This document shows, piece after piece, positions 1 through 36,466 of a stretch of DNA of 36,466 nucleotides. Position numbers and translations under genes: made by a program. Each line of letters begins with the position of its first letter. Within the stretch, counting starts at the first letter, position 1. The DNA lies in IMG/VR virus record IMGVR_UViG_3300042507_003149, positions 1 to 36,466 of that record; one strand, given 5' to 3'. This DNA comes from a virus. The notes below the pieces were generated by a model that was not told the DNA's origin, did no database searches, and was given only the letters and a program-made list of their open reading frames with translations.

Positions 1-286
1 CGGGACTACGAGTGCTGGCATTAACATTGTTAACCTCGACAATATTGTTTTTGCTTCTCCCACTAAGTCTGTTATTAGACTTCTACAGAGCATTGGTCGC
101 GGGCTACGTGTTTCAACGAAGAAAAAAGCGTTGAAGGTCTATGATATAATTGATGATCTTTGTTATAAATCTTACAAGAACCATGTGTACAGACACTTTG
201 AAGAACGATTGAAGATTTATAAGAAAGAAAAGTTTGATTACAAGATATACTCGCTACCATTCCAACAGGACCCAAAAGATAAATAA
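1..286 (+). CDS. uvsW: UvsW-like RNA-DNA/DNA helicase, C-terminal part (5' end outside window)
   Basis: The open frame runs from base 2 to a TAA at 284-286 and gives about 94 residues. It contains the SF2 helicase motif VI as 'LQSIGRGLR', preceded by 'GTTSAGINI', which matches motif V of T4 UvsW. It ends in a basic, Lys/Tyr-rich tail. UvsW unwinds branched DNA and R-loops, and in T4 it drives the switch from origin-dependent to recombination-dependent replication. The start and the ATPase core (motifs I-III) lie outside the window. It reads in the same direction as the Sm-like gene 21 bases downstream and may be cotranscribed with it. The family call is firm; full length cannot be judged. Confidence 0.85.
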   Translation, partial: GTTSAGINIVNLDNIVFASPTKSVIRLLQSIGRGLRVSTKKKALKVYDIIDDLCYKSYKNHVYRHFEERLKIYKKEKFDYKIYSLPFQQDPKDK

Positions 287-307
287 TAGTGAAGGGAGGA
301 CATTTCT

Positions 308-964
308 ATGTCCGATTCACTTCCTGAGAATTCTTTCTCGGGCATCATAAGAGTCCTTAAGCTTACATCAGGCGAAGAAGTTATTGGTCTGGTGTCAGAG
401 GCTAGCCCTGAAAAGTATTCAATAAAACTTCCAGCAAGACTTGATACGTTTTATTCACGCGATCAAAACGGTGAGTTGTTGGAATATGTAAAATTAACAA
501 ATTATCTTTCAAACATTAAAGGATTTGAAATCAATATTCCAAGAGATGTTGTAATATACAGTGGGGCTCCAAATTTAGATTTAGAAAAGATGTATGAAAC
601 TTATATTGTTGCAATGCAACAGGATCCAAAAGTTGTAATTACTTCTGGTGAAATAGATCAACAATCTTCTGAAAATGGTCTTCAACTTTTGAATGAATTA
701 TTTAATAATGAAGATTTTGTAAATTTTGTAAATGATCTTATTGAAAATTTTGAGGGTGCTGAGATCGTACTTGACGACGACGAGGGCGAAGAAGAAGAGC
801 CAGAAAAGCCCGTAATAGAGCCCCTTAAAGAAGAGGCTCCCAAGCCATCCAAGCCCAAGAAACGCCGTACAATGAATCCTGAGGCCAAGAAACTGCCTTA
901 TAATCCTGAGGCTAATCCCAATAGCGCTGAAGGATGGTCAGATAACCCTAACGATTATCTTTAA
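308..964 (+). CDS. Sm-like (LSm-fold) phage protein with acidic/basic tail
   Basis: This 218-residue protein has an N-terminal domain (about residues 10-100) opening with 'VLKLTSGEEVIG'. The same signature starts two other proteins in this window (27396-27665 and 36040-36351), so it is one of three paralogues. The pattern resembles the beta-barrel Sm-like proteins often annotated in T4-like phages, which may bind RNA; that function is inference. After residue 150 comes an acidic stretch (DDDEGEEEE), then a Lys/Pro-rich segment and an Asn/Pro-rich C-terminus, probably disordered. The start has a good Shine-Dalgarno (GGGAGGA). The 3' end overlaps the convergent gene by four bases. Codon use shifts from AT-rich in the middle to G/C-ending codons in the tail. 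Confidence 0.6.
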   Translation: MSDSLPENSFSGIIRVLKLTSGEEVIGLVSEASPEKYSIKLPARLDTFYSRDQNGELLEYVKLTNYLSNIKGFEINIPRDVVIYSGAPNLDLEKMYETYIVAMQQDPKVVITSGEIDQQSSENGLQLLNELFNNEDFVNFVNDLIENFEGAEIVLDDDEGEEEEPEKPVIEPLKEEAPKPSKPKKRRTMNPEAKKLPYNPEANPNSAEGWSDNPNDYL

Positions 965-1500
965 TAGCTGGGTGCAGACCAGTTTGAGGCGTCTGGATTT
1001 AAAGTATAATAAGAATATTTAAATTTACAACTTGCTTTTAAAACATCAAGATCCATAGAATCTGATCTAAAATTTAAACCACTCAAAGCAGTTGGTATAA
1101 TATTTGTAAATTTTACTTGTAAATTTATATCACTGCACGTTGGAGATGCTTGTGGACCAAAAACAAATAAAGTTGCACTCCAATGCCAATTTTGGTATGG
1201 TAAATTATTTGAACTATCGTTCTCAATATTTGCCATATTCCTCATCCAAGAATAAATACTTTTCCAGTTTTCTAAATCAGAATCTACTATAAATTCTACA
1301 TTTAAACTTTCAAAATTTGCTGCCAAAGTTGGAACTGGAATTGTAGTACCAAAAATTGTTGGCTGAGGTTGATCGTTTAAAGATAGCCCCGGTAAATTAA
1401 CTTTTTGAACCATCAATTCCATCTGATCCGTATCACGAGAAATAACCAATTTAAATGGATTATTGTAAAGCGGATTGATGTTATCAGAGCATAATGGCAT
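961..1500 (-). CDS. T4 gp19/gp54-family tube-like virion protein
   Basis: This 179-residue protein looks like a member of the T4 tail-tube family. The sequence 'VQKVNLPGLSLND' near residue 32 and 'NVEFIVDSDLENWKSIYSWM' near residues 68-87 fit the pattern of gp19-type proteins in marine T4-like phages. It lies apart from the other tube genes, downstream of the capsid-gene terminator, with its own late-promoter box (CATAAATA) five bases before the ATG and no Shine-Dalgarno. It could be the tube, a tube-initiator variant or another ring-forming virion protein; sequence reading alone does not settle which. It is convergent with the Sm-like gene. Confidence 0.55.
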   Translation of the reverse strand: MPLCSDNINPLYNNPFKLVISRDTDQMELMVQKVNLPGLSLNDQPQPTIFGTTIPVPTLAANFESLNVEFIVDSDLENWKSIYSWMRNMANIENDSSNNLPYQNWHWSATLFVFGPQASPTCSDINLQVKFTNIIPTALSGLNFRSDSMDLDVLKASCKFKYSYYTLNPDASNWSAPSY

Positions 1501-1505
1501 AAAAA

Positions 1506-1513
1506 TATTTATG
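1506..1513 (-). promoter_or_regulatory. Late promoter box CATAAATA for the 961-1500 gene
   Basis: The minus strand reads CATAAATA, then TTTTT, then ATG. This differs at one position from the T4 late promoter TATAAATA. If initiation follows T4 geometry (box at -13 to -6), the first transcribed base is the A of the start codon. No Shine-Dalgarno is present. Confidence 0.6.
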
Positions 1514-1515
1514 TA

Positions 1516-1545
1516 AAAAGAAAAACCTCCCCATTTCTGGGGAGG
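1516..1545 (-). terminator. Rho-independent terminator downstream of the capsid gene
   Basis: On the minus strand a seven-base-pair GC stem (CCTCCCC / GGGGAGG, loop AGAAAT) is followed by TTTTTCTTTTT. It lies about 30 bases past the gp23 stop and separates gp23 from the tube-like gene that follows on the same strand. In the plus direction the T-run is poor, so it acts mainly on leftward transcripts. Confidence 0.85.
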
Positions 1546-1576
1546 CTTTCGTTTAGCACACGGTTATCTGATTTTA

Positions 1577-2989
1577 TCAGATTGTGTTGCCGTGGAGGTG
1601 TGTTACGCTTGTTAGGCGGTAGTATTGGTTCAAACCAGCAGTCAAGGTTTCGCCGTCTGGAACTCTGCTGCTGTTGAGAACGAATGGGTTAGCAACAACA
1701 CCGTAACGGGTCTTGAAGGCGATACGTGGTTGGAAAGTGTTAGGATCGACTGCACGTACCATTTGTAGAGGAACGTATGGGCAGTAGAACAGACCTGCAT
1801 CGTATGCACTTTCACCCTTATAGCCTGCAACGAAGAAGTTGAAGCCTAGTGGGCTATATGGATCGATATAGACCTTGATCTTACCAGATAGAACGCCTGC
1901 AAAGGTGCTTTGAGTATCATCAGCATTGATTTGAGGAGCAATTGCTGGGCTGAGGCTCATGAATCCTGACATGGCGAGGGCGGCTGCGGTATCGCTATCG
2001 CAGATGATGAAGTTACCCTTACCACGGCGGGTTTCCTTGGCGATTGCATTGCACTCACGCTCAATTTGGAAGCTAAGTCCACGGAATCTTTCAGCTGACC
2101 AACGACCATCTGAGTCGTTATCTAGATCATAGACGCCGGGGGTTACAAGATCTCTTTGTTGTGAACCTGGCTTGGCAACGTAATAGATGGTCTTGACGAT
2201 TTCGCGGTTGATTTCAGCAAGAATTTCTGTGCTGAGTAGGTTTGCGAGTTCGGCTTCGGCATCTAGTCCGTGAACGGCCTTGAGGTCTTGTGCCAATTCG
2301 ACGGTGTAGTTGCTGCTTAGAGCGCGTGTACGAGCTTGGACGGCAACACGGTCGATTGAGAAGGACATTTGATTCCATGTCTTATATGGATCGGTTCCTG
2401 TTGAGCTACCGATTGCTTCACCGTAATTGGTTAGAATACCACGGAGAGCGTTAAGTTGTGTTGCAGTTGAGGTTACACCGGAGGTGAAGTTCCAACCAGC
2501 AGACAAACCAAAACCACCAGTTACACCAGCAAATAAACCTAGAGTCCAACCTGAACCACCAAATTGTGGTTGTGGCTCTTGGAACATGGCTTCTGTGTAG
2601 TTGTTGTTGCCATATGTATAACCATTGTTTGCATAGTTATAGTTGGCACGCATTGCAAAGATCAACCCGGTTGGGGCTGTCATTGGTTGAACACCACAGA
2701 TGTCGTATGCCATTAGATTTGGCATTGAACGACGAACCAAGCTGATTAGTACTGGATCGTAGCCAGCTACTGAACCAGTGTTGGTGTATGACATAGGCAT
2801 TCCAAGGTTGTTGGATGTCATGTCTTCTGTTAGGTGTTGTGAACGAAGGGCTTGCTCTTGGTTCTCTAGAAGAACGGCAGTAACCTTCTTACGGTATTCG
2901 TCAGAGATTGAAGGAAGAGCGCCGTGTTCTAGTACGGGATTCCACTTCTCTGTTAGTACATCATATGGGGTATTGTCTTGAAATTGCAT
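1577..2989 (-). CDS. 23: Major capsid protein gp23
   Basis: The 470-residue protein carries the gp23 hallmark 'LISLVRRSMPNLMAYDICG' around residues 82-100, followed by 'VQPMTAPTGLIFAMRA'. It forms the hexamers of the T4-like prohead. In T4 the gp21 protease removes an N-terminal propeptide after an (L/I)-x-E site; here 'LTE' at residues 53-55 is a plausible equivalent, but this is inferred. The length is close to exo-T-even capsids and shorter than T4 gp23 (521). Codons end in G or C far more often than in neighbouring tail genes, as expected for the most abundant protein. A Shine-Dalgarno (AGGAGA) and the box ACTAAATA precede it, and a strong terminator follows. Confidence 0.97.
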   Translation of the reverse strand: MQFQDNTPYDVLTEKWNPVLEHGALPSISDEYRKKVTAVLLENQEQALRSQHLTEDMTSNNLGMPMSYTNTGSVAGYDPVLISLVRRSMPNLMAYDICGVQPMTAPTGLIFAMRANYNYANNGYTYGNNNYTEAMFQEPQPQFGGSGWTLGLFAGVTGGFGLSAGWNFTSGVTSTATQLNALRGILTNYGEAIGSSTGTDPYKTWNQMSFSIDRVAVQARTRALSSNYTVELAQDLKAVHGLDAEAELANLLSTEILAEINREIVKTIYYVAKPGSQQRDLVTPGVYDLDNDSDGRWSAERFRGLSFQIERECNAIAKETRRGKGNFIICDSDTAAALAMSGFMSLSPAIAPQINADDTQSTFAGVLSGKIKVYIDPYSPLGFNFFVAGYKGESAYDAGLFYCPYVPLQMVRAVDPNTFQPRIAFKTRYGVVANPFVLNSSRVPDGETLTAGLNQYYRLTSVTHLHGNTI

Positions 2990-3019
2990 TTTATTATTAC
3001 TCTCCTATTGAGTTAAAAT

Positions 3020-3027
3020 TATTTAGT
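3020..3027 (-). promoter_or_regulatory. Probable late promoter box ACTAAATA for gp23
   Basis: The minus strand reads ACTAAATA 30 bases upstream of the gp23 ATG, leaving room for a leader of roughly 25 bases with the Shine-Dalgarno AGGAGA. Similar xCTAAATA boxes precede gp18 and the plus-strand genes at 24856 and 34343. The call rests on motif recurrence only. Confidence 0.45.
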
Positions 3028-3038
3028 AAAAATTTATT

Positions 3039-4103
3039 TTAGACTTTCTTGTGTAGTCTACCTAAAGCGTGAACGTAATTTTCAACCAAGGTTGAAGGAC
3101 TTGTTGTCTCTGCAGTAGAAAAAGTTTCAACTGGATCTACTACTCGGGCAACTTGTGCGGCTGGCTTCTTGAGGTAATTTTCTTTAATAGCTACTAGCTT
3201 ATTGCGGTATTCCTCTGGGGTTGCGAAGCTGACATTCTCCATCAAATTTTGCAATTTTGCTACTTGAGTATCAGCTAGATCTCTTGTTTCAGCAACAAAG
3301 ATTCCGGCGCACTCAGTTAGTGCTAGTTGCTTGTTAACTTGCATGGATTCATTAATTGTTTGATTTAGTTTTGATTCCAATTCTCTGTTTTGAGCATATA
3401 GTTCGTCAAGAACATTATACTTCTCATTTGGAACATCAATGTAGTGGTTTTCAAACAAATTCTTCAAACCAACGATGAAGTTTTCTGCAATTTGTGTCTT
3501 GATGCCTTGTTCTACGGCAACAGCATTGTCTTGCATCCATTCTTCAACAACATAATCTAGATAATCATCAACCTTTTCTACTAGAGATTCGGTGATGGTG
3601 TTTAGATTTGTCTTTACATTTTCATCTAGTTCAACTAAAATTTGTGCCAACTTTGATTCTACTCTTTCGGTAACAGCGGCTTCAAAAATTGCCTCTAGGT
3701 TCCCTAATAGTTGATCATTGGCGATTTCTTCACCAAGAAGTTGAGTCAATGCTAGACGAAGTTTTTCACTAACTTCTTCTTGCATCTCTTCTTCTTTTTC
3801 TTCTTCTTCTTCGCCCTCTTCCTCCTCAGAAGAAGTTTGGGCTTTTGCGGTTGGCATGCCTGCCATAGTAGCAGGTACGCCGGGTTTTCCGGTAAAAGCA
3901 GCGGTTACGGGAACGCCGCCAACTACTGGAGTTGGTAGCATTGAACCCTTGCCGGATGCGTCCATGTCGGATTTACCCAACATATCAACTACACCCATTG
4001 CACCTGCTGCTTGTTCTTCTGATACAAAAACTTGTTTATTTTTATTTTGCATATCGTTAATCCTTGGATCTTTATTATTTAGTGTATTATAATTTTTACT
4101 CAT
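3039..4103 (-). CDS. 22: Prohead core scaffold protein gp22
   Basis: This 354-residue protein sits directly upstream of gp23, as in T4. The region 'VDDYLDYVVEEWMQDN' (about residues 177-192), followed by a QIAE...GLKNLFE segment, is typical of gp22. A long Glu run (about residues 92-108) precedes a predicted helical, coiled-coil scaffold body. gp22 forms the internal core around which gp23 assembles and is then degraded by the gp21 protease. The N-terminal 90 residues are Ala/Gly/Pro-rich and probably disordered. It lies 23 bases downstream of the 185-residue gene. Length exceeds T4 gp22 (269). Confidence 0.9.
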   Translation of the reverse strand: MSKNYNTLNNKDPRINDMQNKNKQVFVSEEQAAGAMGVVDMLGKSDMDASGKGSMLPTPVVGGVPVTAAFTGKPGVPATMAGMPTAKAQTSSEEEEGEEEEEKEEEMQEEVSEKLRLALTQLLGEEIANDQLLGNLEAIFEAAVTERVESKLAQILVELDENVKTNLNTITESLVEKVDDYLDYVVEEWMQDNAVAVEQGIKTQIAENFIVGLKNLFENHYIDVPNEKYNVLDELYAQNRELESKLNQTINESMQVNKQLALTECAGIFVAETRDLADTQVAKLQNLMENVSFATPEEYRNKLVAIKENYLKKPAAQVARVVDPVETFSTAETTSPSTLVENYVHALGRLHKKV

Positions 4104-4126
4104 AAATTAAAATTAATAATTTATGG

Positions 4127-4684
4127 TTATTCTTTGTACTTATCGACAGTTCTTGGTGTAAGGAATAGTTTGGCCCAACCAGTAGTGTGGCCCAATCCCT
4201 CTCTACGCATAGATTCTTGATTTGATACTAAATTTTTTACTTGTGCATCAACCCAATCTTGACCTGTTAATTTTCTAAGATCTGCAAATGCGTTTGCAAC
4301 CACAGACCCTGCGAGTTTTCCAAGTCCAGATCTTAATCCTTTTGTGCTACCACCAATATATTTTCCTAATTTTGGTGACCATCTTCCCTGTAGTTGTAAC
4401 ATATCTAATATTTTTCCACCACCATACATTCCAGCAGAAGCTGCAATATCTCCCTGTGACATTTCACCAAAAGGAATGTCCATCAAAGATTTTCTTTCTC
4501 TTTCATCTTCTTCACGGGATGGTTCTTTTTCATTCTCATCTTCTTCTGAAGAAGCATTGGGATCAAATGATGTTCTACCTTTTGAATCTACACCACTTCC
4601 ACTACCACCGCCATATTGTTGTTCAAGAAGAATGTTGGTGTTCAAGCATTCTATCAATAAATTTTTATATTCTAAATTTATCAT
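4127..4684 (-). CDS. Unknown protein between gp21 and gp22; possible prohead/core component
   Basis: The product is 185 residues and I do not recognise a family. The N-terminus (about residues 1-22) is hydrophobic with 'LLIE' and 'ILLEQ', both compatible with the L-x-E cleavage pattern of T4-type prohead proteases. A Gly/Ser stretch and an acidic, charged linker (residues 45-68) follow. The C-terminal half is Gly/Leu-rich (GGGKILDMLQLQG, then KGLRSGLGKLAGS) and could be amphipathic. Its start overlaps the gp21 stop (TAATG), implying translational coupling. T4 has no gene here. Its place between the protease and the scaffold suggests a core or internal head protein, but this is inference. Confidence 0.7.
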   Translation of the reverse strand: MINLEYKNLLIECLNTNILLEQQYGGGSGSGVDSKGRTSFDPNASSEEDENEKEPSREEDERERKSLMDIPFGEMSQGDIAASAGMYGGGKILDMLQLQGRWSPKLGKYIGGSTKGLRSGLGKLAGSVVANAFADLRKLTGQDWVDAQVKNLVSNQESMRREGLGHTTGWAKLFLTPRTVDKYKE

Positions 4685-5328
4685 TAGATATTTTTAAAGT
4701 ATTCTTCAAAAACCTTTACAATGTTTTTTTGTAAATTTCTTGATGAACTGTTTCTTATAAATTTTTGTGTGTTTTGAATTTGTCTTTCAGACCAAAGACC
4801 ATTTTGGAAAACCCACTCCCGACCTTCCATGATTCCATTTACGAAAGCATTTGGAGCAGATGGGTCAGCAACAATGTCAATTGCTGCTAACATGAAGTCT
4901 TCTTGTACTTCTTGATAGCCGCTTTTAGCTTTTAGTGAACCCATTCCACGGGTAGATACACCTAATTGAGCACCCTCATCAATGAGGTTTTTAACAATTT
5001 TACCCATTGGGGTATCAAGAACTTTGGCTTTTCCATATACATTTCTGCCATCTTCGTGAAGTTCTTTTACGATGTGCGAAACGCGATCAAGATTAACAGT
5101 TGGACCTGTTGGGTGGTTTAGTTCACCTAGTGCACGGCCTTTGTTTACATAATCATTGATATAACGAGTGCACTCTTTCAACAGTGTATTTCTTGGATAG
5201 ACGCGACCATTCTTATTTTTGGTATCGCCTTGCATGAAAACACCTTCGATGAAATAAGTTTTATCACCGTTTCCAATGTTTTCTTTGATATACTTAATAT
5301 CTTCTGTTAATTCTGTGATTAATTTCAT
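4684..5328 (-). CDS. 21: Prohead core protease gp21
   Basis: This 214-residue serine protease (herpesvirus assemblin-like, family S80) matures the T4-like prohead by cleaving scaffold and capsid propeptides. The likely catalytic His is in 'GELNHP' (H72) and the Ser in 'GVSTRG' (S125); an Asp near residue 151-155 lies in 'IDIVADPSAPNAF'. The N-terminal 'GRVYPRNTL' and 'GRALGELNHP' are well-conserved family blocks. Its length matches T4 gp21 (212). It overlaps the 58-residue gene upstream by ATGA and the next gene downstream by TAATG, so the prohead genes form a tightly coupled unit. Confidence 0.95.
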   Translation of the reverse strand: MKLITELTEDIKYIKENIGNGDKTYFIEGVFMQGDTKNKNGRVYPRNTLLKECTRYINDYVNKGRALGELNHPTGPTVNLDRVSHIVKELHEDGRNVYGKAKVLDTPMGKIVKNLIDEGAQLGVSTRGMGSLKAKSGYQEVQEDFMLAAIDIVADPSAPNAFVNGIMEGREWVFQNGLWSERQIQNTQKFIRNSSSRNLQKNIVKVFEEYFKNI

Positions 5329-5501
5329 TGTTGTTCTTTGTTATTTGTGGTGTTAGAAAAAACACTTTTTGCAACTTGCTTGTAGGCTTCATCTAATTTT
5401 TTTGAAACCTTACAAAACAATGCTTTTTCTGCATTAGCTTTGAAAGCAACAGCGTTTTCATTTAAAACATCTTTGATCATTTGTCTTGTGGAATTTTTCA
5501 T
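5325..5501 (-). CDS. Small prohead-core-like protein (gp67/gp68 position)
   Basis: This is a 58-residue frame with ATG at 5501-5499 and TGA at 5327-5325. It overlaps the upstream and the downstream gene by ATGA, which strongly supports it as real. The sequence 'AVAFKANAEKALFCKVSKKL' followed by 'QVAKSVF' resembles the short core proteins near gp21 in T4-like phages: an FK start, a charged helix and a terminal VA..F. In T4 this interval encodes gp67 and gp68, prohead core proteins. The assignment is by position and pattern; the product is smaller than T4 gp67 (80 residues). Confidence 0.65.
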   Translation of the reverse strand: MKNSTRQMIKDVLNENAVAFKANAEKALFCKVSKKLDEAYKQVAKSVFSNTTNNKEQQ

Positions 5502-5914
5502 TTTAATAGACCTTTGGCTTTGTTGTAAAATTCTATGTGATTTTTAAATGATTCGCTATCTTTAAAAATTTGTTCTGTCATAATTTTTCTACTTTTATCA
5601 GACAGCAAATCAAATAATTCTTTTAAAATTTTAATTTCTCTTTCATCAATATTTAGAACACTGTTATTTTTAAATATATATTTTCCGGGCTTAAAGGTTT
5701 CAACAAAATTTACAAACTCTCGTAGCTCTGGGGTATTTGATGTATTTTGTTGAGAGTTCAAAAGATCTTTTGAACTGGTTTCATAAACGTATTTTAATTC
5801 TTCATTTAGTTTTAGGCTAAGAGCATCCAAAACATTCTTTTTAAAGTAGTCTTCCTCTAACTGGGCCAGTCCAGTTATACCATTTTTTAACAAACCCCTA
5901 ATTACGCTATTCAT
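5498..5914 (-). CDS. Hypothetical protein at the gp67/gp68 position, possible prohead core protein
   Basis: This 138-residue, mostly helical and charged protein lies between the portal gene and the 58-residue gene, overlapping each by ATGA. T4 gp68 (141 residues) occupies the equivalent interval, so a core role is reasonable. No catalytic or metal-binding motif is visible. 'DYFKKNVLDALSLKLNEEL' near residues 22-40 recalls the FK...AL..KL pattern of the smaller neighbour, hinting that both belong to the same core family. Sequence divergence prevents a firm symbol. Confidence 0.6.
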   Translation of the reverse strand: MNSVIRGLLKNGITGLAQLEEDYFKKNVLDALSLKLNEELKYVYETSSKDLLNSQQNTSNTPELREFVNFVETFKPGKYIFKNNSVLNIDEREIKILKELFDLLSDKSRKIMTEQIFKDSESFKNHIEFYNKAKGLLK

Positions 5915-7473
5915 TGTGGTTGTTCTCCGGGAGCTCCCATAGCTTGTTGTTGCATCATCATTTGCTGCATTTGTTCCTGTTGCATTCTTGCTTTATCAAC
6001 TTCCATTTCTTTATCTATGGATTTTATTTCTTCTTCTGTCTGCTTCAATACAACTTTTCTTACATATTCAGTTGAAAAATATTTTCCAATGTAGGGTTCA
6101 ACAAACGAAAGTGCTTTTAGTCTTTCTGCTCTTATTTCGGCTTCTTTTAGATCCCAGAAATAATTGTCAGTATTGAACACAAAATTTAATTCATTCTTTA
6201 ATTCTTTCCAATCTTCTTCAGTTATGATACCTTTCAATATCAACTGAACTCTCAACAAATCACCAAACAATTTGCTAAATTGATGTCTGATTCTTTCAAC
6301 AAATTTGTAAAATTTAATTTCTTCTCTTGAAATTTCTGTTGCACGACCCATATTGAATCCAGTACTTTCAGATTGAAGTCTGCTAACAGGAACGTTCAAT
6401 GATGCATACAACTTTTTCTTAAAGTATTCAACGTCTTCAATTTGAGAAGTAGATTGCATACCTGCAAGAGTAGAAATTTCAGTTCCCTTTGAACCTTCTC
6501 TTCTTGGTAACCAATAATCTTCAAGAACTGAAAGATGATTCTTTTGATCGCGGATCTCACCAGTTGCTTGGTTATAAGTAATTTGATTGCGGAATCTGCT
6601 CATCATATCCCGCATGTATTGCTCTGCCTTTTGTTTAGGCATCTGACCTACGTCTACATAAAAGATTCTTCGCTCAGGTGCGCGTGCAATGCGGTAAACT
6701 AGAAGAGCATCTTCTAGTTGGCGCAACATGTTCATCGGACGAATTGCCTTGTGCATGTATCCAAGAACACGCTTTGTGTTCAAATCTATGATGCCCGAGG
6801 GAACATAAACTACGCTGTCAGTGCTTAGTTTTAAACCACCCGGACCAGTCATAACATAGGAATCTTTGTCTGTATTGGTATACAGAAAATACTCTTCTAC
6901 ATCTTTGATCAAAGGAACGTGCATTCCTTCGACCCTTTCCATTTGCTTGGTTACTTTTCTTACTTTTTTAACCTTCAATGGATCTAATGGGATTACTTCT
7001 TTTATTCCTTCGTTTGGAAGATCTTTGTCAATTACAATATTATAGAACAATTTAGAATCAATATACCATCTTCTAAAAATTTCATAACTCTTGTGTTTAA
7101 AATCTAAAAGATGAATTATTGTTTCAAATTCTCTGTATATTTTTGATTTTATTGATTCAGACAAAGGTAAAGAATCTAAATTTAATTTAACAACCTTTCC
7201 GTCTGTTCCCGGAACCATGGATGCATTTATAATTTCGTCAATTGCATTATCCATTTCTGGATATGTTGACATGTTTCTATATTGAACTGTATAACTCGCC
7301 TCATCTCTTGGATTATTATAGTCCCAAGATGTTCCAAATACACCACCAGCTTCTATGGTTGTGGTGCCATCAAATTGTTCTGGAGCAGTAAAAGCTTGCA
7401 AAGCAAGATTTTCTTTTTCTTGCTTTGTTGGTTTTTTCTTTCCAAACTGAAATCCAAAAATATCAATTTCCAT
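5911..7473 (-). CDS. 20: Portal vertex protein gp20
   Basis: The 520-residue protein matches T4 gp20 (524) in length and in characteristic blocks: 'YPEMDNAIDEIINA' near residue 71, 'DSVVYVPSGIIDLN' near 220, 'LGYMHKAIRPMNMLRQLEDA' near 238-257 and 'RIFYVDVGQMPKQKAEQYM' near 270. gp20 forms the dodecameric portal through which DNA is packaged and to which the neck attaches, and it nucleates prohead assembly. The C-terminus is unusually Met/Gln-rich, probably disordered. It overlaps the next gene by ATGA and lies 11 bases downstream of a tube gene. Confidence 0.96.
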   Translation of the reverse strand: MEIDIFGFQFGKKKPTKQEKENLALQAFTAPEQFDGTTTIEAGGVFGTSWDYNNPRDEASYTVQYRNMSTYPEMDNAIDEIINASMVPGTDGKVVKLNLDSLPLSESIKSKIYREFETIIHLLDFKHKSYEIFRRWYIDSKLFYNIVIDKDLPNEGIKEVIPLDPLKVKKVRKVTKQMERVEGMHVPLIKDVEEYFLYTNTDKDSYVMTGPGGLKLSTDSVVYVPSGIIDLNTKRVLGYMHKAIRPMNMLRQLEDALLVYRIARAPERRIFYVDVGQMPKQKAEQYMRDMMSRFRNQITYNQATGEIRDQKNHLSVLEDYWLPRREGSKGTEISTLAGMQSTSQIEDVEYFKKKLYASLNVPVSRLQSESTGFNMGRATEISREEIKFYKFVERIRHQFSKLFGDLLRVQLILKGIITEEDWKELKNELNFVFNTDNYFWDLKEAEIRAERLKALSFVEPYIGKYFSTEYVRKVVLKQTEEEIKSIDKEMEVDKARMQQEQMQQMMMQQQAMGAPGEQPQ

Positions 7474-7484
7474 GTTCTTCTTTC

Positions 7485-8024
7485 TTAACTGGCCGTAATA
7501 CTATCAATTTCAATTGAGTCATAAACTATGACAACTATAAAACTATTTAACAAGCTGCTATTTGTCATACTAAAGTTTATCGGTTGAATTACTTGTGGCC
7601 AGCATCCATTTAATATAAACGATTTTAAAGGCCTTTCTCCAACGGATTCTCCATTTATTCCTAAATGTTTTATTCTCCACCCATCCGCTTTGTATGTGCT
7701 GTTTCCTTTAATTTCTTGAGATATATTTGTGTCATGTTCATTTATAAGATTTTGCCACGATTGAAAAGCTTTCCACAAATTTACAGAATCTGTTCCATGA
7801 TCATCCAAAACAGTAAAGGACCAAGTACCATATTCCTTTTCTCCCGGGTAATGATATTTTCTTCCAAAATGTTCGTATGTTAAAGATTTTGCAGAAACTT
7901 GAGGTATTTGTGTACTTCTTATATGAAATTTATTGAACTGACCGCCCGGGAAAGTACCTTCTATTACAAATCTATTTTGGCGAGTTCCACCACTAAAATT
8001 TGTTTTAAATTCTGTTACTCCCAT
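7485..8024 (-). CDS. Tail tube protein paralogue (gp19 family)
   Basis: This 179-residue protein is clearly related to its upstream neighbour at 8035-8607. Both begin with FK..F.GGTR.NRF, share 'W.FTVLDD' / 'WTVTVYDD', then 'NLW..FQ.W', and end with a LG.NG...R...L..(G/A)WP block. T4 gp19 (163 residues) stacks in hexameric rings to make the inner tail tube. Having two adjacent copies at the gp19 position suggests a duplication, with one possibly forming a specialised end of the tube. A Shine-Dalgarno (GAGGA) precedes the ATG. Which copy is the main tube cannot be told here. Confidence 0.75.
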   Translation of the reverse strand: MGVTEFKTNFSGGTRQNRFVIEGTFPGGQFNKFHIRSTQIPQVSAKSLTYEHFGRKYHYPGEKEYGTWSFTVLDDHGTDSVNLWKAFQSWQNLINEHDTNISQEIKGNSTYKADGWRIKHLGINGESVGERPLKSFILNGCWPQVIQPINFSMTNSSLLNSFIVVIVYDSIEIDSITAS

Positions 8025-8034
8025 TTGTTATTCC

Positions 8035-8607
8035 TCAAGAAGGTGAAAGCGATTTGTCTATAGTATCATCACCATAAGATATATGATCAAACATAAATTG
8101 AACTCCAAATGAAACTGGATCTGATCCACTCATACTCAATTCAATTTGATATACTGAAAGTGGCCATGCTTTGTGCAATGTGATTGTTCTTATTATATTA
8201 CCATTTAATCCTAATTGCTGCAGTGTTATGTCTTTTTGGTGATTAGAATAAGAAAAATCTGTGCCGATATATTTATGGGTAACGTGACCATCCATCACTT
8301 CAACCCATTTTTGAAAAATATTCCAAAGATTTGAACTGCTGTTAGAATCATCATAAACTGTGACAGTCCAAGGAGAATATTGTCTATCTCCAGCATACAC
8401 AACTGGACGCCCTCTATATGACAGAGCAATAGTGTTTATTGTTGCCGTTGGGATACTTGTGGCAATAATTTTATATTGTGCTTGATTATTTCCATCGCCA
8501 GCACCTATATTAGATGGCCAAGTGCAACTAACCTTAAATCTGTTTGCTCTTGTTCCACCTTGAAATGCTGTTTTAAATGCGTATATACTATTATCGTTTG
8601 TTGCCAT
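8035..8607 (-). CDS. 19: Tail tube protein gp19
   Basis: The 190-residue product lies directly downstream of the sheath gene, as gp19 does in T4, and shows the tube-family pattern: FKTAFQGGTRANRFKV near the N-terminus, 'YAGDRQYSPWTVTVYDDS' near residue 70 and 'NLWNIFQKW' near residue 92. Its product should form the tube inside the contractile sheath. It is paralogous to the next gene (7485-8024). The ATG is preceded by an A-rich sequence rather than a clear Shine-Dalgarno. Symbol given by position and family; the neighbour is an equally possible tube. Confidence 0.75.
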   Translation of the reverse strand: MATNDNSIYAFKTAFQGGTRANRFKVSCTWPSNIGAGDGNNQAQYKIIATSIPTATINTIALSYRGRPVVYAGDRQYSPWTVTVYDDSNSSSNLWNIFQKWVEVMDGHVTHKYIGTDFSYSNHQKDITLQQLGLNGNIIRTITLHKAWPLSVYQIELSMSGSDPVSFGVQFMFDHISYGDDTIDKSLSPS

Positions 8608-8618
8608 AGTTTTTTATC

Positions 8619-9932
8619 TTATGCTGTTGTGTCGCCAACAGAAACATTTACAACTATTGAATTAGACGAAACTAGTGGTTTAACAGTAATTGCTACTGTG
8701 AGCGTGGATGAGTTGTCTGTATTGTTTGAGGAATCGCATACTACTTGTGTTTGGGTTGTATCGATAAATGTAGCCAATGAATTTAAATAAGAGATAATTT
8801 CTGTAACTAGAGAATCCCGTGTTGTTTTTACATTTGATTTAAAGACATACTTTAAAGCCAAATCTGTTACTACTTTTTGAATTTGAATATTTAATTCGCT
8901 TGGACCTATTCTTTCAACAGAGGTTGGAGTTGATGCATTTGCTGTTGCACCAACAAGATCTTGTCCTAAAAATTTTGTTGTATAGTTTACAAAGTAATTT
9001 ACTCTGTTTTTACTCAAAATTTGTTTTATAGATGTATTTTCCCAGTTTACTCCATTTATTATTGTTCCATTTAACATAAAAGAATTGGAAAGTCCTGATA
9101 CAGAAACAAACATTGTATTTGTATTTTTTGCCCGTGTAAAAAATCCAGCAACATCTGAAACTGCTGGGATATAATATGCTGTTATTTTACTACCAGAAAC
9201 AAGTAAATCGGTTGTAATGTCATATGAAGCTCTAACACCATAAACATTAAAGACTCTGGTTCCAAAGGTTGATCCTGTTGCAACTGCTGCTGAACTGGTG
9301 AATGAAGTAAAGTTTGCCATAGTGTATCCGGCACCGACTTGTCCATTTGAATCTGCTACAGATGGAAATACTCCGACAGTATATGGATTAGATTGCAACC
9401 ATTGTGCTAGTGTTGCATTTGCTGTAGTTCCCATCAAAACATCAATATAATTTCCAGTGGCATTTTCATAATTTTCAAAACCAGTGGTAGTTCCTGCTAT
9501 TACTAATTTTCCGCCGTAAGCCAAATAATTGATTGAATGTAAAAAATCTATCCCCGGATTAAGTGCTGTAATCTCTCCAGATGAATTTGTAAAAAATCCA
9601 TATGTTCCACCTTCTCCGGGTTTAGATACTAAACAGTATGTAACACCACCCAATTTGTTTAAATCTCCAACCAAATCTGATGGATTGCTATATTCAATAT
9701 AGGTATCGGCTGTTGTTCCGGGAGGAGTTGTGCTTAAAGACGGATTTGATCTGGCGTAGATCAACCATCCAAATAAACCACCCGGATCATTTGTTGTCCC
9801 GGAAGTTGCTGTAAATGAAGGTGCATTATAAGTTGAACCAGCTAAAAAAGCTGTTATGCACGGATTTACAGTGACAACTTCTGTGTTATATTGTTTTGAA
9901 CTTATAAAAGAACTTAATGATGGATTTGGCAT
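8619..9932 (-). CDS. 18: Tail sheath protein gp18 (short form)
   Basis: The 437-residue protein ends with the characteristic sheath C-terminus: 'TQVVCDSSNNT' followed by a beta-strand block rich in Val/Ile ending 'SIVVNVSV', equivalent to the C-terminal strand that interlinks T4 sheath subunits. An upstream helical segment 'VVTDLALKYVFKSNVKTTRD' also fits. T4 gp18 is 659 residues; the missing length most likely reflects loss of the surface-exposed protruding domains, leaving the conserved contractile core. It follows gp17 and precedes the two tube genes, as in T4. A TCTAAATA box lies 25 bases upstream with Shine-Dalgarno AAGGA. Confidence 0.85.
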   Translation of the reverse strand: MPNPSLSSFISSKQYNTEVVTVNPCITAFLAGSTYNAPSFTATSGTTNDPGGLFGWLIYARSNPSLSTTPPGTTADTYIEYSNPSDLVGDLNKLGGVTYCLVSKPGEGGTYGFFTNSSGEITALNPGIDFLHSINYLAYGGKLVIAGTTTGFENYENATGNYIDVLMGTTANATLAQWLQSNPYTVGVFPSVADSNGQVGAGYTMANFTSFTSSAAVATGSTFGTRVFNVYGVRASYDITTDLLVSGSKITAYYIPAVSDVAGFFTRAKNTNTMFVSVSGLSNSFMLNGTIINGVNWENTSIKQILSKNRVNYFVNYTTKFLGQDLVGATANASTPTSVERIGPSELNIQIQKVVTDLALKYVFKSNVKTTRDSLVTEIISYLNSLATFIDTTQTQVVCDSSNNTDNSSTLTVAITVKPLVSSNSIVVNVSVGDTTA

Positions 9933-9957
9933 ATTTGTCCTTGGTTGCCTGCTATTT

Positions 9958-9965
9958 TATTTAGA
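9958..9965 (-). promoter_or_regulatory. Probable late promoter box TCTAAATA for gp18
   Basis: On the minus strand TCTAAATA lies in the 38-base gap between gp17 and gp18, 25 bases before the gp18 ATG. A Shine-Dalgarno (AAGGA) follows in the predicted leader. It would allow sheath and tube genes to be expressed beyond the level of terminase. Confidence 0.4.
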
Positions 9966-9970
9966 ATTTT

Positions 9971-11617
9971 TTATGCAGGATACCAAATAACCTGCCCATC
10001 TGAAAATTCTCCATCTTCGTTATCTTTGTCGGGAATAATAAAAATTGCGTCATCTTCTACATCTTTTGTAGGTTCGTAATTCATTTTGGCAGTTTCAATT
10101 AAATCTGTATAGTATTCCTGCCTAGTCAACCACGCAAAGAAAACTAAGGTCATCACCATGTCGTCATAGTGGCCGTCCTCTGCTTTAAATGTATTCGATT
10201 TTGAAACAAATGTTAAAAGTTCTTGTATAATTCTTTCATCATTTATTAAAATTTTATCTTCTTCTACCAATCTCTTTAGAATAGCACATCCTAATTTTTT
10301 TGTTTGTGCGGTGGTACGCAAGCCCATCTCACTTTTACCGTTGGCAAATCCTTGTGATAAAATTTGTCCCTTTCTTCCAGAAATTTTGGTCATGAGGACA
10401 TTTTCATATTCTAAGTCATTATAAAGTATGCTTGATACCTGTCCACCTATATCATTTGTTTCAATAAGAGCATATGCATTATTATAAAATTCCCCTGCCT
10501 TTTTTATTACTTGAGGAAAATTAAATGGACTTACTGCATTATTTCTGTAAGAAGCAACTACCTTATAAGGTGCAGTTGTGCCATCTACAACCGTAAATGC
10601 AGAATAATCAGATCCCTGCCCACGTGATACATCTGCCTGTAAAAAGTATATGCTTTCCTTATTTGGCTTTTCAAACACTCTAAATCCTTCGGAATCTTCA
10701 GATATAAAATCTTCTGGAGCCAATACATTTAATTTTGATGTTGCTATTAAGGTATTAGAAGATCCTAGGAAACTACATCCATATTCTTGTTCAAACTGTT
10801 CTGGACTTGTGTTTGCAATTTGTTCCGCTGCCCAAACATCATCTCTTTTTGGTCCACCCGGCGTAATGGGTACGTCTCTCCAAGAAACTTCAACGGGAAC
10901 AAATTTATTTTTTAACTTATGGCCGGGTGCTCTGTTTGCATCTATCCAAAGTTTATGAAAGTGATTCATTCCATTTGGAGTAGAAACAATAATAAGTTTA
11001 GTTGTCATACCAGCAGAAATTGTTGGATATGTTGATGAATAAAATTCTTCTGCAATGTGTGAAGGCAAGAATGCATATTCGTCCAGAAGTAGAAGGTTAT
11101 AAGAACCACCACGAATGGCTGAGGACGACGTTGCATCACAGACAACCCTAGACCCGTTTTCCAGCTTAAAGCTCGTCTTATTCCATTCTACCACGCCCTG
11201 TTGAAGAAAGTGTGGAAGGTTTTCATAAGCTAATTGCAATTTGGCAAATAATTCATCCTTTGCCGTTTTTAGCTTGTTTGCCAGAATAGCAACATTTACG
11301 CTTTGATTGAATGTCACGTAGTGGCAAATGTATCCTATTACGGATGTAGACTTACCTGACTGTCTGGGCCATTTTGAAATTGTAAATCTATTATCATGAA
11401 TTGCCTTTACAAATTTTTCTTGATAATCGTACAATTTAAAAGGCATCACACCTTTATCAAGTGTCTTTACTTTCACATATTTGCTGCAAAAATATACAGG
11501 ATCATTTGCACACTTTACATATTCTTTTAACTGCTCTTCTGTATACTGTAACTGTACGCCCGGTGGTTTTAATTTTGGATTATTTCTATAACCTTGATTA
11601 TTGTTGTTTTGGCTCAT
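9971..11617 (-). CDS. 17: Terminase large subunit gp17
   Basis: This 548-residue packaging motor has an N-terminal ATPase with Walker A-like 'PRQSGKST' (residues 84-91), Walker B 'LLLLDE' (D179, E180) and the coupling motif 'VSTPNG' (211-216). A C-terminal RNase H-like nuclease follows with acidic residues D329 (QADVSRGQGSDY), E386 (ALIETND) and D485/D486 (HYDDMVM). It cuts concatemeric DNA and pumps it through the portal. The length fits T4 gp17 (610) minus some N- and C-terminal sequence. The gene overlaps the small subunit gene by 20 bases and has Shine-Dalgarno GAGGT. No intron or homing endonuclease interrupts it. Confidence 0.97.
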   Translation of the reverse strand: MSQNNNNQGYRNNPKLKPPGVQLQYTEEQLKEYVKCANDPVYFCSKYVKVKTLDKGVMPFKLYDYQEKFVKAIHDNRFTISKWPRQSGKSTSVIGYICHYVTFNQSVNVAILANKLKTAKDELFAKLQLAYENLPHFLQQGVVEWNKTSFKLENGSRVVCDATSSSAIRGGSYNLLLLDEYAFLPSHIAEEFYSSTYPTISAGMTTKLIIVSTPNGMNHFHKLWIDANRAPGHKLKNKFVPVEVSWRDVPITPGGPKRDDVWAAEQIANTSPEQFEQEYGCSFLGSSNTLIATSKLNVLAPEDFISEDSEGFRVFEKPNKESIYFLQADVSRGQGSDYSAFTVVDGTTAPYKVVASYRNNAVSPFNFPQVIKKAGEFYNNAYALIETNDIGGQVSSILYNDLEYENVLMTKISGRKGQILSQGFANGKSEMGLRTTAQTKKLGCAILKRLVEEDKILINDERIIQELLTFVSKSNTFKAEDGHYDDMVMTLVFFAWLTRQEYYTDLIETAKMNYEPTKDVEDDAIFIIPDKDNEDGEFSDGQVIWYPA

Positions 11618-12041
11618 TATTTACAACCTCTGCATCCACAATTTTATTCGTACTTCTTTCCTTATTCAATAAATTTTGTAGATCTGTAGTAGATCCAACA
11701 AATACAGAATTGTTTGTTTGTTTTACTTCAACCTTGCTTGATGTTGTGTCTTTTGCTTTTTTATGCACATCCAACATGTTATTGTTTAGATCTGCCATAG
11801 TTTTTAAAAGAATTGCAACAACTTCAAATGCTCTTGGAGAATCTGACTCTGTTGCCACCTTTAATGCGCTCTCTAAAGCTATATTTCCATTTCCAATAAG
11901 ATCTTTTATATTTTGCTGGGCCTTTTCATAATCCTTTTGAAAATTATTTACATCAAATGTTCCACCAGCAGAATTTGAATCCTTTGTAGTGTTTTTATTT
12001 TCAACATTAAAAAAATTTGCAAGATTTTTGTTTATATTCAT
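11598..12041 (-). CDS. 16: Terminase small subunit gp16
   Basis: The 147-residue helical protein sits immediately upstream of gp17 with a 20-base overlap, the standard place for gp16. The central helices 'IALESALKVATESDSPRAFE' (about residues 55-74) and 'ILLKTMADLNNNMLD' match the pattern of small terminases in T4-like phages, which form oligomeric rings that recognise DNA and stimulate gp17 ATPase. The Asn/Ser/Lys-rich ends are probably disordered. The start lacks a strong Shine-Dalgarno and is five bases after the preceding stop. Confidence 0.8.
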   Translation of the reverse strand: MNINKNLANFFNVENKNTTKDSNSAGGTFDVNNFQKDYEKAQQNIKDLIGNGNIALESALKVATESDSPRAFEVVAILLKTMADLNNNMLDVHKKAKDTTSSKVEVKQTNNSVFVGSTTDLQNLLNKERSTNKIVDAEVVNNEPKQQ

Positions 12042-12045
12042 TTTA

Positions 12046-12720
12046 TCAATCTATATTAATATCAAGATCAGTGTTGATTGTTACATCTTCAATTGTTGTG
12101 GTTTGAACTACTTCACCGAATATGTAAGACTTAGCTATAAAATTTATAGTGGACACATTAAGTCTTCTTGACGCAAAATCACCATCGTATTTTTCACTAA
12201 TTCTATTTGATTCCATTACAATTGGTATGTTTACTGAACTGTGCACTTCGTTCATGGCCAGTGTTATTATGTGTTCTGGATTGAAATATGGGATTATTTG
12301 CTCAACAATCTGCAAGGTATCATCAATATGCCTAGTGTAGATATACAATGTCATTGCAACATTTACCGGAACTTCTTGATATATTTTATTTCCAGTATTT
12401 TCACAATTTCCCGGAGTTGTTCCTAATGTTTGTGCAAATGCAAATTTATTTCTTCTTCTAGTTGGATCTGGAGTAACACTGGTCATTATGTAACTCATCA
12501 CAGGAAGTTGTTTTTCAATTCTTGTTGTATCATCTATAGATGAAGGTTGCAATAGACGTTGAATAAATTTTTCTTGTGGTGCATATGATATGGGAACACG
12601 AATTTTTAATGGCTGGTTTGGATTGTCTGGGTTTGCGTGTTCAACATAAATGCTATTAAACAATGTACCAAAACCAACTACAAGTTTTCTTAAATTTTTG
12701 TTGTAAAAGTATTGAAACAT
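12046..12720 (-). CDS. 15: Tail completion / sheath stabiliser protein gp15
   Basis: The N-terminus 'MFQYFYNKNLRKLVVGFGTLFNSI' is cognate with T4 gp15 ('MFGYFYNSSFRR...GDLFSNI'), and 'IRVPISYAPQEKFIQRL' and 'DTLQIVEQIIPYFNPE' match further blocks. gp15 forms the hexameric cap that terminates the tail and joins it to the neck. At 224 residues it lacks the long C-terminal Pro-rich tail of T4 gp15 (272). Shine-Dalgarno AGGAAA precedes the ATG, and it lies 13 bases downstream of gp14. Confidence 0.92.
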   Translation of the reverse strand: MFQYFYNKNLRKLVVGFGTLFNSIYVEHANPDNPNQPLKIRVPISYAPQEKFIQRLLQPSSIDDTTRIEKQLPVMSYIMTSVTPDPTRRRNKFAFAQTLGTTPGNCENTGNKIYQEVPVNVAMTLYIYTRHIDDTLQIVEQIIPYFNPEHIITLAMNEVHSSVNIPIVMESNRISEKYDGDFASRRLNVSTINFIAKSYIFGEVVQTTTIEDVTINTDLDINID

Positions 12721-12732
12721 TGTTTTTTCCTA

Positions 12733-13392
12733 TTAATCGCAATTTGCAAACGGATTATTTGGATCGAACGTATATCCTCTTGCTTCTGTTTGCAATATAT
12801 CGTTTGTGCCTGCAGTAGTGCCTTTTCCGTTGTTTAGAGGTATTATGTCAGATCCAGAGAATCCTCTTGTATTTTTCATTATATCGTTTATTGGTTTAAC
12901 TGTAGTATCGATCTTTTCATAGCTATATGTGAACAACTCTGCAGTAATTACATAAGAATACAATCTACCCAATGGGTATAAAGGATTTTCATGCTCTACA
13001 AAGTTTATTTCAAACAATGATTTAGAAAGAGGAAAATAGATTAAATCACCTTCTCTGGGTCTTAAAAGTGAGGGTTCGTAATTCAAGACTTCTTGCTGAA
13101 ATCTTTTTCTGGCAAATAGTAACTCTACTTTATCTTTAATCTCTAATCCAAATTGACTTATTATATCAGATCCTTGAAATCCCTTTACGCTTAAAATATA
13201 CATCTCAAGTTGATATGCTTTTGTAAAAGATGAACCAGGATCTTCACCAAATATTTTATCAATGTTTAAATATTTTCTTGGAACATAATAACAATTTTGA
13301 CCTGTTGCTTGTATTATTTCAATGGTAATACTTTCAACCAGATTTTGTTCTGATTGTTGTGTAGTGGTATTGATATAAGGATTAATTGCCAT
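12733..13392 (-). CDS. 14: Neck protein gp14
   Basis: This 219-residue protein matches T4 gp14 (256) in the blocks 'CYYVPRKYLNIDKIFGED' (about residues 34-51), 'REGDLIYFPLSKSLFEINFV' (about 112-131) and 'HENPLYPLGR'. gp14 with gp13 forms the neck that seals the head after packaging and binds the tail. It starts two bases after gp13 stops, with Shine-Dalgarno AGGAT inside the end of gp13, so the two are coupled. Confidence 0.93.
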   Translation of the reverse strand: MAINPYINTTTQQSEQNLVESITIEIIQATGQNCYYVPRKYLNIDKIFGEDPGSSFTKAYQLEMYILSVKGFQGSDIISQFGLEIKDKVELLFARKRFQQEVLNYEPSLLRPREGDLIYFPLSKSLFEINFVEHENPLYPLGRLYSYVITAELFTYSYEKIDTTVKPINDIMKNTRGFSGSDIIPLNNGKGTTAGTNDILQTEARGYTFDPNNPFANCD

Positions 13393-13393
13393 A

Positions 13394-14218
13394 TTATCCT
13401 ATCATTGGATCGATTGGTGGTTCGTATACTTTTCTTAATTCTGCATCAACTTCTGCCAATTCCTTTGTAGCGTCTGACATTATTGCTCCGGCATTTAAAG
13501 AAACTCCACCCGGAAGAGGCACACCAGAGAATTTTAATAAATTTTGAGCCCATTGTTTTTTCAAAAGGGCTGCATAATATTTTCTGAATATTCTATCATC
13601 CCACACCTTTGGATATAAATCTGGATCAATTTTTACATAAGCTTCTACTAAAAGATATCCAGTCCCAGATAACTTAGACATATCAATATCCAACCACAAC
13701 CTATTGGTTGTTTTACTGTATGTAAATGCAGCTGGATAATTAAACACATCATTTATACCCTCAAGGTAACTTAAAGACTCCATGTAAGTTGCTAAAGGTG
13801 ATTGGCTGCCCGCTTGATTAAAATACAATCCAAAGAAGTCGTAAAGAGTTAGTTGGTACCTGATATCAAAGATATAATCACCAACTGCATTTCCTGCTGG
13901 ATACACCTTTGTAATACTAACAATATCATTTGCAGCTGGCCAATATGCAGTAGCACCGCTTGGATATGTTTTTAATTGTGCTCCCAATGCATGATCAAAT
14001 GTCGAAACATCAAAATATTTTTGACTTATATTTTGAGAAGAAACTGGAACCAAATAAAGTGCTCTTTGATTAAAATCAAAATGCCTTTCTTGCATAAACA
14101 ACAATGCTTCTTCAAGTCTATCTTCAGCCTGCTGCTGATCTATATTGATTTGTATAACAGGTGCGCCAAGCTGCCTGTATGTAAAGTCTATAAAATCTTG
14201 TTTTGATGTAATCGGCAT
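13394..14218 (-). CDS. 13: Neck protein gp13
   Basis: The 274-residue protein opens with 'FIDFTYRQLGAPVIQINI' and 'QAEDRLEEALLFMQERHFD', both characteristic of gp13 of T4-like phages. gp13 attaches to the portal and binds gp14. The C-terminus 'PLPGGVSLNAGAIM', followed by a charged helix, is also typical. T4 gp13 is 309 residues. The CATAAATA box lies eight bases before the ATG with no Shine-Dalgarno, so gp13 may start a late transcript carrying the neck and terminase genes. Confidence 0.92.
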   Translation of the reverse strand: MPITSKQDFIDFTYRQLGAPVIQINIDQQQAEDRLEEALLFMQERHFDFNQRALYLVPVSSQNISQKYFDVSTFDHALGAQLKTYPSGATAYWPAANDIVSITKVYPAGNAVGDYIFDIRYQLTLYDFFGLYFNQAGSQSPLATYMESLSYLEGINDVFNYPAAFTYSKTTNRLWLDIDMSKLSGTGYLLVEAYVKIDPDLYPKVWDDRIFRKYYAALLKKQWAQNLLKFSGVPLPGGVSLNAGAIMSDATKELAEVDAELRKVYEPPIDPMIG

Positions 14219-14226
14219 GATAAAAT

Positions 14227-14234
14227 TATTTATG
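14227..14234 (-). promoter_or_regulatory. Late promoter box CATAAATA for gp13
   Basis: The minus strand reads CATAAATA, eight bases (ATTTTATC), then ATG. Bases 3-5 of the box are the TAA stop codon of the preceding zinc-ribbon gene. T4-like initiation would leave a leader of only about three bases. Confidence 0.55.
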
Positions 14235-14676
14235 AATTTTCTAAAATTTTATTTATATCATCCATTGTTTTATCTATTATTGAATTTGAATTCAAGGTAA
14301 CTTGAATATATTTCAAGCCATCTGGATTAAAATTTTCAATTTTTTCTTTTCTATCTTTTATTTTTGGATTTGTATAATTTGGATCATAGTTGGTAAATCC
14401 GGGCATATGCAATGGACAATTAAGCACCGGATAATCCAATTTTGAATATTCATTTGGCTCTTTTAACAACCAAGTATTTTGTTTGTCTCCGCACCCACAA
14501 CCAGAGCAATAATAATATTTTGATTTTTTACTTTGATGTAAATTTGGACACGCTGGTATATCTGTTGTCCCAAAACATGACAATGTTCTTAATTGTTTTG
14601 TTGGGAGATCTATATGTTTATTTGTCAGACCGCGCGAAGCAATGGCCATTGCAAAAGATATTATTTTATTAATCAT
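14230..14676 (-). CDS. Zinc-ribbon-like protein of unknown function in the tail cluster
   Basis: The 148-residue protein has cysteines at about residues 34, 43, 57, 60, 62 and 87, including 'YYYCSGCGCGDKQNTW', a likely zinc-binding knuckle. An N-terminal 'MAIASRGLTNKHIDLP' and 'SKLDYPVLNCPLHMPGFTNY' are distinctive; I recall similar small proteins beside gp13 in marine T4-like phages, but no function is known to me. It lies between the gpI-like wedge gene (three bases upstream) and gp13, so it is expressed with late genes and could be a virion or assembly protein. Confidence 0.65.
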   Translation of the reverse strand: MINKIISFAMAIASRGLTNKHIDLPTKQLRTLSCFGTTDIPACPNLHQSKKSKYYYCSGCGCGDKQNTWLLKEPNEYSKLDYPVLNCPLHMPGFTNYDPNYTNPKIKDRKEKIENFNPDGLKYIQVTLNSNSIIDKTMDDINKILENS

Positions 14677-14678
14677 AA

Positions 14679-15290
14679 TTATTCATACAAAACAATCATT
14701 CCTGCTGGAATGACATGCTCATTTATAAACGACTCATACGAAGAATTTAGAGAAGAAACAATTCTTATAATACCCGGATTGGAATATATTACTTCTGTTG
14801 TATCATAATTTTGATCAAAAAGTGAAGTAAGAACATATTTTATTGCTTCAGGTGTTCCTTTTTTATCAAAATAATGTGAATCTGCAAGTATTGAAAATTT
14901 TCTTATATTTGGCAAAACTGTTGAAAGTGGGGATGAACCAAAATCTGCTCCGGGAAAATAAAACTCAGCAAGTGCTTCCAAAAATATTGCATTCATTTGA
15001 TTTGGATCTCTGATCGTAGACCACTCAGGATTTGATCCATATCCATGTTCTACACTCATCAACCATCTCAAATAATTTTTTACCAAATTTACAATAACTA
15101 CATCTGAACTGTCGTTATTTTCTTTTAATATCCAATCCGGAAATAATGCCTGTACTGTTAATTGGTCACCCTTCCATCTTTGACCTTCGATGTCATAAAA
15201 ATCAGACCCATATTCAGAAATTGCTCTTTCTACAAGTTTTTTTACTTTGTAGTCTATAGAAACTGGAATGTGATTAAAAAGTAATATCAT
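14679..15290 (-). CDS. Baseplate wedge protein, P2 gpI-like (gp7 analogue)
   Basis: This 203-residue protein immediately follows gp6 (ATGA overlap). It contains 'FDKKGTPEAIKYVLTSLF' near residues 130-147, which resembles the 'RKGTP.A...L' signature of the tail protein I family of P2-like phages and contractile injection systems, and an upstream acidic-helical block (NQMNAIFLEALAEFYF). In P2 the order is W (gp25-like), J (gp6-like), I; the same order occurs here. The protein would connect the wedge to fibres. The long gp7 of T4 (1032 residues) is absent. The family call is by motif and synteny. Confidence 0.6.
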   Translation of the reverse strand: MILLFNHIPVSIDYKVKKLVERAISEYGSDFYDIEGQRWKGDQLTVQALFPDWILKENNDSSDVVIVNLVKNYLRWLMSVEHGYGSNPEWSTIRDPNQMNAIFLEALAEFYFPGADFGSSPLSTVLPNIRKFSILADSHYFDKKGTPEAIKYVLTSLFDQNYDTTEVIYSNPGIIRIVSSLNSSYESFINEHVIPAGMIVLYE

Positions 15291-16381
15291 TGTGAATAAA
15301 CCACCGATATTCCTGCAACAGATAGATTTGAAAGATATGATAGTAGTGTGGATTGTCCATCACTGTTTAAACCAGAAACATATACATTTACCGTGGAAGG
15401 AGTGGAAGAATTTTTTACAGTTACATTAGCTAAATTTTCTGTACCAGAAATTCCAGATGATACAATGGCATTTTTGTAGTCCTGCAAAGTAACACACCTT
15501 TGTTGACCATTAGCATTAAAATTATATTTTGCCTTTGCCATATTTAATGTCAGTGCGTCATACCCTCCGCTAGGAACAGTCGAATATGTTTGAGTAACTA
15601 CTGAAGGTAATGTTATTGTTGCTTCATTTCCTATAGAACCGTTAGAATATATTCCCTTTACAGAAACTCTGTATGACGTAGTTATCTCGGATGCGTTTGG
15701 TAATGCATTTGTTACACGGTACCCATTTGCAGAATGTATAACACAAAATATATTTTGATTTCCAGATGATGTATTGTTTCCTTTTGAAACTCTTGTCCAT
15801 TTTACAGGAGCTTGTGTAGCATTATTTGTAACATAAAATGAAACCGTGTCTGGATCAATAGTAGAAGGAATTTCTATAGATTGTGTGGCATAATCATAAT
15901 TTGTAAATGTGGCTACTTGTGATCCTGAATATAAATTTACTAAATTTCCATTACCATACGGTATATCATCTATATTGTAAAAAAACAAAGCAGAACCATC
16001 AATCCCTGTAGCATTAAACGCTGTATACGCATCTATACCGCCTGTTCCACCTGTTCCGCCAACACTAATATTCATTGTCATTGAACACGATGCCGATTTT
16101 ATATAAGGAATAAGAATTGATGATAATGATGCACATCCTAATAGTGGTTGAACCATGTTCGAAGATGATGGCCAAGAATTGGTATATGCCATCTGTGCAT
16201 ATATTCCATTGTATGTAGTGGCAGTTGCCAAAATATTTAACAACATGCTTGCTGCACTACCAGAAGATGCAAAATCGATATCGGCTAAATCTGGTTGTGC
16301 GTTTAAAAATGATGCCAAATTAGTTCGTATATCATCAAAATCAAGTGATGCTACATTTAAATTTTTAATATCATATGTCAT
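15287..16381 (-). CDS. 6: Baseplate wedge protein gp6 (baseplate J-like, short)
   Basis: The 364-residue protein has the N-terminal pattern of gp6/J proteins (FDDIRTNLASFLNAQPDL, then 'GSAASMLLNILATATTYNG') and the C-terminal 'RCVTLQDYKNAI' typical of this family. gp6 dimers make the inner ring that holds the wedges together around the hub. T4 gp6 is 660 residues; this one is nearer P2 gpJ (302). It overlaps gp25 upstream and the gpI-like gene downstream, both by ATGA. A Gly/Thr-rich loop occurs near residues 108-116. Confidence 0.85.
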   Translation of the reverse strand: MTYDIKNLNVASLDFDDIRTNLASFLNAQPDLADIDFASSGSAASMLLNILATATTYNGIYAQMAYTNSWPSSSNMVQPLLGCASLSSILIPYIKSASCSMTMNISVGGTGGTGGIDAYTAFNATGIDGSALFFYNIDDIPYGNGNLVNLYSGSQVATFTNYDYATQSIEIPSTIDPDTVSFYVTNNATQAPVKWTRVSKGNNTSSGNQNIFCVIHSANGYRVTNALPNASEITTSYRVSVKGIYSNGSIGNEATITLPSVVTQTYSTVPSGGYDALTLNMAKAKYNFNANGQQRCVTLQDYKNAIVSSGISGTENLANVTVKNSSTPSTVNVYVSGLNSDGQSTLLSYLSNLSVAGISVVYSQ

Positions 16382-16767
16382 TTTATTGGAACCTCTATAT
16401 TACATTCTATTGTTTTTTGATTATTTACAGAATTTCCTAAAGAAAATTTAATATTAAACGAAATGTATGAACTATTTGATTCCGTCATTTTAACTACAAC
16501 ATTATAAGCAGATTTTACACCATATTGTATACTGTTTGTAATAAAAAGTTCTATTAAATTTTTATCATATTGGTTATCATATATGTATTGATAAACATTT
16601 GAACCAAAATAAGGATCGGCCATCAGTTCGCCCTGATTTGATTTACATACCTGTTCAATCTGCTGAACTACCATGTTATAACCACTCACAACACTAATAT
16701 CTTTTTTTGTATTAGAGGTCGTAACTTTTCTTAAAAGTATGTCAAAATCTTTTGAATTCTTTGGCAT
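16378..16767 (-). CDS. 25: Baseplate wedge protein gp25
   Basis: The 129-residue length fits gp25 (T4: 132). The core 'GELMADPYFGSNVYQYIYD' (about residues 50-68) is the region of the conserved EPR-type motif, here changed to ADP. 'NSIQYGVKSAYNVVV' follows. gp25 is the structural equivalent of P2 gpW and binds the sheath to the wedge. It is the first gene of a late unit: the CATAAATA box lies six bases before the ATG, and no Shine-Dalgarno is seen. Confidence 0.85.
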   Translation of the reverse strand: MPKNSKDFDILLRKVTTSNTKKDISVVSGYNMVVQQIEQVCKSNQGELMADPYFGSNVYQYIYDNQYDKNLIELFITNSIQYGVKSAYNVVVKMTESNSSYISFNIKFSLGNSVNNQKTIECNIEVPIK

Positions 16768-16773
16768 CTAGAA

Positions 16774-16781
16774 TATTTATG
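16774..16781 (-). promoter_or_regulatory. Late promoter box CATAAATA for gp25
   Basis: CATAAATA on the minus strand is followed by TTCTAG and ATG. It occupies most of the 22-base gap behind the preceding gene. The predicted leader is about one base, which would make the gp25-gp6-gpI transcript leaderless. Confidence 0.6.
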
Positions 16782-16789
16782 AAGATTTA

Positions 16790-17569
16790 TTAGCTTGTAG
16801 GAAGTTGTGCTATTCTAAGTCTTGTCTCGTGGGTTCCACCACTATTTACAACATGTTTTACAGAAATTATCCAATACTTTCCATTTATTATGGAATTTCC
16901 GGCCATATAAGGATATCCACTAGATGCGTTTACATTTAATTCTATAACTTGACCAACTTTTAATAAAAAGTCTCCAGCAACTGTTATTTCACATTGCCTT
17001 CCATACTTCATTTCATCTAAAAATTCTTTTCTTAAAACAGGGGCATATTTACTGGTACCCCAAAAAGTTGCTACGTTTAATCTGTGTTTTAAATATGCAT
17101 CATATTTTGGTCCAACATACGGGCATATGCAACTAAAAGATGATTCTGGAGATTCCCACATACAGCCCAACCAATCATCACCTAATTTTGGATTTGATTG
17201 AACCAATTCACATTCTTTTGAAGGTTTATCTAGATACAAATCTGTTGGAGCTGCTAAAGTATTAATATCAAATGTTGATCCAGTAGCTCCACCCCAAAAA
17301 AATGTAGAACCACTTGCACCTACAAAAGCATATAAAGTAACTCCAACAGAACTTCCATTTGGGACATGATATGAAGTCAGTCCCAATAATTCTGATAAAT
17401 TTTTAATATAAGGAAAACGAGAAAAGCACTCATTTAATGTCATGGGTGCAGTTGTCATTCCTCTAGTTATGCTTGAATTTGCACATACATATTCTGCTTT
17501 TGAATTTGCTGGCAAAAAAGCATTATTAGAATTATTTGTTCCGAATACCTTTTTTTGACCTGTATTCAT
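16790..17569 (-). CDS. Putative baseplate hub-associated protein
   Basis: This 259-residue protein is not confidently identified. Its C-terminal segment (GDFLLKVGQVIELNV, then 'GKYWIISVKHVVNSGGTHET' and RLRI) resembles the terminal beta-barrel of gp27/gpD-type hub proteins, where 'G..L..G..i' and a final 'Y.I..V.H.....G..T.L' recur. The N-terminal half is Ser/Gly/Thr-rich with no known motif. It is separated from the 665-residue hub-like gene by eight bases and has Shine-Dalgarno GAGGT. One reading is that the hub is split over the two proteins. It could also be a separate spike adaptor. Confidence 0.45.
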   Translation of the reverse strand: MNTGQKKVFGTNNSNNAFLPANSKAEYVCANSSITRGMTTAPMTLNECFSRFPYIKNLSELLGLTSYHVPNGSSVGVTLYAFVGASGSTFFWGGATGSTFDINTLAAPTDLYLDKPSKECELVQSNPKLGDDWLGCMWESPESSFSCICPYVGPKYDAYLKHRLNVATFWGTSKYAPVLRKEFLDEMKYGRQCEITVAGDFLLKVGQVIELNVNASSGYPYMAGNSIINGKYWIISVKHVVNSGGTHETRLRIAQLPTS

Positions 17570-17577
17570 TTTTTACC

Positions 17578-19575
17578 TCAGCATTGCCCATCTAAAATAT
17601 TTGCTGCAGTAAATACATACAAATATTGTCCAATATAATTTGAATGAACCAATTGTTTTGAATCCAGTAATAAATCGCTGACTGGAATTGCGTGCATTCT
17701 AACAATGTGATCAATATCTCCGCAAACACCTGTTACTGTTTCAGTTGCCCCTATCGGTCTCCATTTAAATCCACTAGGCACATTTGTTGGAACCCATCCA
17801 GATGGCAAGTACTTTGTACTTACTGTCCTTTCATTTAAATTTATTGCCCAATTTTCATCAGATGCCGTTGCAGATTTTATTAGAGGATCCTCTTCCCAAG
17901 CCTCAACATTATGAAAATAATAACCCGTGCTTCCAGCAATAGGTGAAGATCCTGAAATACCTACTGGGCCAGTTATACCATAAGTTGAATTAAAATTTAA
18001 TTTGACCCAACTATACCTATAAGGTTTATTTGAAGAAGTTTTTATAGAATTAACATATTCGGTGGTACCCGTCACACCCAACCCATATGTTTCATCTACT
18101 TTATATCTTTTTAATTTAGCAAAAAAAGTTTTTTCTTCTTTTGCCATACAACATAAAACATAAGTAATAAAATTTTGTTTTTCTATAAATCTAAATTTAT
18201 CAAGTCTATTTTTTAATTCCAAACTGTCAGCGGCATATGCGAGATATTTAATATCTAAAATTTTTTGAAGATAAGTATCGTTTCCAGAAACACTTACATC
18301 ATTTAGAGATTTTATGTCGGGATAGTGTGGATGCACTTCGGTTAAATCAAAAATATTTTTCCACATATTGATATCATCGACATATTGAAAATATCCACTT
18401 AAACCTACCATTTTTTGTTTATAATACGTTTCAGTGGTTCCAAAATTATTTCCAATTGTTGTTAAATTGCTTTTTCCATTTACATTACTCAAATAAGTAT
18501 AATAACCCCAATGACTGTCATATATTAATTGGTCAGCTCCACCAGTAAAACCTGTTGTGTTTCCAGTTGATAAAAACTCAATATTATATCTTTGTCCTTC
18601 ATCTTGATAATCATATAACATCGATTCTACTGCATATGATAGTCCAGCAGTTGTTGGAGTGGAATCTAAAATTTTTGGAGTTTTTCTTATGTAATAATAA
18701 TTTTTAGAAATGTATTGTTCTGCTGGATCTGATGCAAAGAAATATATTTTTCTATAAACTTTGCTATCTTGTGATTTTAAAGTTACATAAGGAACATCAG
18801 AATCATATATTGCAAATCTTAAAGTATTGTTTGTAAGAAATTCATCGTTTGCGGAGGCATCATCTTCTATATTTTTTTCAAAATATTTAAAATTAACTTG
18901 GTTATCCCAATTTGTCCAAAACATATATCTTGGATATCCTGCTGAAGATCCACATGCAAATGTTGATAAGTAATTTAAATATTGAATAGTGTTATCTGCT
19001 GGAGCTATCGTTCTATCTCCCATTTGACTTAATGGTTTATAAACCATGTAATTTGTAGTTGGAGATATGTTTGAATTTTGTGCTATTCTTACTTCTTCTT
19101 CATTTAGTGGTAGTGTCAATATTTTTTTTGCTACGTAATCTACAAAATCGGATATACGATAAACTTTGGGAGTAAAATATGGAAAATTGTCAAGTAAAGC
19201 CGATTTTTGCATATATTTGTAAAGACTATTTGAAATGTTTATAGAAACAAAATTTTCTTCTGTATCAGAAGCAGCATTAGTAACGTAGGTAGTAGAAGTT
19301 ATATCATGAAAAGAAAAGGTGCCATTTAAGTATTCAATTTTAATTTTTGTAAAACCATTTTTAGAAATAAAACTAACAACGTCAATTGTATCTCTTACTA
19401 GTATTGCACCTTTTGGAAAAATTTCATTTATACTTTCTACAAATTCTGCTCGTTCAAATTGACATTCAGAATTTTTTAAAAGAATGTTAAAAGTACCACT
19501 ACCATCGTCTCTTTCAAGATAAATGTTTTTTATTGTTGAATATGCTGGATTGAATTTTGATTGATTGTTAGCCAT
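17578..19575 (-). CDS. Putative central baseplate hub protein (gp27-like)
   Basis: The 665-residue product lies between gp53 and a smaller hub-like gene. Early features fit gp27-type hubs: 'ESINEIFPKGAILVRDT' near residues 47-63, a barrel-like stretch with 'TKIKIEYLNGTFSFHDI', 'ISDFVDYVAKKIL' near residue 142 and 'IQYLNYLSTFACGSSAGYP' near residues 198-216 followed by 'YMFWTNWDNQVNFKYFEK'. Such hubs form the trimeric ring that holds the spike and starts the tube. It is much longer than T4 gp27 (391), with a C-terminal portion of unknown fold. No lysozyme catalytic motif is recognisable. Confidence is moderate. Confidence 0.5.
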   Translation of the reverse strand: MANNQSKFNPAYSTIKNIYLERDDGSGTFNILLKNSECQFERAEFVESINEIFPKGAILVRDTIDVVSFISKNGFTKIKIEYLNGTFSFHDITSTTYVTNAASDTEENFVSINISNSLYKYMQKSALLDNFPYFTPKVYRISDFVDYVAKKILTLPLNEEEVRIAQNSNISPTTNYMVYKPLSQMGDRTIAPADNTIQYLNYLSTFACGSSAGYPRYMFWTNWDNQVNFKYFEKNIEDDASANDEFLTNNTLRFAIYDSDVPYVTLKSQDSKVYRKIYFFASDPAEQYISKNYYYIRKTPKILDSTPTTAGLSYAVESMLYDYQDEGQRYNIEFLSTGNTTGFTGGADQLIYDSHWGYYTYLSNVNGKSNLTTIGNNFGTTETYYKQKMVGLSGYFQYVDDINMWKNIFDLTEVHPHYPDIKSLNDVSVSGNDTYLQKILDIKYLAYAADSLELKNRLDKFRFIEKQNFITYVLCCMAKEEKTFFAKLKRYKVDETYGLGVTGTTEYVNSIKTSSNKPYRYSWVKLNFNSTYGITGPVGISGSSPIAGSTGYYFHNVEAWEEDPLIKSATASDENWAINLNERTVSTKYLPSGWVPTNVPSGFKWRPIGATETVTGVCGDIDHIVRMHAIPVSDLLLDSKQLVHSNYIGQYLYVFTAANILDGQC

Positions 19576-19579
19576 AATA

Positions 19580-20416
19580 TTAATATTCGATAGTTTCTAA
19601 CTTACCAAATAACAAAGATATAGATGAAGGTATAAATGCTTTTATATTTTTATTTTGAGCCAAAACTACTTCATAATTACTTATCGATAATGTAGCACCT
19701 TCATTTCCATAAGAAGGAACTGCAGGAGGTAAAAAGAATGATTGTGGTGGGTAGTTTGATTCTCCGGGATCCAATATTCCAGATTTTTTTTGAGATATTA
19801 TAACACTATCATCTTTTGCCTGAGTTTTATTTTTTGTTTCATATTCTGCATCATCTGTAATATATGTGTCAGATGTGGCATCGACTGTTAAAACAGGATC
19901 ATTGGCAGAATCTACATTAATAAATTTTGATCCACCAATTTGTTTTTTAATTGTCATCTTTGCTGTAAAATATTCTGTTTTATCAACCAAAGCAAATGAT
20001 CCATTTAAATCAAAATTTCCAACATAGCTATATTCCCAAGGATTACCACTCGTTCCAGTATATGGCAAAATTAACGAACCGGGAGAATTTACATAATTTG
20101 ATACTCCAATAATATTTGGATCTTGTAGTCCCAAAGTAATTTCATCTTTTACTTTATCTTCATACAATACGGGATTTTCTGCTAATATTTTAAATGGATC
20201 TACATTTTGGTTTGCAAGCATAAACAACCAAATGGAATTATTATCATTATAAATTGTTTGAGACAATTCTGTCAATGTTGTCTTATTATCTACTGTAATA
20301 TTAGTTGTGTCGAATTGAGCAGTATCATAATCATAAAAACTAAAAAATGAAGTTATAGTATAATTTCCAGCAGATGATTCAAAAGTTATTTTTGGTAATG
20401 ACGAAGAATAGTTCAT
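19580..20416 (-). CDS. 53: Baseplate wedge protein gp53-like
   Basis: The 278-residue protein shows a gp53/LysM-like block 'LTELSQTIYNDNNSIWLFML' (about residues 48-67) followed by 'ANQNVDPFKI', comparable to 'ELANAIYGNPQLYWVLLMCNDNYDP' of T4 gp53 in pattern. gp53 binds wedges to each other and to the hub. It is longer than T4 gp53 (196), the extra residues forming a polar C-terminus (PGESNYPPQSFFLPP). Its ATG overlaps the gp48 stop (TAATG). Confidence 0.6.
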   Translation of the reverse strand: MNYSSSLPKITFESSAGNYTITSFFSFYDYDTAQFDTTNITVDNKTTLTELSQTIYNDNNSIWLFMLANQNVDPFKILAENPVLYEDKVKDEITLGLQDPNIIGVSNYVNSPGSLILPYTGTSGNPWEYSYVGNFDLNGSFALVDKTEYFTAKMTIKKQIGGSKFINVDSANDPVLTVDATSDTYITDDAEYETKNKTQAKDDSVIISQKKSGILDPGESNYPPQSFFLPPAVPSYGNEGATLSISNYEVVLAQNKNIKAFIPSSISLLFGKLETIEY

Positions 20417-21228
20417 TAAACCGCTCCATTTGATAGATAATTACTTGATATTTCCGACTTCGATAAAACTGCATTAAAGTTTGGATCATATGTTCCTGTT
20501 TCAAATTCTTGAAAAACTAAACCTAATAATGTTACGTTAGAATGCCCCGAAGGCAAAAATCTAACAACAGGATCTGCTGAGTCATTTCTTTTAACTGTTA
20601 CTGTTTTTAATACACAAACTAGAGGTTCACCTAAAAATTCTGCAGAAATTGAATTTGTTGTATTTCCAGTTGGCTGATTTCCAGAAAGTATGTCAATTGC
20701 CCATAAATTTTGAGGATACGATCTTTCTGGCAATTCTGATGCCAATGCTGGATATGAACTTTTTCTGAATGATCCGCAAATAGCGTCTACTTGATATGCT
20801 TCTTGTTCTGTTTTGGGTGTAAAAATATATTGAAATTCAAACTGTTTTCTACCTTCACTCACCATAGTCAATTCTGTGACATTGCTAAATCTTCTATAAG
20901 TTGATGTTGCAAATGTTTTTTCATAAAATACTGTGGCAGGTTGTGCGAGTCTTGCTAATAAATTTGTAAGACCACCACTATTTTGTATACCAGCCGCAGT
21001 TAATATTGGTGCGACTGGATTGTCATTATTTACACCATATTCGTGGGCTATTGTATAGCCAGGATCTCTAGGTAGTGGGAGTTTTATTCTTAACCCAGCC
21101 CTAGCTTTTACACTTTGTCTAGTTCTAAGCCCACTAATAAGACTATAGCTAGCACAATGGAACATCATCCATAAAGGCTGTTCAGCTGCATATGTTCCAA
21201 GTGGGTATTGATAAAAAGATTGTGGCAT
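20416..21228 (-). CDS. 48: Baseplate tail tube cap gp48
   Basis: I chose the ATG at 21228, giving 270 residues that begin 'MPQSFYQYPLGTYAAEQPLW'. The frame is open further upstream, but the extension would run antisense through gp4. The internal blocks 'LRIKLPLPRDPGYTIAHEYG' and 'FEFQYIFTPKTEQEAYQVDA' fit gp48, which caps the baseplate and starts tube polymerisation with gp54. T4 gp48 is 364 residues. The upstream GATAAATA box is five bases from this ATG and divergent to that of gp4. An alternative ATG at 21249 lies at and behind that box. Confidence 0.75.
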   Translation of the reverse strand: MPQSFYQYPLGTYAAEQPLWMMFHCASYSLISGLRTRQSVKARAGLRIKLPLPRDPGYTIAHEYGVNNDNPVAPILTAAGIQNSGGLTNLLARLAQPATVFYEKTFATSTYRRFSNVTELTMVSEGRKQFEFQYIFTPKTEQEAYQVDAICGSFRKSSYPALASELPERSYPQNLWAIDILSGNQPTGNTTNSISAEFLGEPLVCVLKTVTVKRNDSADPVVRFLPSGHSNVTLLGLVFQEFETGTYDPNFNAVLSKSEISSNYLSNGAV

Positions 21229-21233
21229 ACTAT

Positions 21234-21241
21234 TATTTATC
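21234..21241 (-). promoter_or_regulatory. Late promoter box GATAAATA for gp48
   Basis: The minus strand reads GATAAATA, ATAGT, ATG. It stands back to back with the plus-strand box for gp4, five bases away. The geometry again places the predicted first base at the start codon. Confidence 0.5.
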
Positions 21242-21246
21242 TTTTT

Positions 21247-21254
21247 CATAAATA
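21247..21254 (+). promoter_or_regulatory. Late promoter box CATAAATA for gp4
   Basis: The plus strand reads CATAAATA, TTTTT, ATG, the same arrangement as the gene at 961-1500 on the other strand. No Shine-Dalgarno is present. It would drive gp4, gp54, gp26 and the 163-residue gene. Confidence 0.6.
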
Positions 21255-21259
21255 TTTTT

Positions 21260-21676
21260 ATGGCATATAAAACTTGGTATAAACCAAAGAATTTAAAAAA
21301 ATATATTGGAAATACCAATAATATAGTTTGTAGATCCCTATGGGAACGAAATGTATGTAAATTTTTAGATGAAAATGAGAGTATAATAAAATGGTCTTCG
21401 GAGGAAATAGCAATACCATATACCCATCCAATAGATAAAAAGATACACAACTACTATCCTGATTTTATGATTCAGTTTAAAAATGAAACAGGAACCCATA
21501 CTTGGATACTTGAAATTAAACCAAAAAAGCAAACACTATTAAGAGAAAATGCTACTAAAACAGAAAAACTTATTTGGTCTGTAAATACTGCAAAATGGGA
21601 TGCTGAAAAATACTGTGAAAAAAACAATATTACATTTAAACTTTTAACAGAAAAAGAGTTATTTGCAAATGGCTGA
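21260..21676 (+). CDS. 4: Head completion protein gp4 with PD-(D/E)xK nuclease-like motif
   Basis: This 138-residue protein (T4 gp4: 150) matches the head completion family in 'YKPKNLKKYIGN' near the N-terminus, 'CRSLWERNVCKFLDENE' (24-40), 'NYYPDFMI' (D68) and 'WILEIKPKKQ' (E85, K87). The D...ExK arrangement, plus E29, is that of TnsA-like PD-(D/E)xK nucleases. T4 gp4 is needed to complete heads before tails join; the nuclease fold may trim DNA ends, but activity is inferred. It opens the plus-strand unit and its stop overlaps the gp54 start. Confidence 0.85.
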   Translation: MAYKTWYKPKNLKKYIGNTNNIVCRSLWERNVCKFLDENESIIKWSSEEIAIPYTHPIDKKIHNYYPDFMIQFKNETGTHTWILEIKPKKQTLLRENATKTEKLIWSVNTAKWDAEKYCEKNNITFKLLTEKELFANG

Positions 21677-22238
21677 TACAAATTCAATATTTACAATTAA
21701 AAATTATTTTTCAAGACACAATGGTCTGCAGAGAGTAAATAGATTTGACGTGTCTTTTGCTGGCCTTCCATCTGCAGCACAAGGAGAAATTGATTCAGAA
21801 AATTTTTATCCTGTTAATTATGCATCAATTGGTTCTAGACTAATAGACGGTATTGCAGATAATATGTCTGGTTATGGTTATGGAAGAATCCAACCAAGAT
21901 CACAAAAATTTTCTGGTGGCGTTCTTTTAGGTTTTGGAATAAGTAACGATAATCATATTTTAAAATTATTTCAAGCATGGTTTAATCATCTTTATTCTGG
22001 TGGAAGAGTTACAGGAGCAGTGAACAATAGATATACTGCCCAGTTTTATCATACTTCAGTATATCCAGCAACTATGACATTGCGTGCATTGGATCCTAAT
22101 GGAGTACCAAATAGCACATTTACTTTTTATGAAGTTATGCCAATAGAAACTCAGCCAATTGAATTTACCATGTTAAAAAGCAATGATTACCTTTCATATC
22201 AAGTTATAATAAATTTTAAAGAATACATACAATCTTAA
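21669..22238 (+). CDS. 54: Baseplate-tail tube initiator gp54-like
   Basis: The chosen start is the ATG at 21669 (MADTNS), which overlaps the end of gp4; an in-frame TTG two codons earlier is less likely. The 189-residue protein shares the tube-family pattern 'NYFSRHNGLQRVNRFDVSF' near the N-terminus and 'ILKLFQAWFNHLYS' at mid-length. Its place downstream of gp4 and upstream of gp26, and across from gp48, fits gp54, the ring on which gp19 polymerises. T4 gp54 is longer (320). It is one of four proteins of this fold in the window. Confidence 0.65.
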   Translation: MADTNSIFTIKNYFSRHNGLQRVNRFDVSFAGLPSAAQGEIDSENFYPVNYASIGSRLIDGIADNMSGYGYGRIQPRSQKFSGGVLLGFGISNDNHILKLFQAWFNHLYSGGRVTGAVNNRYTAQFYHTSVYPATMTLRALDPNGVPNSTFTFYEVMPIETQPIEFTMLKSNDYLSYQVIINFKEYIQS

Positions 22239-22242
22239 TATT

Positions 22243-22911
22243 ATGGACATTATTAAACAAATAAATGAATTTTTACCAACTTATTCTGTAAATTTGCCAT
22301 TCAGCAAAAAAGAAATATCATTTACTCCATTTAAAGTAAAAGATTTAAAAAACATTACAGTTGTACTGCAAGAAAATAATAAAAAACTTGCCTTTTTAGC
22401 GATGGTTGAAATATTAAAAAACAATTCTAAGATTACGGAGAAAGAATTGTTATCATTATCTCTAGCTGATGCCGAATATCTTTTTTTACAAATAAGAAGT
22501 AAAAGCGTAGAAGAGAATTTAAATTTAATTTACAACAATGAAAAAATTAAAATAAACATATTAGATGTAAAACACAAAAACTCAGTGCAATCAAAAACAT
22601 TTGATGTGTCTGAAAATATAAAAATTACTTTAGAAACTCCCACAGTAAAAAGCTTATTGGGATTAGAATCCTTTGATAAAGAAAATTTAATAAAAGCTTC
22701 TATTAGTAAAATAGTAATAAAAAATGAAATATACGATACAAATAAATTTGTTCCAGAAGAAATTAAAGAAATACTAAACAACCTTCCAATAAAATTTGTA
22801 TCAAATTTTGATACTTTTAGTAAAACTGATCCAGAATTATACGTAGAATTAAAAACTGAAACCGGAACCAAGGAGGTTTCCGGTATTTTAAATTTTTTTA
22901 TCTCTCGGTAA
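22243..22911 (+). CDS. 26: Baseplate hub assembly chaperone gp26-like (0-frame product)
   Basis: The 222-residue product has the gp26-type N-terminus (LPTYSVNLPFSKKEISFTPF, then KVKDLKNI) and helical blocks 'EILKNNSKITEKELLSLSLA' resembling phage tail/hub chaperones. T4 gp26 (208 residues) assists hub assembly and is not a structural protein. The gene follows gp54 by four bases. It ends '...GILNFFISR' just after a T7 run at 22893-22899; an extended form made by frameshifting is described separately. The family call is moderately sure, from sequence pattern and synteny. Confidence 0.7.
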   Translation: MDIIKQINEFLPTYSVNLPFSKKEISFTPFKVKDLKNITVVLQENNKKLAFLAMVEILKNNSKITEKELLSLSLADAEYLFLQIRSKSVEENLNLIYNNEKIKINILDVKHKNSVQSKTFDVSENIKITLETPTVKSLLGLESFDKENLIKASISKIVIKNEIYDTNKFVPEEIKEILNNLPIKFVSNFDTFSKTDPELYVELKTETGTKEVSGILNFFISR

Positions 22912-23099
22912 AGTTTTTTGATTTAGTCGATTACTATAAAACTAACTTTGCCTTTATAAACACATATAATTGGTCGTTGCATGATTTGGAAAACATGTTT
23001 TTTTGGGAAAGAGAAATATATACAAACATGTTAAATGAACACATAGAAGAAAAGAAACAACAAAAGGCCATGAGAATGGCAAGCAAAGGAATGATGTAA
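22243..23099 (+). CDS. gp26-gp51-like fusion produced by -1 frameshift (predicted 285 aa)
   Basis: If ribosomes slip back one base on T TTT TTT (22893-22899), residue 219 is followed by 66 more residues beginning 'YLSVKFFDLVDYYKTNFAFI' and ending '...ASKGMM' at a TAA (23097-23099). This extension lacks a convincing independent start: its first ATG would leave only 34 residues, yet the conserved-looking part ('NWSLHDLENMFFWEREIY') begins before it. It resembles the C-terminal segment found after gp26 in other T4-like phages. It fills the gap between gp26 and the next ATG exactly, leaving one base. A single-base indel is the alternative. Confidence 0.6.
22861..22915 (+). promoter_or_regulatory. 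Putative programmed -1 frameshift signal (hairpin, internal SD, T7 slip site)
   Basis: The slip site T_TTT_TTT is in frame (Asn-Phe-Phe codons). Upstream, ACCGGAA (22861-22867) can pair with TTCCGGT (22878-22884), leaving AAGGAGG in the loop as an internal Shine-Dalgarno 16 bases before the T7. Downstream, GTAAAGTT (22908-22915) can pair with AACTTTGC (22944-22951) with one wobble, eight bases after the slip site. The 0-frame stop follows ten bases after the T7. The upstream hairpin plus T-run could also act as a weak terminator. Confidence 0.5.
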
Positions 23100-23100
23100 T

Positions 23101-23592
23101 ATGGCTGATGAAAATAATACATTTTCTGTAGATGTTTCGGCAGAAACTAATGCGCTTGGTTCTAACTTAGATTATGAAGATATGGGGCCGTCAAAAACAA
23201 TTTTTTTACCAGATCTTGATCTTCCTGAATCAACTGTTTTTGATTTTATGAAAATTCCAGATTTGCCAAAATCAGTTCCACATGAATTTACAGAACAAAA
23301 TTTTGCATCATTAAAAGTTGAAGAACAACAAATAATTGGAGAAAATTATACAAGTGCTTTAAAAACAGAAATTAAAGATGATTTAGAAGATGCTACAGAA
23401 AAAATTAATCAAATGGAATCTCAGTTTGTTACCATGAACAATGGGATTAGAAATGCATTTGATGTAATGCAGGGAAATATAAAAAGACAATCTCAAAGAG
23501 ATAATTTTGAAGAAAGAATAACTGTATTACCTACCGATTTGATCTATGATAATAGAACACAGAGAGCTATGCAAGCTCCAGATTGGAGATAA
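23101..23592 (+). CDS. Unknown acidic protein downstream of gp26
   Basis: This 163-residue protein is not recognised. It is acidic in the first third, with Pro-containing 'FLPDLDLPESTVFDF' and 'MKIPDLPKSVPHEF', and has a helical, coiled-coil-like centre around residues 85-130 (TEIKDDLEDATEKINQMESQ). It starts one base after the frameshifted reading frame stops, so it is likely coupled to it. It is the last gene of the rightward late unit and ends at a strong terminator. The usual candidate at such a place would be a tape measure, but it is far too short; a hub or tail assembly protein is possible. Confidence 0.75.
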   Translation: MADENNTFSVDVSAETNALGSNLDYEDMGPSKTIFLPDLDLPESTVFDFMKIPDLPKSVPHEFTEQNFASLKVEEQQIIGENYTSALKTEIKDDLEDATEKINQMESQFVTMNNGIRNAFDVMQGNIKRQSQRDNFEERITVLPTDLIYDNRTQRAMQAPDWR

Positions 23593-23593
23593 A

Positions 23594-23621
23594 CAAAAAG
23601 GCCCCTTACGGGGCCTTTTTG
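23594..23621. terminator. Bidirectional terminator between convergent genes
   Basis: A 12-base-pair stem (CAAAAAGGCCCC / GGGGCCTTTTTG) with loop TTAC is flanked by A5 and T5, so it can stop transcription from both sides. It lies exactly between the plus-strand 163-residue gene and gp32, abutting the gp32 stop. Confidence 0.92.
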
Positions 23622-24476
23622 TTAGTCATTTTCCATTTCGGAGAAGTACTTTAAAGGATCTTTTTCCTCAATTTCCTCCGATGCTACTGGATCCTCAGTA
23701 ACATCGTCCTCAATCGTCTTTTCAGTAAACTGGGCACGGATATCGTCGCCAGTTGCCTTCTTTAGACGTGCCTGAAGTTCTTCGTAACTCTTGAACTGGC
23801 TCTTATCAGTAAACTCCTTAAGAGAATACTGCTTCTTCCAAAGTTCCTCAAGTTTCTTGTCGTCGCCAGCAAATAGTGGTGCTGGGGCTGCAAACTCCGA
23901 ACGGTCATAGTTTACATAACCGCCAACATTACGAATCTTGATCTTGAAGTCTGCACCTGTCCAAAAGTTGAACGGATCGACTGCAACTTCATCCTGATAC
24001 TCTGGATGGGCCAAACCTTGGATCTTTTGGAAGATCTTGGTACCATACTGATAAAGGAAGTTTTTTCCCTTATTCTCTGGATTAGCGGGATCCTCAAGGA
24101 CAAGAATGTTTGAGATGTACGTCAACTTGCGCTTACGGCTACGAGCAATGTTCTTGTCATCTTCAATACCGCTGTTCCAAAGTTCGGTATTGGCTTGGCA
24201 GATTGGGCACTTCTCGCCCAGAGTGGTTGGGCAGTTCTCAAATAGCCAGCCGCCCTTGCCTTTAAATGCGTGGCTGTAAACTGCGACAAACGGGGCGTCC
24301 TCGCCCTCAATCTCCGGTAGGAATCGAATTACGGCGTATCCGTTGCCAGCCTTGTCAATTCCCGGCTTCCATAGACGGTCATCCTTGTAACTCTCCTTAG
24401 AGTTCATCTTGTCAAGACGCTCGGTTAGGGATGCGACTGAATTCTTACTCTTCTTCTTAAAGTCTGAAAAACCCAT
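23622..24476 (-). CDS. 32: Single-stranded DNA-binding protein gp32
   Basis: The 284-residue protein matches gp32. The N-terminal basic region (MGFSDFKKKSKNS) is the cooperativity domain. The core has zinc ligands H69, C82, C90 and C93 ('YSHAFK', 'ENCPTT', 'EKCPICQ'). An acidic C-terminal tail (EEIEEKDPLKYFSEMEND) is the site for partner-protein contacts. gp32 coats ssDNA in replication, repair and recombination. Codon choice is G/C-ending, like gp23, indicating high expression. It has its own sigma70-like promoter and a leader hairpin suited to translational autoregulation, as known for T4 gene 32. Confidence 0.96.
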   Translation of the reverse strand: MGFSDFKKKSKNSVASLTERLDKMNSKESYKDDRLWKPGIDKAGNGYAVIRFLPEIEGEDAPFVAVYSHAFKGKGGWLFENCPTTLGEKCPICQANTELWNSGIEDDKNIARSRKRKLTYISNILVLEDPANPENKGKNFLYQYGTKIFQKIQGLAHPEYQDEVAVDPFNFWTGADFKIKIRNVGGYVNYDRSEFAAPAPLFAGDDKKLEELWKKQYSLKEFTDKSQFKSYEELQARLKKATGDDIRAQFTEKTIEDDVTEDPVASEEIEEKDPLKYFSEMEND

Positions 24477-24490
24477 AGTATTATCTTTCC

Positions 24491-24507
24491 CCGAGGAACT
24501 ACCTCGG
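24491..24507 (-). promoter_or_regulatory. Hairpin in the gp32 mRNA leader, possible autoregulatory operator
   Basis: The minus strand reads CCGAGG-TAGTT-CCTCGG, a six-base-pair stem 14 bases before the gp32 ATG. The stem's 3' side borders the purine-rich GGGGAAAG that serves as ribosome-binding sequence. In T4, gp32 binds a structured leader and blocks its own translation; a similar role here is inferred. Confidence 0.45.
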
Positions 24508-24523
24508 CCTAATAGTTGTCTAT

Positions 24524-24551
24524 AGTATATATCGCGGTTTTAGTTAGTCAA
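24524..24551 (-). promoter_or_regulatory. Sigma70-like promoter for gp32
   Basis: On the minus strand TTGACT (24551-24546) is separated by 16 bases from TATACT (24529-24524). The -35 element includes the TAA stop and last Asp codon of gp33. Transcription would begin about 40 bases before the gp32 ATG, so gp32 can be expressed early or at middle times independent of late promoters. Confidence 0.55.
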
Positions 24552-24777
24552 TTGGAAGCTTACGAGATTTGGATTTTTTAATCAAATGCCGTTCTTGTGC
24601 TTCGTATTGAATTTTTTCAATCAAGGGTTTTGTAAGAAGTTTTCCAGCAGCAGATGGATCTAGACCCATTTCTTCTGAAAGTTCCAAAACACAATCCATA
24701 AAAGGTAATTTAGTAGATTTTACCCTATCTAAAACTTTATTTGAAAATTTTTCTTTGGCAGTATCATCAATGTACAT
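24544..24777 (-). CDS. 33: Late transcription co-activator gp33
   Basis: I chose the ATG at 24777 (MYIDDTAKEKF), preceded by GAGGT 11 bases upstream, giving 77 residues; a TTG at 24810 would add 11 residues. The pattern 'LPFMDCVLELSEEMGLDP' and 'LIEKIQYEAQERHLI' matches gp33 (T4 'GIIEKIQSEAIDENLL'). gp33 binds the RNA polymerase beta flap and couples it to the sliding clamp at late promoters. T4 gp33 is 112 residues; the shorter N-terminus is typical of marine relatives. Its presence supports the late-box interpretation in this window. Confidence 0.75.
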   Translation of the reverse strand: MYIDDTAKEKFSNKVLDRVKSTKLPFMDCVLELSEEMGLDPSAAGKLLTKPLIEKIQYEAQERHLIKKSKSRKLPID

Positions 24778-24822
24778 ATAACAGTATACCTCATAAATAA
24801 TAAAGTTCAATAATTACTTAGA

Positions 24823-24847
24823 CCTAAATATTCTAGAACTATTTAGA
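24823..24847. promoter_or_regulatory. Palindromic pair of CTAAATA late-type boxes
   Basis: CTAAATA at 24824-24830 and its inverse TATTTAG at 24840-24846 frame a central TTCTAGAA. The plus-strand copy lies 25 bases before the ATG at 24856, with Shine-Dalgarno GAGGA between. The minus-strand copy points to gp33. A further plus-strand CATAAATA lies at 24792-24799. Confidence 0.4.
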
Positions 24848-24855
24848 GGACCAAC

Positions 24856-25794
24856 ATGGCCGTAGACAATAACGACAATATTATAATTGAAACATCTGGG
24901 TTATCTGCTTACGTCGCCACAGATGTAGTAACATTTGATGGTGTAACAGCCCACTTTCAAATAATGAAATTGGCACACGGAATATGTGGTGCTGCAAATA
25001 TTGTATCTTCATCAAGCCCACTTCCAGTAACAGTTGCAGCCGGATTGACAGCAACAATATCGGGATTTACGGGAACATTAAATGTTCAAGGGGTTGTTAG
25101 TGGTTATCCAGTTACTGTATCCGGTACTGTAACCACTACAGGATTGTCTGCATCTCCGTTGTACGTTACTACAGCATCGGGGTCTAGAGTAGAAATTACC
25201 GGAGGTATTCCTCTATCAAAAACAACCAATTCTGTTTCTGTGTGGGGCCCCTCAGGTCTAACATATGTTTATGTAAATTTAGTAGATGCAGCCGGAAATT
25301 CTTTAAGCTATACAAATAGAGCTTTAGATGTCAATATCACTGGCGCAACAATCAATGCCACTATTCCGTCTACTGTAACTGTGGTAGGTCTATCTGGTGC
25401 AACTGCAGTAAATGTAAATGTAGGAAATACTGTTGGTATAAATGATACAAACATTTTAACCGGAATGACTGCTATTTACAGCCAAGTAGTTGGCTTAAGA
25501 GCAGATCTTGCTGGTTTGGGAACTACAATTCCCTCTGGATTTACTGCTTACAGATTAAGTGTAACTACAGCTGTAACTCAAATGTATTCTGCCGGAATAA
25601 CTTGCATAAACGGTATTCAAATTAAAGCCAACTCATCTAATACAGACATAGTTTATATCAACAACAGTGCTGGTATGACATCTGGATATGAATTGGATCC
25701 AAATGAATCTATATTCTTAAAACTTCAAAACGCAAATAAAATTTATCTGGCAGCAAAAACTGGTTCTCAAATAGTAAGTTTCTTTGCAAGCTAA
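24856..25794 (+). CDS. Beta-rich virion/fibre-like protein
   Basis: The 312-residue product is rich in Thr, Val, Ser and Gly, with repeated short beta motifs such as 'SPLPVTVAAG', 'SGYPVTVSG', 'SASPLYVTTASG' and 'STVTVVGLSGATAVNVNVG' over residues 50-195. This is typical of phage tail-fibre or decoration proteins with repeated beta modules. The C-terminal 80 residues (residues about 230-312) look like a compact beta domain ('INGIQIKANSSN', 'ESIFLKLQNANKIYL'). It starts a rightward unit with the next gene and likely acts in host attachment. No enzymatic motif is seen. Confidence 0.65.
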   Translation: MAVDNNDNIIIETSGLSAYVATDVVTFDGVTAHFQIMKLAHGICGAANIVSSSSPLPVTVAAGLTATISGFTGTLNVQGVVSGYPVTVSGTVTTTGLSASPLYVTTASGSRVEITGGIPLSKTTNSVSVWGPSGLTYVYVNLVDAAGNSLSYTNRALDVNITGATINATIPSTVTVVGLSGATAVNVNVGNTVGINDTNILTGMTAIYSQVVGLRADLAGLGTTIPSGFTAYRLSVTTAVTQMYSAGITCINGIQIKANSSNTDIVYINNSAGMTSGYELDPNESIFLKLQNANKIYLAAKTGSQIVSFFAS

Positions 25795-25797
25795 AAA

Positions 25798-27102
25798 ATG
25801 GGCACATCTTCATTAATAACTGTAAAATCCACTTCAAGTTATACATCTGAATTTGTAGGTTCTACAGCAGATCCTTGTATGACTAAAGGAATTATTTACA
25901 GTTCTCCAGATATTTTTGTAACTGGAAATTCATTTTATTTTGATTATTCTGGATGCAAAAATTCATCTGATCTTAAATTCTTAAAAAAGTTTTTTGATAA
26001 CCTATCTACAGGAAATACTTTTAACTTTTCTTCTGGAAATTATTTTGTTCCAGAAACAGGAATTCAAACTACGTGGTCCGGGCAATTTACATTACGCGGA
26101 AAAACTGGATCATACAATGAATATTTGAGCCTAAGTGGTTTAACAGGGGTTTCTGGGTTAACACAATCTCACTACCACTCCGAACAGTTTTCATCTCCAA
26201 TACAATTTACAGCAACATCTGGAGCAACTGGTCAATTTTTGCAAAACCATTTACCTAAAGACGATCCATTTAATTTTACTTATCTTGGTGTATATGGTTC
26301 GGATTATGGATTTCAAGAATATTTACAGGTTGATATAAGCTCTTTAAATTCTGGAAGACTTTTAATTAAAAATTCAATAACTTTAAATGATGGTTCTGAA
26401 ATAATATACCTAGACCCTTCAATTTCAATATCTTCCGAATCTTTTTATTTTAATAAAGCTGGTATATCTATACTACAAAGAGGCGATCCTTCTTTGAGTG
26501 TGAGAAATACAAACCAAAATTCAAACGGTGTTATATTAATAACTGGAACTACAAAAAACATGATTTTGGATAAACAAAACAGATTCCAACTTGCATGTAG
26601 ACAAAACTACGACCCAGTTAATGATTACGGCTGGTATTCAAATTTTAATCTTAAAAACATTAAAACAACATCCGAAGCATTTATCATAAATGGTGTATCT
26701 GTAAATTACACTTCATACTACGCATTTAAATACGTACAATCAACTCAATTTGGTTTTAATGTGGATGGAAGTGCCTCAATCACAACAATAACACCGAGTT
26801 CTTACGAAGATTTTATTTATATTGATGATGGTTTGGCAAACACAATAAATATACAATTTACAAATAACCCCGGACCTTTGCGATTGGATTTATCGCATGC
26901 TTCTAATATAGGAACAATATTAGAATTTTATACAGATTTTCAATTGACAACACCACTTAGTACAAACTATTATTATATCGGTGAACCGGGTTATGAGGGT
27001 GCCTCATTCATTTATATGGCAGACAAGCCAAATGCGGCACGAACAATTTATATTAAATGTTCTAGAACCTCTACAAAATATTTAACTATAAACTTTATTT
27101 AA
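25798..27102 (+). CDS. Putative tail fibre / structural protein
   Basis: This 434-residue protein starts three bases after the preceding gene. It is Ser/Thr/Asn/Tyr-rich with many predicted beta strands, and includes 'TLRGKTGSYNEYLSLSGLTG' around residues 99-118 and 'GATGQFLQNHLPKDDPFNFT'. Composition and position beside another beta-rich protein suggest a fibre or adhesin subunit. I do not recognise a family. It ends overlapping the convergent small gene by four bases, with no terminator visible. Confidence 0.6.
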   Translation: MGTSSLITVKSTSSYTSEFVGSTADPCMTKGIIYSSPDIFVTGNSFYFDYSGCKNSSDLKFLKKFFDNLSTGNTFNFSSGNYFVPETGIQTTWSGQFTLRGKTGSYNEYLSLSGLTGVSGLTQSHYHSEQFSSPIQFTATSGATGQFLQNHLPKDDPFNFTYLGVYGSDYGFQEYLQVDISSLNSGRLLIKNSITLNDGSEIIYLDPSISISSESFYFNKAGISILQRGDPSLSVRNTNQNSNGVILITGTTKNMILDKQNRFQLACRQNYDPVNDYGWYSNFNLKNIKTTSEAFIINGVSVNYTSYYAFKYVQSTQFGFNVDGSASITTITPSSYEDFIYIDDGLANTINIQFTNNPGPLRLDLSHASNIGTILEFYTDFQLTTPLSTNYYYIGEPGYEGASFIYMADKPNAARTIYIKCSRTSTKYLTINFI

Positions 27103-27386
27103 GTTTCAACCCACTGATAACTTGAACCGTCATAATAATATATGTAAGTTATGGCAGTATCTTTATTTTGCCATAATTGACCAACTACAGGGTTTAAAGG
27201 TGGAGAAGGTGAATTAAATGGAACTGTCTCTCCAGTAAATGTCCACCCATATGGGTCTTCTGATGGTGAATATAATGATGCGTTTTGGTATAGATATATT
27301 CTTCCCTGATATGTTACTCTATCCCCGGGAGAGTATACATTTGGAGAACCATCTGTATTATATCTTTTATATTCACCTTTAAACAT
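27099..27386 (-). CDS. Small carbohydrate-binding-like protein
   Basis: The start is the ATG at 27386; the codon before it is TTG. The 95-residue product has 'VYSPGDRVTYQGRIYLYQNA' followed by 'PYGWTFTG', which follows the aromatic pattern of chitin/cellulose-binding modules (CBM5/12-like). The C-terminal 'PVVGQLWQNK' and 'YYYDGSSYQWVE' is a common phage fibre tail motif. A role in binding a surface glycan is inferred. A CATAAATA box precedes the ATG by six bases. It faces the fibre genes and may be a fibre accessory. Confidence 0.55.
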   Translation of the reverse strand: MFKGEYKRYNTDGSPNVYSPGDRVTYQGRIYLYQNASLYSPSEDPYGWTFTGETVPFNSPSPPLNPVVGQLWQNKDTAITYIYYYDGSSYQWVET

Positions 27387-27392
27387 CAAGAA

Positions 27393-27400
27393 TATTTATG
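27393..27400 (-). promoter_or_regulatory. Late promoter box CATAAATA for the 27099-27386 gene
   Basis: The minus strand reads CATAAATA, TTCTTG, ATG. The TAA within the box is the stop codon of the upstream Sm-like gene (27396-27398), so the promoter is embedded in the end of that gene. The spacing equals that at gp25. Confidence 0.55.
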
Positions 27401-27665
27401 TTGCTGGAGCATCCTTTGGATTTAACCAGTTTTCATAATACTCTTTCATATTTTTGTCAGGATTCAATACCAACATTATTGCATAATTTGGAATTGTTGT
27501 TCCGTCTGGTGCATCTGTATATGGTAGCCAAGTTCCTAAAAACAATTTTCCCGGAGAGTTTGAAAAAATAATTGCAGTTTCTTTTACAAACACACCATCG
27601 TCAACTTTTTTGGCTTGTGCTACTAATTCTTCACCAGTTATTAATTTAATTACTTTAATATCCAT
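27396..27665 (-). CDS. Sm-like (LSm-fold) phage protein, second copy
   Basis: The product of the ATG at 27665 is 89 residues starting 'MDIKVIKLITGEELVAQAKK', which aligns with the start of the paralogue at 36351 ('MNVKVFRLNSGEEILA'). A GTG at 27683 with good Shine-Dalgarno AAGGA would add six residues and cannot be excluded. Later 'FLGTWLPYTDAPDGTTIPNY' parallels the Trp/Tyr and TxxGxxIP region of the other copy. Sm-like barrels often form rings and bind RNA; nothing here shows which RNA. It follows the 152-residue gene by one base, implying coupling. Confidence 0.6.
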   Translation of the reverse strand: MDIKVIKLITGEELVAQAKKVDDGVFVKETAIIFSNSPGKLFLGTWLPYTDAPDGTTIPNYAIMLVLNPDKNMKEYYENWLNPKDAPAT

Positions 27666-27666
27666 T

Positions 27667-28125
27667 TTATTTTTTTCTGCCACAGCCGCATCCTTTTTTT
27701 GGCAAGTTTATTGGATTTGGATTTGTCACCCGATTTTTATATTTTTTATTAATTTCAATCGCAGTATCTATTATATTAAATTCTTCGTAAACGGGATCTA
27801 CAATCTTAACATAAAAATATGGAATAGTCAACCATTTATTAAATAAAAGTCTTCTTTTTTCACAACCACAATTACCTTTTGTAATTTTTATTATAAACCA
27901 TTTTATTCCAGTAATTTTTGTTATAAAATCAACGATATCTCCAAAACCTATTTTAGACTTTTTAACAATTAATTGTTTATGTATTTTAAATGATATATCT
28001 TTTTTGAATAAATTATTTTTATCTTTATTCATCATTCTTTCTATTTGTTTGTCGGTAACAGTTTGTGTTGAATCGTTTTGTCCATATCCAACACTTGTAT
28101 TAAATGTAAATTCTGTATTAAACAT
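27667..28125 (-). CDS. Unknown protein with CxC motif and Cys-rich C-terminus
   Basis: The 152-residue protein contains 'GFGDIVDFITKITGIKWF' then 'KGNCGCEKRRLLFNKW' (about residues 60-95). This G.GD..D..T..TGI...CGC..R...LN pattern is widespread in small phage proteins of unknown function. It ends in 'KKGCGCGRKK', a second CGC. The cysteines could bind a metal or form disulphides. Shine-Dalgarno AAGGAGTGAT is strong. It lies just downstream of the giant RCC1 gene on the same strand, so it is likely a late gene; its role is unknown. Confidence 0.6.
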   Translation of the reverse strand: MFNTEFTFNTSVGYGQNDSTQTVTDKQIERMMNKDKNNLFKKDISFKIHKQLIVKKSKIGFGDIVDFITKITGIKWFIIKITKGNCGCEKRRLLFNKWLTIPYFYVKIVDPVYEEFNIIDTAIEINKKYKNRVTNPNPINLPKKGCGCGRKK

Positions 28126-28153
28126 ATCACTCCTTCATATATTATAATCCGTT

Positions 28154-31100
28154 TTAAGGACACGATCCAGAACATGCATCCGGGCATGTTACGGTTGATG
28201 TATATACTGTTAATTTTTTAAGAACATTATTTTGATCTACAAGAAATTGTTGAACATATATTGATGCGTTAGTATTAACGTCACAATAATCTTCTAATGT
28301 TCCAGCAAACTGACCAGCATCTCCCGTAATTCCTCCCGGAAAAATAAATATTCCATCTCTATTTATTTTATGCCATTTTGTGGTTAATAACATTTCACTG
28401 TCTTTGGCATAGTTTCTTTGATCAGTTGCATCAAAAACTATTAAATTTTTAATTTCACATGTTAATGGTTTTGTTGGATTACCTTCATAAAAATCAGATC
28501 CGATATAATATGAATTGCCGCACAGATCTGATGCCCATCCCGTAGCTCCCGGAGGAGTTTCCGTTGGTCCTGCTGGTGTTTCGTAACAATATTTAAATGT
28601 CGATCCCGATTCATAACCAAAATTATTTGTTCCAATTAAATTATATGGTGTTTTTAATTGTGCATCTTTATTATACAAAAATATTCCTTGTTTTAATACA
28701 CCGGCCGACAAAGGACTATATTGATCTATTGTAGCAGTTGAAGGAAGTATACTCATTAGCCAACCACCCGGACCAAGAATTTTTGGCCCGGCAGAAGATG
28801 GATCATAAGGACATAAACTTTCAGAATTGGCTGGATTGCATCCCCCTATATCTCCATTTGCAGCGATACTGCCGTAAATTGCTGTATAATATGAACTTTC
28901 TAGTTTTCTTAATGAATCTCCACCAACATATACCAATGGATATTTTACATTTTTGTCATATGTCACTGATGCGGTAGATGCCATTTTTAATGTATTTGAA
29001 GCAAATCCCGTTCTATATGGATCTGGATTTTCTTTTATTTCCCAAACATTTGTGGTTTCATTTAATGCAAATGCCGTGTTTCTGGTAGCATATGTCGCAT
29101 AAGACAAATATGTTGATATAACAGAACAACAATTATTTTTTAATCCAAATATTTTATAAGATTGTAAAAAATAATCTTTTGTAGATCTAAACCCAACTCT
29201 ACCTATTGCTGATGTACATCTTTTAGCCAACCAAGGATAATTTGGTACTTTTCTTATTACTAATGTTCCTGAATCCGTGTCATCACAGTCAATTTGGCAT
29301 TCTTGTCCACCATCGGCATCTGGCATATAATCTTTTGGTATTGTGTTGATAGGTTGACTGTCTATCTGCCAACACAAATCATAATCAATCTGACAAGAAC
29401 TCAACATTCCTGCGCCAGCATTGTTGCCCTGTAAAGCACCACCGTCTCCACAAAATGGATTTGGAACTGTATCTCCCAAACATTTTGAATTTGGAGATTG
29501 ATATAAACCATTTCCGTATTGATATCTTCTTGCTCCTTTTTGCATCCACCAGTATTCTGGATGACCAGAATAAGACCAATTATCTTTTATTAATCCGCTT
29601 GAATCATTTGAATCTGGCTCACCTAGTACACTACACGGATCCAATGTTTCACACGTAGTTACACCCCCCGGTGCCCGTAATGTGTCCAATCCTTGACCAC
29701 ATGATTTTCCGTAAAACCATTTTGAAAAATCCCATCCACCGGGCAATCCTCTAAAGAATGCAAAACTCTTAAAATAATTTGGTAATGGTTTTCCATTTTG
29801 TGGAGAAAATTGATTTTTTCTTGTTTCTTCTAATTCAAATAAAGAGTAATCCCATTTTGGAAATTTTAAATTACCATATCCAATTGCTGCAACGTGACCA
29901 AAACCTGTTGCAATACCTTTATATCCAAAAGATGATTTATCTTCATCTTCGGTAGGAATAAAACCATAATCGTAATAATTTACATTATCAATATCATAAA
30001 CATGTTTTCTCGTCCACTGTATTGTTTCATAAGTTGGAAATGATGATATAAATGAATCTACATTATTATTGTTATCTTGAACTTTATAATTTACAATCCA
30101 ACAATTTGCTCCTGCAGAAATACTTATAACTTCTCCGGGTATTGTGGTACTATAAACTCCTGTTTCTTTTAAGCGCAAAAAATTAGGATCGTCTTCTACA
30201 TTTGATGGAGTCATATTTGGTAGCATTTCTACTCTGCCCCAAACATATAAAGTATTATCAGCAACCAACATTGTGTAATCTGGACCACCATCCAAAAAAC
30301 GAATATTTGCTGTTTGTGGTGTTACATTAGCACTGGTACATATATCTTCTGGATCATTGTTTCTAAATGTTAGTTCCCATTTTGCTGCAAGGTTTTTTAT
30401 TTCATCGGGAATAAATGTATCTACAATTGGACATAAAGTATTTGTGACAATATCCGTGTCACGATTTCCATCTTTATTAATTCTATAATAACTACCCCAC
30501 ATTTTAACTTGATTATCAGACTGAACTGCAATACTATGCATTTGACCGCAGCCAACTTTACTCCATACTGGTCTATCTAATGTTGCGTATTGTAGATTAT
30601 TAAAAAGACTACATCTTACATCAGAATTTGGATCATTTGGATTATTAAAATTACAATTTAAACTATAAGTTCCATTTATATATCTCTGCCATTCAGTGTC
30701 TGTAAAATAACCCGGTTTTGCCATTGGCGCATACGCAGTTCTATTTGCTGGATAATTATTTGGCAAAGGAGGAGCTTGATCATTTGTGTTATCTCCTTTA
30801 AAAAACAAAAGAAAATTATCGTATTCTGTCTCATCTGGATTTATACTGCCAGTAGATATTGCTGCTACGTGATAGGAACCAGAAGCAGCATCAACCCATT
30901 TTTCTTGTTTGTTATAAAATTTTGATTCTATATTATCTGGATCGGCCTCGCCTTTAAATACTCCGTTACATTTAAATTCTCCCCATGCAATTATTCTACT
31001 ATATTCTGATGGGTTTGACGGTGACGGTGCAGCACTATTATCACCCCCGTTATATAAATCACAACCAGTTGTTACATAAGGATCTATAAAATTATAACCA

Positions 31101-33562
31101 TTTGAAAAATTTACAAGAGCAATTGCTAATTTTGTACTTTTAATAGATACTTTTTTTACTCTCCCATATGGGGTGTAATCTCTTTCAGCTTGTCTTATTG
31201 CTTCTTCTTCTGGTGGGATGCTTATAGATCCCGGTGGAATTAAATTATTACCGTCAGAATAACCACTACCTAAAATTTGACCGCTATCCAATAACCAGTA
31301 ATTTGTATGCATACCAGAAAAAACATCAACATATTTTCCTTTTGTCCATTCAGTTTCTGGAAAAAATACTGGATTTGCAGATGGGTTACTATATCCGTCA
31401 CATGGTGACGGACCTATTTGTTCATCATCCTGATCAATTACTGGCCTACATCCCCAACCAACCAAGTCTCCACTTTGTAAATATGGTGGTAAAAATGATC
31501 TTCTTGGAAATCTAAAATAAGATTGTGGGCCGGGAATTTGTATTCCAGCACAATCAACACCAACCTCGGTATTTCCTGTTTCAGGATCAATTAAATATTG
31601 TTTTACTTGGTTTACTGTAACTTTTCCTGTTATTGGTTGTACACCAAAAAAGTTTACTAAATCCATGTATCCGGTAACACCGCCAACTACACCATCAACA
31701 TATGGATTTAATTTTAATTCTTGCTCTTGTGTTGTTTGATTTGTTACATATTTTGCAGAAGCAATTACTTCATTAATTTCATCAACAATATCTGGAGCAT
31801 GATCTTTGATCGCCAAAACATTGTATCTTATCATTTCTTTTAAAGCTGCAATAACATAATCATAATCATTTTTTATTGTTTCAAACAGATGTATTGGTTC
31901 ATACTGAAGTGTTCCGGTTTTCATTGAACCGTCGCAAGGATCTATAAAAATATATTTACCTTGAACTACTGTGTAAAAATAATTGTAATATGCTTTTAAA
32001 AATAGTTTTGCATCAAATGTTTTAGCATTAATTAAAATATTTTTTTGTTTTGATAAAAGTTCAAAATAATATAAATCATGGTGAAATAATGGAACCTTTG
32101 CACCACCATACATAAATCTTCTTGGAGTTTTTCTATATAGTTGCCATTTTAAATTGCTGTCATTATCTGCTGTAAAATTACCACAACCACTTGTAGTATT
32201 AAAAGAACCGCCATAAGGTTTTTCAAATTTACCTCTCAAGACATCAGCATGATTTTGTACAGCTTCAATTTTTGGTGCTCTCAAATCATCTGATTTATAT
32301 GCATATGATTCAAAATGATGTTCTAGTCCAACAAAACCAACTAAAACATTTTGCAATTTTGTTAACTGTGATACATCTCTATAATTTATATTGTAATCAA
32401 ACCAATAACCAATTTCATTAAAATCAGTAACATAATATGATGTTCCAAAATTTTGTTTATTTTTTAATGGTCCACCATACGTCCATATATCAAATCCGAT
32501 TTTATAATCTGATTTAGATATTCTTTTTAAATAAGGTGATATTCCATATTCATAACAAGATTCTTTATAGTTTTTATTTACAAGAGAATTGGTTGAATTT
32601 GATCCGGGAGTACACATTACTCCTGCTGCACCACCATTGAACCATGCACGCCATGATAAAGGTGTTTGTGGCCATAATGGAGAACCATTTCTATTGAATG
32701 CACCTTGTCTTGTATTTGCACAGTAACAACATCCGGCTTCATTATAAAGCATTCCCGGACTAAAAACATCCATATATGGAATATATCCAAATTGTCCTTC
32801 AGTTTGATTTATATTTGGAATTTTGTACAATGTTCCATATATTCCATCTCTTATGTGGGGAACTTGTCTACAATAACATGGCCACAATGGCCAGCTACCT
32901 CTGGGGTTTTCAGCACCACCACCACAGGCTGGATCAAAAATTGCTCCGTCCTGTGAGCCCAATGGAGAAAAATTTGCATAATCTGGATGGCATGATGCAA
33001 CATTTCCAGTTATATCGTTTTCAAATTCTTCTCTTACTATTAATCCTTTGCATTGGCTTATGTTTGGGTTGTTTCCAAAAGCAAATTCCGGCGGATACCA
33101 AATTAAATGGCACCCAGTATGTCTGTACATGATGCTGAAAGGATCGGTTCCGGGGACTCCTCTTGGATGATATAATACTTGTCTACAACCATCTTCACAT
33201 TCTGGTAGATCGCTGTTAACACCACTGCTTGTATCTGATGTTTGCTGTTCTTGTTGGCCTATATCTCCACCACTGGCTCTATAAATTGGTGTAGATCCAC
33301 CACCAGAGTTTTCATCACATAAATTTTCACAATACTCACCACACTCAGCACAATAATTTAAAGATTCAATCTGACATTCTGGATTATAATTATCCAAACA
33401 AATTTGGCTAAGTCCTTTTTCTTTTAAACATTTTTCACAACGATATCCTACAATATCTTTTGCTTGTTTGCTTTTGCTATCAACAGTATTTTCTATAATA
33501 TTTTTCTTTTTAAAAATATTATTAATAGAAGAAAAGGTATTTTTTATAATTGTTTTTTTCAT
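28154..33562 (-). CDS. Giant virion-like protein with Cys-rich N-terminus and RCC1-like repeats
   Basis: At 1802 residues this is the largest gene in the window. The N-terminus has eight Cys in a ribbon-like run (about residues 42-82: 'GYRCEKCLKEKG', 'NYCAECGEYCENLC'). RCC1-type beta-propeller signatures recur between about residues 750 and 1230: 'VFSGMHTNYWLLDSGQI', 'AASGSYHVAAIS', 'VGCGQMHSIAVQSDNQVKMW', 'LDGGPDYTMLVADNTLYVW' and 'IATGFGHVAAIGYG'. More Cys pairs run to the end (TCPDACSGSCP). Such propellers bind proteins or DNA in eukaryotes; in phages they occur in large structural proteins. A fibre or baseplate accessory role is inferred. No signal peptide is evident. Confidence 0.7.
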   Translation of the reverse strand: MKKTIIKNTFSSINNIFKKKNIIENTVDSKSKQAKDIVGYRCEKCLKEKGLSQICLDNYNPECQIESLNYCAECGEYCENLCDENSGGGSTPIYRASGGDIGQQEQQTSDTSSGVNSDLPECEDGCRQVLYHPRGVPGTDPFSIMYRHTGCHLIWYPPEFAFGNNPNISQCKGLIVREEFENDITGNVASCHPDYANFSPLGSQDGAIFDPACGGGAENPRGSWPLWPCYCRQVPHIRDGIYGTLYKIPNINQTEGQFGYIPYMDVFSPGMLYNEAGCCYCANTRQGAFNRNGSPLWPQTPLSWRAWFNGGAAGVMCTPGSNSTNSLVNKNYKESCYEYGISPYLKRISKSDYKIGFDIWTYGGPLKNKQNFGTSYYVTDFNEIGYWFDYNINYRDVSQLTKLQNVLVGFVGLEHHFESYAYKSDDLRAPKIEAVQNHADVLRGKFEKPYGGSFNTTSGCGNFTADNDSNLKWQLYRKTPRRFMYGGAKVPLFHHDLYYFELLSKQKNILINAKTFDAKLFLKAYYNYFYTVVQGKYIFIDPCDGSMKTGTLQYEPIHLFETIKNDYDYVIAALKEMIRYNVLAIKDHAPDIVDEINEVIASAKYVTNQTTQEQELKLNPYVDGVVGGVTGYMDLVNFFGVQPITGKVTVNQVKQYLIDPETGNTEVGVDCAGIQIPGPQSYFRFPRRSFLPPYLQSGDLVGWGCRPVIDQDDEQIGPSPCDGYSNPSANPVFFPETEWTKGKYVDVFSGMHTNYWLLDSGQILGSGYSDGNNLIPPGSISIPPEEEAIRQAERDYTPYGRVKKVSIKSTKLAIALVNFSNGYNFIDPYVTTGCDLYNGGDNSAAPSPSNPSEYSRIIAWGEFKCNGVFKGEADPDNIESKFYNKQEKWVDAASGSYHVAAISTGSINPDETEYDNFLLFFKGDNTNDQAPPLPNNYPANRTAYAPMAKPGYFTDTEWQRYINGTYSLNCNFNNPNDPNSDVRCSLFNNLQYATLDRPVWSKVGCGQMHSIAVQSDNQVKMWGSYYRINKDGNRDTDIVTNTLCPIVDTFIPDEIKNLAAKWELTFRNNDPEDICTSANVTPQTANIRFLDGGPDYTMLVADNTLYVWGRVEMLPNMTPSNVEDDPNFLRLKETGVYSTTIPGEVISISAGANCWIVNYKVQDNNNNVDSFISSFPTYETIQWTRKHVYDIDNVNYYDYGFIPTEDEDKSSFGYKGIATGFGHVAAIGYGNLKFPKWDYSLFELEETRKNQFSPQNGKPLPNYFKSFAFFRGLPGGWDFSKWFYGKSCGQGLDTLRAPGGVTTCETLDPCSVLGEPDSNDSSGLIKDNWSYSGHPEYWWMQKGARRYQYGNGLYQSPNSKCLGDTVPNPFCGDGGALQGNNAGAGMLSSCQIDYDLCWQIDSQPINTIPKDYMPDADGGQECQIDCDDTDSGTLVIRKVPNYPWLAKRCTSAIGRVGFRSTKDYFLQSYKIFGLKNNCCSVISTYLSYATYATRNTAFALNETTNVWEIKENPDPYRTGFASNTLKMASTASVTYDKNVKYPLVYVGGDSLRKLESSYYTAIYGSIAANGDIGGCNPANSESLCPYDPSSAGPKILGPGGWLMSILPSTATIDQYSPLSAGVLKQGIFLYNKDAQLKTPYNLIGTNNFGYESGSTFKYCYETPAGPTETPPGATGWASDLCGNSYYIGSDFYEGNPTKPLTCEIKNLIVFDATDQRNYAKDSEMLLTTKWHKINRDGIFIFPGGITGDAGQFAGTLEDYCDVNTNASIYVQQFLVDQNNVLKKLTVYTSTVTCPDACSGSCP

Positions 33563-33577
33563 ATTAGTATAAAAATA

Positions 33578-33931
33578 TTAACCGGGATATGGTCCACATT
33601 CCGGGTGTGTACTATACCATAATGCTTCACAGTTTAATGTTGGATCACTACAATCACAATATGGGGTATTGGTTCCGGGAATTGGTTTACACCAATATGT
33701 TCTCATCCAATCACAGTTTACGCATCTGCAATTAGCATAACCACTGCAGGATGGATAAATTGTGGCTGGAGCTCCAGCGCCTGCACCCGGTCTATTCATT
33801 GTGAGAACTACAACATCATTTGGATCTACAGGTGCTGCATCATCTAATGTTTCACCAGCTAAAATTATAAAATTTGTGTAAAATATATCATCACAACAAT
33901 TTGTTTTACAACAACAAGATCTTTTTGTCAT
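33578..33931 (-). CDS. Cysteine-rich small protein
   Basis: The 117-residue product carries 14 Cys. It begins 'MTKRSCCCKTNCCDD' and its second half has spaced Cys ('SCSGYANCRCVNCDW', 'YWCKPI', 'YCDCSDP', 'NCEALW', 'ECGPYPG'), while the middle is Cys-free. It is 15 bases upstream of the giant Cys-rich protein, on the same strand, and follows the best late promoter in the window (TATAAATA). Shared Cys richness suggests it works with that protein, for example as a disulphide-linked or metal-bound partner. No family is recognised. Confidence 0.6.
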   Translation of the reverse strand: MTKRSCCCKTNCCDDIFYTNFIILAGETLDDAAPVDPNDVVVLTMNRPGAGAGAPATIYPSCSGYANCRCVNCDWMRTYWCKPIPGTNTPYCDCSDPTLNCEALWYSTHPECGPYPG

Positions 33932-33947
33932 AAATTCACCTGCACTA

Positions 33948-33955
33948 TATTTATA
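33948..33955 (-). promoter_or_regulatory. Late promoter TATAAATA (exact T4 consensus)
   Basis: The minus strand carries an exact T4 late octamer, TATAAATA, 16 bases before the ATG of the Cys-rich gene, with AGGTG as ribosome-binding sequence. It should drive that gene, the giant RCC1 gene and probably the two genes beyond. Confidence 0.7.
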
Positions 33956-33963
33956 CCAAAATA

Positions 33964-33990
33964 AAAAAACCGCCCAAATTATTGGGCGGT
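33964..33990 (-). terminator. Terminator downstream of the winged-helix gene
   Basis: A nine-base-pair stem (ACCGCCCAA / TTGGGCGGT, loop of four) is followed on the minus strand by a run of seven T. It ends transcripts of the early winged-helix gene just before the late promoter TATAAATA, insulating the early and late units. A T-rich tail on the other side may also stop rightward transcripts. Confidence 0.88.
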
Positions 33991-34012
33991 CTTTTATTAA
34001 ATTTTTAAATTT

Positions 34013-34249
34013 TTAACGAGCGCGATTACGAGTAACCTTGTAGTAGCTACGACCATTTTGGGTCATGCGAACTACGGTGTAGTTGCTGTCAAGGCGGTCA
34101 AACGCCTCCTTGAGGTCATGCATCGTTGCGCGCATATTGCTGACGCGGAAACGCTTCCGGGCCTCTCCAGCCGTTAGCGGACGGCCAGAACGCATGTAAT
34201 CAAACACTCTCTGAATCTTAGTCGGACGATCAACAGTAGTAATTTCCAT
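34013..34249 (-). CDS. Small winged-helix DNA-binding protein
   Basis: The 78-residue protein has a wHTH pattern: helix 'IQRVFDYMRSG', 'RPLTAGEARKRFRVSNMRAT' as the helix-turn-helix, and a wing with 'YTVVRMTQNGRSYYKVTR'. It is very basic. Codons are G/C-rich compared with tail genes. It stands alone between a sigma70-like promoter and a terminator, so it is likely an early regulator of transcription. Which promoter it binds cannot be seen. Confidence 0.7.
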   Translation of the reverse strand: MEITTVDRPTKIQRVFDYMRSGRPLTAGEARKRFRVSNMRATMHDLKEAFDRLDSNYTVVRMTQNGRSYYKVTRNRAR

Positions 34250-34278
34250 AACACTTTCCTTTCTTATAAGAAGTTGCT

Positions 34279-34308
34279 ATAATATAGCACCCAATTCTTA
34301 ACTGTCAA
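34279..34308 (-). promoter_or_regulatory. Sigma70-like promoter for the winged-helix gene
   Basis: The minus strand has a perfect TTGACA (34308-34303) and, 16 or 18 bases on, TATATT (34286-34281) or the overlapping TATTAT (34284-34279). A Shine-Dalgarno AAGGAAAG precedes the ATG. This is a host-type promoter, consistent with early expression. Confidence 0.7.
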
Positions 34309-34315
34309 GTATTAT

Positions 34316-34339
34316 CCTAAATAATACGGCTGAGGAGGT
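34316..34339 (+). promoter_or_regulatory. CCTAAATA box and strong Shine-Dalgarno for the HExxH gene
   Basis: CCTAAATA (34316-34323) lies 19 bases before the ATG at 34343; a strong GAGGAGGT follows at 34332-34339, only three bases before the ATG. The close spacing of the ribosome site is unusual. The box matches those before gp23 and gp18. Confidence 0.4.
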
Positions 34340-34342
34340 CCT

Positions 34343-34963
34343 ATGGCACAGGGAATCAATCAGTTCGTAAAGTTTGTGAGAGATCACTTAAAACAATACG
34401 GTGGAAAATTGGTAATTGGAAAAGGCAAGCAGGTTAACTGCAATGGCATAATGTGTCCCGGATTCTTTGACGATAGAGAAATTTTGATAAAAATGGCAGG
34501 TAATGGGGAAGGATTTTTATCTACCCTAGTTCACGAATATTGCCATTTTTTGCAATATATAAACGACATACAAATTTATAGAAAATCGGACAAAGCTTCC
34601 GTAATAGTAGAAAATTGGTTGCTTGGAAAAGACTATGACCCTCAAACTGTAAAGAGGGCCTTTTTCTTGGTACGTGCTATGGAACGTGATTGTGAAAAAC
34701 GCGCTATGAAATTAATCAAGGAATTCAATCTTCCAATAGACAGCAAGTATTATGCCAAGCAAGCCAACTGTTACATCTACACTCACTTCTTGATGGAAGA
34801 AACAAGAAGATATTGGATGTACAAGAAGAGCCCATACAAGAGCAGAATTATAATGAAACTAATGCCTTCAACTATGAAGGTTAAAAGTCACAAAACTATC
34901 CCACCTAAGATTTATTCTGCTCTGATTCCTTTTGTAGATGTTCGATTGCTACAGGAACAGTAA
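34343..34963 (+). CDS. Putative zinc metallopeptidase (HExxH) of phage
   Basis: The 206-residue protein contains HEYCH (residues 64-68) in 'STLVHEYCHFLQYIND', the classic zincin metal-binding helix. Glu residues in 'AMERDCEKRAMK' (E114, E118) could provide the third ligand. 'VIGKGKQVNCNGIMCPGFF' lies before it. Related small zincin-like proteins occur in large phages without known substrate. Its 3' end overlaps the opposite-strand gene by 59 bases. Activity is inferred from the motif only. Confidence 0.65.
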   Translation: MAQGINQFVKFVRDHLKQYGGKLVIGKGKQVNCNGIMCPGFFDDREILIKMAGNGEGFLSTLVHEYCHFLQYINDIQIYRKSDKASVIVENWLLGKDYDPQTVKRAFFLVRAMERDCEKRAMKLIKEFNLPIDSKYYAKQANCYIYTHFLMEETRRYWMYKKSPYKSRIIMKLMPSTMKVKSHKTIPPKIYSALIPFVDVRLLQEQ

Positions 34964-35276
34964 ACTTGGAAAAAATGTCTGCGCCATATGGCCAACGATC
35001 ATTTTTTTCCAACATGCTGCAGCGTTCTAATTCATTTAGATGATCTTCAAGTCCTTTGATTGTAACTTCATCAATAGGCCATTTGATTTCATCTAACTCA
35101 TTTACTGCTGGCTTTAGAGTTGTGTAATGCTCTGCAACAACGAGATCTGCAACCTTTGCAAGATTGCCACACACTTCGAGTGCCTTGGCACATTGAAAAA
35201 ACAGATCCTTCTTTAAGGGATCTGTTTCCTTGCGAGCTAGAGACCGAATTTCGTAAACTAACTCTGGAATCTTCAT
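34905..35276 (-). CDS. Hypothetical helical protein
   Basis: This 123-residue protein is predicted helical throughout ('VYEIRSLARKETDPLKKDLF', 'CAKALEVCGNLAKVADLVV') and acidic. No family is recognised. A good Shine-Dalgarno (AGGAGT) supports the ATG at 35276. It is the last gene of the leftward early unit and runs 59 bases into the end of the opposite-strand metallopeptidase gene. Confidence 0.6.
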   Translation of the reverse strand: MKIPELVYEIRSLARKETDPLKKDLFFQCAKALEVCGNLAKVADLVVAEHYTTLKPAVNELDEIKWPIDEVTIKGLEDHLNELERCSMLEKNDRWPYGADIFSKFTVPVAIEHLQKESEQNKS

Positions 35277-35290
35277 TTGTACTCCTGTGC

Positions 35291-35653
35291 TCAGGTGAGC
35301 GTCAGGAGATACTTGGTTTGCTGAACCAGACCAAGCATCTCATCACGTATATTTAACAATGCTGTCTGATTCTTTCCTACTTCTTTTTCAATTTCATTCA
35401 TTAAAAAATCTTCTAAAGAAATTATTACTTGGTCTGCAGAAGTTCTAAATGGACCATTTAATTTTAATTCTAAAATTTGTTTAATTTCTTCTCTTCCTTT
35501 TACACCCAAATAATTTTCAGTAAAAGAATCAATTAAAACATCAAGACCCTCATATAATTTTCCAAGGGCTTTATGTGCCGAATAAGATTTGGTTCCCCAA
35601 TGATGAAGTCTAAGTTCATTTTGAAATGTCATTAATTTTTGTACGCATGTCAT
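35291..35653 (-). CDS. Ferritin/Dps-like helical phage protein (DUF5856 type)
   Basis: The 120-residue product has 'NELRLHHWGTKSYSAHKALG' (about residues 12-31) and 'LYEGLDVLIDSFTENYLG', a pattern I recognise from small phage proteins with a Dps/ferritin-like helical bundle. The His and Asp/Glu residues are those expected to bind metal in that fold. Function in phage infection is not known. A TCTAAATA box lies seven bases before the ATG, overlapping the stop of the upstream gene. Confidence 0.55.
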   Translation of the reverse strand: MTCVQKLMTFQNELRLHHWGTKSYSAHKALGKLYEGLDVLIDSFTENYLGVKGREEIKQILELKLNGPFRTSADQVIISLEDFLMNEIEKEVGKNQTALLNIRDEMLGLVQQTKYLLTLT

Positions 35654-35660
35654 GGTAAAT

Positions 35661-35668
35661 TATTTAGA
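35661..35668 (-). promoter_or_regulatory. Late-type box TCTAAATA before the ferritin-like gene
   Basis: The minus strand reads TCTAAATA, ATTTACC, ATG. The TAA is also the stop codon of the deaminase-like gene (35664-35666). As with gp25 and gp13, no Shine-Dalgarno is present. The match is weaker than CATAAATA and may be fortuitous. Confidence 0.3.
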
Positions 35669-36038
35669 GAGTTTGAATTCCATCGTCAGTGGTGTAATAA
35701 ATTTTGTGAAACACTTCAGAACACCACTTAGAGCAAACTGGGCACGGTTTAGAATTTCTAAAATGACCAAACCGGTTAAATCTAAAGTTGATTAGAACCA
35801 ATTTTTCACTACGCAAATTTTTAGGAACCTTGCGAAATGCATCCAGTTCAGAGTGCATATCAGCCGTCCTATAACCCAAACGCAAGGTACTGGGGTGGGT
35901 CTTAAAAATGTTTTGACCCACCGCAATAACCTTGCGCTTGTACAGAACCAACGAAATGTGCTTTTTTTGCCTCTCCATAGCCATCGAAAGAGGCTTGGCA
36001 ATGGGGAGGTAAATTTTGTTAATCGTGTCTATGTCCAA
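35664..36038 (-). CDS. Cytidine/deoxycytidylate deaminase-fold protein
   Basis: The 124-residue protein has 'ADMHSELDAF' (H62, E64) and 'KPCPVCSKWC' (C99, C102), the HxE and PCxxC zinc-binding signatures of the deaminase superfamily. The usual HAE is HSE. No long substrate-specificity insert of dCMP deaminase is visible, so the substrate (free nucleotide, RNA or DNA base) is unknown. The best start is the TTG at 36038, one base after the stop of the Sm-like gene; translation is probably coupled to that gene. Confidence 0.7.
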   Translation of the reverse strand: MDIDTINKIYLPIAKPLSMAMERQKKHISLVLYKRKVIAVGQNIFKTHPSTLRLGYRTADMHSELDAFRKVPKNLRSEKLVLINFRFNRFGHFRNSKPCPVCSKWCSEVFHKIYYTTDDGIQTL

Positions 36039-36039
36039 T

Positions 36040-36351
36040 TTAATCCATCGTCAGCTTCAGCTTCGACGCAGACTCAACGGTCTTGGAAGGAGTGACGAGT
36101 CCGTTATTGAGGTTAGAATCGTACTGAGTCTTTAGTTCTTCAAGAGGCTCAACAGTAAACGCAATAAAAGTTTTTGGAATTTGAACTCCATTTGTTGTCT
36201 TGGCGTACATCATCCAAGGCATTAATCCAATTGCACCTTTTTGCATTGGAATAAGGATTGCAGGATCTTTTAAAGTCCAATGTGTTTCAGACTCTTCGTA
36301 TCTTGCAAGAATTTCTTCGCCGGAGTTTAATCTAAATACTTTTACGTTCAT
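36040..36351 (-). CDS. Sm-like (LSm-fold) phage protein, third copy
   Basis: The 103-residue product begins 'MNVKVFRLNSGEEILARYEE', clearly paralogous to the proteins at 27396-27665 and 308-964. It continues with 'GLMPWMMYAKTTNGVQIPKT', aligned with the 'LGTWLPYTDAPDGTTIPNY' of the second copy. A short polar tail follows. It heads the leftward early operon, with Shine-Dalgarno AAAGGA and a sigma70-like promoter. Being early, it could act on host or phage RNA, but that is inference. Confidence 0.65.
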   Translation of the reverse strand: MNVKVFRLNSGEEILARYEESETHWTLKDPAILIPMQKGAIGLMPWMMYAKTTNGVQIPKTFIAFTVEPLEELKTQYDSNLNNGLVTPSKTVESASKLKLTMD

Positions 36352-36372
36352 ATGTTTCCTTTATATTGGTTT

Positions 36373-36400
36373 ATTATAACACTAGTTTTATGGATGGCAA
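36373..36400 (-). promoter_or_regulatory. Sigma70-like promoter for the right-hand early operon
   Basis: On the minus strand TTGCCA (36400-36395) and a perfect TATAAT (36378-36373) are 16 bases apart. The ATG of the Sm-like gene follows at 36351 after Shine-Dalgarno AAAGGA. It would transcribe the Sm-like, deaminase-fold, ferritin-like and 123-residue genes. Confidence 0.6.
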
Positions 36401-36407
36401 ATAACAA

Positions 36408-36466
36408 ATGAAAACTTTTAAACAATTTTTAAATGAAAATAATATAGCCCAAATTGCAACATCTGG
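36408..36466 (+). CDS. Start of a gene with a T4-type capsid targeting sequence
   Basis: Only the first 19 codons are in the window: 'MKTFKQFLNENNIAQIATS'. The opening 'MKTFKQFLNE' closely resembles the T4 capsid targeting sequence 'MKTYQEFIAE' of Alt and the internal proteins, which is cut by gp21 after the L/I-x-E site. Here 'LNE' gives a matching site. The product may be packaged inside the head and injected with the DNA. No strong Shine-Dalgarno is visible. Function depends on the sequence beyond the window. Confidence 0.5.
   Translation, partial: MKTFKQFLNENNIAQIATS

Follow-up and report, generated by a model that had tools for sequence, protein, structure and literature searches.

The question raised by this locus is whether the gene of a T4-type gp26 hub chaperone gives one product or two, the longer one being formed by ribosomes that slip into an overlapping −1 frame just ahead of the gp26 stop codon. 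The window is the entire record of an uncultured virus (36,466 bases; the record may be a fragment), and a single gp26 match was found within it. The gp26 ORF (TAC-N; positions 22243..22911, plus strand) encodes a short product of 222 aa and its 3′ end reads AAT TTT TTT ATC TCT CGG TAA, so that the plus-strand slippery heptamer T TTT TTT (22893..22899) is in phase with gp26, the first T being codon position 3. Nine bases (22900-22908) separate the heptamer from the stop codon (22909-22911), and not ten, as was stated in the initial annotation. The −1 frame extension (gp51, or TAC-C; 22899..23099, plus strand) comprises 66 codons and a TAA (23097-23099) that ends one base short of the ATG at 23101, and would form the C-terminal part of a long product of 285 aa. 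Upstream of the conserved YY motif of the gp51 core, the −1 frame of the window contains no ATG, GTG or TTG. The sequence thus agrees with the initial annotation in the in-phase heptamer, the coordinates of the 66-codon frame up to the TAA one base before the next ATG and the want of a good start; recomputation of the two predicted products returned the same 222 and 219 + 66 = 285 residues.

Profile searches clearly assign both parts of the locus to T4-type families. The short product matches Pfam family PF12322 T4_baseplate (1.3e-25; 90.9 bits vs. the curated cut-off of 24.5, residues 12-219) and phrog_150 (7.6e-24), and is about 24% identical to cyanophage gp26; a weak match to Phage_TAC_7 was also found (E 0.035). 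Residues 8-61 of the extension match phrog_634 'baseplate hub assembly catalyst' (E 1.7e-18) and, on this family assignment, the 66-residue extension is gp51 itself. The initial annotation had called it conserved-looking; identities to its relatives are 44-71%. The −1 frame of the extension is stop-free, its third codon positions are the most variable, and synonymous differences are far commoner in it than in the other two frames. The AlphaFold2 model of gp26 has a pLDDT of 91; the best realigned PDB match to this model is 3FGX (Z 6.7, rmsd 5.3, 89 residues), and the second, at Z 5.8 (rmsd 4.3, 87 residues, over residues 1-89), is 2OB9, a tail assembly chaperone of HK97, both under the caution level of Z 8. 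These matches of the predicted structure are below the level where fold alone would decide; Foldseek alone found nothing at E <= 0.001 with the gp26 model, and comparison of the gp26 sequence with the PDB gave chance-level matches only.

The gene of a tail assembly chaperone (TAC) is expected between those of the tail tube and the tape measure, and the upstream side of the locus agrees with this. Directly upstream of gp26 lies a gene for a tail-tube-like protein (21663..22238, plus strand; phrog_45 tail tube, 1.4e-10), a typical TAC neighbour; a tube-like gene occupies the same place in close relatives, in KVP40 and in P-SSM2, and in lambda-type tail operons the tail-tube gene likewise adjoins the chaperone gene. 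The gene directly after gp51 (23101-23592) encodes a 163-aa protein that the profile searches assigned to no family; it has weak homologs (26-35% identity) in the same place in close relatives and is possibly tail or tape-measure-associated. In the Caulobacter phage Cr30, about 250 nt, with one small ORF, separate gp51 from the start of an annotated tape-measure gene. Elsewhere in the window, two adjacent ORFs of similar size on the minus strand (7485-8607) resemble tail-tube paralogs by eye, and another minus-strand gene (28154-33562) encodes a structural-looking protein of 1802 aa with RCC1-like repeats (PF25390, 8e-9, below the curated cut-off), which is unusual for a phage protein.

The DNA-level search of phage records with positions 21600-23620 gave no match, and a single-sequence search of viral contigs with gp26 found no relatives. 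The gp51 extension as query found 14 viral contigs and an alignment of extensions found 80 more; the records of KVP40, P-SSM2, S-CAM1 and DLP6 were added to this set. In every locus where both domains were recognised (98/98), gp51 lies in −1 with respect to the gp26 frame. After removal of duplicates, T TTT TTN is present in all 87 distinct junctions (N is C in 61, T in 20, A in four and G in two), a figure that is not to be multiplied into a probability, since codon usage favours T at both wobble positions (0.82 and 0.78) and the loci are related. The conservation of the T run and of the offset frame, which the initial annotation had proposed as a check, is thereby confirmed. The T run starts at codon position 3 in 87/87 junctions, and at 20,711 other codon sites of the same gp26 genes an in-phase T TTT TTN occurs 21 times. 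Each of the 87 junctions has 13 codons between the heptamer and the conserved gp51 core, while the gp26 stop lies 0, 3, 9 or 18 nt 3′ of the heptamer; since the spacing is fixed and the stop shifts, the heptamer and gp51 behave as one coding unit. The stronger evidence from these sequence comparisons lies in the constancy of phase and spacing and in the contrast with T4, described below.

The T7 was also considered as a rare motif, and this was rejected: the window contains 29 of them vs. 67 expected from its dinucleotides, and as T7 is unremarkable in an AT-rich window, the claim rests on conservation. A second in-phase heptamer, T TTT TTA, is found in gp26 at 22482-22488, where a −1 slip would lead to a stop after six codons; a heptamer alone is therefore weak evidence.

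The best surviving of the other explanations, which we nevertheless consider very unlikely, is that reinitiation or coupled initiation close to the gp26 stop yields gp51 as a small protein of its own, the T run reflecting nothing but a conserved Phe-Phe. In KVP40, P-SSM2, DLP6 and others, an ATG is found at the gp26 stop or immediately after it and the annotation follows this reading, Cygsa01 has TAATG and no heptamer, and the SD-like element discussed below might serve initiation; reinitiation could also play a part in roughly half of the relatives, where an ATG lies near the junction. However, 42 of the 87 junctions contain no ATG ahead of the core, and 23, including that of the window, contain no ATG, GTG or TTG at all; where an ATG is present, the same position is V, L or I in other relatives, and both the similarity in the −1 frame and the 13-codon spacing extend back to the heptamer. 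The protein sequence alone does not require the heptamer either, because T4 gp26 keeps Phe-Phe as TTC TTT. Six junctions, in which the second zero-frame residue is Leu (TTA or TTG), still keep the heptamer.

Candidate stimulatory elements of a ribosomal frameshift are present on both sides of the heptamer. A Shine-Dalgarno-like AAGGAGG (22870..22876, plus strand), located inside gp26 16 nt upstream of the heptamer, is the probable 5′ stimulator. Its GAGG portion is at the same place in 12/12 close relatives of the window; the GAGG is 16 nt upstream of the heptamer in the window's group and 10 nt upstream in most groups, and the longer distance counts somewhat against the element here. The Glu codon concerned is GAG in 54/62 junctions of the other groups and in 12/12 of the window's group, compared to 28% elsewhere in gp26, and the enrichment over codon usage, calculated on cluster representatives, is significant (p 2e-6 and 4e-5, respectively). 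The initial annotation placed AAGGAGG in the loop of an upstream hairpin; the hairpin exists in the window (22861..22885, plus strand), but inspection of the relatives indicated that its pairing is not kept, and it was rejected as a conserved element.

The downstream stem was already noticed in the initial annotation, but the description of it as weak did not hold. Its plus-strand arms, at 22907..22915 (5′) and 22944..22952 (3′), are supported by folding and covariation and form nine base pairs (−11.8 kcal/mol, z −3.3); the 5′ arm follows the heptamer after a 7-nt spacer and contains the gp26 stop codon. RNAalifold applied to all groups together found no consensus structure; the stems differ between groups, and covariation was tested group by group. 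In the 12 sequences of the window's group, 88% of the cells are paired, and the covariation score is reached by 0/500 shuffles and lies above all slid registers, although the stem folds poorly in five of the 12 (L005, L007, L008, L022 and L024). The P-SSM2-like phages contain a different, 11-bp hairpin, in which 85.5% of the cells are paired and covariation again exceeds the shuffles and slid registers, in a set of 20 sequences that were picked for their resemblance to P-SSM2, which biases the test towards structure. The downstream RNA of 35 cluster representatives folds better than codon-preserving resamples, with a mean z of −1.6 (p 4e-5); for the window's group, p is 0.03. Escherichia coli dnaX has the same arrangement of an internal SD, a slippery heptamer and a downstream stem-loop, and its SD is about 10 nt upstream of the heptamer. 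Unlike in the window, the heptamer of dnaX is A AAA AAG and frameshifting yields a shorter product (PMC5009743).

Slippage of the RNA polymerase on the T run, whereby mRNAs lacking one base would encode the fusion in a single frame, is less probable still. Such slippage can occur at T runs in bacteria (PMC5009743), but the runs in question consist of six T in 67/87 junctions and of eight at most, vs. nine As or Ts in the bacterial example (PMC5009743); moreover, the start at codon position 3 matters for tRNA re-pairing and not for the polymerase, and an SD-like element and a downstream stem are stimulators of the ribosome. The least credible explanation, that a sequencing or assembly error in an error-prone homopolymer of an uncultured virus fragment has split one continuous gene, is contradicted by the relatives: the −1 relation and the heptamer, mostly as TTTTTTC, recur in 98 loci, which come both from finished genomes of phages and from contigs obtained independently.

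The 2022 abstract of Vladimirov and colleagues reportedly notes that several T4-like groups have retained frameshifting, and that T4 relies on genes 26 and 51. Both T4 gp26 (208 aa) and T4 gp51 (249 aa) are PF12322/phrog_150 proteins, and the end of T4 gp51 matches phrog_634 and, at 210-246, the profile of the extensions, which was built without the T4 sequence. As T4 gp26 is the domain alone, like the short form of the window, and T4 gp51 combines this domain with the extension, T4 has one gene for the short form and another for the long one. Unlike in the window, these are two separate genes without a slippery heptamer, T4 gp26 ending in GAG TTC TTT GAG. Phages KIT01, JK32, Ac42 and 50AhydR13PP, as T4, have a separate full-length gp51 and no heptamer, and five further divergent phages (65.2, SRB7757, Cr30, OC and Melnitz) have the heptamer with gp51 in the −1 frame. 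The window has the heptamer and, with a single gp26 match in a record that may be a fragment, does not show the T-even arrangement of separate genes 26 and 51, in which the heptamer is lost.

The one exception is Pseudomonas phage Cygsa01 (L108, 772-1682), where gp26 ends in AGC ATT TTC ACC TAA, the heptamer is gone and the ATG of gp51 overlaps the stop; a switch from frameshifting to reinitiation is possible in this phage. In GenBank, gp51 is unannotated in S-CAM1 (L018, about 1462-1671) and in Aeromonas phage 65.2 (L103, after 1890), and it is annotated with a truncated start in Ochrobactrum phage OC (L110, 1899-2075), probably because it has no proper start codon.

Taken together, the locus very probably specifies two forms of a T4-type tail assembly chaperone, by means of −1 slippage on T TTT TTT, as the sequence comparisons indicate. 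The programmed frameshift with two products, as suggested in the initial annotation, is supported by the frame, the phase, the spacing and the missing start, and also by the SD-like element, the covarying stem and the loss of the heptamer where gp51 belongs to a separate gene. Most ribosomes would terminate at 22909 and produce gp26 (TAC-N, 222 aa). A minority would stall at the downstream stem with the tRNAs of TTT TTT in the P and A sites, the internal SD-like AAGGAGG probably aiding the stalling or the slippage; a slip of one base backwards on T TTT TTT would then bypass the stop, and translation of the gp51 domain would give the 285-aa gp26-gp51 fusion (TAC-NC). In E. coli constructs, U UUU UUU promotes slippage less strongly than A AAA AAG does (PMC5009743), which speaks against the proposal but fits a minor long product.

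The gp26 and gp26-gp51 products would therefore make up a TAC-N/TAC-NC pair of the lambda G/GT type. The lambda proteins belong to a different sequence family, and the lambda slippery sequence differs from T TTT TTT. The likeness to gpG/gpGT consists in a short chaperone, a −1 frameshifted long form and an adjacent tail-tube gene (PMC5009743). By analogy with gpG/gpGT (reviewed in PMC5009743), many short and few long copies may coat the tape measure, and the extension may recruit the tail-tube subunits. The TAC locus of phage Adele and other Vandenendeviridae/Andersonviridae has a −1 frameshift where TAC-N ends, at the T-rich motif GTTTTT, and its C-terminal part is annotated as a separate gene (PMC12846349); those are different phage families, and their likeness to the window, as compared here, concerns the frameshift arrangement.

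The initial annotation knew of no such case for T4-type gp26, which is contradicted by the study of Vladimirov, Gautam and Davidson (2022, Virology 566:9-15, pmid 34826709), who, according to the passages of PMC10885494 and PMC12846349 that cite it, identified the T4-like TAC genes. With reference to that study, the PRFect paper (PMC10885494) mentions that some T4-like phages have a short gene plus a long fusion gene; poly-T frameshift signals in T4-like TAC-N genes are mentioned in the Adele paper (PMC12846349). As far as these citing passages describe them, the published T4-like TAC-N/TAC-NC have the same two domains as found here, gp26 and gp51, and the window differs in representing an uncultured, divergent group that uses T TTT TTT. 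It is well supported by the sequence similarities that the locus of the window is a further, divergent example of the known T4-like TAC frameshifting and not a new phenomenon. The principle being already published, the gain consists in breadth and in the anatomy of the stimulators; the latter, comprising the SD-like element and the stem, may be undescribed so far. A more general reading, which we put forward tentatively and rate somewhat short of an even chance, is that the T4-like TAC frameshift depends on a conserved three-part signal common to cyanophages and uncultured relatives. It would be made up of U UUU UUN, an internal SD-like GAGG placed 10-16 nt ahead of it and, 5-8 nt beyond it, a covarying stem that either includes the stop or comes directly after it; in T-even phages, duplication of the gene into a short and a long copy would have taken the place of this signal.

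In the T4-like phage records examined, the small 'gp51' is either overlooked or annotated as a protein of its own; it would instead be the C-terminal half of a tail chaperone made by frameshifting, and annotators can find it by a simple rule, the occurrence of T TTT TTN shortly before gp26 ends. The comparison also lends support to the descent of T4 genes 26 and 51, as a split pair, from a single frameshifted ancestor, and the classical 'hub assembly catalyst' would thus be recast as the T4 equivalent of lambda GT.
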